Positions 1-64,000 of a stretch of DNA of 64,000 bases are shown piece by piece. The stretch is from assembly GCF_008831285.2 (NCBI RefSeq), contig NW_022204508.1, forward strand, positions 930,001-994,000, in the 5' to 3' direction. Both the position numbers and the translations under genes were made by a program. The stretch comes from Nymphaea colorata (taxonomy: Eukaryota > Streptophyta > Magnoliopsida > Nymphaeales > Nymphaeaceae). How positions within the stretch are numbered: the stretch's first letter is position 1; each line of letters opens with the position of its first letter. The notes under the pieces were generated by a model, which was not told the DNA's origin, made no database searches, and saw only the letters and a list, made by a program, of their open reading frames with translations.

Positions 1-790
1 CCCCACGCACAGCGGGACCCTTCCAGCTTCGGCACACCCCTTGCTGCCGTGCTCCCTTCACGGCCAGGCGGGCCTCTTCCAGCAGTAGCTTGTGACTTGC
101 TGCTGTCCCTTGCTCACGGCCAGGAGGGCCGTATTCCAGCAACTCGTCGGCATCCCTAGCCAGCCATTTGAAGACTTCCGGTGTAGCGTCCACTTCATCG
201 CGAGATCCAGTTCGCTGCCGACCTCAACCGGAGTCCTCCTCGTTTGTTGCTGCATTGCCCGAGGTTGGGGATTCACCTCGTGGCCTTCTTGCTGAAACCA
301 AGATTAGCTTGGCCGGTAACGCCCTCTCACTCCCTTGTAGTTTCGCGGGTCGGGTGCATTTGCTTTCGTATTTGCTTGAGCCCGGCTTCGGCCATGGTTG
401 GTTCCAGCGGTACCTCGACGGCCCTTGGCCTAGACACGACCGCTAATCGACGAGCCTACCTAGGGTATTGGGTGTGGTTTGTTACGCGTAGTTATGGTTT
501 GTGTGGTTTGTATGGTTTGATCTTGAGTGAGTTGCAAGAGCATTTCTGTATCGCACACGGTTGTACGGCCTCACATCCCTAGTAGTTTTCTGTAGTAGGT
601 TTGACTTTAGATAGGTTTTTGGGATTACCCTTCCGTGTATTCACGTCCTATTGGGTTTGCGCCGGGGTCCTGTCCGGCCGGGTAGTTCCTTGTATTATTT
701 GTTTAGGTTTTTGGTCTAGATTCCTCGAGGCGATCTTGGCAGTAGGACCTCGGCTCCTTGGGTCGGCCCGTTGGGGTCGGGATCCTAACA
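1..790 (+). mobile_element. 3' part of a large LTR, cut by the window edge
   Basis: This is the downstream 790 bp of the LTR family that fills the first 30 kb. It ends GGATCCTAACA, the same end as the LTRs at 22,290 and (with one change) 29,888, and a primer-binding site follows at once. Its start lies outside the window. It includes two GGCC-N5-GGCC motifs (near 61-76 and 117-131) that recur in every copy. Short ORFs on both strands here are shadows in repeat sequence, with no protein family recognised. Confidence 0.85.
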
Positions 791-792
791 AT

Positions 793-803
793 TGGTATCA
801 GAG
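793..803 (+). other. Primer-binding site, truncated
   Basis: TGGTATCAGAG lies two bases (AT) after the LTR end, as in the intact element at 22,293. It is the start of the site complementary to the 3' end of plant initiator-Met tRNA, which would prime minus-strand DNA synthesis. The match stops after 11 nt because the sequence switches to a distant part of the internal domain, so this copy could not act as a normal template. Confidence 0.85.
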
Positions 804-1374
804 ACGTATGAAACTCCAACAATTCTGAACAGAATGATTCATAGGACCGTTAGGCTTGGGCGCATGGTCAACAAGATGAACGCGATGCTCGCCAGGATGG
901 ATCACAGAGAGGCGATCAGAAACAAGAAAATAGCCAGCGATAATAGACGGACTGAGCTTACTACAGAATCTGAAACTGAATCAGATTCGTCTAGTGAGGA
1001 TGAAAAGTCCTCCCCTTCTCCAAAGACGCCTAAGAAAATAGTGCCAAAAGAGTACGAATTAGAAAGCGAAGAAGAGACTTCGTCTGAAACGAAGATGATA
1101 GTAGCACGGATTCTTCAAGCGATGAAGAGATAGAAGTGCCAAGTCGGGAGTGTGCCAATATCGCGCCCTCAAGCCTTCAGAACGTGCAAGGACTGAAATT
1201 TCAGAAAAAGGGATACTTGGAGCCCCTCCTAGCGTTATCCCTAGTAGCAGCACGAGTATCACGTCAAAGGATACTAAAGGCATACTTGGCCCAGCCAAGA
1301 CAATCTGTGCTACACGGCCTTTGGAATGGGTTCAGCCTAGAACAACGAATGAGAACCAAAGGCCCAACCAGCAA
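804..1374 (+). pseudogene. Fragment of the FHA-like retrotransposon protein gene, rearranged and frameshifted
   Basis: Bases 804-822 match the later part of the internal ORF (compare 19,128-19,146). About 45 unplaced bases follow. From about 869 to 1,370 the sequence matches the middle of the ORF (compare about 23,628-24,130), covering the conserved basic segment and the acidic Ser-rich tract. Single-base losses near 1,089 and 1,163, judged against the other two copies, break the frame. The FHA-like N-terminus is absent. The right end joins LTR sequence at the shared string AGCAA (about 1,370-1,374). It is a dead, doubly rearranged remnant; the longest open stretch is about 113 codons. Confidence 0.8.
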
Positions 1375-3902
1375 CAACGGCCAAGCGTGAGCGAAATTGG
1401 ATTAAACCTCAAGGTGGCTTTGATGCGTTTTTAGGACTTTCCCGAACTTGAACGGTCTAACCTATAGTCGAGTCCTAATCCGAGTTCGCACGAGGTAGTC
1501 TAGGTCGAACCTCGGCAAAAGGGGGTTGAGCCGGTCCAAGCTCAACCATGCGCCCAAGCAAGTGGATCCAAATGATCCACGGACCATTTTATTTGGACGA
1601 ATAGCGTCCATTAGGATTGAGTTATTGGAGCTCGTTTTTGGATCCCATGGAGTTCCGTTTTTGGACCCCATGGAGTTCCGTTTTTTGACCCCATTGAGTT
1701 CCGTTTTTGGATCCCATGGAGCTCCGTTTTTGGATTTCATTTGAGTTCCGTTTTTGGATCCATTTGAGTCCGTTTTTGATTTGTTTCTTTAGTGAACCGG
1801 TTCAGAATGTGAACCGAGTTGCTTAGGCTATTATTTAAGTCATTGAATTCATGTAAATGTTATGCTTTTGAATAATGAAAATGAATTGAGGAATTGTGTT
1901 GGGCGGAATGCCCTTTCTCTCTCTCGTACTCCCCTTGGCTCACCCCTCTCCCGCGGTGGTCTCCCTTCTCTCCTTGGCGTCCCTCCTCATCCATGGCGCA
2001 GCCTCTTCTCCTCCACTCGTCCTCAAGGTATCTCCCTAGCCTAACGTCAACTCTCTTGGCGTCATCTACCTTTCGAATCCCAAGGTGAAGATCTGCATCG
2101 TCTTCAGCCCTCTTGTCAACCGAAGGTCTCCCTCTTCCACTCGTCCTTGTTTTCTGGTTTCTTCCTCTTCCCCTCGACCTAAGGATCACGGCCAAAGGAA
2201 AGCAGCAAGCTCCGGCGCGCGGCGTCTCCAACGGACCACGAAGAATACCCCACGAGCATTTTCTTAAAGCACGGTGCCTTCCTTCTCAAGCACAAAGAAG
2301 GTTGTGAGGCTGTCTTCATCCCGGGAAGGCTGCAGCAACTTGGGCGACCTGGTAGCAGCAGCAAAAGACATCAAAAGTAGCGCAAGAGATTAAGGTTAGT
2401 ACGTAGAGAAAACAAGAAGAGTTGGTGAGCAACACGTTGCTCGGATTTGTTATTGTGTTCGGCTAGAAGGAGGACTTCACTCCCTCGGTGTACACCCGAG
2501 AGTTTGAGCTCTCATCCCACGGCTGAAAACAGCACCAAATTCTTGCTTACGCGTCTCAAGAACTCCTTGGCTTTCTTGAGTTCTTTCCCTCATGCTACGC
2601 GCGAAGGCTCCCCACGAGCGTCCTCAAAAAAGGGCCTCTTTGGTTGCCTCCGTTTTTGAGCAAAACGGATGCACAAATCCAGCAAGCAAAAAGGGCTTGC
2701 AAGGTGCATCAAACGGCGTCAAAATAAAGAAAAGAATACAAAGAAGAAGACGCCCCATCAAGAGGAATCAAATAGTGAAAAATGAGCTTCATCCGGTTGA
2801 TTAATCGCGTATTCTAGCCTCGGCCTGAATTCAGCAAATCCGGTGAACTTTCTGTTGATTCCGGCCAGCTTTTGGCTAATTCCGGTGTGGACTAATCTGC
2901 CCCTGATCGTGGAAAAGCTTAGTTACAAATCAAGGGTATTCTGGTCCTTGTTTGGAGGAGCGCACTAGGGCGTTCAACCCTAGCCGCCGGTGCTAGCTCG
3001 CACCTCCCTTGGCCGCCGGTCTTCATTTGGTAAGTCCCCTCTCCTTCCTTGTTTTGTTTAATCCCAGCCGTTGCCTTAGCCACGTGTCAGCCATCCCATG
3101 ACCTCCCAGATTAGCCCAGCCACCTGTCCTCCTTGATTGATCTCGTCCCATTCGCATATCCCCTTAGCCCTCATCGCATCCCACCGATTTAGGAAATCCA
3201 TCCTTAGCGCCACCCCCAATTCCGTTTTTGTTGCCTTGTCTTTAGTCAACCGAAATCTCCCTTGTATCCTAACCCTTGGTGTCGCCACGTGTCATCATCC
3301 TAGCCTACTCCACCTGCCACCTCACCAGCTAGTCCCTCCCTCGTCGAGCAGCCTGGCCCCACACGCTTTCTCCTTGCTCCATCACCTAAGTCCTCTACCG
3401 CTTTCTTAGAAACCACACGCAAATTTCCTTTTGTGTTGGAATCTTGAGGTAGCGCCACCTCCTACTTACCAAAACCCATTCCCAACTTCGTCTCCTCCAT
3501 TTTTGGTATCTTACCCAAGCCCCTTTCCACCTCGTGCTCCCTCATCATGACCCCACCTAAACCGAGCCAGCTCCTTCCTTCCACCTCGTCAACCAATTCT
3601 TTGTAGGCCCCACATATTCCACTTGTCATCCTTAGAACCCACCCTCGTCTTGCTTCTCCCTCTCGTTCCCCTTGCCCCAATCTTGCCCTTGGCCCACACG
3701 AGGTCTCCCTTCCCTCGTCAAGCCTTACCGCATCCCTTAGCATCCTCACGCGGTTTCCCAACTTGGAAGGGAAGTCACACGAGAGTGCCACCTCCTCCTT
3801 GCCCCAGCTCGTCTCCTCCCTTTTTGGTATCATACCTTAGCTCCTTGCCACCTCGTGCTTACCCCTCTTGACCCCACCTGAACCGAGCCAGCTTCTTCCT
3901 TA
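1375..3902 (+). mobile_element. Large LTR fragment, truncated at both ends
   Basis: This collinear stretch of the LTR starts about 162 bp inside the complete LTR (matches 25,651 onward). It stops where the antisense LTR copy has position about 15,211, so roughly the last 1.9 kb are missing. It holds the 25-bp tandem repeats (1,633-1,780), the palindrome GAACCGGTTC near 1,796, a possible TATA-like TATTTAAG near 1,833, and a strongly pyrimidine-rich second half with recurring GCCACCTCCTCC modules. Small ORFs here have no recognisable product. Confidence 0.85.
1633..1780 (+). repeat. Tandem repeat of about 25 bp inside the LTR
   Basis: Units of the form CCGTTTTTGGATCCCATGGAGTT recur about six times with small changes. 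The equivalent stretches at about 19,530-19,650, 25,910-26,035 and, in reverse, 9,110-9,225 and 17,185-17,300 carry about five, so copy number differs between LTRs by slippage or unequal exchange. The array lies just upstream of the possible promoter region and could hold repeated regulatory sites; this is inference only. Confidence 0.85.
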
Positions 3903-3932
3903 ATTAGGACTTACCTAAATTAGGACAAGGAC
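3903..3932 (-). mobile_element. Short antisense scrap of LTR at the foldback border
   Basis: About 25 bp (3,908-3,932) are the reverse complement of LTR sequence near 12,066-12,092. The sense LTR fragment to the left therefore stops at about 3,902 and the foldback element is flanked by inverted LTR sequence. This marks a rearrangement at the left border. Confidence 0.5.
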
Positions 3933-5328
3933 AAAATACACCCTATATATCATCCCCCCCTGTACCCGGATTTTTCAGAAATTGAAAATACTAGGTTATA
4001 AACATTTCTTGCATGAGAGTTGGAGCTGAGCAAATCCGCCATAAATTGCAATTTGTACTACCTATGCAACCATTTTAACACTCCTTCTAAAAGACAAATA
4101 CCAGGTTATAAACATTTAATGCATGAGGGTTTATCCTAACTCTCCATGTACATAATCCAGGTTATAAACAATTAATGCAGGAGGGTTGAGGGGTGCGAAA
4201 CACTTATTTCAATAATCATAACTCGAATGTGAATGAGAGTTAACTAATCCTAACTCTCTGTACAAGTGGGTGGTGTGGCAGGTAGACCCCACCCACTTGT
4301 AGGGCATACAGCCCAAAATGTGGGCGGCGTGGTAGGTAGACCCCGCCCACTTGTGGGACTGTATGTCCGTCAGAGATAGTTATCCATAATTTGATGGATA
4401 GTTAGTAATTACCATAATCCTAATTCTCAGCATCTATAATCTATCAACTCTCTAAACTACCATCCCTCTAATTATTACTACAGCATCTAGAATCTATCAA
4501 CTCTCTAAACTACCATCCCTCTAATTATTACTACAGAATCTAGAATCTATCAACTCTCTAAACTACAATCTCTCTAATAATAATGTCCAAGTTATAAATA
4601 ATTTTCCATAATCCTAACTCTCTGTACAAGTGGGGGTCGTCCACTACTACGACCCCACTTGTGGGGCGTCCACTACTACGCCCCAAAGAGAGTTAGGATT
4701 ATGGAAAATTATTTATAACTTGGACATTATTATTAGAGAGATTGTAGTTTAGAGAGTTGATAGATTATAGATTCTGTAGTAATAATTAGAGGGATGGTAG
4801 TTTAGAGAGTTGATAGATTCTAGATGCTGTAGTAATAATTAGAGGGATGGTAGTTTAGAGAGTTGATAGATTATAGATGCTGAGAATTAGGATTATGGTA
4901 ATTACTAACTATCCATCAAATTATGAATGAGAGTTAACTAATCCTAACTCTCTGACGGACATACAGTCCCACAAGTGGGCGGGCCACGCCACCCACTTGT
5001 ACAGAGAGTTAGGATTAGTCAACTCTCATTCATATTCGAGTTATGATTATTGAAATAAGTGTTTCACACCCCTCAACCCTCCTGCATTAATTGTTTATAA
5101 CCTGGATTATGTACATGGAGAGTTAGGATAACCCCTCATGCATTAAATGTTTATAACCTGGTATTTGTCTTTTAGAAGGAGTGTTAAAATGGTTGCATAG
5201 GTAGTACAAATTGCAATTTATGGCCGATTTGCTCAGCTCCAACTCTCATGCAAGAAATGTTTATAACCTAGTATTTTCAATTTCTGAAAAATCCGGGTAC
5301 AGGGGGGATGATATATAGGGTGTATTTT
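3933..5328. mobile_element. Foldback (long inverted-repeat) element, 1.4 kb
   Basis: The sequence folds on itself. The left arm (3,933-4,623) and right arm (4,687-5,328) are imperfect reverse complements down to a 63-base centre. The outer ends are AAAATACACCCTATATATC and its complement. Internal markers appear in both arms: the GTTATAAAC boxes, the run near 4,080-4,110 against 5,165-5,190, and a triplicated block (TCTATCAACTCTCTAAACTAC) near 4,440-4,555 with counterparts at 4,740-4,870. The right arm lacks about 50-60 bp of the ACCCACTTGT-rich part. There is no ORF, so it is a non-autonomous transposon of the foldback or snap-back MITE type. No convincing target-site duplication is visible and the superfamily is undetermined. 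Confidence 0.85.
4633..4684. repeat. Twin mini-hairpins at the foldback centre
   Basis: Two small perfect hairpins lie side by side at the symmetry centre. The first is GGGGTCGT, loop CCACTACT, ACGACCCC (4,633-4,656). The second is GGGGCGT, the same loop, ACGCCCC (4,663-4,684). The identical loop with differing stems shows a duplicated hairpin whose stems either changed in a compensatory way or arose by snap-back copying. Confidence 0.85.
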
Positions 5329-5344
5329 TCCAGATGGAAACCTC

Positions 5345-5362
5345 AACCTGGCTCTGATACCA
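5345..5362 (-). other. Primer-binding site of the minus-strand element
   Basis: On the minus strand this reads TGGTATCAGAGCCAGGTT, an 18-nt match to the 3' end of plant initiator-Met tRNA, two bases from the LTR end at 5,365. Only about 16 further bases separate it from the foldback element, so the rest of this internal domain has been lost or replaced. Confidence 0.9.
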
Positions 5363-5364
5363 AT

Positions 5365-8300
5365 TGTTAGCATCCCGACCCCAACGGTCCGACCCAAGGA
5401 GTCGAGGTCCTACTGCCAAGATCGCCTCGAGGGATCTAGACCAAAAACCTAAACAAATAATACAAGGAACTACCCGGCCGGACAGGACCCCGGCGCAAAC
5501 CCAATAGGACGTGAATACACGGAAGGGGTAATCCCAAAAAACCTAACTAAGTCAAAACCTACTACAGAAAACTACGAGGGATGTGAGGCCGTACAAGCGT
5601 GCGCGATACAATAGTACTCTCGCAACTCACTCAATTCAAACCATCAAACCACACAAACCACAACTACTCGTAACAAACCACACCCAATACCCTAGGTAGG
5701 CTCGTTGATTAGCGATCATGTCTAGGCCAAGGGCCGTCGAGGTACCGCTGGAATCAACCAAGGCCGAAGCCGGGCTCAAGCAAATACGAAAGCAAGTGCA
5801 CCCGACCCGCGAAACTACAAGGGAGTGAGAGGGCGTTACCGGCCAAGCTAGTCTTGGCTGTCAGCAAGGTGGCCACGAGGTGAATCCCTGACCTCGGGCA
5901 ATGCAGCAACAAATGAGGAGGATTCCGGATGAGGAAGGTAGCGGACTGGATCCCGCGACGAGGTGGAAGTTACACCGGAAGTCTTCAAATGGCCGGCTAA
6001 GGACGCCGGGCGTGTTGCTGGACTACGGCCCTCCTGGCCGTGAGCAAGAGGCAGCCGCGAGTCACGAGCTACTGCTGGAAGAGGCCCGCCTAGCCGTGAA
6101 GGAAGCGCGGCAGCAAGCGAAAAGCCGAAGCTGGAAGGGTCCCGCTGTGCGTGGGGATGACCTTCGGAAGGGCTGGGTTCGGTATAGAACCCGGGAGAAT
6201 CTAGCTACGGAAAGGAGAAGAGCTCGGTCTAGAGCTCGGGTAGACCTAGCTACGAGGGAGGTCCGACTATGGATGCCTGGCTAGGTCGTGGCTTAGGTGA
6301 GCTAAGTCAAGGCTGAAGGTTAGCAGGGACAAGGTGGACTAAGGACTGGCTTAGGTTTAGATGCGGCTGGGTTGACTTGAATCAAGTCAAGACGCTAAGG
6401 AATGAGGAAGGTGCGGAAGGGAGGTGGCGGCTTGGGTCTAGCCGTGCAAGAGGTGGGTCCAAATCACTTAGGCAGCGTTGACATTGGCTGCCTTAGGACC
6501 TAGGCTACTTTCCCAAATAAGAGGAAAGGAGGCTCAAGGGGATTAGGTTGCCCAAGTAGGTGAGGTCGACCTAGAGAGGTTAACTAGGGAGTGATGCGTC
6601 AAGGCTTGACTAGAGGAGAGCAAGGGAGGATACGGTGCTGGCTTACCTAACTAGTGAAGATTGACACGAGTGGTGGGCTCCTAAGGGGTGTTGTGAGGCC
6701 AGGTGGCGACTTCCTAACTAAGAAAGAGGGAGATGTGAGGACGCCACTTACCAAGAGGCAAGGGTGGCGTGGAGATTTCCTTCCTTCGGTGGAGGAGGAA
6801 AAGGGCGTCTAATTCCAAAATGGAAATTAGAGCTAAGAGGATCGCTAGAGAGAGACTAGCGAATAAGGAAGGGATTCCAATTCTTTCCTAAGGTATAAGG
6901 ATTGAATTGGCGTTAAGTTCCTTTCCTAGCTCGTAGGAAAGGGGAGGGCACGTGGCTAATGCCAAAAAGGTAAGACTTCAACGTTAGGCGCGTGGGGACT
7001 CCTTCTTCTCCTTTGCAACGGACACAAGGGGTGAACTAGGTAAGGGATGGAAAAGGCAAGGGCTAAAGAGTAAGGCTGGTTATTACTAAAGGAAGAAGCA
7101 CGAGGTGGCGAGAGGGGAAGTCTCCATGTGAGAGGGGCTAGAGACGGTGGGGTAAAGGGAAAGGGAAAGTACGAAGCTTGGTGGTTTCCAAAACGTGACA
7201 AGTGGCAACGTGTGGGTCCTACCAAGAGGAAGGGCTTGCGAGAAGGAGGAAGCTGGCTCGGTTCAGGTGGGTAATGATTAGGGAAGGTGAGGTGGAGAGG
7301 AGCTAAGGTGAAGACGAGAGGGCTGACTTGCGTAGAGAGAGGAGAGGGATTTGGGCAAGTAGGAGGTGGCACTCTCGTGTGACTTCCCTTCCAAGTTGGG
7401 AAACCGCGTGAGGATGCTAAGGGATTCGGTAAGGCTAGACGAGGGAAAGGGGATCTCGTGTGGGGCCAAGGCAAGGGCTGGATGTGGAGGTGGCAGATGG
7501 AGATGGAACTGGTCTGGCGTAATGGTAGGGACCTGCTTTGGGGAAGGAGGAGGTGGCACACTCTCACGGTTTCACCAAAAGGGGAAGATGCGAGAAAGTC
7601 AACAAAAACGGTAGAGGTATTAGACGATGGGGGAAAGGCAAACCGTGTGGGCCAGGCTGACTCGAGGGAGGAGGGACCAGCTGGTGAGGTGGCAGGGGAG
7701 GTAAGCTAGGATTAGGACACGTGGCGACACCAATGGTTAAGATTAAAGACGACCAAGGATTGACTAGAAGAGGGGAGTTAAAAACGGAATAGATTGACGA
7801 GGATGGGAGATCTCGCTAGATTAATGGAATTCGGTGGGCTATGGATTGATTCTCGGCTGGGACGAAATCAGCCAAGTGGGACAGGTGGCTAGGTAAATCT
7901 GGGAGGCTAAGGGGATGGCTGACACGTGGCTCACTCAAGGGCTAGGATTAAACAAAAGAGAGAAAGAATAGGACTTACCAAATGAAGACCGGCGGCCAAG
8001 GAAGGTGCGAGCTAGCACCGACGGCTAGGGTTGAACGCCCTAGTGCGCTCCTCCAAAGAATGGACCAGAATACCCTCAAACTGAAGCTGACTCCTTCCAC
8101 GATCAGGGGTAATATGGACCACGCCGGAATTGGCCAAAATCTGGCCGGAATCACCTAGATGTTCACCGGAGTTGCAAAATTCAGGACCAGCCAGCAGTGG
8201 CCTTTTGCTTGCTGGATTTGTGCATCCGTTTTGCTCAAAAACAGAGGCAACCAAAGCGCTCTTGTGAGGACGCTCTTTGGAGACCTTCGTGCGTAGCGTG

Positions 8301-9650
8301 AGGGGAAAACTTCAAGAATGCCAAGGAGTTCTTGAGACGCGTAAGCAAGAATTTGGTGCTGTTTTCAGCCGTGGGATGAGAGCTCAAACTCTCGGGTGTA
8401 TACCGAGGGAGTGAAATCCTCCTTCTATCCGAACACAATAACAAATCCGAGCAACGTGTTGCTCACCAACTCTTCTTGTTTTCTCTACGTACTAACCTTA
8501 ATCTCTTGCGCTACTTTTGATGTCTTTTGCTGCTGCTACCAGGTCGCCCAAGTTGCTGCAGCCTTCCCGGGATGAAGACAGCCTCACAACCTTCTTTGTG
8601 TTTGAGAAGAAAGGCACCGTGCTTCAAGAAAATGCTCGTGGGGTATTCTTCGTGGTCTGTTGGAGACGCCGCGCGCCGGAGCTTGCTGCTTTCCTTTGGC
8701 CGTGATCCTTAGGTCGAGGGGAAGAGGAAGAAAACATAAATTAAGGTAGGTGAGACGAGACCTTCGGCTGGATAGAGGGTAAAGGGATGCCGTCCTTCAC
8801 CTAAGGGGCTGGAATGAAGAGGACGCCATGGAGGATGACGCTAGGGCTTGGAGAATCCTTGAGGACGAGTGGGAGAGAAGAGGCTGCGCCATGGGTGAGG
8901 AGGGACGCCAAGGAAAGAAGGGAGACCACCGCGGGAGAGGGGTGAGCCAAGGGGAGTACGAGAGAGAGAAAGGGCATTCCGCCCAACAATTCCTTCAATT
9001 CATTTTCATTATTCAAAAGCATAACATTTACATGAATTCAATGACTTAAATAATAGCCTAAGCAACTCGGTTCACATTCGAACCGGTTCACTAAAGAAAC
9101 AAATCAAAAACGGACTCAAATGGATCCAAAAACGGAACTCAAATGAAATCCAAAAACGGAGCTCCATGGGATCCAAAAACGGAACTCAATGGGGTCCAAA
9201 AACGGAACTCCATGGGATCCAAAAACGAGCTCCAATAACTCAATCCTAATGGAGGCTTCGTCCAAATAAAATGGTCCGTGGATCATTTGGATCCACTTGC
9301 TTGGGCGCATGGTTGAGCTAGGACCGGCTCAACCCCCTTTTGCCTAGGTTCGACCTAGACTACCTCGTGCGAACTCGGATTAGGACTCGACTATAGGTTA
9401 GACCGTTCAAGTTCGGGAAAGTCCTAAAAACGGATCAAAGCCACCTTCAGGTTTAATCCAATTTCGCTCACGCTTGGCCGTTGTTGCTCCGCCTGCTCCG
9501 CCCACTGCAAGAACTCCAAGCTGTAAGTATTCCTCTGAAGCTGGCCTAGATACCTTGCTGGACTCACGTCCAGCCCTTACGAGCCTAGTTGGACCCAGCT
9601 TGGTCCTTGGTTCAGCCCTTACAAGATGGCTGGATTTTTGGCTCGTAACA
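5365..9650 (-). mobile_element. Complete large LTR, minus orientation (4.29 kb)
   Basis: On the minus strand it starts TGTTACGAGCC (ending at 9,650) and finishes GATGCTAACA (at 5,365). A primer-binding site lies beyond its 3' end and a polypurine tract just before its 5' start, so internal sequence once lay on both sides and two tandem elements shared this LTR. It contains the tandem 25-bp repeats, the GAACCGGTTC palindrome and the pyrimidine-rich half. A 127-codon antisense ORF (5,901-6,284 on the plus strand) recurs in other LTR copies but matches no family I recognise. Confidence 0.88.
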
Positions 9651-9731
9651 GATCCACCCTCCTTAAAATGAGCTTGTCCCCAAGCTCTTGCTTTACCTTT
9701 TTCCGGATGGGTCTGAGTTCCACGTGCTACC
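9651..9731 (-). mobile_element. 3' end of an internal domain with polypurine tract, minus orientation
   Basis: This is the reverse complement of 25,413-25,488 of the intact element. The purine tract (AAGGAGGGTGGA on the minus strand, 9,653-9,664) abuts the LTR start through TC. The match ends abruptly near 9,731, at the shared string TACC/ATC, where a plus-strand LTR fragment begins. Confidence 0.85.
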
Positions 9732-12700
9732 ATCTCCCTAGCCTAACGTCATCTCTCTTGGCGTCATCTACCTTTCAAACCCCAAGGTGAAGATCTGCAT
9801 CGTCTTCAGCCCTCTTGTCAACCGAAGGTCTCCCTCTTCCACTGGACCTTGTTTTCTGGTTTCTTCCTCTCCCCGTCGACCTAAGGATCACGGCCTAAGG
9901 ATAGCAGCAAGCTCCGGCGCGCGGCGTCTCCAACGGACCACGAAGAATACCCCACGAGCATTTTCTTGAAGCACGGTGCCTTCCTTCTCAAGCACAAAGA
10001 AGGTTGTGAGGCTGTCTTCATCCCGGGAAGGCTGGAGCAACTTGGGCGACCTGGTAGCAGCAGCAAAAGACATCAAAGTAGCGCAAGAGAAAAAGGTTAG
10101 TACGAAGAGAAAACAAGAAAAGTTAGTGAGCAACACGTTGCTCGGTTTTGATCTTGAGTTCGGCTAGAAGATGGATTTCAATCCCTCGGTGTAAACCCGT
10201 GAGATTGAGCTCACATCCCGCGGCTGAAAACAGAATTAAACCCTTGCTTACGCGTCTCAAGAACTCCTTGGCTTTCTTGAGTTCTTTCCCTCACGCTACG
10301 CACGAAGGTTCCCCACGAGCGTCCTCAAAAAAGGGCCTCTTTGGTTGCCTCCGTTTTTGGGCAAAACGGATGCACAAATCCAGCAAGCAAAAAGGGCTTG
10401 CAAAGTGCATCAAAAGGCGTCAAAACAAAGAAAGAAATACAAAAAAGAAGACGCCCCATCAAAAGGAATCAAACGGCTGAATTTGAGCTTCATCCGGCTA
10501 CTCGTTCTCGTGTTTTAGGACCGGCCTGAACCCTGCAATTTCCGGTGAACTTTCTGTGATTCCGGCCAGACTTTGGCCCTTTTCTGGCATGGACTAATCT
10601 GCCCCTGACCGTGGAACTGTTCAATAACAAGCTGAGGGTATTCTGGTCCATTGTTGGAGGAGCGCACTAGGGTAAATCACCCTAGCCGCCGGTGCTAGCT
10701 CGCACCTTCCTTGGCCGCCGGTCTTCATTTGGTAAGTCCTATTCTTTCTCTCTTTTGTTTAATCCTAGCCCTTGAGTGAGCCACGTGTCAGCCATCCCCT
10801 TAGCCTCCCAGATTTACCTAGCCACCTGTCCCACTTGGTTGATTCGGTCCCAGCCGAGAATCATCCAAGACTCCATCGAATTCCCCCAAATCCGGTAAAT
10901 CCCTCTCCTCGCAATCTCCTTACCAATTTTGTTGCCAATCTTGTAGTCAACCGAGTCCTTCCTCTCATCTTAGCCATTGGTGTCGCCACGTGTCGTCATC
11001 CCAGCCTGCAGCTCTGCCACCTCACCAGCTAGTCCCTCCTCCTTGTCGAGCAGCCTACCCCGCGTTTTCACCTTTTCCCTCGCATAATCCCTCTACCGTT
11101 TTTGTTGACTCTCACACGTATTTCCATTTTGGTGGAGCGTTGTGAGAACGCCACCTCCTCCTCTTCCCTATCCGAGCCCCTTCCTTTTTGTTAGCCCCAA
11201 GCCTCATCACCAGGTCACCACTCCCTCTCGAGACCATGGCCCCACACGTTTTACCTTTCTCAGCCCTTAGAGCCCTTGCCGATTTCGTAGAGGCCATCAC
11301 ACGTTTTCCTTTTGGAAGTGAGGTCTAGGAATTCGCCACCTCCTCCTTGCCCCAGCTCGTCTCCTCCATTTTTGGTATCTTACCTTAGCTCCTCTCCACC
11401 TCACCTTCCCTAATTATTACCCACCTGAACCGAGCCAGCTTTCCCCCTCTATGTCGCACACCATTCCTCTGTAGATCCCACGGTTTACACTTGTCAACGT
11501 TGGAGCCAACCTTGTTATCGCACTTCCCCCTTTCTTTTCCTCCACCGTCTTTAGTCCCTCTCGCATGGAGTTCTCCCCTTGCCTCCTCATGCTCTTACCT
11601 TGAGTGTTAGCCAGCTTTACCCCTTTAGCTCTTGCCTAATCCCTTTCTTGTCGAGTCACCCCTTGTGTCCCTCGTGAAGAAGAGAAGAAGGAGTCCCCAC
11701 GCGCCTAACGTTGAAGTCTTACCTTTTGTCTTTGGCCACGTGCCTCCCCTTCCTAACAATTGGAAGAAAGCCGAGCCAATTCCCTCCTCATTCTTTAGGA
11801 AGGAAATTGGAGTCGAATCCTTATTTGCTAGTCTCTCTCTAGCAAGTCTCTTAGCTCTCATTTCAGTTTAGAATTGAGCGCCCCTTTTCCTCCTCTACCG
11901 TAGGAAAGAATCTCCCCGCCAACCCTTGCCTTTGGCAATTGGCGTCCTTCTCACCTCCCTCTTTCTTAGTTAGGTGGCCTCCACCTGGCCTCACCCACTT
12001 TGATACCCGTAGGAACCATTGACCAGCTTAAGTCAACACCCCTTAGATAGACTTACCGTAACCTCCCTTGTCCTAATTTAGGTAAGTCCTTGTCGCAATA
12101 TCCCTTGGTCAACCCCCTAGTCGACCTCTCCTACTTTGGGCACCCGTGCCCTTGACCCTCCTTTCCTCTATTTCTGGAAAGTAGCCCTAGGTCCTAAGGC
12201 AGCCAAGGTCAACGCTGCCTAAGTGATTCGGACCCACCTCTTGCACGGCTAGACCCAAGCCGCCCCTCTCTTCCGCACCTTCCTTATGCCTTAGCGTCTT
12301 GACTTAATTCAAGTCAATCCCAGCCGCATTTGAACCTAAGCCAGTCCTTAGTCCGCCTTGACCCAGCTGACCCTAAGCCTTGACCTGGCCAGCCAACCTT
12401 AACCGGACCCTCTCGTAGCTAGGTTTGCCCGAGCTCTAAACCGAGCTCTATCTTTTCCCGTAGCTAGGTTCTTCCGGGTTCTAAACCGAACCCAGCCCTT
12501 CCGAAGGTCCTCCCCTACGCACGGCGAGGCACTTCCAGTTCTGATACCCTCTTGGAGCAGCGATCCCAGCACGGCCAGGAGGACCTATCCCAGCAGTAGC
12601 TAACCACTAGCTGCTGTCTCTTGCTCACGGCCAGGAGGGCCGTATTCCAGCAACACGTCCAGCGTCCATAGCCGGCAATTTGAAGACTGCCGGTGTAGCT

Positions 12701-13300
12701 TCCACCTCTTCGCGGGATCCAATCCGCTTCTTCCTCATCCGAAGATCTCCCTCACTGTTGCTGCATTGCCCGAGGTTGGGGATTCACCTCGTGGCCTTCT
12801 TGCTGAAAGCCAAGAATAGCTTGGCTGGTAACGCCCTCTCACTCCCTTGTAGTTTCGCGGGTCGGGTGCATTTGCTTTCGTATTTGCTTGAGCCCGGCTT
12901 TGGCCTTGGTTGATTCCAGCGGTACCTCGACGGCCCTTGGCCTAGACACGACCGCTAATCGACGAGCCTACCTAGGGTATTGGGTGTGGTTTGTTACGTA
13001 TAGCATGGTTTGTGTGGTTTGATGGTTTGAATTGAGTGAGTTGCGAGAGTACTTTTGTATCGCGCACGCTTGTACGGCCTCACATCCCTCGTAGATTTCT
13101 GTAGTAGGTTTTGACTTAGTTAGGTTTTTGGGATTACCCCTACTTGTTCATCACGTCCTATTGGGTTTGCGCCGGGGTCCTGTCCGGCCGGGTAGTTCCT
13201 TGTATAATTTGTTTAGGATTTTGGTCTAGATTCCTCGACGCGATCTTGGCAGTAGGACCTCGACTCCTTGGGTCGGCCCGTTGGGGTCGGGAACCCCACA
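9732..13300 (+). mobile_element. Large LTR, 5'-truncated (3.57 kb)
   Basis: It is collinear with about 26,287-29,888 and lacks roughly the first 800 bp, including the 25-bp repeats. It runs to an altered 3' end (GGAACCCCACA instead of GGATCCTAACA). Two bases (AT) later an inverted LTR starts, so two LTR 3' ends face each other. The central part is pyrimidine-rich with repeated CACACG...GCCACCTCCTCC modules (for example near 11,110 and 11,300). Confidence 0.85.
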
Positions 13301-13302
13301 AT

Positions 13303-16300
13303 TGTTAGGATCCCGACCCCAACGGGCCGACCCAAGGAGCCGAGTCCTACTGCCAAGATCGCCTCGAGGAATCTAGACCAAAAACCTATACAAATAATAC
13401 AAGGAACTACCCGGCCGGACATGACCCCGGCACAAACCCAATAGGACGTGAATACACGAAAGGGTAATCCCAAAAACCTATCTAAAGTCAAACCTACTAC
13501 AGAAAACTACTAGGGATGTGAGGCCGTACAACCGTGTGCGATACAGAAATGCTCTCGCAACTCACTCAAGATCAAACCATACAAGCCACACAAACCATAA
13601 CTATGCGTAACAAACCACACCCAATACCCTAGGTAGGCTCGTCGATTAGCGGTCGTGTCTAGGCCAAGGGCCGTCGAGGTACCGCTGGAACCAACCAAGG
13701 CCGAAGCCGGGCTCAAGCAAATACGAAAGCAAATGCACCCGACCCGCGAAACTACAAGGGAGTGAGAGGGCGTTACCGGCCAAGCTAATATTGGCTTTCA
13801 GCAAGAAGGCCACGAGGTGAATCCCCAACCTCGGGCAATGCAGCAACAAACGAGGAGGACTCCGGTTGAGGTCGGCAGCGAACTGGATCTCGCGATGAAG
13901 TGGACGCTACACCGGAAGTCTTCAAATGGCCGGCTAGGGACGCCGGACGAGTTGCTGGAATACGGCCCTCCTGGCCGTGAGCAAGGGACAGCAGCAAGTC
14001 ACAAGCTACTGCTGGAAGAGGCCCGCCTGGCCGTGAAGGGAGCGCGGCAGCAAGGGGTGTGCCGAAGCTGGAAGGGTCCCGCTGTGCGTGGGGATGACCT
14101 TCGGAAGGGCTGGGTTCGGTATAGAACCGGGAGAGCCTAACTACGGGAAGGAGGAGAGCTCGGTCTAGAGCTCGGGCAGACCTAGCTACGAGGGAGGTCC
14201 GGCTATGGATGGCTGGCTAGGTCGTGGCTTAGGTGAGCTAAGTCAAGGCTTAGGGACAGCTGGGACAAGGTGGACTAAGGACTGGCTTAGGTTCAGATGC
14301 GGCTGGGTTGACTTGAATCAAGTCAAGACGCTAAGGAATGAAGAAGGTGCGGAAGAGAGGTGGCGGCTTGGGTGTAGCCGTGCAAGAGGTGGTCCGAATC
14401 ACTTAGGCAGCGTTGACCTTGGCTGCCTTAGGACCTAGGGCTACTTTCCAGAATAAGAGGAAAGGAGGCTCAAGGACGCGGGTTACCAAAATGGGATAAG
14501 TCGACTTAGGGGGGTTGACTAGGTTGGCGCGTGAAGGCTTACTCAAAGCGAAGTAAGGCTTGGCGCGGTTGGGACTAACCTAAGGCGACGGAATGGTGGA
14601 CTCGGCTAAGACTTTCCTAGCTGGTGAGGGTTGACTTGGCTGGTCAAGGGTTCCTAAGGGGAGTGAAACCAGGTGGCGGTTTCCTAACTAAGAAAGAGGG
14701 AGATGAGAAGGACGCCAATTGCCAAAGGCACGGGTTGGCGTGGAGATTTCCTTCCTTAGAGTGAGGAGGGAAGGGGGCGCCCAATTCCAAAATGAATTGA
14801 GAGCTAAGAGAGTTGCTAGAGAGAGACTAGCAAATTAGGAAATGATTCCAATCTCCTTCCTAATGAATAAGGAGGGAATTGGCTCGGCTTGCTCCCTAAA
14901 TTCGTGAGTAGGGAGAGGCACGTGGCCTTTGCCAAAAAAAGTAAGTCTTCAACGTTATTGCTCGAGTTCTCTTTCTCTTCTTCTCAACGGACTCAAAGGG
15001 GACGAGCAAGGCAAAATGGAAAGATGGGGCTAAGGGGTCACGCTGGATAATACTAAAGTTAAGAGCATGAGGTGGCAAGGGGAGAAATCCATGCGAGAGG
15101 GACTAAAGACGGTGGAGGAAAAGAAAGGGGAAAGTGCGATAACAAGGTTGACTCCAACGTTGACAAGTGTAAACCGTGGGACCTACAAGGAATTGGTTAA
15201 CGAGGTGGAAGGAAGAAGCTGGCTCGGTTCAGGTGGGGTCAAGAGGGGTAAGCACGAGGTGGCAAGGAGCTAAGGTAAGATACCAAAAATGGAGGAGACG
15301 AGCTGGGGCAAGGAGGAGGTGGCACTCTCGTGTGACTTCCCTTCCAAGTTGGGAAACCGCGTGAGGATGCTAAGGGATGCGGTAAGGCTTGACGAGGGAA
15401 GGGAGACCTCGTGTGGGCCAAGGGCAAGGGTGGGCTCTATAGGTGGCAGATGGAGAGGGACTGGGCTGGCGTGATGTTAGGGATATGATTTGGGGAGTAG
15501 GAGGTGGCACCCTCTCACGACTTCTCCAAAATGGAAACACGTGTGAGAGTCAACAAAAACGGTAGAGTGGCTGTACGAGGGAAAAGGGAAAGACGTGTGG
15601 GGCAGGCTGCTCGACAAGGAGGGAGGGGCCAGCTGGTGAGGTGGCAGGATGGGTAAGCTAGGATTAGGACACGTGGCGACACCAAGGGTGAAGATTAAAG
15701 GCTGGACTCGGTTGACTAAAAACAAGGCAACGAAGTTGGAAAGGGGATTGCGGCAAGGGGGAATCTTCCGGATTTGGTGGATTACGATGGGCTATGGATT
15801 GATTCTCGGCTGGGACGAGATCAGCCAAAAGGGACAGGTGGCTAGGTAAATCTGGGAGGCTAAGGGGATGGCTGACATGTGGTATAGGCAAGGGCTGAGA
15901 TTAAACACAAAAGAGAAGGAATAGGACTTACCAAATGAAGACCGGCGGCCAAGGAAACGCGTGAAGCACCGGCGGCTAGGGTGTTTTGCCCTAGTGCGCT
16001 CCTCCAATGAATGGACCAGAATACCCTTAAGCTGAAATTGAACTTCTCCACGGTCAGGGGCAGATTAGTCCACGCCGGAAATAGGCCAAAGTCTGGCCGG
16101 AATCAACAGAAATTCCACCGGAGTTGCAGAATTCAGGCTGAGGCTAGAATACGCGATTAATCAACTGGATGAAGCTCGTTTTTCACTATTTGATTCCTCT
16201 TGATGGGCGTCTTCTTCTTTGTATTCTTTTCTTTATTTTGACGCCGTTTGATGCACCTTGCAAGCCCTTTTTGCTTGCTGGATTTGTGCATCCGTTTTGC

Positions 16301-17720
16301 TCAAAAACGGAGGCAACCAAAGAGGCCCTTTTTTGAGGACGCTCGTGGGGAGCCTTCGTGCGTAGCGTGAGGGGAAGAACTTCAAGAATGCCAAGGAGTT
16401 CTTGAGACGCGTAAGCAAGGGTTTAATTCTGTTTCAGCCGCGGGATGAGAGCTCAATCTCACGGGTGTACACCGAGGGATTGAAATCCACCTTCTAGCCG
16501 AACTCAAGATCAAAACCGAGCAACGTGTTGCTCACCAACTTTTCTTGTTTTCTCTTCGTACTAACCTTTTTCTCTTGCGCTACTTTGATGTCTTTTGCTG
16601 CTGCTACCAGGTCGCCCAAGTTGCTGCAGCCTTCCCGGGATGAAGACAGCCTCACAACCTTCTTTGTGTTTGAGAAGGAAGGCACCGTGCTTCAACAAAA
16701 TGCTCGTGGGGTATTCTTCGTGGTCCGTTGGAGACGCCGCGCGCCGGAGCTTGCTGCTATCCCTAGGCCGTGATCCTTAGGTCGAGGGGGAGAGGAAGAA
16801 ACCAGAAAACAAGGTCGAGTGGAAGAGGGAGACCTTCGGTTGACAAGAGGGTAAAGGGATGCCGTCCTTCACCTAAGGGGCTGGAATGAAGAGGACGCCA
16901 TGGAGGATGACGCTAGGGCATGGAGATCCTTGAGGACGAGTGGTGGAAGAAGACGTTGCGCCATGGGTGAGGAGGGACGCCATGGAGAGAAGGGAGACCA
17001 CCGCGGGAGAGGGGTGAGCCAAGGGGAGTACGAGAGAGAGAAAGGGCATTCCGCCCAACACAATTCCTCAATTCATTTTCATTATTCAAAAGCATACTGA
17101 TTACATGAAATCAAAGACTTAAATAACTTCCTAATCAACTCGGTTCACATTCCGAACCGGTTCACTAAAGAAACAAATCAAAAACGGACTCAAATGGATC
17201 CAAAAACGGAACTCAAATGAAATCCAAAAACGGAGCTCCATGGGATCCAAAAACGGAACTCAATGGGGTCCAAAAACGGAACTCCATGGTATCCAAAAAC
17301 GAGCTCCAAAAAATCAATCCTAATGGACGCTATTCGTCCAAATAAAATGGTCCGTGGATCATTTGGATCCACTTGCTTGGGCGCATGGTTGAGCTTGGAC
17401 CGGCTCAACCCCCTTTTGCCTAGGTTCGACCTAGACTACCTCGTGTGAACTTGGGTTAGGACTCGACTATAGGTTAGACCATTCAAGTACGGGAGAGTCC
17501 TAAAAAACGGATCAAAGCCACCTTGAGGTTTAATCTAATTTCGCTCACGCTTGGCCGTTGTTGCTCCGCCCGCTCCGCCCTCTGCAAGAACTCCAAGCTG
17601 TAAGTATTCCTCTGAAGCTGGCCTAGATACCTTGCTGGACTCACGTCCAGCCCTTACGAGCCTAGTCGGACCCGGCTTGGTCCTTGGTTCAGCCCTTACA
17701 AGCTGGCTGGATTTTCTGCT
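13303..17720 (-). mobile_element. Nearly complete large LTR, minus orientation (4.4 kb)
   Basis: It begins TGTTAGGATCCCGACC at 13,303, the reverse complement of the LTR 3' end, and runs to GGCTGGATTTTCTGCTCG near 17,720. Only the last few bases at the LTR 5' end (TAACA on this strand) are missing. It fuses there to the internal domain at the 6-bp string GCTCGT, present in both partners. It carries the 25-bp repeats (17,185-17,300), the GAACCGGTTC palindrome near 17,155 and the same unassigned antisense ORF region (13,817-14,140). Confidence 0.87.
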
Positions 17721-17737
17721 CGTCTAGTAGAGCAGAA

Positions 17738-19350
17738 ATGGACATACTCCTTAGCACCTACGAGAATGGCGTTTGTATTCGTGAATATACGTTGATCCAT
17801 GGACATACTAGGGATCAAGCTCCAAAGTGGACTTATGTCCAAGTCGGCAGTAATCCGAGTGTGACTTGATACTCCGACACCCTAGCATAAAAGGGCGTCA
17901 CCTTGAGTTGGCCATACATAAGGACACCCAAGAAATGTGGATAGCCAAAATCACTTACACGGGTAGACTTATTGTGGCTGGATACGAAGTAGAACATCGA
18001 GATTGGGCGCCAATCTATCATGGAGAAGTTATCCAAGTGGGGTTCTCAAAATTCCGCTTAGTGCTAGAAGAAAGACTCTCCCCCATGACCGAGAAGCAAA
18101 AAGAATATCATTATGAGTCCAGCGGCGAAGATGAGCAGAATGACCAAAGCACAAGGTCTCTTACGTGGGACGAAGTGCTCAACAAGATGAACGCCATGCT
18201 CGCCAGGATGGATCACAGAGAGGCGATCAGAAACAAGAAAATAGCCAGCGATAATAGACGGACTGAGCTTACTACAGAATCTGAAACTGAATCAGATTCG
18301 TCTAGTGAGGATGAAAAGTCCTCCCCTTCTCCAAAGACGCCTAAGAAAATAGTGCCAAAAGAGTACGAATTAGAAAGCGAAGAAGAGACTTCGTCTGAAA
18401 CCGAAGATGATAGTAGCACGGATTCTTCAAGCGATGAAGAGATAGAAGTGCCAAGTCGGGAGTGTGCCAATATCGGCGCCCTCAAGCCTTCAGAACGTGC
18501 AAGGACTGAAATTTCAGAAAAAGGGATACTTGGAGCCCCTCCTAGCGTTATCCCTAGTAGCAGCACGAGTATCACGTCTAAGGATACTAAAGGCATACTT
18601 GGCCCAGCCAAGACAATCAGTGCTATACGGCCTTTGGAATGGGTTCAACCTAGAGCATCAAGTGGGAACCAAAGGCCCAACCATCAGAACGAGTCGGTCA
18701 GACGGACAGACACAAAGAACTCCAATGGCATTTACGAAGGACTACTTCCCTTACCTGAACCTTCCAAGACGACAGAACAAGAGAAATTAAGGGAAACTAA
18801 TAGTACGTGTCCAAACTCAAACGAAGAGTGCTCATCTAGCCTAACACAAGCTGATAGTAGGGCGACACCTCTTGAAGAACTAACGCCTGAGGCAAGTCCT
18901 AAAGTGACGCCGATGCAAAGCAAAGAAGAAATCTTCACCCTAGCGTCACCTTTTAGATGGGCAGATGAGCCATGGAATCAAGAAACCCGTGAGCAAACAA
19001 AGATAGAAACAATGGGGCAGCGAGCCACGGGCAGCAAAGGGTTGTTACCACCTCCTAGCATCCTTATGAACCAACCTAAGGAGGGTGGTATGGATCACGA
19101 GTTCTTTGAGTCTCCCAAAAGTGCACGTATGAAACTCCAACAAGGGGCGACTCAAGAATTGGCAAGTCAAAACGCCAAAGTAGTTAGAGCCCAGTCCAGC
19201 AAGGCAGCTAGGCCAGTCACAGAGGAATACTTACAGCTTGGAGTTCTTGCAGTGGGAGGAGCGGGCGGAGCAACAACGGCCAAGCGTGAGCGAAATTGGA
19301 TTAAACCTCAAGGTGGCTTTGATCCGTTTTTAGGACTTTCCCGAACTTGA
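17738..19350 (+). pseudogene. FHA-like retrotransposon protein, frameshifted and fused to LTR sequence
   Basis: This is the second copy of the gene intact at 23,155-24,849. The ATG at 17,738 matches the second in-frame Met of the intact copy. A one-base loss near 17,852-17,856 shifts the frame inside the FHA-like domain; from 17,866 the frame stays open for 494 codons to 19,350. From about 19,195 the coding sequence runs into LTR DNA at a shared AGTCCAGCAAGG, so the last 50 or so residues are LTR-encoded and the normal C-terminus and second ORF are absent. Compared with the intact copy, the acidic centre is nearly unchanged. The segment coding for residues after about 300 differs by many amino acids and in-frame indels, which suggests coding constraint before this copy died. 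Confidence 0.82.
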
Positions 19351-22290
19351 ACGGTCTAACCTATAGTCGAGTCCTAATCCGAGTTCGCACGAGGTAGTCT
19401 AGGTCGAACCTAGGCAAAAGGGGGTTGAGCCGGTCCAAGCTCAACCATGCGCCCAAGCAAGTGGATCCAAATGATCCACGGACCATTTTATTTGGACGAA
19501 TAGCGTCCATTAGGATTGAGTTATTGGAGCTCGTTTTTGGACCCCATGGAGTTCCGTTTTTGGACCCCATTGAGTTCCGTTTTTGGATCCCATGGAGCTC
19601 CGTTTTTGGATTTCATTTGAGTTCCGTTTTTGGATCCATTTGAGTCCGTTTTTGATTTGTTTCTTTAGTGAACCGGTTCGGAATGTGAGCCGAGTTGCTT
19701 AGGCTATTATTTAAGTCATTGAATTCATGTAAATGTTATGCTTTTGAATAAGGAAAATGAATTGAGGAATTGTGTTGGGCGGAATGCCCTTTCTCTCTCT
19801 CGTACTCCCCTTGGCTCACCCCTCTCCCGCGGTGGTCTCCCTTCTCTCCTTGGCGTCCCTCCTCATCCATGGCGCAGCCTCTTCTCCTCCACTCGTCCTC
19901 AAGGTATCTCCCTAGCCTAGCGTCATCTCTCTTGGCGTCATCTACCTTTCAAATCCCAAGGTGAAGATCTGCATCGTCTTCAGCCCTCTTGTCAACCGAA
20001 GGTCTCCCTCTTCCACTCGTCCTTGTTTTCTGGTTTCTTCCTCTTCCCCTCGACCTAAGGATCACGGCCTAAGGATAGCAGCAAGCTCCGGCGCGCGGCG
20101 TCTCCAACGGACCACGAAGAATACCCCACGAGCATTTTGTTGAAGCACGGTGCCTTCCTTCTCAAACACAAAGAAGGTTGTGAGGCTGTCTTCATCCCGG
20201 GAAGGCTGCAGCAACTTGGGCAACCTGGTAGCAGCAGCAAAAGACATCAAAATAGCGAGAGAAAAAGGTTAGTACGTAGAGAAAACAAGAAGAGTTGGTG
20301 AGCAACACGTTGCTCGGATTTGATATTGTATTCGGCTAAAAGGTGGATTTCATTCCCTCGGTGCACACCCGAGAGTTTGAGCTCTCATCCCACGGCAGAA
20401 AACAGCACCAAATTCCAGCTTACGCGTCTCAAGAACTCCTTGGCATTCTTGAAGTTCTTCCCCTCACGCTATGCACGAAGGTTCCCAAAGAGCGTCCTCA
20501 CAAGAGCGCTTTGTTTGCCTCCGTTTTTGAGCAAAACGGATGCACAAATCCAGCAAGCAAAAAGGGCTTGCAAAGTGCATCAAAAGGCGTCAAAACAAAG
20601 AAAAGATTACAAAGAAGAAGACGCCCCATCAAGAGGAATCAAATAGTGGAAAACGAGCTTCATCCGGTTGATTAATCGCATGTTTTAGGCTAGGCCTGAA
20701 TTCAGCAAATCCGGTGAACTTTCTGTTGATTCCGGCCAGCTTTTGGCTAATTCCGGTGTGGACTAATCTGCCCCTGATCGTGGAAAAGCTTAGTTACAAA
20801 TCAAGGGTATTCTGGTCCTTGTTTGGAGGAGCGCACTAGGGCGTTCAACCCAGGCCGCCGGTGCTAGCTCGCACCTCCCTTGGCCGCCGGTCTTCATTTG
20901 GTAAGTGGCGTCCTCACATCTCCCTCTTTCTTAGTTAGGAAGTCGCCACCTGGCCTCACAACACCCCTTAGGAGCCCACGACCCACTCGTGTCAATCTTC
21001 ACTAGTTAGGTAAGCCAGCACCGTATCCTCCCTTGCTCTCCTCTAGTCAAGCCTTGACGCATCACTCCCTAGTTAACCTCTCTAGGTCGACCTCACCTAC
21101 TTGGGCAACCTAATCCCCTTGAGCCTCCTTTCCTCTTATTTGGGAAAGTAGCCTAGGTCCTAAGGCAGCCAATGTCAACGCTGCCTAAGTGATTTGGACC
21201 CACCTCTTGCACGGCTAGACCCAAGCCGCCACCTCCCTTCCGCACCTTCCTCATTCCTTAGCGTCTTGACTTGATTCAAGTCAACCCAGCCGCATCTGAA
21301 CCTAAGCCAGTCCTTAGTCCACCTTGTCCCTGCTGACCTTCAGCCTTGACTTAGCTCACCTAAGCCACGACCTAGCCAGCCATCCATAGTCGGACCTCCC
21401 TCGTAGCTAGGTCTGCCCAAGCTCTAGACCGAGCTCTTCTCCTTTCCGTAGCTAGATTCTCCCGGGTTCTATACCGAACCCAGCCCTTCCGAAGGTCATC
21501 CCCACGCACAGCGGGACCCTTCCAGCTTCGGCCTTTCGCTTGCTGCCGCGCTCCCTTCACGGCCAGGCGGGCCTCTTCCAGCAGTAGCTCGTGACTCGCG
21601 GCTGCCTCTTGCTCACGGCCAGGAGGGCCGTAGTCCAGCAACACGCCCGGCGTCCTTAGCCGGCCATTTGAAGACTTCCGGTGTAACTTCCACCTCGTCG
21701 CGGGGTCCAGTCCGCTACCTTCCTCATCCGGAATCCTCCTCATTTGTTGCTGCATTGCCCGAGGTCAGGGATTCACCTCGTGGCCACCTTGCTGACAGCC
21801 AAGACTAGCTTGGCCGGTAACGCCCTCTCACTCCCTTGTAGTTTCGCGGGTCGGGTGCACTTGCTTTCGTATTTGCTTGAGCCCGGCTTCGGCCTTGGTT
21901 GATTCCAGCGGTACCTCGACGGCCCTTGGCCTAGACACGATCGCTAATCAACGAGCCTACCTAGGGTATTGGGTGTGGTTTGTTACGAGTAGTTGTGGTT
22001 TATGTGGTTTGATGGTTTGAATTGAGTGAGTTGCGAGAGTACTTTTGTATCGCGCACGCTTGTACGGCCTGACATCCCTCGTAGATTTCTGTAGTAGGTT
22101 TTGACTTAGTTAGGTTTTTGGGATTTCCCCTACTTGTTCATCACGTCCTATTGGGTTTGCGCCGGGGTCCTGTCCGGCCGGGTAGTTCCTTGTATAATTT
22201 GTTTAGGATTTTGGTCTAGATTCCTCGAGGCGATCTTGGCAGTAGGACCTCGACTCCTTGGGTCGGCCCGTTGGGGTCGGGATCCTAACA
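19195..22290 (+). mobile_element. Large LTR shared by two tandem internal domains (3.1 kb)
   Basis: It starts about 89 bp inside the LTR because of fusion with the preceding internal domain, and ends GGATCCTAACA next to the primer-binding site of the following element. Compared with the LTR at 25,489-29,888 it lacks 1,211 bp: it passes at 20,898-20,906 from sequence like 27,282 directly to sequence like 28,493, and both partners carry TTGGTAAGT. It is therefore both the 3' LTR of the left internal domain and the 5' LTR of the right one. The 127-codon antisense ORF recurs at 21,372-21,755. Confidence 0.87.
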
Positions 22291-22292
22291 AT

Positions 22293-22310
22293 TGGTATCA
22301 GAGCCAGGTT
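22293..22310 (+). other. Primer-binding site, initiator-Met tRNA type
   Basis: TGGTATCAGAGCCAGGTT starts two bases after the LTR end (22,290). It is an 18-nt match to the complement of the 3' end of plant initiator-Met tRNA, the commonest primer for plant LTR retrotransposons. It fixes the plus-strand direction of this element. Confidence 0.95.
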
Positions 22311-23154
22311 GGGGAATTAATCTTGACTTAGCCGCGCTTGGACCAGTGAAGAGTAAGCATCCACGGACAGTGCAGCAGTCAGGACTTCAGACTTTCAGTA
22401 GGATTTCTTTTCAGGACTTTGTTTTCAGAACTAGGCGTATTGCGGTTTTCTGGACTGTAACAGTTGGCGACAGTGTATCAGCGATTTCATGGGGCAAACG
22501 AAGTCGGATTTGCCTCAAATTTGGTGGACAGACTCTTAATAATATGTGCTACAAAAGCTATTTAGGCTTCAGAAGATATTCTGCCCTAAACAGGACGTTT
22601 TTGGCCCTGCAACGTGCTAAAAGCCTGAACGGACAGAACCTGTTCGCGGAGCAGTTTGGCCAGAAGATTGCGTAGTTTCAGAGACTTCCCGAGGTCAAAA
22701 CGAGCTGAAATTTTCAGCATAGTCAGATAACTATCTCCTCTTAGTGCTGACAAAGTTTGAAGTCAAAACTCCACCGTTTGATATTTCTGTGCGTAAGTCC
22801 TTGAGGTGTCTTAAAACAGTCTGGACTAAGGGTGTGCACACCGCACCACCCTAGGGTACTCGAGCTCGAAGTTGCTGTCGAGGCATCAGGCGGATGCGAC
22901 AGTTAGGCCTCTCTCTTTAGGCCCAGCTGAGAGCAAGAGATAGTCACCGAGGTGCCAGGCGGAAACCAGTTCCTCCTCCCTTAGCGCACACAGGGCAGAA
23001 GTGTGGCTGATAGACAAGGGCAGAACAACGGTTTACAGCAGGTTCTTCGCAGCATAGGATTTTTTCTTTAAGAGTGGCAGTGTGACCGTTTGTTTGGTTT
23101 CAGCAGTAGCGTAGGCTTTGCTTTGGCAGTTTGCTTGGTAGATTAGAAGGCGGA
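22311..23154 (+). mobile_element. Retrotransposon leader region, apparently noncoding
   Basis: This 0.84 kb between primer-binding site and first ORF shows no protein domain. One open frame (22,292-22,675) begins at a non-ATG codon, overlaps the primer-binding site and has no recognisable motif, so I do not call it. The leader is where a packaging or dimerisation signal would be expected in a non-autonomous element, but no specific structure can be claimed by eye. Confidence 0.7.
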
Positions 23155-24849
23155 ATGAGGTGCTCGTCTAATAGAGCAGAAATGGACATACTCCTTAGCA
23201 CCTTCGAAAATGGCGTTTGCATTCGGACAGATACGTTGATCCATGGACATACTAGGGATCAAGCTCCAAAGTGGACTTATGTCCAAGTTGGCAGTAATCC
23301 CACGTGTGACTTGACACTCCGACACCCTAGCATAAAAGGGCGTCACTTTGAGTTAGCCATACGTAAGGACACCCAAGAAATGTGGATCGCCAAAATCACT
23401 TACACGGGTAGACTTATGGTGGATGGACACGAAGTAGAACATCGAGATTGGGCGCCAATCTATCATGGAGAAGTTATCCAAGTGGGGTTCTCAAAATTCC
23501 GCTTAGTGCTAGAAGAAAGACTCTCCCCCGTGACCGAGAAGCAAAAAGAATATCATTATGAGTCCAGCGGCGAAGATGAGCAGAATGACCAAAGCACAAG
23601 GTCTCTTACGTGGGACGAAGTGCTCAACAAGATGAACGCCATGCTCGCCAGGATGGATCACAGAGAGGCGATCAGAAACAAGAAAATAGCCAGCGATAAT
23701 AGACGGACTGAGCTTACTACAGAATCTGAAACTGAATCAGATTTGTCTAGTGAGGATGAAAAGTCCTCCCCTTCTCCAAAGACGCCTAAGAAAATAGTGC
23801 CAAAAGAGTACGAATTAGAAAGCGAAGAAGAGACTTCGTCTGAAACCGAAGATGATAGTAGCACGGATTCTTCAAGCGATGAAGAGATAGAAGTGCCAAG
23901 TCGGGAGTGTGCCAATATCGGCGCCCTCAAGCCTTCAGAACGTGCAAGGACTGAAATTTCAGAAAAAGGGATACTTGGAGCCCCTCCTAGCGTTATCCCT
24001 AGTAGCAGCACGAGTATCACGTCAAAGGATACTAAAGGCATACTTGGCCCAGCCAAGACACTAAGTGCTATACGGCTTTTGGAATGGGTTCAACCTAGAA
24101 CAACAAGTGAGAACCAAAGGCCCAACCAGCAAAATGAGTCGGTAGGACGGAAAGACATGAAGCACTCCAATGGCATCTACGAAGGATTACTTCCCCTACC
24201 TACCCAGACGTCAGAACAAATAAGGGAAAGTAATAGAGCGTGTCCAAACTCAAACGAAGAGTGTTCATCTAGCCTAACACGAGCAGAAAGTAGGGCGACC
24301 CCTCTCGAAGGACTAACACCTGAGGCAAGTCCCAAAGAGAGGCCAAGGCAAAGCAACGAAGAACTCTTCACCCCAACTTCACCTTTCAGATGGGCAGATG
24401 AGCCATGGAACCGTGAACCCCTAGAGCGAACAGAAATGAAAACAATGGGGCAGCCAGCCACGGGCAGCAAAGGGTTGTTACCACCTCCTAGCATCCTTAA
24501 GAACCAACCTAAGGAGGGTGGTATGGATCACGACTTCTTAGAGTCTCCCAAAAATGCACGAAGGAAACTCCAACAAGGGGCGACTCAAGAATTGGCAAGT
24601 CAAAACGCCAAAGTAGTTAGAGCCCAAGACAAGAGACCCTCTCTTGTTCAGCGCCAAGAAGGAAAAGAGGTAGTTGCCACCTCTAAGAGAAACAAAAAGG
24701 GCTCCAAACCCGGGTGTAAGCAAAGAACCAAACCGCTTAGCATCCGGGAGCAGTTTGAAGAAGAGCTCCTAGCAAAGAAGACGGAATCCTCCCCAAGTCT
24801 GAAGAGGAAAGCGAGAATGTTGTTGAGGAACGTCATGGCCTTAAGATGA
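23155..24849 (+). CDS. LTR-retrotransposon ORF1 protein with N-terminal FHA-like domain
   Basis: The frame encodes 564 residues from the first in-frame ATG (23,155). A second ATG (23,182) has a better context (G at -3 and G at +4) and is the only start retained in the 17.7-kb copy. Residues about 40-119 follow the FHA order: VGS-x3-CDLTL, then IKGRHFEL at the usual SRxH site, TGRLMVDGHEV at the NGTxVNG site, and HGEVIQVG before the final strand. FHA domains bind phosphothreonine peptides. Here the usual Ser is Lys and the Asn is Thr, while Gly, the Arg-His pair and the hydrophobic pattern remain, so phosphopeptide binding is uncertain. A basic segment (about 158-178), an acidic Ser/Thr tract with CK2-like sites (about 185-248), four [KE]G[IL]L motifs and a basic C-terminus follow. 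No gag zinc knuckle, protease, RT, RNase H or integrase is seen. Function unknown; a gag-like, chromatin-targeting or host-captured role are options. Confidence 0.72.
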   Translation: MRCSSNRAEMDILLSTFENGVCIRTDTLIHGHTRDQAPKWTYVQVGSNPTCDLTLRHPSIKGRHFELAIRKDTQEMWIAKITYTGRLMVDGHEVEHRDWAPIYHGEVIQVGFSKFRLVLEERLSPVTEKQKEYHYESSGEDEQNDQSTRSLTWDEVLNKMNAMLARMDHREAIRNKKIASDNRRTELTTESETESDLSSEDEKSSPSPKTPKKIVPKEYELESEEETSSETEDDSSTDSSSDEEIEVPSRECANIGALKPSERARTEISEKGILGAPPSVIPSSSTSITSKDTKGILGPAKTLSAIRLLEWVQPRTTSENQRPNQQNESVGRKDMKHSNGIYEGLLPLPTQTSEQIRESNRACPNSNEECSSSLTRAESRATPLEGLTPEASPKERPRQSNEELFTPTSPFRWADEPWNREPLERTEMKTMGQPATGSKGLLPPPSILKNQPKEGGMDHDFLESPKNARRKLQQGATQELASQNAKVVRAQDKRPSLVQRQEGKEVVATSKRNKKGSKPGCKQRTKPLSIREQFEEELLAKKTESSPSLKRKARMLLRNVMALR

Positions 24850-25412
24850 CAGATATAGGAGCAGCCAGTGAGCAGTACACCGTGACCACCTTAGCCTCTT
24901 CCCAGCGTCAAATACAGTCTAGGAAAGGTGGTCGGCAACATAATTTACCTACTCTGGGCAATTACATTGAAAAACTCTACCCAGAGCATTGGAAAGCATA
25001 CCAATTTCCAGACTCTCCAAACTGTAGTCGGGAATTGAGGGACCCTCATAACTCCCTTAATCCAAACATGTCAGGCTTATTACTAGGCCCCGACTATAGT
25101 AAGCGCGCAGCAGAAGCGCAGTGGCCTGTCCTAGTGAGCAGCAACACTTGGCAATCGCAAAAACACGGGCAGACCACCACACAGAAGAAGAGCGTAAGTG
25201 GAAGCAAACAGCTGCAAGGGCAGCAAAGGCTTCACATCGGGCAGCTGCCTAGAGATTACGGCCCCGAACGGATACATCAAGAAACGAGTAAGACAACTCG
25301 GGTCTTCACCCGGAATTTCAAGAAAGGGCCGAGAGGAAGTTTCCTCAACCAGAGGAACTCCATAGAAGTACTACCCCGGACTATGGACCAAAAGAAAAAT
25401 TTATGTGGGTAG
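24846..25412 (+). CDS. ORF2 of the non-autonomous retrotransposon, unknown function
   Basis: This 188-residue frame begins at the ATG of an ATGA overlap with the ORF1 stop and ends 76 bp before the LTR. The product is polar and rich in Gln, Lys, Ser and Arg. A moderately hydrophobic stretch (LGNYIEKLYPEHWKAYQF, about residues 37-54) is the only part resembling a folded segment. I recognise no gag, zinc-knuckle, protease or polymerase motif. The overlap suggests coupled reinitiation or a frameshift extension of ORF1, or the ORF may be a remnant of a longer ancestral frame. Among the copies here only this one retains it, so conservation cannot be tested within the window. Confidence 0.5.
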   Translation: MTDIGAASEQYTVTTLASSQRQIQSRKGGRQHNLPTLGNYIEKLYPEHWKAYQFPDSPNCSRELRDPHNSLNPNMSGLLLGPDYSKRAAEAQWPVLVSSNTWQSQKHGQTTTQKKSVSGSKQLQGQQRLHIGQLPRDYGPERIHQETSKTTRVFTRNFKKGPRGSFLNQRNSIEVLPRTMDQKKNLCG

Positions 25413-25474
25413 CACGTGGAACTCAGACCCATCCGGAAAAAGGTAAAGCAAGAGCTTGGGGACAAGCTCATTTT

Positions 25475-25486
25475 AAGGAGGGTGGA
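25475..25486 (+). other. Polypurine tract
   Basis: AAGGAGGGTGGA lies two bases before the LTR start TGTTACG (25,489). In LTR retrotransposons this tract primes plus-strand DNA synthesis and defines the 5' end of the 3' LTR. The same tract flanks the minus-strand LTR at 9,653-9,664, which confirms the LTR border. Confidence 0.88.
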
Positions 25487-25488
25487 TC

Positions 25489-28400
25489 TGTTACGAGCCA
25501 AAAATCCCGCCATCTTGTAAGGGCTGAACCAAGGACCAAGCTGGGTCCAACTAGGCTCGTAAGGGCTGGACGTGAGTCCAGCAAGGTATCTAGGCCAGCT
25601 TCAGAGGAATACTTACAGCTTGGAGTTCTTGTAGTGGGCGGAGCAGGCGGAGCAACAACGGCCAAGCGTGAGCGAAATTGGATTAAACCTCAAGGTGGCT
25701 TTGATCCGTTTTTAGGAATTTCCCGAACTTGAACGGTCTAACCTATAGTCGAGTCCTAATCCGAGTTCGCACGAGGTAGTCTAGTCGAACCTAGGCAAAA
25801 GGGGGTTGAGCCGGTCCAAGCTCAACCATGCGCCCAAGCAAGTGGATCCAAATGATCCACGGACCATTTTATTTGGACGAATAGCGTCCATTAGGATTGA
25901 GTTATTGGAGCTCGTTTTTGGATCCCATGGAGTTCCGTTTTTGGACCCCATTGAGTTCCGTTTTTGGATCCCATGGAGCTCCGTTTTTGGATTTCATTTG
26001 AGTTCCGTTTTTGGATCCATTTGAGTCCGTTTTTGATTTGTTTCTTTAGTGAACCGGTTCGGAATGTGAACCGAGTTGCTTAGGAGATTATTTAAAGGAT
26101 TGAATTCATGTAAATGTTATGCTTTTGAATAATGAAAATGAATTGAGGAATTGTGTTGGGCGGAATGCCCTTTCTCTCTCTCGTACTCCCCTTGGCTCAC
26201 CCCTCTCCCGCGGTGGTCTCCCTTCTCTCCTTGGCGTCCCTCCTCATCCATGGCGCAGCCTCTTCTCCTCCACTCGTCCTCAAGGTATCTCCCTAGCCTA
26301 ACGTCATCTCTCTTGGCGTCATCTACCTTTCAAACCCCAAGGTGAAGATCTGCATCGTCTTCAGCCCTCTTGTCAACCGAAGGTCTCCCTCTTCCACTCG
26401 ACCTTGTTTTCTGGTTTCTTCCTCTCCCCCTCGACCTAAGGATCACGGCCTAAGGATAGCAGCAAGCTCCGGCGCGCGGCGTCTCCAACGGACCACGAAG
26501 AATACCCCACGAGCATTTTCTTGAGGCACGGTGCCTTCCTTCTCAAGCACAAAGAAGGTTGTGAGGCTGTCTTCATCCCGGGAAGGCTGCAGCAACTTGG
26601 GCGACCTGGTAGCAGCAGCAAAAGACATCAAAGTAGCGCAAGAGAAAAAGGTTAGTACGAAGAGAAAACAAGAAAAGTTAGTGAGCAACACGTTGCTCGG
26701 TTTTGATCTTGAGTTCGGCTAGAAGATGGATTTCAATCCCTCGGTGTAAACCCGTGAGATTGAGCTCACATCCCGTGGCTGAAAACAGAATTAAACCCTT
26801 GCTTACGCGTCTCAAGAACTCCTTGGCTTTCTTGAGTTCTTTCCCTCACGCTACGCACGAAGGTTCCCCACGAGCGTCCTCAAAAAAGGGCCTCTTTGGT
26901 TGCCTCCGTTTTTGGGCAAAACGGATGCACAAATCCAGCAAGCAAAAAGGGCTTGCAAAGTGCATCAAAAGGGGTCAAAACAAAGAAAGAAATACAAAAA
27001 AGAAGACGCCCCATCAAAAGGAATCAAACGGCTGAATTTGAGCTTCATCCGGCTACTCGTTCTCGTGTTTTAGGCCCGGCCTGAACCCTGCAATTTCCGG
27101 TGAACTTTCTGTGATTCCGGCCAGACTTTGGCCCTTTTCTGGCGTGGACTAATCTGCCCCTGACGTGGAACTGTTCAATAACAAGCTGAGGGATTCTGGT
27201 CCATTGTTGGAGGAGCGCACTAGGGTAAATCACCCTAGCCGCCGGTGCTAGCTCGCACCTTCCTTGGCCGCCGGTCTTCATTTGGTAAGTCCTATTCTTT
27301 CTCTCTTTTGTTTAATCCTAGCCCTTGAGTGAGCCACGTGTCAGCCATCCCCTTAGCCTCCCAGATTTACCTAGCCACCTGTCCCACTTGGTTGATTCGG
27401 TCCCAGCCGAGAATCATCCAAGACTCCATCGAATTCCCCCAAATCCGGTAAATCCCTCTCCTCGCAATCTCCTTACCAATTTTGTTGCCAATCTTGTAGT
27501 CAACCGAGTCCTTCCTCTCATCTTAGCCATTGGTGTCGCCACGTGTCGTCATCCCAGCCTGCAGCTCCTGCCACCTCACCAGCTAGTCCCTCCTTCCTTG
27601 TCGAGCAGCCTACCCCACGCGTTTTCACCTTTTCCCTCGCATAATCCCTCTACCGTTTTTGTTGACTCTCACACGTATTTCCATTTTGGTGGAGCGTTGT
27701 GAGAACGCCACCTCCTCCTCTTCCCTATCCGAGCCCCTTCCTTTTTGTTAGCCCCAAGCCTCATCACCAGGTCACCACTCCCTCTCGAGACCTTGGCCCC
27801 ACACGTTTTACCTTTCTCATCCCTTAGAGCCCTTGCCGATTTCGTAGAGGCCATCACACGTTTTCCTTTTGGAAGTGAGGTCTAGGAATTCGCCACCTCC
27901 TCCTTGCCCCAGCTCGTCTCCTCCATTTTTGGTATCTTACCTTAGCTCCTCTCCACCTCACCTTCCCTAATTATTACCCACCTGAACCGAGCCAGCTTTC
28001 CCCCTCTATGTCGCACACCATTCCTTTGTAGGTCCCACGGTTTACACTTGTCAACGTTGGAGCCAACCTTGTTATCGCACTTCCCCCTTTCTTTTCCTCC
28101 ACCGTCTTTAGTCCCTCTCGCATGGAGTTCTCCCCTTGCCCTCATGCTCTTACCTTGAGTGTTAGCCAGCTTTACCCCTTTAGCTCTTGCCTAATCCCTT
28201 TCTTGTCGAGTCACCCCTTGTGTCCCTCGTGAAGAAGAGAAGAAGGAGTCCCCACGCGCCTAACGTTGAAGTCTTACCTTTTTGGCATTAGCCACGTGCC
28301 CTCCCCTTTCCTACGAGCTAGGAAAGGAACTTAACGCCAATTCAATCCTTATACCTTAGGAAAGAATTGGAATCCCTTCCTTATTCGCTAGTCTCTCTCT

Positions 28401-29888
28401 AGCGATCCTCTTAGCTCTAATTTCCATTTTGGAATTAGACGCCCTTTTCCTCCTCTACCGAAGGAAGGAAATCTCCACGCCACCCTTGCCTCTTGGTAAG
28501 TGGCATCCTCACATCTCCCTCTTTCTTAGTTAGGAAGTCGCCACCTGGCCTCACAACACCCCTTAGGAGCCCACGACCCACTCGTGTCAATCTTCACTAG
28601 TTAGGTAAGCCAGCACCGTATCCTCCCTTGCTCTCCTCTAGTCAAGCCTTGACGCATCACTCCCTAGTTAACCTCTCTAGGTCGACCTCACCTACTTGGG
28701 CAACCTAATCCCCTTGAGCCTCCTTTCCTCTTATTTGGGAAAGTAGCCTAGGTCCTAAGGCAGCCAATGTCAACGCTGCCTAAGTGATTTGGACCCACCT
28801 CTTGCACGGCTAGACCCAAGCCGCCACCTCCCTTCCGCACCTTCCTCATTCCTTAGCGTCTTGACTTGATTCAAGTCAACCCAGCCGCATCTGAACCTAA
28901 GCCAGTCCTTAGTCCACCTTGTCCCTGCTGACCTTCAGCCTTGACTTAGCTCACCTAAGCCACGACCTAGCCAGCCATCCATAGTCGGACCTCCCTCGTA
29001 GCTAGGTCTGCCCGAGCTCTAGACCGAGCTCTTCTCCTTTCCGTAGCTAGATTCTCCCGGGTTCTATACCGAACCCAGCCCTTCCGAAGGTCATCCCCAC
29101 GCACAGCGGGACCCTTCCAGCTTCGGCCTTTCGCTTGCTGCCGCGCTCCCTTCACGGCTAGGCGGGCCTCTTCCAGCAGTAGCTCGTGACTCGCGGCTGC
29201 CTCTTGCTCACGGCCAGGAGGGCCGTAGTCCAGCAACACGCCCGGCGTCCTTAGCCGGCCATTTGAAGACTTCCGGTGTAACTTCCACCTCGTCGCGGGA
29301 TCCAGTCCGCTACCTTCCTCATCCGGAATCCTCCTCAATTGTTGCTGCATTGCCCGAGGTCAGGGATTCACCTCGTGGCCACCTTGCTGACAGCCAAGAC
29401 TAGCTTGGCCGGTAACGCCCTCTCACTCCCTTGTAGTTTCGCGGGTCGGGTGCACTTGCTTTCGTATTTGCTTGAGCCCGGCTTCGGCCTTGGTTGATTC
29501 TAGCGGTACCTCGACGGCCCTTGGCCTAGACACGATCACTAATCAACGAGCCTACCTAGGGTATTGGGTGTGGTTTGTTACGAGTAGTTGTGGTTTGTGT
29601 GGTTTGATGGTTTGAATTGAGTGAGTTGCGAGAGTACTATTGTATCGCGCACGCTTGTACGGCCTCACATCCCTCGTAGTTTTCGGTAGTAGGTTTTGAT
29701 TTAGTTAGGTTTTTTGGGATTACCCCATCCGTGTATTCACGTCCTATTGGGTTTGCGCCGGGGTCCTGTCCGGCCGGGTAGTTCCTTGTATTATTTGTTT
29801 AGGTCTCTTTGGTCTAGATTCCTCGAGGTGATCTTGGCAGTAGGACATCGACTCCTTGGGTCGGCCCGTTGGGGTCGGGATGCTAACA
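25489..29888 (+). mobile_element. Complete large LTR (4.4 kb), reference copy
   Basis: It starts TGTTACGAGCC and ends GATGCTAACA, giving the 5-bp terminal inverted repeat TGTTA/TAACA. At 4,400 bp it is longer than the 3.2-kb internal domain, as in LARD elements. In order it holds five 25-bp repeats (about 25,910-26,035), the GAACCGGTTC palindrome and half-site near 26,051, a TATTTAA box near 26,089 that could be a promoter, a long pyrimidine-rich stretch (27,280-28,900) with repeated GCCACCTCCTCC modules, and the GGCC-N5-GGCC pair near 29,156 and 29,211. An antisense 127-codon ORF (28,967-29,350) recurs in other LTRs; no function is assigned. The base after the LTR is the start of another primer-binding site, not a target-site duplication. 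Confidence 0.92.
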
Positions 29889-29902
29889 ATTGGTCTCATT
29901 CA
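29889..29902. other. Retrotransposon/satellite junction
   Basis: After the LTR end come AT and TGGT, the first bases of the primer-binding site. The sequence then changes to CTCATTCA and runs into satellite. The element therefore continued into a further internal domain that was cut within the first four bases of the primer site. Base composition switches here from GC-balanced to strongly AT-rich. Confidence 0.85.
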
Positions 29903-30837
29903 TTCAATTAAGTATGCGTGATCAAATGAATCACTTAAATGTCACTCGTATCGAGACGAGTGATTTAGTGTGCGTATGGATACAAATGAATGAGATGTAA
30001 CAACATGTTCAACTTATTGAACAAACTACAAGGGATCAAACTAAACTAATCCATAGGTCTCCTTTACATCCATATAAACTTGTGAGTTTTTATCGTTTAA
30101 ATCGTTGATCATAGATGTCATAACGAGTGAAACACATTAGGTTAATTATAAGACACCAAATGAATCACTCAAATCTCATTTATTTTCACACAAACTTGTG
30201 ATTTGAATTCACTTAATCTAGCAATATGGATGTAACAACAAGTTAAGCACATTCAATTAAGTATGTGTGATCATTTGAATCACTTAAATCGCACTTGTAT
30301 TGATACAAACTTGTGATTTCAATCATTTAGATCGTGCACTATAGTTGTAACAATAAATTCAACTCATCGGACTAACTACACGCGTTTGTGTCCACATGAA
30401 CATGTGATTTCAATCATTTAAATCATTCATTATATATGTATTCCAAACGAACTTCTGGTATCAAAGCCACTAGGTCATTCTATACGTAAGTAAGAAATGG
30501 TCACGCACATTTAATTAAATACAAGTGATCAATTATATGTAATAACAAGTGAAAATGAATCACTTAATCTCTCAATTAAATATAAGTGATCAAATATATG
30601 TAATAACAAGTGAAACACATTAGGTTACTTACAAGACACCAAATGAATCACTCCAATATCATTCATTTTCATACAAACCTATGATTTTAATCTACTAAAT
30701 CATTTAATATAGACGTAACAACAAGTTAAGCACATTCAATTACGTATGCGTGATAAAATGAATCACTTAAATCTCACTCGTATTGATACGAACTTGTGAT
30801 TTCAATTCCTTACATCGATCACCATAGATGTAAGAAC

Positions 30838-30857
30838 TAGTTCAACTTATTGAACTA
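30838..30857. repeat. Perfect 8-bp dyad, recurrent in the HOR
   Basis: TAGTTCAA, CTTA, TTGAACTA form an 8-bp perfect inverted repeat with a 4-base spacer. It recurs once per full HOR (for example about 33,996, 36,554, 43,056, 59,941 and 63,902). A weaker sibling, GTTCAA-CTTA-TTGAAC, lies just after each HOR marker. Confidence 0.85.
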
Positions 30858-32077
30858 ACTACAAGGGATCAAACTAATGCATAGGTCTCCTTTATATCCA
30901 TACAAACTTGTAAGTTTTAATCATTTAAATCATTGATCAAAGATGTAATAACAAGTGAAACACAATAGGTTAACTACAAGACACCAAATGAATCACTCGA
31001 ATATCATTCATTTTCGCACAAACTTGTGATTTCAATCTACTAAATCATTTATTATAGATGTAACAACAAGTTAAACACATTCAATTAAGTATGCACGATT
31101 ATATGAATCACTTAAATCTCCCTTGTATTCGTACGAACATGTGATTTCAAACCTTTAGAACGTTCCCAATAGATGTAACAGTAAATTCAATTCATCGGAC
31201 TAACTACACGTGTACAAATATAGTGACTTCAACCATTTGTATCCATATAAACTTGTGATTTCAACCATTTAAATCATTCATTATAGATGTAATAACAAGT
31301 GAAATACATTAGATTAACTATAAGGGACCAATATAGTGACTTGACTCTCATTCATTTCCAAACGGACTTCTTTTTTCAAGCCACTAAGTCATTCTATACG
31401 TATGTAACAAATGGTTACGCACATTCAATTAAATATAAGTTATCAAATGTATGTAAGAACAAGTAAAAATGAATCACATAATCTCTCGATTAAACATAAG
31501 TGATCAAATGTATGTAATAACAAGTGAAACACATTAAGTTACCTGTAAAACACCAAATGAATCACTCGAATCCCATTCATTTTCATATAAACCTATGATT
31601 TGAATTTACTAAATCATTTAATATAAACGTAACAACAAGTTAAGTACATTCAATTAAATATGCGTGATCAATTGAATCACATAAATCCCACTCGTATTGA
31701 TGTGAACTTGTGCATCGATCACTATAGATGTAACAACATGTTCAACTTATCGTACAAACTAGAAAGGATCAAACTAATGCATAGGTCTCCTTTATATCCA
31801 TATAAACTTGTGAGTTTTAATTATTTAAATCATTGATCGTGGATGTAATAACATGTGAAACACGTTAGGTTAACTATAAGACACCAAATGAATCACTCGA
31901 ATCACATTCATTTTCATACAAACTTGTTATTTCAGTTCACTTAATCAAGCAACATGGATGTAACAATAAGTTAAGCACATTCAATTAAGTATGTGTGATC
32001 ATTTGAATCACTTAAATCGCACTTGTATTGATACGAAGTTGTAATTTCAATCCTTTAGATCCTGCACTATAGTCGTA

Positions 32078-32253
32078 CCAATACGAGTAAGATTTAAGTG
32101 ATTCATATGATCACGCATACTTTATTGAATGTACTTGACTTATTGTTATATCCATGTTAAATGATTTAGTAGATTGAAATCACAGGCTTGCATGAAAATG
32201 AATGAGATTTGAGTGATTCATTTGGTGCCCTATTGTTAACCTAATTCACTTGT
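32078..32253 (-). repeat. Inverted satellite segment inside the HOR (type copy)
   Basis: About 176 bp, or 1.5 monomers, lie in reverse orientation relative to the rest of the array: their reverse complement follows the usual order CACCAAATGAATCACTC, CTCATTCATTTTCATGC, TGTGATTTCAATCTAC. The segment recurs at the same HOR position near 34,634, 37,234, 41,138, 44,293, 48,557, 52,690 (degraded), 54,889, 58,033 and 61,160. The inversion therefore predates amplification of the HOR. Confidence 0.9.
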
Positions 32254-32319
32254 TAAGCACATTCAATTAAATTACAAGTGAAACACATTAGGTTAACTAT
32301 ATGACACCAAATGAATCAC
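32213..32319. repeat. Long imperfect hairpin at the inverted-segment border
   Basis: GTGATTCATTTGGTG...TTAACCTAAT...TCACTT (32,213 onward) pairs with AAGTGAAACACATTAGGTTAACTATATGACACC...GAATCAC ending at 32,319. The stem is roughly 40 bp and imperfect, around a loop of about 22 bases. It recurs in every HOR unit that carries the inverted segment. Confidence 0.75.
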
Positions 32320-33108
32320 TTGTTAAGGACATCCGTATTAAGAATCATTATAAATGTAACAACTAGTGAAACACATTAGGTAAACCATAAGACACCAAAT
32401 GAATCACTCGAATCTCATTCATTTTCATACAAACTTGTGATTTCGATCTACTAAATCATTTAATATAAATGTAACAACAAGTTAAACACATTCAATTAAG
32501 CATGCATGATCATATGAATCATTTAAATCTCACTTGTATTGGTACGAACGCGTGATTTCAATCTTTTAGATCGTTCACTATAGATGTAACAACAAATTCA
32601 ACTCATCAGACTAATTACACGCATTCAAAGTAATGCATAGATCACATTTGTATCCATATGAACTTGCGATTTCAATTATTTAAATCATTCATTATAGATG
32701 TAATAACAAGTGAAATACAATAGATTAACTGTAAGGGACCAACTTAATGACCTGACTCTCATTCATTTCCAAACGAACTTCTTATTTCAGGCCACTAAGT
32801 CAATCTATACGTATGTAACAAATGGCTACGCACACTCAATTAAATATATTGATCAAATATATGTAATAACAAGTGAAAATGAGTCATTTAATCTCTCAAT
32901 TAAATATATGTGATCAAATATATGTAATAACAAGTTAAACATATTAGGTTACCTACAAGACACCAAATGAATCACTCAAATCTCATTCATTTCCATACAA
33001 ACCTATGATTTCAATATACTAAATCATTTAATATAGACGTAACGACAAGTTAAGCACATTCAATTAAGTATGCGTGATCAAATGAATCACTTAAATCTCA
33101 CTCGTATC

Positions 33109-33128
33109 GAGACGAGTGATTTAGTGTG
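33109..33128. repeat. HOR marker hairpin
   Basis: CACTCGT, ATCGAG, ACGAGTG form a 7-bp inverted repeat that can be extended by AAAT/ATTT across a bulge. It marks a point where the monomer doubles back: the following 40 or so bases (ATTTAGTGTGCGTATGGATACAAATGAATGAGAT) resemble reversed satellite sequence. It occurs once per HOR and defines the unit boundaries used here. Confidence 0.85.
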
Positions 33129-35659
33129 CGTATGGATACAAATGAATGAGATGTAACAACATGTTCAACTTATTGAACAAACTACAAGGGATCAAACTAA
33201 ACTAATCCATAGGTCTCCTTTACATCCATATAAACTTGTGAGTTTTTATCGTTTAAATCGTTGATCATAGATGTCATAACGAGTGAAACACATTAGGTTA
33301 ATTATAAGACACCAAATGAATCACTCAAATCTCATTTATTTTCACAAAAACTTGTGATTTGAATTCACTTAATCTAGCAATATGGATGTAACAACAAGTT
33401 AAGCACATTCAATTAAGTATGTGTGATCATTTGAGTCACTTAAATCGCACTTGTATTGATACGAACTTGTGATTTCAATCATTTAGATCGTGCACTATAG
33501 TTGTAACAATAAATTCAACTCATCGGACTAACAACACGCGTTTGTATCCACATGAACATGTGATTTCAATCATTTAAATCATTCATTATATATGTATTCC
33601 AAACGAACTTCTGGTATCAAAGCCACTAGGTCATTCTATACGTAAGTAAGAAATGGTCAGGCACATTCAATTAAATACAAGTGATCAATTATTTGTAATA
33701 ACAAGTGAAAATGAATCACTTAATCTCTCAATTAAATATAAGTGATCAAATATATGTAATAACAAGTGAAACACATTAGGTTACTTACAAGACACCAAAT
33801 GAATCACTCCAATATCATTCATTTTCATACAAACCTATGATTTTAATCTACTAAATCATTTAATATAGATGAAACAACAAGTTAAGCACATTCAATTACG
33901 TATGTGTGATAAAATGAATCACTTAAATCCCACTCGTATTGATACGAACTTGTGATATCAATTCCTTACATCGATCACCATAGATGTAAGAACTAGTTCA
34001 ACTTATTGAACTAACTACAAGGGATCAAACTAATGCATAGGTCTCCTTTATATCCATACAAACTTGTAAGTTTTAATCATTTAAATCATTGATCAAAGAT
34101 GTAATAACAAGTGAAACACAATAGGTTAACTACAAGACACCAAATGAATCACTCGAATATCATTCATTTTCGCACAAACTTGTGATTTCAATCTACTAAA
34201 TCATTTATTATAGATGTAACAACAAGTTAAACACATTCAATTAAGTATGCACGATTATATGAATCACTTAAATCTCCCTTGTATTCGTACGAACATGTGA
34301 TTTCAAACCTTTAGAACGTTCCCAATAGATGTAACAGCAAATTCAATTCATCGGACTGACTACACGTGTACAAATATAGTGACTTCAATCATTGATCGTG
34401 GATGTAATAACATGTGAAACACGTTAGGTTAACTATAAGTCACCAAATGAATCACTCGAATCACATTCATTTTCATACAAACTTGTGATTTCAGTTCACT
34501 TAATCAAGCAACATGGATGTAACAATAAGTTAAACACATTCAATTTAGTATGTGTGATCATTTGAATCACTTAAATCGCACTTGTATTGATACGAACTTG
34601 TAATTTCAATCCTTTAGATCGTGCACTATAGTCGTACCAATACGAGTCAGATTTAAGAGATTCATATGATCACGCATACTTTATTGAATGTACTTGACTT
34701 ATTGTTATATCGATGTTAAATGATTTAGTAGATTGAAATCACAGGCTTGCATGAAAATGAATGAGATTTGAGTGATTCATTTGGTGCCTTATTGTTAACC
34801 TAATTCACTTGTTAAGCACATTCAATTAAATTACAAGTGAAACACATTAGGTTAACTATATGACACCAAATGAATCACTTGTTAAGGACATCCGTATTAA
34901 GAATCAATATAAATGTAACAACTAGTGAAACACATTAGGTAAACCATAAGACACCAAATGAATCACTCGAATATCATTCATTTTCATACGAACTTGTGAT
35001 TTCGATCTACTAAATCATTTAATATATATGTAACAACAAGTTAAACACATTCAATTAAGCATGCATGATCATATGAATCATTTAAATCTCACTTGTATTG
35101 GTACGAACGCGTGATTTCAATCCTTTAGATCGTTCACTATAGATGTAACAACAAATTCAACTCATCGGACTAATTACACGCATTCAAAGTAATGCATAGA
35201 TCCCATTTGTATCCATATGAACTTGCGATTTCAATCATTTAAATCATTCATTATATATGTAATAACAAGTGAAATACACTAGATTAACTGTAAGGGACCA
35301 ACTTAATGACCTGACTCTCATTCATTTCCAAACGAACTTCTTATTTCAAGCCACTAAGTCATTCTATACGTATGTAACAAATGGCTACGCACACTCAATT
35401 AAATATATTGATCAAATATATGTAATAACAAGTGAAAATGAATCATTTAATCTCTCAATTAAATATATGTGATCAAATATATGTAATAACAAGTGAAACA
35501 TATTAGGTTACCTACAAGACACCAAATGAATCACTCAAATCTCATTCATTTCCATACAAACCTATGATTTCAATATACTAAATCATTTAATATAGACGTA
35601 ACAACAAGTTAAGCACATTCAATTAAGTATGCGTGATCAAATGAATCACTTAAATCTCA
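33111..35659 (+). repeat. HOR unit 2, short variant (2,549 bp)
   Basis: Compared with unit 1 it lacks about 597 bp: at 34,388 the sequence passes from GACTTCAA straight to TCATTGATCG (unit 1 positions 31,233-31,829 missing). This is about five monomers. Adjacent sequence is otherwise collinear and clean, so the deletion is probably real. Confidence 0.88.
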
Positions 35660-38232
35660 CTCGTATCGAGACGAGTGATTTAGTGTGCGTATGGATACAA
35701 ATGAATGAGATGTAACAACATGTTCAACTTATTGAACAAACTACAAGGGATCAAACTAAACTAATCCATAGGTCTCCTTTACATCCATATAAACTTGTGA
35801 GTTTTTATCGTTTAAATCGTTGATCATAGATGTCATAACGAGTGAAACACATTAGGTTAATTATAAGACACCAAATGAATCACTCAAATCTCATTTATTT
35901 TCACACAAACTTGTGATTTGAATTCACTTAATCTAGCAATATGGATGTAACAACAAGTTAAGCACATTCAATTAAGTATGTGTGATCATTTGAATCACTT
36001 AAATCGCACTTGTATTGATACGAACTTGTGATTTCAATCATTTAGATCGTGCACTATAGTTGTAACAATAAATTCAACTCATCGGACTAACTACATGCGT
36101 TTGTATCCACATGAACATGTGATTTCAATCATTTAAATCATTCATTATATATGTATTCCAAACGAACTTCTGGTATCAAAGCCACTAGGTCATTCTATAC
36201 GTAAGTAAGAAATGGTCACGCACATTCAATTAAATACAAGTGATCAATTATATGTAAAACAAGTGAAAATCAATCACTTAATCTCTCTCAATTAAATATA
36301 TGTGATCAAATATATGTAATAACAAGTGAAACACATTAGGTTACTTATAAGACACCAAATGAATCACTCCAATATCATTCATTTTCATACAAACCTATGA
36401 TTTTAATCTACTAAATCATTTAATATAGACGTAACAACAAGTTAATCACATTCAATTACGTATGTGTGATGAAATGAATCACTTAAATCCCACTCGTATT
36501 GATACGAACTTGTGATTTCAATTCCTTACATCGATCACCATAGATGTAAGAACTAGTTCAACTTATTGAACTAACTACAAGGGATCAAACTAATGCATAG
36601 GTCTCCTTTATGTCCATACAAACTTGTAAGTTTTAATAATTTAAATCATTGATCAAAGATGTAATAACAAGTGAAACACAATAGGTTAACTACAAGACAC
36701 CAAATGAATCACTCGAATCTCATTCATTTTCACACAAACTTGTGATTTCAATCTACTAAATCATTTATTATAGACGTAACAACAAGTTAAACACATTCAA
36801 TTAAGTATGCATGATTATATGAATCACTTAAATCTCACTTGTATTCGTACGAACATGTGATTTCAATCCTTTAGAACGTTCCCTATAGATGTAACAACAA
36901 ATTCAACTCATCGGACTAACTACACGTGTACAAATATAGTGACTTCAACCATTTGTATCCATATAAACTTGTGAGTTTTAATTATTTAAATCATTGATCA
37001 TGGATGTAATAACATGTGAAACACGTTAGGTTAACTATAAGACACCAAATGAATCACTCGAATCACATTCATTTTCATACAAACTTGTGATTTCAGTTCG
37101 CTTAATCAAGCAACATGGATGTAACAATAAGTTAAACACATTCAATTTAGTATGTGTGATCATTTGAATCACTTAAATCGCACTTGTATTGATACGAACT
37201 TGTAATTTCAATCCTTTAGATCGTGCACTATAGTCGTACCAATACGAGTCAGATTTAAGTGATTCATATGATCACGCATACTTTATTGAATGTACTTGAC
37301 TTATTGTTATATCCATGTTAAATGATTTAGTAGATTGAAATCACAGGCTTGCATGAAAATGAATGAGATTTGAGTGATTCATTTGGTGCCCTATTGTTAA
37401 CCTAATTCACTTGTTAAGCACATTCAATTAAATTACAAGTGAAACACATTAGGTTAACTATATGACACCAAATGAATCACTGTAAGACATCGTATAAAAT
37501 CATAAATAACAACTATGAAAACATTAGAACATAAGACACAATGAATCACTCATTCATTTTCATACAAACTTGTGATTTCGATCTACTAAATCATTTAATA
37601 TAGATGTAACAACAAGTTAAACACATTCAATTAAGCATGCATGATCATATGAATCATTTAAATCTCACTTGTATTGGTACGAACGGTGATTTCAATCCTT
37701 TAGATCGTTCACTATAGATGTAACAACAAATTCAACTCATCGGACTAATTACACGCATTCAAAGTAATGCATAGATCCCATTTGTATCCATATGAACTTG
37801 CGATTTCAATCATTTAAATCATTCATTATATATGTAATACAAGTGAAATACACTAGATTAACTGTAAGGGACCAACTTAATGACCTGACTCTCATTCATT
37901 TCCAAACGAACTTCTTATTTCAAGCCACTAAGTCATTCTATACGTATGTAACAAATGGCTACGCACACTCAATTAAATATATTGATCAAATATATGTAAT
38001 AACAAGTGAAAATGAATCATTTAATCTCTCAATTAAATATATGTGATCAAATATATGTAATAACAAGTGAAACATATTAGGTTACCTACAAGACACCAAA
38101 TGAATCACTCAATCTCATTCATTTCCATACAAACCTATGATTTCAATATACTAAATCATTTAATATAGACGTAACAACAAGTTAAGCACATTCAATTAAG
38201 TATGCGTGATCAAATGAATCACTTAAATCTCA
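35660..38232 (+). repeat. HOR unit 3, short variant (2,573 bp)
   Basis: It lacks about 555 bp (unit 1 positions 31,241-31,795), joined near 36,961-36,974 within CCATATAAACTTGTGA, shared by both partner monomers. The missing block overlaps that of unit 2 but the breakpoints differ. A patch with about 20 lost bases lies at 37,480-37,555. Confidence 0.87.
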
Positions 38233-39037
38233 CTCGTATCGAGACGAGTGATTTAGTGTGCGTATGGATACAAATGAATGAGATGTAACAACATGTTCAA
38301 CTTATTGAACAAACTACAAGGGATCAAACTAAACTAATCCATAGGTCTCCTTTACATCCATATAAACTTGTGAGTTTTTATCGTTTAAATCGTTGATCAT
38401 AGATGTCATAACGAGTGAAACACATTAGGTTAATTATAAGACACCAAATGAATCACTCAAATCTCATTTATTTTCACACAAACTTGTGATTTGAATTCAC
38501 TTAATCTAGCAATATGGATGTAACAACAAGTTAAGCACATTCAATTAAGTATGTGTGATCATTTGAATCACTTAAATCGCACTTGTATTGATACGAACTT
38601 GTGATTTCAATCATTTAGATCGTGCACTATAGTTGTAACAATAAATTCAACTCATCGACTAACTACACGCGTTTGTATCCACATGAACATGTGATTTCAA
38701 TCATTTAAATCATTCATTATATATGTATTCCAAACGAACTTCTGGTATCAAAGCCACTAGGTCATTCTATACGTAAGTAAAAATGGTACCACATCAATTA
38801 AATAAATGATCAAATATATGTAATAACAAGTGAAAATAATCATTAATCTCTCAATTAAATATAGTGATCAAATATATGTAATAACAAGTGAAACATATTA
38901 TTACAAGACACCAAATGAATCACTCAAATCATTCATTTCATAAAACTATGATTTAATATACTAAATCATTAATATAGACTAACAACAAGTTAAGCACATT
39001 CAATTAAGTATGGTATCAAATGAATCACTAAATCTCA
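38233..39037 (+). repeat. HOR unit 4, very short variant (805 bp)
   Basis: It keeps the first monomers of the HOR and then passes to the last ones near 38,790-38,900, skipping about 2.3 kb. The join lies in a patch with many missing bases (38,775-39,030), so its exact form is uncertain. A clean variant with the same layout at 62,180-63,009 supports its reality. Confidence 0.75.
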
Positions 39038-42000
39038 CTCGTATCGAGACGAGTGATTTAGTGTGCGTATGGATACAAATGAATGAGATGTAACAACATG
39101 TTCAACTTATTGAACAAACTACAAGGGATCAAACTAAACTAATCCATAGGTCTCCTTTACATCCATATAAACTTGTGAGTTTTATCGTTTAAATCGTTGA
39201 TCATAGATGTCATAACGAGTGAAACACATTAGGTTAATTATAAGACACCAAATGAATCACTCAAATCTCATTTATTTTCACACAAACTTGTGATTTGAAT
39301 TCACTTAATCTAGCAATATGGATGTAACAACAAGTTAAGCACATTCAATTAAGTATGTGTGATCATTTGAATCACTTAAATCGCACTTGTATTGATACGA
39401 ACTTGTGATTTCAATCATTTAGATCGTGCACTATAGTTGTAACAATAAATTCAACTCATCGGACTAACTACACGCGTTTGTATCCACATGAACATGTGAT
39501 TTCAATCATTTAAATCATTCATTATATATGTATTCCAAACGAACTTCTGGTATCAAACTAGGTCATTCTATACGTAAGTAAGAAATGTAGCACATTCAAT
39601 AAATACAATGATCAATTATATTAAAACAAGTGAAATAATCACTAATCCTCAATTAAATAATGATAAATATATGTAATAACAAGTGAAACACATTAGGTTA
39701 CTTACAAGACACCAAATGAATCACTCCAATATCATTCATTTCATACAAACCTATGATTTTAATCTACTAAATCATTTAATATAGAGTAACAACAAGTTAA
39801 GCACATTCAATTACGTATGTGTGATAAAATGAATCACTTAAATCCACTCGTATTGATACGAACTTGTGATTCAATTCCTTACATCGATCACCATAGATGT
39901 AAGAACTAGTTCAACTTATTGAACTAACTACAAGGGATCAAACTAATGCATAGGTCTCCTTTATATCCATACAAACTTGTAAGTTTTAATCATTTAAATC
40001 ATTGATCAAAGATGTAATAACAAGTGAAACAAATAGGTTAACTACAAGACACCAAATGAATCACTCGAATCTCATTCATTTTCGCACAAACTTGTGATTT
40101 CAATCTACTAAATCATCTATTATAGACGTAACAACAAGTTAAACACATTCAATTAAGTATGCACGATTATATGAATCACTTAAATCTCACTTGTATTCGT
40201 ACGAACATGTGATTTCAATCCTTTAGAACGTTCCCTATAGATGTAACAACAAATTAAACTCATCGGACTAACTACACGTGTACAAATATAGTGACTTCAA
40301 CCATTTGCATCCATATAACTTGTGATTTCAACCATTTAATCTTCATTATAGATGTAATAACAAGTGAAATACATTAGATTAATATAAGGGACCAATATAG
40401 TGACTTGACTCTCATTCATTTCCAAACGGACTTCTTTTTTCAAGCCACTAAGTCATTCTATACGTATGTAACAAATGGTTACGCACATTCAATTAAATAT
40501 AAGTTATCAAATGTATGCAAGAACAAGTAAAAATGAATCACATAATCTCTCGATTAAACATAAGTGATCAAATGTATGTAATAACAAGTGAAACACATTA
40601 AGTTACCTGTAAGACACCAAATGAATCACTCGAATCCCATTCATTTTCATATAAACCTATGATTTTAATTTACTAAATCATTTAATATAAACGTAACAAC
40701 AAGTTAAGTACATTCAATTAAATATGCGTGATCAATTGAATCACTTAAATCCCACTCGTATTGATGTGAACTTGTGCATCGATCACTATAGATGTAACAA
40801 CATGTTCAACTTATCGTACAAACTAGAAAGGATCAAACTAATGCATAGGTCTCTTTATATCCATATAAACTTGTGAGTTTTAATTATTTAAATCATTGAT
40901 CATGGATGTAATAACATGTGAAACACGTTAGGTTAACTATAAGACACCAAATGAATCACTCGAATCACATTCATTTTCATACAAACTTGTGATTTCAGTT
41001 CACTTAATCAAGCAACATGGATGTAACAATAAGTTAAGCACATTCAATTAAGTATGTGTGATCATTTGAATCACTTAAATCGCACTTGTATTGATACGAA
41101 CTTGTAATTTCAATCCTTTAGATCGTGCACTATAGTCGTACCAATACGAGTCAGATTTAAGTGATTCATATGATCACGCATACTTTATTGAATGTACTTG
41201 ACTTATTGTTATATCCATGTTAAATGATTTAGTAGATTGAAATCACAGGCTTGCATGAAAATGAATGAGATTTGAGTGATTCATTTGGTGCCCTATTGTT
41301 AACCTAATTCACTTGTTAAGCACATTCAATTAAATTACAAGTGAAACACATTAGGTTAACTATATGACACCAAATGAATCACTTGTTAAGGACATCCGTA
41401 TTAAGAATCATTATAAATGTAACAACTAGTGAAACACATTAGGTAAACCATAAGACACCAAATGAATCACTCGAATCTCATTCATTTTCATACAAACTTG
41501 TGATTTCGATCTACTAAATCATTTAATATAGATGTAACAACAAGTTAAACACATTCAATTAAGCATGCATGATCATATGAATCATTTAAATCTCACTTGT
41601 ATTGGTACGAACGCGTGATTTCAATCCTTTAGATCGTTCACTATAGATGTAACAACAAATTCAACTCATCGGACTAATTACACGCATTCAAAGTAATGCA
41701 TAGATCCCATTTGTATCCATATGAACTTGCGATTTCAATCATTCAAATCATTCATTATAGATGTAATGACAAGTGAAATACACTAGATTAACTGTAAGGG
41801 ACCAACTTAATGACCTGACTCTCATTCATTTCCAAACGAACTTCTTATTTCAAGCCACTAAGTCATTCTATACGTATGTAACAAATGGCTACGCACACTC
41901 AATTAAATATATTGATCAATATATGTAATAACAAGTGAAAATGAATCATTTAATCTCTCAATTAAATATATGTGATCAAATATATGTAATAACAAGTGAA

Positions 42001-42162
42001 ACATATTAGGTTACCTACAAGACACCAAATGAATCACTCAAATCTCATTCATTTCCATATAAACCTATGATTTCAATATACTAAATCATTTAATATAGAC
42101 GTAACAACAAGTTAAGCACATTCAATTAAGTATGCGTGATCAAATGAATCACTTAAATCTCA
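39038..42162 (+). repeat. HOR unit 5, full length (3,125 bp)
   Basis: All sub-blocks and the inverted segment (about 41,138-41,313) are present. Scattered single-base losses, dense at 39,555-39,670, account for the slightly short length. Confidence 0.88.
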
Positions 42163-45100
42163 CTCGTATCGAGACGAGTGATTTAGTGTGCGTATGGATA
42201 CAAATGAATGAGATGTAACAACATGTTCAACTTATTGAACAAACTACAAGGGATCAAACTAAACTAATCCATAGGTCTCCTTTACATCCATATAAACTTG
42301 TGAGTTTTTATCGTTTAAATCGTTGATCATAGATGTCATAACGAGTGAAACACATTAGGTTAATTATAAGACACCAAATGAATCACTCAAATCTCATTTA
42401 TTTTCACACAAACTTGTGATTTGAATTCACTTAATCTAGCAATATGGATGTAACAACAAGTTAAGCACATTCAATTAAGTATGTGTGATCATTTGAATCA
42501 CTTAAATCGCACTTGTATTGATACGAACTTGTGATTTCAATCATTTAGATCGTGCACTATAGTTGTAACAATAAATTCAACTCATCGGACTAACTACACG
42601 CGTTTGTATCCACATGAACATGTGATTTCAATCATTTAAATCATTCATTATATATGTATTCCAAACGAACTTCTGGTATCAAAGCCACTAGGTCATTCTA
42701 TACGTAAGTAAGAAATGGTCACGCACATTCAATTAAATACAAGTGATCAATTATATGTAATAACAAGTGAAAATAATCACTTAATCTCTCAATTAAATAT
42801 AAGTGATCAAATATATGTAATAACAAGTGAAACACATTAGGTTACTTACAAGACACCAAATGAATCACTCCAATATCATTCATTTTCATACAAACCTATG
42901 ATTTTAATCTACTAAATCATTTAATATAGACGTAACAACAAGTTAAGCACATTCAATTACGTATGTGTGATAAAATGAATCACTTAAATCCCACTCGTAT
43001 TGATACGAACTTGTGATTTCAATTCCTTACATCGATCACCATAGATGTAAGAACTAGTTCAACTTATTGAACTAACTACAAGGGATCAAACTAATGCATA
43101 GGTCTCCTTTATATCCATACAAACTTGTAAGTTTTAATCATTTAAATCATTGATCAAAGATGTAATAACAAGTGAAACACAATAGGTTAACTACAAGACA
43201 CCAAATGAATCACTCGAATCTCATTCATTTTCGCACAAACTTGTGATTTCAATCTACTAAATCATTATTATAGACGTAACAACAAGTTAAACACATTCAA
43301 TTAAGTATGCATGATTATATGAATCACTTAAATCTCACTTGTATTCGTACGAACATGTGATTTCAATCCTTTAGAACGTTCCTATAGATGTAACAACAAA
43401 TTCAACTCATCGGACTAACTACACGTGTACAAATATAGTGACTTCAACCATTTGCATCCATATAAACTTGTGATTTCAACCATTTAAATCATTCATTATA
43501 GATGTAATAACAAGTGAAATACATTAGATTAACTATAAGGGACCAATATAGTGACTTGACTCTCATTCATTTCCAAACGGACTTCTTTTTTCAAGCCACT
43601 AAGTCATTCTATACGTATGTAACAAATGGTTACGCACATTCAATTAAATATAAGTTATCAAATGTATGCAAGAACAAGTAAAAATGAATCACATAATCTC
43701 TCGATTAAACATAAGTGATCAAATGTATGTAATAACAAGTGAAACACATTAAGTTACCTGTAAGACACCAAATGAATCACTCGAATCCCATTCATTTTCA
43801 TATAAACCTATGATTTGAATTTACTAAATCATTTAATATAAACGTAACAACAAGTTAAGTACATTCAATTAAATATGCGTGATCAATTGAATCACTTAAA
43901 TCCCACTCGTATTGATGTGAACTTGTGCATCGATCACTATAGATGTAACAACATGTTCAACTTATCGTACAAACTAGAAAGGATCAAACTAATGCATAGG
44001 TCTCCTTTATATCCATATAAACTTGTGAGTTTTAATTATTTAAATCATTGATCATGGATGTAATAACATGTGAAACACGTTAGGTTAACTATAAGACACC
44101 AAATGAATCACTCGAATCACATTCATTTTCATACAAACTTGTGATTTCAGTTCACTTAATCAAGCAACATGGATGTAACAATAAGTTAAGCACATTCAAT
44201 TAAGTATGTGTGATCATTTGAATCACTTAAATCGCACTTGTATTGATACGAACTTGTAATTTCAATCCTTTAGATCGTGCACTATAGTCGTACCAATACG
44301 AGTCAGATTTAAGTGATTCATATGATCACGCATACTTTATTGAATGTACTTGACTTATTGTTATATCCATGTTAAATGATTTAGTAGATTGAAATCACAG
44401 GCTTGCATGAAAATGAATGAGATTTGAGTGATTCATTTGGTGCCCTATTGTTAACCTAATTCACTTGTTAAGCACATTCAATTAAATTACAAGTGAAACA
44501 CATTAGGTTAACTATATGACACCAAATGAATCACTTGTTAAGGACATCCGTATTAAGAATCATTATAAATGTAACAACTAGTGAAACACATTAGGTAAAC
44601 CATAAGACACCAAATGAATCACTCGAATCTCATTCATTTTCATACAAACTTGTGATTTCGATCTACTAAATCATTTAATATAGATGTAACAACAAGTTAA
44701 ACACATTCAATTAAGCATGCATGATCATATGAATCATTTAAATCTCACTTGTATTGGTACGAACGCGTGATTTCAATCCTTTAGATCGTTCACTATAGAT
44801 GTAACAACAAATTCAACTCATCGGACTAATTACACGCATTCAAAGTAATGCATAGATCCCATTTGTATCCATATGAACTTGCGATTTCAATCATTAAATC
44901 ATTCATTATAGATGTAATAACAAGTGAAATACACTAGATTAACTGTAAGGGACCAACTTAATGACCTGACTCTCATTCATTTCCAAACGAACTTCTTATT
45001 TCAAGCCACTAAGTCATTCTATACGTATGTAACAAATGGCTACGCACACTCAATTAAATATATTGATCAAATATATGTAATAACAAGTGAAAATGAATCA

Positions 45101-45314
45101 TTTAATCTCTCAATTAAATATATGTGATCAAATATATGTAATAACAAGTGAAACATATTAGGTTACCTACAAGACACCAAATGAATCACTCAAATCTCAT
45201 TCATTTCCATACAAACCTATGATTTCAATATACTAAATCATTTAATATAGACGTAACAACAAGTTAAGCACATTCAATTAAGTATGCGTGATCAAATGAA
45301 TCACTTAAATCTCA
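42163..45314 (+). repeat. HOR unit 6, full length (3,152 bp), cleanest copy
   Basis: Three sub-blocks start at the diverged anchor with CAAAGCCACTA or CAAGCCACTAAGTC: about 42,668, 43,579 and 44,990, spaced 911, 1,411 and then about 830 bp to the next unit. The inverted segment is at about 44,293-44,468. Confidence 0.9.
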
Positions 45315-46442
45315 CTCGTATCGAGACGAGTGATTTAGTGTGCGTATGGATACAAATGAATGAGATGTAACAACATGTTCAACTTATTGAACAAACTACA
45401 AGGGATCAAACTAAACTAATCCATAGGTCTCCTTTACATCCATATAAACTTGTGAGTTTTTATCGTTTAAATCGTTGATCATAGATGTCATAACGAGTGA
45501 AACACATTAGGTTAATTATAAGACACCAAATGAATCACTCAAATCTCATTTATTTTCACACAAACTTGTGATTTGAATTCACTTAATCTAGCAATATGGA
45601 TGTAACAACAAGTTAAGCACATTCAATTAAGTATGTGTGATCATTTGAATCACTTAAATCGCACTTGTATTGATACGAACTTGTGATTTCAATCATTTAG
45701 ATCGTGCACTATAGTTGTAACAATAAATTCAACTCATCGGACTAACTACACGCGTTTGTATCCACATGAACATGTGATTTCAATCATTTAAATCATTCAT
45801 TATATATGTATTCCAAACGAACTTCTGTATCAAAGCCACTAGGTCATTCTATACGTAAGTAAGAAATGGTCAGCACATTCAATTAAATACAAGTGATCAA
45901 TTAATAAAATAAAATAAAAATCATTAATACAAAATATCAAGTGAACATTAGATCTAAATGACACAATATCACTAAATACAATCAAAGTAATGCATAGATC
46001 CATTTGTATCCATATGAACTTGCATTCAATCATTAATCATTCATTATAGATGTAATAACAAGTGAAATCACTAGATTAACTGTAAGGACCAATTAATGAC
46101 TGACTCATTCATTTCAAACGAACTTCTTATTTCAAGCACTAAGTCATCTATACGTATGTAACAAATGGCTACGCACACTCAATTAAATATATTGATCAAT
46201 ATATGTAATAACAAGTGAAAATGAATCATTTAATCTCTCAATTAAATATATGTGATCAAATATATGTAATAACAAGTGAAACATATTAGGTTACCTACAA
46301 GACACCAAATGAATCACTCAAATCTCATTCATTTCCATACAAACCTATGATTTCAATATACTAAATCATTTAATATAGACGTAACAACAAGTTAAGCACA
46401 TTCAATTAAGTATGCGTGATCAAATGAATCACTTAAATCTCA
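45315..46442 (+). repeat. HOR unit 7, short variant (1,128 bp)
   Basis: The first seven or so monomers are normal to about 45,890. After a degraded stretch (45,895-45,985) the sequence resumes near the end of the HOR at ATTCAAAGTAATGCATAGATCC-like sequence. The join lies entirely within low-quality sequence, so a misassembly is possible. Confidence 0.7.
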
Positions 46443-49400
46443 CTCGTATGAGACGAGTGATTTAGTGTGCGTATGGATACAAATGAATGAGATGTAACAA
46501 CATGTTCAACTTATTGAACAAACTACAAGGGATCAAACTAAACTAATCCATAGGTCTCCTTTACATCCATATAAACTTGTGAGTTTTTATCGTTTAAATC
46601 GTTGATCATAGATGTCATAACGAGTGAAACACATTAGGTTAATTATAAGACACCAAATGAATCACTCAAATCTCATTTATTTTCACACAAACTTGTGATT
46701 TGAATTCACTTAATCTAGCAATATGGATGTAACAACAAGTTAAGCACATTCAATTAAGTATGTGTGATCATTTGAATCACTTAAATCGCACTTGTATTGA
46801 TACGAACTTGTGATTTCAATCATTTAGATCGTGCACTATAGTTGTAACAATAAATTCAACTCATCGGACTAACTACACGCGTTTGTATCCACATGAACAT
46901 GTGATTTCAATCATTTAAATCATTCATTATATATGTATTCCAAACGAACTTCTGGTATCAAAGCCACTAGGTCATTCTATACGTAAGTAAGAAATGGTCA
47001 CGCACATTCAATTAAATACAAGTGATCAATTATATGTAATAACAAGTGAAAATGAATCACTTAATCTCTCAATTAAATATAAGTGATCAATATATGTAAT
47101 AACAAGTGAAACACATTAGGTTACTTACAAGACACCAAATGAATCACTCCAATATCATTCATTTTCATACAAACCTATGATTTTAATCTACTAAATCATT
47201 TAATATAGACGTAACAACAAGTTAAGCACATTCAATTACGTATGTGTGATAAAATGAATCACTTAAATCCCACTCGTATTGATACGAACTTGTGATTTCA
47301 ATTCCTTACATCGATCACCATAGATGTAAGAACTAGTTCAACTTATTGAACTAACTACAAGGGATCAACTAATGCATAGGTCTCCTTTATATCCATACAA
47401 ACTTGTAAGTTTTAATCATTTAAATCATTGATCAAAGATGTAATAACAAGTGAAACACAATAGTTAACTACAAGACACCAAATGAATCACTCGAATCTCA
47501 TTCATTTCGCACAAACTTGTGATTTCAATCTACTAAATCATTATTATAGACGTAACAACAAGTTAAACACATTCAATTAAGTATGCATGATTATATGAAT
47601 CACTTAAATCTCACTTGTATTCGTACGAACATGTGATTTCAATCCTTTAGAACGTTCCCTATAGATGTAACAACAAATTCAACTCATCGGACTAACTACA
47701 CGTGTACAAATATAGTGACTTCAACCATTTGATCCATATAAACTTGTGATTTCAACCATTTAAATCATTCATTATAGATGTAATAACAAGTGAAATACAT
47801 TAGATTAACTATAAGGGACCAATATAGTGACTTGACTCTCATTCATTTCCAAACGGACTTCTTTTTTCAAGCCACTAAGTCATTCTATACGTATGTAACA
47901 AATGGTTACGCACATTCAATTAAATATAAGTTATCAAATGTATGTAAGAACAAGTAAAATGAATCACATAATCTCTCGATTAAACATAAGTGATCAAATG
48001 TATGTAATAACAAGTGAAACACATTAAGTTACCTGTAAGACACCAAATGAATCACTCGAATCCCATTCATTTTCATATAAACCTATGATTGAATTTACTA
48101 AATCATTTAATATAAACGTAACAACAAGTTAAGTACATTCAATTAAATATGCGTGATCAATTGAATCACTTAAATCCCATCGTATGATGTGAACTTGTGC
48201 ATCGATCACTATAGATGTAACAACATGTTCAACTTATCGTACAAACTAGAAAGGATCAAACTAATGCATAGGTCTCCTTTATATCCATATAAACTTGTGA
48301 GTTTAATTATTTAAATCATTGATCATGGATGTAATAACATGTGAAACACGTTAGGTTAACTATAAGAACCAAATGAATCACTCGAATCACATTCATTTCA
48401 TACAAACTTGTGATTTCAGTTCACTTAATCAAGCAACATGGATGTAACAATAAGTTAAGCACATTCAATTAGTATGTGTGATCATTTGAATCACTTAAAT
48501 CGCACTTGTATTGATACGAACTTGTAATTTCAATCCTTAGATCGTGCACTATAGTCGTACCAATACGAGTCAGATTTAAGTGATTCATATGATCACGCAT
48601 ACTTTATGAATGTACTTGACTTATTGTTATATCCATGTTAAATGATTTAGTAGATTGAAATCACAGCTTGCATGAAAATGAATGAGATTTGAGTGATTCA
48701 TTTGGTGCCCTATGTTAACCTAATTCACTTGTTAGCACATTCAATTAATTACAAGTGAAACACATAGGTTAACTATATGACACCAAATGAATCACTTGTT
48801 AAGGACATCCGTATTAAGAATCATTATAAATGTAACAACTAGTGAAACACATTAGGTAAACCATAAGACACCAAATGAATCACTCGAATCTCATTCATTT
48901 CATACAACTTGTGATTTCGATCTACTAAATCATTTAATATAGATGTAACAACAAGTTAAACACATTCAATAAGCATGCATGATCATATGAATCATTTAAA
49001 TCTCACTTGTATTGGTACGAACGCGTGATTTCAATCCTTTAGATCGTTCACTATAGATGTAACAACAAATTCAACTCATCGGACTAATTACACGCATTCA
49101 AAGTAATGCATAGATCCCATTTGTATCCATAGAACTTGCGATTTCAATCATTAAATCATTCATTATAGATGTAAACAAGTGAAATACACTAGATTAACTG
49201 TAAGGACCAACTTAATGACCTGACTCTCATTCATTTCCAAACGAACTTCTTATTTCAAGCCACTAAGTCATTCTATACGTATGTAACAAATGGCTACGCA
49301 CACTCAATAAATATATTGATCAAATATATGTAATAACAAGTGAAAATGAATCATTTAATCTCTCAATTAAATATATGTGATCAATATATGTAATAACAAG

Positions 49401-49566
49401 TGAAACATATTAGGTTACCTACAAGACACCAAATGAATCACTCAAATCTCATTCATTTCCATACAAACCTATGATTTCAATATACTAAATCATTTAATAT
49501 AGACGTAACAACAAGTTAAGCACATTCAATTAAGTATGCGTGATCAAATGAATCACTTAAATCTCA
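46443..49566 (+). repeat. HOR unit 8, full length (3,124 bp)
   Basis: It is a complete unit with the inverted segment near 48,557-48,735. Many isolated single-base losses, starting with the marker itself (CTCGTATGAGACGAG), shorten it by about 30 bp. Confidence 0.88.
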
Positions 49567-52500
49567 CTCGTATCGAGACGAGTGATTTAGTGTGCGTATG
49601 GATACAAATGAATGAGATGTAACAACATGTTCAACTTATTGAACAAACTACAAGGGATCAAACTAAACTAATCCATAGGTCTCCTTTACATCCATATAAA
49701 CTTGTGAGTTTTTATCGTTTAAATCGTTGATCATAGATGTCATAACGAGTGAAACACATTAGGTTAATTATAAGACACCAAATGAATCACTCAAATCTCA
49801 TTATTTTCACACAAACTTGTGATTTGAATTCACTTAATCTAGCAATATGGATGTAACAACAAGTTAAGCACATTCATTAAGTATGTGTGATCATTTGAAT
49901 CACTTAAATCGCACTTGTATTGAACGAACTTGTGATTTCAATCATTTAGATCGTGCACTATAGTTGTAACAATAATTCAACTCATCGGACTAACTACACG
50001 CGTTGTATCCACATGAACATGTGATTTCAATCATTTAATCATCATTATATATGTATTCCAAACGAACTTCTGGTATCAAAGCCACTAGGTCATTCTATAC
50101 GTAAGTAAGAAATGGTCACCACATTCAATTAAATACAAGTGATCAATTATATGTAATAACAAGTGAAAATGAATCACTTAATCTCTCAATTAAATATAAG
50201 TGATAAATATATGAATAACAATGAAACACATTAGGTACTTACAGACACCAATGAATCACTCCAATTCATTCATTTTCATACAAACCTATGATTAATCTAC
50301 TAAATCATTTAATATAGACGTAACAACAAGTTAAGCACATTCATTACGTATGTGAATAAAATGAATCACTTAAATCCCACTCGTATTGATACGAACTGTG
50401 ATTTCAATTCTTACATCGATCACATAGATGTAAAACATTCAATCTAATTCAACTCCAGATGTAATCAAACTAAGCTGGATTCAATCACAATATTGTAATT
50501 AATATTTATCATGATAACAAGGAAACATAGATTAATGACCTAAGACTATTCATTCAACGAATCTTATTCAGCCACTAATCTTCTATACGTATGTAACAAA
50601 TGTACGCACAATTAAATATATTATCAAATGTATGTGATTGAATCATAATTCTCATTAATAAGTGATCAATTATGTATAACAAGTGAAACAATTAGGTTCT
50701 AGACACCAATGAATCACTCAATCCATTATTTCATAACTATGATTTAATACTAATCATTTATATAAGTAAACAAGTTAGAATTCATTATATGCGTGATCAT
50801 GATCATTAAATCGTTCGACTATTTGTGTGGATGGATACAATATAGATTACAACATGTTCACTATTGAAAACTAAGATCAACTAAATCATAGGTTCCTTTA
50901 ATCCATATAACTTGTGAGTTTTTTCGTTAATCTTGATATAGATGTTAACGATGAAACAATAGTTATTATAAGACACCAATGAATCACTCAATCTCATTTA
51001 TTTTCACACAAACTTGTGATTTGAATTACTTATTAGCATATGGATGTACAACAGTTAAGCATTCATTAAGTATGTGTGATATTTGATACTTAAATCACTT
51101 GTATTGATACGAACTTGTGATTTCAATCATTTAGATGTGCACTATAGTTGTACATAATTCAATATCGGACTCTACACGTTTGTATCCATGACATGTGATT
51201 TCATCATTTAATCATTCATTTATATGTATTCCAAACGAACTTCTGGTATCAAGCCACTAGGTCATTCTATACGTAGTAGAAATGGTCACGCACATTCAAT
51301 TAATACAAGTGATCATTATATGTATACAAGTGAATGATCACTTATCTCTCAATTAATATAGTGATCAATATATGTATACAAGTGAACACATTAGGTTACT
51401 TACAGACACCAAATGATCACTCCATATCATTCATTTTCATACAAACCTATGATTTTAATCTACTAATCATTTATATAGACGTAACAACAAGTTAAGCACA
51501 TTCAATTACGTATGTGTGATAAATGAATCACTTAATCCACTCGTTTGATACGAACTTGTGATTTCATTCCTTACATCGATCACATAGATGTAAGACTAGT
51601 TCAACTTATTGAACTAACTACAAGGGATCAAACTAATGCATAGGTCTCCTTTATATCCATACAAACTTGTAGTTTTAATCATTTAATCATTGATCAAAGA
51701 TGTAATAACAAGTGAAACACATAGGTTAACTACAGACACCAATGAATCACTCGATCTCATTCATTTTCGCACAAACTTGTGATTTCAATCTACTAATCAT
51801 TTATTATAGACGTAACACAAGTTAACATTCATTAAGTATGCATGATTATATGAATCACTTAATCTCATTGTATTGTACGACATGTGATTTCATCTTAAGT
51901 TCCTATAGATGTACAAATTATATCGGATACTAACGTGTACATATAGTGACTTCAACATTTGTCCATTAACTTGTGATTTAACATTTAATCATTTTATAGA
52001 TGTAATACAAGTGATAATTAGATTAATTAGGGACCATATAGTGACTTGATCTCATTCATTTCCAACGGACTTCTTTTTTCAAGCACTAAGTCATTCTTAC
52101 GTATGTAACAAATGGTTACGCATTCAATTAATATAAGTTATCAATGTATGTAAGAACAGTAAAATGAATCAATAATCTCGATTAAACATAGTGATCAATG
52201 TATGTAATAACAAGTGAAAACATTAAGTTACCTGTAGACCAATGATCACTGAATCCTTCATTTTCATATAACCTTGATTTGATTTACTAAATCATTTATA
52301 TAACGTAACAAGTTAGTACATTCAATTAATATGGTGATCATTGAATCATTAATCCACTCGTATTGTGAATTGTGCATCGATCACTATAGATGTAACACAT
52401 GTTACCTTATCGTACAATGAAAGGATCAACTAATGCATAGGTCCTTTATATCATATAAATTGTGAGTTTATTATTTAATATTGATCATGGATGTAATAAA

Positions 52501-55500
52501 TGTGACACGTTTAATATATGACCAAATATACTCGATAATTCATTTTATAAAACTTGTAATTTCAGTTATTAATCAAGCAATGGATGTAACAATAAGTTAA
52601 GCATCATTAGTATGTGTGATCATTGATCACTTAAATCGCATTGTATTGATACAACTGTAATTTCAATCTTTAATCATGCACTATAGTGTACAAACGAGTC
52701 AGATTAAGTATATATGATCAATACTTTATTGAATGTACTGCTTATTGTTATATCCTGTTATGATTTGTAGATTGAATCACGTTGCATGAATGAATAGATT
52801 GAGTGATTCATTGGTGCCTGTTGTTAACTTATTCATTGTTCAATAACTTAGGTAAATGAACAATACAAGGAATCCGTATTAAGAATCATTATAAATGTAA
52901 CAACTAGTGAAACATTAGGTAAACCATAAGACCCAATGAATCACTCGAATCTCATTCATTTTCATACAAACTTGTGATTTCGATCTAACTAAATCATTTA
53001 TATAGATGTAACAACAAGTTAAGCACATTCAATTACACCTTTACATCCATATAAACTTGTGAGTTTTTAATCGTTTAAATCGGTTGATCATAGATGTCAT
53101 AACGAGTGAAACACATTAGGTTAATTATAAGACACCAAATGAATCACTCAAATCTCATTTATTTTCACACAAACTTGTGATTTGAATTCACTTAATCTAG
53201 CAATATGATGTAACAACAAGTTAAGCACATTCAATTAAGTATGTGTGATCATTTGAATCACTTAAATCGCACTTGTATTGATACGAACTTGTGATTTCAA
53301 TCATTTAGATCGTGACTATAGTTGTAACAATAAATTCAACTCATCGGACTAACTACACGCGTTGTATCCACATGAACATGTGATTTCAATCATTAAATCA
53401 TCATTATATATGTATTCCAAACGAACTTCTGGTATCAAAGCCACTAGGTCATTCTATACGTAAGTAAGAATGGTCACGCACATTCAATTAAATACAAGTG
53501 ATCATTATATGTAATAACAGTGAAATCATCATTAATCCTCAATTAAATATAAGTGATCAAATATATGTAATAACAAGTGAAACACATTAGGTTACTTACA
53601 AGACACCAAATGAATCACTCCAATATCATTCATTTTCATACAAACCTATGATTTAATCTACAAATCATTTAATATAGACGTAACAAAAGTTAAGCACATT
53701 CAATTACGTATGTGTGATAAAATGAATCACTTAAATCCCACTCGTATTGATACGAACTTGTGATTTCAATTCCTTACATCGATCACCATAGATGTAAGAC
53801 TAGTTCAACTTATTGAACAACTACAAGGATCAAACAATGCATAGTCTCCTTATATCTACTAAGTAATCATTATATTATAGACGTAACAACAAGGTTAAAC
53901 ACATTCCAATTAAGTATCAATGATTATATGAATCACTTAAATCTCACTTGTATTCGTACGAACATGTGATTTCAATCCTTTAGAACGTTCCCTATAGATG
54001 TACAACAAATTCAACTCATCGGACTAACTACACGTGTACAAATATAGTGACTTCAACCATTTGATCCATATAAACTTGTGATTTCAACCATTTAAATCAT
54101 TCATTATAGATGTAATAACAAGTGAAATACATTAGATTAACTATAAGGGACCAATATAGTGACTTGACTCTCATTCATTTCCAACGGACTTCTTTTTCAA
54201 GCCACTAAGTCATTCTATACGTATGTAACAAATGGTTACGCACATTCAATAATATAAGTTATCAAATGTATGTAAGAACAAGTAAAAATGAATCACATAA
54301 TCTCTCGATTAAACATAAGTGATCAAATGTATGTAATAACAAGTGAAACACATTAAGTTACCTGTAAGACACCAAATGAATCACTCGAATCCCATTCATT
54401 TCATATAAACCTATGATTGAATTTACTAATCATTTAATATAAACGTAACAACAAGTTAAGTACATTCAATTAAATATGCGTGATCAATTGAATCACTTAA
54501 ATCCACTCGTATTGATGTGAACTTGTGCATCGATCACTATAGATGTAACAACATGTTCAACTTATCGTACAAACTAGAAAGGATCAAACTAATGCATAGG
54601 TCTCCTTTATATCCATATAAACTTGTGAGTTTTAATTATTTAAATCATTGATCATGGATGTAATAACATGTGAAACACGTTAGGTTAACTATAAGACACC
54701 AAATGAATCACTCGAATCACATTCATTTTCATACAAACTTGTGATTTCAGTTCACTTAATCAAGCAACATGGATGTAACAATAAGTTAAGCACATTCAAT
54801 TAAGTATGTGTGATCATTTGAATCACTTAAATCGCACTTGTATTGATACGAACTTGTAATTTCAATCCTTTAGATCGTGCACTATAGTCGTACCAATACG
54901 AGTCAGATTTAAGTGATTCATATGATCACGCATACTTTATTGAATGTACTTGACTTATTGTTATATCCATGTTAAATGATTAGTAGATTGAAATCACAGG
55001 CTTGCATGAAAATGAATGAGATTTGAGTGATTCATTGGTGCCCTATTGTTAACCTAATTCACTTGTTAAGCACATTCAATTAAATTACAAGTGAAACACA
55101 TTAGGTTAACTATATGACACCAAATGAATCACTTGTTAAGGACATCCGTATTAAGAATCATTATAAATGTAACAACTAGTGAAACACATTAGGTAAACCA
55201 TAAGACACCAAATGAATCACTCGAATCTCATTCATTTCATACAACTTGTGATTTCGATCTACTAAATCATTTAATATAGATGTAACAACAAGTTAAACAC
55301 ATTCAATTAAGCATGCATGATCATATGAATCATTTAAATCTCACTTGTATTGGTACGAACGCGTGATTTCAATCCTTTAGATCGTTCACTATAGATGTAA
55401 CAACAAATTCAACTCATCGGACTAATTACACGCATTCAAAGTAATGCATAGATCCCATTTGTATCCATATGAACTTGCGATTTCAATCATTTAAATCATT

Positions 55501-55910
55501 CATTATAGATGTAATACAAGTGAAATACACTAGATTAACTGTAAGGGACCAACTTAATGACCTGACTCTCATTCATTTCCAAACGAACTTCTTATTTCAA
55601 GCCACTAAGTCATTCTATACGTATGTAACAAATGGCTACGCACACTCAATTAAATATATTGATCAAATATATGTAATAACAAGTGAAAATGAATCATTTA
55701 ATCTCTCAATTAAATATATGTGATCAAATATATGTAATAACAAGTGAAACATATTAGGTTACCTACAAGACACCAAATGAATCACTCAAATCTCATTCAT
55801 TTCCATACAAACCTATGATTTCAATATACTAAATCATTTAATATAGACGTAACAACAAGTTAAGCACATTCAATTAAGTATGCGTGATCAAATGAATCAC
55901 TTAAATCTCA
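49567..55910 (+). repeat. HOR unit 9 region, scrambled and degraded (6.3 kb)
   Basis: Two HOR lengths lie between intact markers. A degraded marker is recognisable near 50,816. A join near 53,030 passes from sequence late in the HOR directly to the CTTTACATCCATATAAAC part of the next, skipping about 0.7 kb including the marker. A further loss of about 170 bp lies near 53,865. Bases 50,420-52,860 carry very dense one-base losses. The right part from about 54,000 is normal again, with the inverted segment at about 54,889-55,065. Confidence 0.75.
50420..52860. other. Stretch of satellite with very dense single-base losses
   Basis: Compared with other HOR copies, bases are missing every few nucleotides, mostly from homopolymers and short alternating runs, while substitutions are fewer. 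Smaller patches of the same kind lie at 37,480-37,555, 38,775-39,030, 39,555-39,670 and 45,890-46,150. The pattern is typical of uncorrected long-read consensus, so details inside these patches should not be trusted. Confidence 0.75.
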
Positions 55911-58900
55911 CTCGTATCGAGACGAGTGATTTAGTGTGCGTATGGATACAAATGAATGAGATGTAACAACATGTTCAACTTATTGAACAAACTACAAGGG
56001 ATCAAACTAAACTAATCCATAGGTCTCCTTTACATCCATATAAACTTGTGAGTTTTTATCGTTTAAATCGTTGATCATAGATGTCATAACGAGTGAAACA
56101 CATTAGGTTAATTATAAGACACCAAATGAATCACTCAAATCTCATTTATTTTCACACAAACTTGTGATTTGAATTCACTTAATCTAGCAATATGGATGTA
56201 ACAACAAGTTAAGCACATTCAATTAAGTATGTGTGATCATTTGAATCACTTAAATCGCACTTGTATTGATACGAACTTGTGATTTCAATCATTTAGATCG
56301 TGCACTATAGTTGTAACAATAAATTCAACTCATCGGACTAACTACACGCGTTTGTATCCACATGAACATGTGATTCAATCATTTAAATCATTCATTATAT
56401 ATGTATTCCAAACGAACTTCTGGTATCAAAGCCACTAGGTCATTCTATACGTAAGTAAGAAATGGTCACGCACATTCAATTAAATACAAGTGATCAATTA
56501 TATGTAATAACAAGTGAAATAATCACTTAATCTCTCAATTAAATATAAGTGATCAAATATATGTAATAACAAGTGAAACACATTAGGTTACTTACAAGAC
56601 ACCAAATGAATCACTCCAATATCATTCATTTTCATACAAACCTATGATTTTAATCTACTAAATCATTTAATATAGACGTAACAACAAGTTAAGCACATTC
56701 AATTACGTATGTGATAAAATGAATCACTTAAATCCCACTCGTATTGATACGAACTTGTGATTTCAATTCCTTACATCGATCACCATAGATGTAAGAACTA
56801 GTTCAACTTATTGAACTAACTACAAGGGATCAAACTAATGCATAGGTCTCCTTTATATCCATACAAACTTGTAAGTTTTAATCATTTAAATCATTGATCA
56901 AAGATGTAATAACAAGTGAAACACAATAGGTTAACTACAAGACACCAAATGAATCACTCGAATCTCATTCATTTTCGCACAAACTTGTGATTTCAATCTA
57001 CTAAATCATTTATTATAGACGTAACAACAAGTTAAACACATTCAATTAAGTATGCATGATTATATGAATCACTTAAATCTCACTTGTATTCGTACGAACA
57101 TGTGATTTCAATCCTTTAGAACGTTCCTATAGATGTAACAACAAATTCAACTCATCGGACTAACTACACGTGTACAAATATAGTGACTTCAACCATTTGA
57201 TCCATATAAACTTGTGATTTCAACCATTTAAATCATTCATTATAGATGTAATAACAAGTGAAATACATTAGATTAACTATAAGGGACCAATATAGTGACT
57301 TGACTCTCATTCATTTCCAACGGACTTCTTTTTCAAGCCACTAAGTCATTCTATACGTATGTAACAAATGGTTACGCACATTCAATTAAATATAAGTTAT
57401 CAATGTATGTAAGAACAAGTAAAAATGAATCACATAATCTCTCGATTAAACATAAGTGATCAAATGTATGTAATAACAAGTGAAACACATTAAGTTACCT
57501 GTAAGACACCAAATGAATCACTCGAATCCCATTCATTTTCATATAAACCTATGATTTGAATTTACTAAATCATTTAATATAAACGTAACAACAAGTTAAG
57601 TACATTCAATTAAATATGCGTGATCAATTGAATCACTTAAATCCCACTCGTATTGATGTGAACTTGTGCATCGATCACTATAGATGTAACAACATGTTCA
57701 ACTTATCGTACAAACTAGAAAGGATCAAACTAATGCATAGGTCTCCTTTATATCCATATAAACTTGTGAGTTTTAATTATTTAAATCATTGATCATGGAT
57801 GTAATAACATGTGAAACACGTTAGGTTAACTATAAGACACCAAATGAATCACTCGAATCACATTCATTTTCATACAAACTTGTGATTTCAGTTCACTTAA
57901 TCAAGCAACATGGATGTAACAATAAGTTAAGCACATTCAATTAAGTATGTGTGATCATTTGAATCACTTAAATCGCACTTGTATTGATACGAACTTGTAA
58001 TTTCAATCCTTTAGATCGTGCACTATAGTCGTACCAATACGAGTCAGATTTAAGTGATTCATATGATCACGCATACTTTATTGAATGTACTTGACTTATT
58101 GTTATATCCATGTTAAATGATTTAGTAGATTGAAATCACAGGCTTGCATGAAAATGAATGAGATTTGAGTGATTCATTTGGTGCCCTATTGTTAACCTAA
58201 TTCACTTGTTAAGCACATTCAATTAAATTACAAGTGAAACACATTAGGTTAACTATATGACACCAAATGAATCACTTGTTAAGGACATCCGTATTAAGAA
58301 TCATTATAAATGTAACAACTAGTGAACACATTAGGTAAACCATAAGACACCAAATGAATCACTCGAATCTCATTCATTTTCATACAACTTGTGATTTCGA
58401 TCTACTAAATCATTTAATATAGATGTAACAACAAGTTAAACACATTCAATTAAGCATGCATGATCATATGAATCATTTAAATCTCACTTGTATTGGTACG
58501 AACGCGTGATTTCAATCCTTTAGATCGTTCACTATAGATGTAACAACAAATTCAACTCATCGGACTAATTACACGCATTCAAAGTAATGCATAGATCCAT
58601 TTGTATCCATATGAACTTGCGATTTCAATCATTAAATCATTCATTATAGATGTAATACAAGTGAAATACACTAGATTAACTGTAAGGGACCAACTTAATG
58701 ACCTGACTCTCATTCATTTCCAACGAACTTCTTATTTCAAGCCACTAAGTCATTCTATACGTATGTAACAAATGGCTACGCACACTCAATTAAATATATT
58801 GATCAAATATATTAATAACAAGTGAAAATGAATCATTTAATCTCTCAATTAAATATATGTGATCAAATATATGTAATACAAGTGAAACATATTAGGTTAC

Positions 58901-59048
58901 CTACAAGACACCAAATGAATCACTCAAATCTCATTCATTTCCATACAAACCTATGATTTCAATATACTAAATCATTTAATATAGACGTAACAACAAGTTA
59001 AGCACATTCAATTAAGTATGCGTGATCAAATGAATCACTTAAATCTCA
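55911..59048 (+). repeat. HOR unit 10, full length (3,138 bp)
   Basis: It is a complete unit with the inverted segment near 58,033-58,209 and few isolated base losses. Confidence 0.9.
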
Positions 59049-62000
59049 CTCGTATCGAGACGAGTGATTTAGTGTGCGTATGGATACAAATGAATGAGAT
59101 GTAACAACATGTTCAACTTATTGAACAAACTACAAGGGATCAAACTAAACTAATCCATAGGTCTCCTTTACATCCATATAAACTTGTGAGTTTTTATCGT
59201 TTAAATCGTTGATCATAGATGTCATAACGAGTGAAACACATTAGGTTAATTATAAGACACCAAATGAATCACTCAAATCTCATTTATTTTCACACAAACT
59301 TGTGATTTGAATTCACTTAATCTAGCAATATGGATGTAACAACAAGTTAAGCACATTCAATTAAGTATGTGTGATCATTTGAATCACTTAAATCGCACTT
59401 GTATTGATACGAACTTGTGATTTCAATCATTTAGATCGTGCACTATAGTTGTAACAATAAATTCAACTCATCGGACTAACTACACGCGTTTGTATCCACA
59501 TGAACATGTGATTTCAATCATTTAAATCATTCATTATATATGTATTCCAAACGAACTTCTGGTATCAAAGCCACTAGGTCATTCTATACGTAAGTAAGAA
59601 ATGGTCACGCACATTCAATTAAATACAAGTGATCAATTATATGTAATAACAAGTGAAAATCAATCACTTAATCTCTCAATTAAATATAAGTGATCAAATA
59701 TATGTAATAACAAGTGAAACACATTAGGTTACTTACAAGACACCAAATGAATCACTCCAATATCATTCATTTTCATACAAACCTATGATTTTAATCTACT
59801 AAATCATTTAATATAGACGTAACAACAAGTTAAGCACATTCAATTACGTATGTGTGATAAAATGAATCACTTAAATCCCACTCGTATTGATACGAACTTG
59901 TGATTTCAATTCCTTACATCGATCACCATAGATGTAAGAACTAGTTCAACTTATTGAACTAACTACAAGGGATCAAACTAATGCATAGGTCTCCTTTATA
60001 TCCATACAAACTTGTAAGTTTTAATCATTTAAATCATTGATCAAAGATGTAATAACAAGTGAAACACAATAGGTTAACTACAAGACACCAAATGAATCAC
60101 TCGAATCTCATTCATTTTCGCACAAACTTGTGATTTCAATCTACTAAATCATTATTATAGACGTAACAACAAGTTAAACACATTCAATTAAGTATGCATG
60201 ATTATATGAATCACTTAAATCTCACTTGTATTCGTACGAACATGTGATTTCAATCCTTAGAACGTTCCTATAGATGTAACAACAAATTCAACTCATCGGA
60301 CTAACTACACGTGTACAAATATAGTGACTTCAACCATTTGATCCATATAAACTTGTGATTTCAACCATTTAAATCATTCATTATAGATGTAATAACAAGT
60401 GAAATACATTAGATTAACTATAAGGGACCAATATAGTGACTTGACTCTCATTCATTTCCAAACGGACTTCTTTTTTCAAGCCACTAAGTCATTCTATACG
60501 TATGTAACAAATGGTTACGCACATTCAATTAAATATAAGTTATCAAATGTATGAAGAACAAGTAAAAATGAATCACATAATCTCTCGATTAAACATAAGT
60601 GATCAAATGTATGTAATAACAAGTGAAACACATTAAGTTACCATAAGACACCAAATGAATCACTCGAATCCATTCATTTCATATAAACCTATGATTGAAT
60701 TTACTAAATCATTTAATATAAACGTAACAACAAGTTAAGTACATTCAATTAAATATGCGTGATCAATTAATCACTTAAATCCCACTCGTATTGATGTGAA
60801 CTTGTGCATCGATCACTATAGATGTAACAATATGTTCAACTTATCGTACAAACTAGAAGGATCAAACTAATGCATAGGTCTCCTTTATATCCATATAAAC
60901 TTGTGAGTTTTAATTATTTAATCATTGATCATGGATGTAATAACATGTGAACACGTTAGGTTAACTATAAACAGCAAATGAATCACTCGAATCACATTCA
61001 TTTTCATACAAATTGTGATTTCAGTTCACTTAATCAAGCAACATGGATGTAACAATAAGTTAAGCACATTTATTAAGTATGTGTGATCATTTGAATCAGT
61101 TAAATCGCACTTGTATTGATACAAACTTGTGTTTCATCCTTTAGATCATGCACTATAGTCGTACCAATATGAGTCAGATTTAAGTGATTCATATGATCAC
61201 GCATACTTTATTAATGTACTTGACTTATTGTTATATCCATGTTAAATGTTTAGTAGATTGAAATCACAGGCTTGCATGAAAATGAATGAGATTTGAGTGA
61301 TTCATTTGGTGCCCTATTGTTAACCTAATTCACTTGTTAAGCACATTCAATTAAATTACAAGTGAAACACATTAGGTTAACTATATGACACCAAATGAAT
61401 CACTTGTTAAGGACATCCGTATTAGAATCATTATAAATGTTACAACTATTGAAACACATTAGGTAAACACAAGACACCAAATGAATCATTCGAATCTCAT
61501 TAATTTTCATACAAACTTGTGATTTCGATCTACTAAATCATTTAATATAGATGTAACAACTAGTTAAACACATTAATTAAGCGTGCATGATAATATGAAT
61601 CATTTAAATCTCACTTGAATTGGTACGAACGCGTGATTTCAGTCCTTTAGATCGTTCACTATAGATGTAACAACAAATTCAACTCATCGGACTAATTACA
61701 TGCATTCAAAGTAATGCGTAGATCCCATTTGTATCCATATGAACTTGCGATTTCAATCATTCAAATCATTCATTATAGATGTAATGACAAGTGAAATACA
61801 CTAGATTAACTGTAACGGACCAACTTATTGACCTGACTCTCATTCATTTCCAGACGAACTTCTTATTTCAAGCCGCTAAGTCATTCTATACGTATGTAAC
61901 AAACAGCTACGCACACTCAATTAAATATATTGATCAAATATATATAATAACAAGTGAAATAAATCATTTAATCTCTCAATTAAATATATATGATCAAATA

Positions 62001-62179
62001 TATGTAATAACAAGTGAAACATATTAGGTTACCTACAAGACACCAAATGAATCACTCAAATCTCATTCATTTCTATACATACCTATGATTTCAAATACTA
62101 AATCATTTAATATAGACGTAACAACAAGTTAAGCACATTCAATTAAGTATGCGTGATCAAATGAATCACTTAAATCTCA
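59049..62179 (+). repeat. HOR unit 11, full length (3,131 bp), more substitutions in second half
   Basis: It is complete, with the inverted segment near 61,160-61,335. From about 61,000 onward true substitutions (not only losses) become more frequent than in other units, for example GCGTGCATGATAATATG near 61,580. This hints at greater divergence towards the right side. Confidence 0.87.
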
Positions 62180-63009
62180 CTCGTATCGAGACGAGTGATT
62201 TAGTGTGCGTTTGGATACAAATGAATGAGATGTAACAACATGTTCAACTTATTGAACAAACTACAAGGGATCAAACTAAACTAATCCATAGGTCTCCTTA
62301 CATCCATATAAACTTGTCAGTTTTTATCATTTAAATCGTTGATCATAGATGTCATAACGAGTGAAATTCATTGGGTTATTATAAGACACCAAATGAATCA
62401 CTCAAATTCATTTATTTTCACACAAACTTGTGATTTGAATTCACTTATTCTAGTAATATGGATGTAACAACAAGTTAAGCACATACAATTAAGTATGTGT
62501 GATCATTTGAATCACTTAAATCACACTTGTATTGATACGAACTTGTGACTTCAATCATTTAGATCATGCACTATAGTTGTAACAATAAATTCAACTCATC
62601 GGACTAACTACACGCGTTTGTATCCACATGAACATGTGATTTCAATCATTTAAATCATTCATTATATATGTATTCCAAACGAACTTCTGGTATCAAAGCC
62701 ACTAGGTCATTCTATACGTAAGTAAGAAATGGTCACACAAATTCAATTAAATACAAGTGATCAATTATATGTAATAACAAGTGAAAATGAATCATTTAAT
62801 CTCTCAATTAAATATATGTGATCAAATATATGTAATAACAAGTGAAACATATTAGGTTACCTACAGGACACCAAATGAATCACTCAAATCTCATTCATTT
62901 TCATATAAAACCTATGATTTCAATATACTAAATCATTTAATATAGACGTAACAACAAGTTAAGCACATTCAATTAAGTATACGTAATCAAATGAATCACT
63001 TAAATCTCA
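62180..63009 (+). repeat. HOR unit 12, very short variant (830 bp), clean
   Basis: It passes from the first sub-block to the end of the last near 62,775-62,830, inside about 50 bp that the two sub-blocks share. The sequence has no cluster of lost bases, so this variant is reliable. Confidence 0.88.
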
Positions 63010-64000
63010 CTCGTATCGAGACGAGTGATTTAGTGTGCGTATGGATACAAATGAATGAGATGTAACAACATGTTCAACTTATTGAACAAACTACAAAGGA
63101 TCAAACTAAACTAATCCATAGGTCTCCTTTACATCCATATAAACTTGTGAGTTTTTATCGTTTAAATCGTTGATCATAGATGTCATAACGAGTGAAACAC
63201 ATTAAGTTAATTATAAGACACCAAATGAATCACTCAAATCTCATTTATTTTCACACAAACTTGTGATTTTAATTCACTTAATCTAGCAATATGGATGTAA
63301 CAACAAGTTAAGCACATTCAATTAAGTATGTGTGATCATTTGAATCACTTAAATCGCACTTGTATTGATACGAACTTGTGACTTCAATCATTTAGATCAT
63401 GCACTATAGTTGTAACAATAAATTCAACTCATCGGACTAACTACTCGCGTTTGTATCCACATGAACATGTGATTTCAATCATTTAAATCATTCATTATAT
63501 ATGTATTTCAAACGAACTTCTGGTATCAAAGCCACTAGGTCATTCTATACGTAAGTAAGAAATGGTCACGCACATTCAATTAAATACAAGTAATCAATTA
63601 TATGTAATAACAAGTGAAAATCAATCACTTAATCTCTCAATTAAATATAAGTGATCAAATATATGTAATAACAAGTGAAACACATTAGGTTACTTACAAG
63701 ACACCAAATGAATCACTCCAATATCATTCATTTTCATACAAACCTATCATTTTAATCTACTAAATCATTTAATATAGACGTAACAACAAGTTAAGCACAT
63801 TCAATTACGTATGTGTGATAAAATGAATCACTTAAATCCCACTCGTATTGATACGAACTTGTGATTTTAATTCCTTACATCGATCACCATAGATGTATGA
63901 ACTAGTTCAACTTATTGAACTAACTACAAGGGATCAAACTAATGCATAGGTCTCCTTTTATCCATACAAACTTGTAAGTTTTAATCATTTAAATCATTGA
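63010..64000 (+). repeat. HOR unit 13, cut by the window edge
   Basis: The first 991 bp of a unit follow the normal order with a few substitutions. The array continues beyond the window. Confidence 0.9.

What the first reader, a model, noticed from the sequence alone, without database searches (positions are those of the whole stretch)
23155..24849. FHA-like domain encoded by a non-autonomous LTR retrotransposon
Seen: residues about 40-119 of ORF1 show the FHA order of motifs (VGS-x3-CDLTL, a GRH at the SRxH site, TGRLMVDG at the NGTxVNG site, HGEVIQVG before the last strand). Known: FHA domains are phosphothreonine-binding modules of host signalling and DNA-damage proteins; I know of none as a standard part of plant retrotransposon ORFs, but cannot search. 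Inference: a captured host domain or a highly derived element protein. The same protein carries a CK2-like acidic Ser/Thr tract, the kind of sequence FHA domains can bind when phosphorylated, so self-association or chromatin tethering is conceivable.
Basis: partly seen in the sequence, partly recalled or inferred. Interest (0 to 1): 0.88.

Follow-up and report, generated by a model that had tools for sequence, protein, structure and literature searches.

The report
Spindle-gene domain carried by retrotransposons
A plant jumping-gene family that cannot copy itself unaided carries a protein-binding domain (FHA) most likely taken from a host gene for cell-division spindles, has spread it around the genome and has changed its phosphate-binding site, which makes it an unusual case of a selfish element keeping a captured host domain.

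Summary
The FHA domain is real. The window ORF passes Pfam's FHA cut-off (E 1.3e-7), and an AlphaFold2 model matches solved FHA domains (VIA Z up to 14.9). The ORF lies in a pol-less LTR element. Four related families examined (B-E) show LTR pairs, PBS and PPT; three of the four have clean 5-bp target-site duplications. Ty3/gypsy pol elements without a detected FHA share the PPT-LTR junction; one of three also matches part of the window LTR. They are likely kin of the helper. A probable donor is found: a PARALLEL SPINDLE-like host gene (FHA, then PIN_4). It is the best of 10 host FHA sequences for 40 of 40 other rows and groups with them (95/88). The gene has an intron inside the FHA that the element frames read lack. 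By position 84 of 107 FHA matches in this genome belong to this lineage. The domain is under purifying selection (omega 0.42), but most rows lost the canonical phosphothreonine-binding residues and 29 of 40 have [RK]-L there instead. The present function is inferred only.

The parts
23155..24849 (+). FHA-bearing ORF of the element (5' part of a longer ORF that is split in this copy)
   Evidence: intact relatives
23284..23487 (+). FHA domain (Pfam PF00498, residues 44-111 of the ATG 23155 reading)
   Evidence: AlphaFold2 model; fold matches
23707..23886 (+). acidic Ser/Thr-rich tract (densest 60 residues; 13 CK2-like sites, reached by 13 of 1000 shuffles); not shared by the family C, D, E proteins examined
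24846..25412 (+). continuation of the same protein in another frame (conserved C-terminal motifs such as PRDYGP); split from the FHA frame in this copy
   Evidence: alignment of intact relatives
22297..23154 (+). leader between PBS and ORF; similar to leader pieces of families B, C, D
22293..22304 (+). primer-binding site TGGTATCAGAGC (iMet type, name recalled)
19193..22290 (+). upstream LTR copy, lacking its first bases and an inner segment
25452..25469 (+). inverted repeat GAGCTTG-GGGA-CAAGCTC just before the PPT, shared by FHA elements and by pol elements
25475..25488 (+). polypurine tract AAGGAGGGTGG and junction to the 3' LTR
25489..29888 (+). 3' LTR (about 4.4 kb), followed by a PBS-like stub and satellite
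17717..19193 (+). second, broken copy of the FHA ORF; FHA split between two frames near 17860; 3' part, PPT and LTR start missing

Best explanation
The ORF belongs to a large group of non-autonomous plant LTR retrotransposons whose FHA domain most likely came from a spliced transcript of a PARALLEL SPINDLE-like (PS1/PSL) gene. Shown here: the fold, kinship with the PS1-like FHA, absence of that gene's intron in the element frames read, LTR/PBS/PPT/TSD anatomy in families B-D, near-identical LTR pairs, purifying selection, and stepwise loss of the phosphothreonine-binding residues with [RK]-L (usually G-[RK]-L) taking their place in most rows. Inferred: the RNA is copied and inserted by proteins of related Ty3/gypsy elements that share its PPT-LTR junction; the FHA, followed by a long tail with conserved short motifs but no predicted fold in the part modelled, acts as a binding module that no longer reads phosphothreonine in the usual way. 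The likeliest use is joining the element RNA or protein to the helper's particle or to a host factor.
For: FHA by profile and fold. Kin in the genome: 87 matches listed, some of them pieces of one copy. LTR-LTR identity in the stretches seen: B 99.8% over 1009 bp, C 99.88% over 831, D 100% over 204, E 98.3% over 584. TSDs in B, C and D. PPT-LTR motif 217 times, control 0; it is also found at loci with gag, protease, RT or integrase matches, and the LTR pieces at one of them (L023, with L030/L031) match the window LTR at 69-72% over 221-390 bp. PS1-like gene with PIN_4 at E 2.4e-12; PS1 best host match for 40 of 40 rows; tree 95/88; GT-AG intron inside the FHA of the gene, not in the element frames. 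Some rows near PS1 keep HGT and SG, where plant PSL genes have His and mostly Ser in place of the Rad53 Asn residues (passages of PMC3071787). Omega 0.42; lnL -2979.1 free against -3016.3 at omega 1.
Against: No expression, packaging or binding data. The helper link rests on shared termini; the LTRs of two of the three pol loci (L027, L028) gave no match to the window LTR at E 1e-4, I did not inspect most LTR matches for a closer helper, and the pol frames read are broken by stops. Of the 40 FHA rows compared with PS1, PBS or PPT were read or listed nearby for 22; rows closest to PS1 (L038, L045, L046, L057, L075) could be gene copies rather than elements. Element rows alone as a clade is neither shown nor rejected (p-AU 0.123), so several captures are possible. 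Window FHA and PS1 share only about 24% identity; the link runs through intermediates. Host rows in the tree are partly exons with long branches. Full-length L009 and L012 fall under Pfam's FHA cut-off (17.4 and 17.5 bits). The replacement motif is not uniform: G-[RK]-L in 24 of 40 rows, [RK]-L in 29. Omega at dS above 1 is rough. The C-terminal model failed (pLDDT 41.7), so the tail may hold an undetected fold.
Confidence: 0.75

Rival explanations
1. Passive passenger: the FHA fragment came along by read-through or template switching, and the long ORF is kept only because translation in cis helps RNA stability or packaging; the protein has no binding role.
For: The canonical binding residues are lost in most rows, the modelled part of the tail has no predicted fold, and Bs1-like transduction is a known accident of LTR elements (passage of PMC13317346).
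Against: Omega about 0.42 across families; the FHA is kept over deep divergence (31% identity between families A and E), with 12 of 13 rows matching Pfam FHA at E up to 0.1; [RK]-L is shared by 29 of 40 rows.
Confidence: 0.17
2. Canonical phosphothreonine module: the element FHA still binds phosphorylated proteins, possibly its own acidic CK2-like tract, for self-association or chromatin tethering.
For: Fold and motif order; the acidic tract in families A and B; some rows keep the Arg (13 of 40), Ser (6 of 40) or Gly-Thr (6 of 40).
Against: In the window copy these positions read S, K and G-R-L instead of R, S and H-G-T of the host gene (Rad53 alignment); the tract is missing in the C, D and E proteins examined.
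Confidence: 0.12
3. The FHA came from another FHA gene, or by several independent captures, and resemblance to PS1 is convergence.
For: Element rows alone as a clade is not shown (p-AU 0.123); host rows are partial and long-branched.
Against: PS1 is best for 40 of 40 rows, with 43-46% identity over 87-114 residues for L037, L048 and L075; a shared start such as GKMIPV...NG in L080 and variants in L075 and L082, and HGT or SG in several rows.
Confidence: 0.08
4. It is an ordinary host FHA gene or gene family that LTR fragments happen to flank.
For: FHA is usually a host domain (general knowledge).
Against: PBS, PPT, TG...CA ends, TSDs and matching LTR pairs in separate families; 87 matches spread over many contigs.
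Confidence: 0.01

Closest known systems
Bs1 retrotransposon of maize (transduced host gene pieces)
   Same: An LTR element carrying coding pieces of host genes (passages of PMC13317346 and PMC7264820).
   Different: By recall Bs1 is a single low-copy family; here the domain is found in at least six families by my naming, and its binding site changed under selection.
Phalaenopsis Ty3/gypsy elements with a captured 2-ODD (m6A demethylase) domain
   Same: A host domain kept over subfamilies of Ty3/gypsy elements (title and passages of PMC9289625).
   Different: Those elements are large (25 kbp) and keep the cofactor-binding residues; ours show no gag-pol, and most have lost the donor's canonical binding residues. 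FHA has 0 occurrences in the main text of that paper.
PARALLEL SPINDLE 1 (AtPS1/PSL) of plants
   Same: FHA of the same lineage; the host locus here has FHA and, further on the same strand, PIN_4, as described for AtPS1 (passages of PMC2581889).
   Different: Element proteins show no PIN domain in the Pfam scans and have altered phosphate-site residues.
TR-GAG / LARD-type non-autonomous elements
   Same: LTRs, PBS and PPT without pol.
   Different: No GAG domain found in the six proteins scanned; a host-derived FHA instead. Definitions of these classes are recalled.
Ty3/gypsy elements of the same genome (L023, L027, L028 with flanks L030, L032, L034)
   Same: Same pre-PPT inverted repeat, PPT and LTR start; LTR parts similar for L023/L030/L031.
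   Different: They carry matches to gag, protease, RT or integrase and no FHA in the ten ORFs scanned.

Membership tests
FHA domain (PF00498) | profile match over the curated cut-off | tested here: met
   window ORF 32.4 bits against 20.7; 12 of 13 aligned members match at E up to 0.1; two full-length relatives, L009 and L012, fall under the cut-off
FHA domain (PF00498) | FHA beta-sandwich fold | tested here: met
   AlphaFold2 core pLDDT 84-94 by blocks; Foldseek best E 7.1e-8; VIA Z 14.9, rmsd 3.0 over 110 residues
FHA domain, phosphothreonine-binding subset | Arg of GR, Ser of SRxH, Asn/His-Gly-Thr loop | tested here: not met
   window S, K, G-R-L; of 40 rows 13 keep the Arg, 6 the Ser, 6 the Gly-Thr
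FHA domain, phosphothreonine-binding subset | binds phosphothreonine peptides | not testable with these tools
   needs purified protein
PARALLEL SPINDLE (PSL) FHA lineage | groups with PSL FHA apart from other host FHA genes | tested here: met
   95/88 for 41 rows (40 and the gene) against 9 host rows of this genome
PARALLEL SPINDLE (PSL) gene | FHA and PINc in one protein | tested here: not met
   no PIN match in the window ORF or the six element proteins scanned; the host locus L072 has both on one strand (gene model inferred)
LTR retrotransposon | LTR pair, PBS, PPT, TG...CA, 5-bp TSD | tested here: met
   families B, C, D; E lacks a clean TSD; in the window copy no TSD can be read because the ends are rearranged
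autonomous Ty3/gypsy element | gag-pol domains within the element | tested here: not met
   no RT, IN, protease or gag in the window ORF or six relatives' proteins, five of them intact; no other ORF of 180 aa or more in L015, L016, L018-L020
TR-GAG | GAG domain | tested here: not met
   no gag match in six proteins at E up to 1
chromovirus (helper elements) | chromodomain after integrase | tested here: inconclusive
   a tail in L027 looks chromodomain-like by eye; no Pfam chromodomain match and one weak PDB hit, E 2.2
Ty3/gypsy (helper elements) | RT upstream of integrase | tested here: met
   L027: RVT_1 frame upstream of Integrase_H2C2/rve frame; in L023 the RT is seen by eye only; integrase of L028 not scanned

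The most novel reading that the evidence does not exclude
A meiotic spindle-gene FHA was turned by retroelements into a new, phosphate-independent targeting module (usually with a G-[RK]-L site) that directs a whole cohort of non-autonomous elements to the helper's integration machinery or to centromere-near chromatin, so that most FHA-coding DNA in this genome is now retroelement cargo under selection.
Probability: 0.18. Interest if true: 0.9.

Novelty: new variant of a known kind. Interest (0 to 1): 0.72.

Why it matters
Host-gene capture by plant LTR elements is known, but long retention of a captured domain is called rare (abstract passage of PMC9289625). Here a captured domain can be followed from its probable donor gene through forms that keep parts of the canonical site to a derived, widely copied form with a new, commonly shared motif. 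That gives a natural series for asking what a retrotransposon gains from a host signalling domain, and for testing whether non-autonomous elements encode proteins that act in their own spread. It also warns annotators: by my count most FHA matches in this genome belong to this lineage rather than to other host genes.

Tried and rejected
Autonomous FHA element: none found among the three pol loci read. L073 has an FHA and a weak protease-like match (RVP_2, E 0.0039, below cut-off) and may descend from a more complete element, but no RT was recognised there (frames read by eye; five of them scanned). Frames of 1454 and 1465 aa (L078, L079) that match the part of L073 behind the FHA show no FHA by eye; they were not scanned.

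Chromodomain in the helper: not confirmed. Fold of the C-terminal 329 residues of L012: model unusable, pLDDT 41.7.

Centromere targeting: the window's elements abut a satellite array, and contigs C16 and C171 hold both the satellite and the elements. The satellite search scored 40 of 3357 candidates, and repeats pile up in unplaced contigs anyway, so I make no claim.

Acidic tract as FHA ligand: lowered, because it is missing in the C, D and E proteins examined.

Literature: searches for FHA or forkhead-associated with transposon terms (listings of 6, 7, 1 and 8 papers, seen as titles and abstract starts) listed no paper on an FHA domain encoded by an LTR element. Find calls gave 0 'FHA' in the main text of PMC13317346, PMC9289625, PMC11963269, PMC7264820 and PMC6317226. 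Of all papers cited I saw passages only, none whole. Searches were wider searches. Only the held open library was searched.

Dropped rows: L007 is left out of the dN/dS reading because a stop in it shifted my codon count. In one search the row tL040 was replaced by the longer reading tL075, and L064 (the gene's first exon) by the joined exons.

Full report
Observation. The ORF 23155-24849 is in the sequence. Pfam FHA matches residues 44-111 at E 1.3e-7, above the cut-off. A profile of 13 relatives (A1) lists 30 solved sequences at E up to 1, mostly FHA proteins (Ki-67, Rad53, NIPP1, CHFR, GarA among them; best E 2.2e-4; a few weak ones are not). AlphaFold2 gives a confident beta-sandwich (blocks of residues 11-120 at pLDDT 84-94). 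Foldseek lists 109 PDB matches at E up to 0.001. Many of the 50 rows shown name an FHA domain; others (spliceosome chains, CEP170, TIFA, Pml1, EmbR) I recall as FHA proteins. The VIA top Z is 14.9 at 3.0 A over 110 residues. Among viral proteins the best match is an FHA-named phage protein.

Anatomy. The FHA frame lies between a PBS (22293) and a PPT (25475) with long LTR copies on both sides. The window copy is rearranged. Its upstream LTR lacks its start and about 1.2 kb inside, its downstream LTR continues into a PBS-like stub and satellite, and its ORF is split near the 3' end. A second copy (17717-19193) is broken inside the FHA. Much of the 1-29.9 kb stretch is a nest of such LTRs, and 29.9-64 kb is satellite.

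Relatives in the genome. A protein search lists 87 matches, some of them pieces of one copy (77 of 284 candidates scored). Families, by my naming: A (window; up to 877 aa open), B (L011, L012, L014; 885-888 aa where read whole), C (L013; 658 aa), D (L020, 872 aa; L021 broken), E (L015-L018; 880 aa in L015 and L016) and F (L019; broken). Family E FHA is about 31% identical to the window's. Five family C copies are open over all 658 aa at 98-100% identity. LTR pairs read in part are 98.3-100% identical (B, C, D, E). TG...CA ends with 5-bp TSDs are read for B, C and D; E is unclear. So these are true and partly recent LTR insertions. None of six relatives' proteins, five of them intact, shows gag, protease, RT or integrase; two of them (L009, L012) are under Pfam's FHA cut-off.

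Helper elements. The 34-base motif spanning the pre-PPT inverted repeat, PPT and LTR start occurs 217 times with up to 2 mismatches; its reversed control occurs 0 times. I read eight of the sites in small pieces. Three (L023, L027, L028) carry matches to protease, RT or integrase, and the flank of L028 (L034) a gag match. L022 has the FHA ORF, L025 the later part of it, L026 and L029 the C-terminal motifs, and L024 is unclear. LTR pieces at L023 (L030, L031) match the window LTR at 69-72% over 221-390 bp; the flanks of L027 and L028 gave no window-LTR match at E 1e-4, though short LTR or leader pieces of families B-E match them, and leader pieces of C and D match L030 and L034 at 72-74%. I take these Ty3/gypsy elements as kin of the helper. 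That trans-mobilisation happens is inference.

Donor. The FHA scan of the genome gives 107 matches (150 of 164 candidates scored). By position, 84 of 107 fall on matches to this lineage or on rows that I read, and 5 of the other 23 lie within 2.5 kb of a PPT motif. I translated 36 of the 107. One (L064) is the first exon of a host locus (L072) with an FHA split by a GT-AG intron and, further on the same strand, a PIN_4 domain at E 2.4e-12; the gene model is mine. FHA plus PINc is the make-up of PARALLEL SPINDLE 1 (passages of PMC2581889; PMC3071787). Against 10 host FHA sequences, some partial, 40 of 40 other rows fit this gene best (E-values there are for 10 sequences only, so I use the ranking). 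PBS or PPT were read or listed nearby for 22 of the 40; five rows close to PS1 (L038, L045, L046, L057, L075) could be gene copies. In the tree (50 rows, 125 columns) PS1 and the 40 rows are one side of a branch at 95/88. PS1 falls among them; the 40 alone as a clade is not rejected (p-AU 0.123), so one capture suffices but is not proven. L037, L048 and L075 are 43-46% identical to PS1; L080 starts with the same GKMIPV...NG stretch and L075 and L082 with variants of it. Element frames read run through the intron position; L080 shifts frame there but has no room for an intron. That fits capture of a spliced RNA.

Binding site. In plant PSL genes the Gly, Arg, Ser and His of the site are conserved, one Asn is His and another mostly Ser (passages of PMC3071787). 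The host gene here reads R, S, HGT, SG. Among 40 rows the Arg is kept in 13, the Ser in 6 and the Gly-Thr in 6; 30 have Leu at the Thr position, 29 of them after Arg or Lys, and 24 read G-[RK]-L (related rows, so not independent events). The rows nearest PS1 hold more of the old residues, a middle group keeps Arg but has mostly G-K-L, and the window group has Ser or Gln for Arg and mostly G-R-L. Meanwhile the domain is constrained: a codon model on 10 sequences and 122 codons gives omega 0.42 (lnL -2979.10), against -3016.35 with omega fixed at 1 (kappa fixed at 2.0 there). Pairwise values are about 0.2-0.6 for pairs with dS over 0.3, L007 left out; some pairs are saturated, and close pairs with few changes scatter to above 1. 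This looks like change of use rather than decay.

Tail. The acidic Ser/Thr tract is dense in A and B, not in the C, D, E proteins examined. The C-terminal part has conserved short motifs (PRDYGP, KEGG, RGPRRCF) but no predicted fold.

Mechanism. Most likely the element RNA uses the proteins of related Ty3/gypsy elements, and the FHA-tail protein is an adaptor that no longer reads phosphothreonine in the usual way. The first half rests on shared termini, the second on selection plus residue changes. Neither is shown by experiment.

Known or new. Bs1 and the orchid 2-ODD elements are the nearest precedents (passages). My searches of the held library listed no FHA encoded by an LTR element (0 'FHA' in five papers). 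The system is a new variant of host-domain capture. The species is not known to me; that it is a plant follows from the PSL-like gene, since no close homolog with both domains was found outside plants (passage of PMC2581889).

Noticed in passing
window 29900-64000: AT-rich (about 30% GC) satellite with a 115-bp unit, 345-bp and roughly 3.1-kb higher order; near-identical units on many contigs. Possibly centromeric; not tested.
   Followed up: partly
window 4342-4983: 642-bp palindrome (90% identical arms) with 53-bp tandem repeats in each arm.
   Followed up: no
L078 861-5222; L079 522-4916: Very long open frames (1454 and 1465 aa) with no FHA seen by eye, holding a protease-like stretch whose usual DSG site (recalled) reads DGN and a PPT-like ACGQA word. 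Perhaps another pol-less element group with a long kept frame.
   Followed up: no
window 25452-25488 and 217 genome sites: An inverted repeat GAGCTTG-GGGA-CAAGCTC sits directly before the PPT in both FHA elements and pol elements; it could be an RNA hairpin used in plus-strand priming or packaging.
   Followed up: partly
window 1-29900: Dense nest of rearranged and inverted copies of the same LTR (for example 14612-17723 against 28609-25493), next to the satellite edge.
   Followed up: no
L012 2123-4789 and relatives: The ORF repeats PPT-like AAGGAGGGTGG words inside the coding frame (PKEGG; one or two besides the PPT itself in L001, L012, L013, L015); they might serve as extra plus-strand primers.
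   Followed up: no
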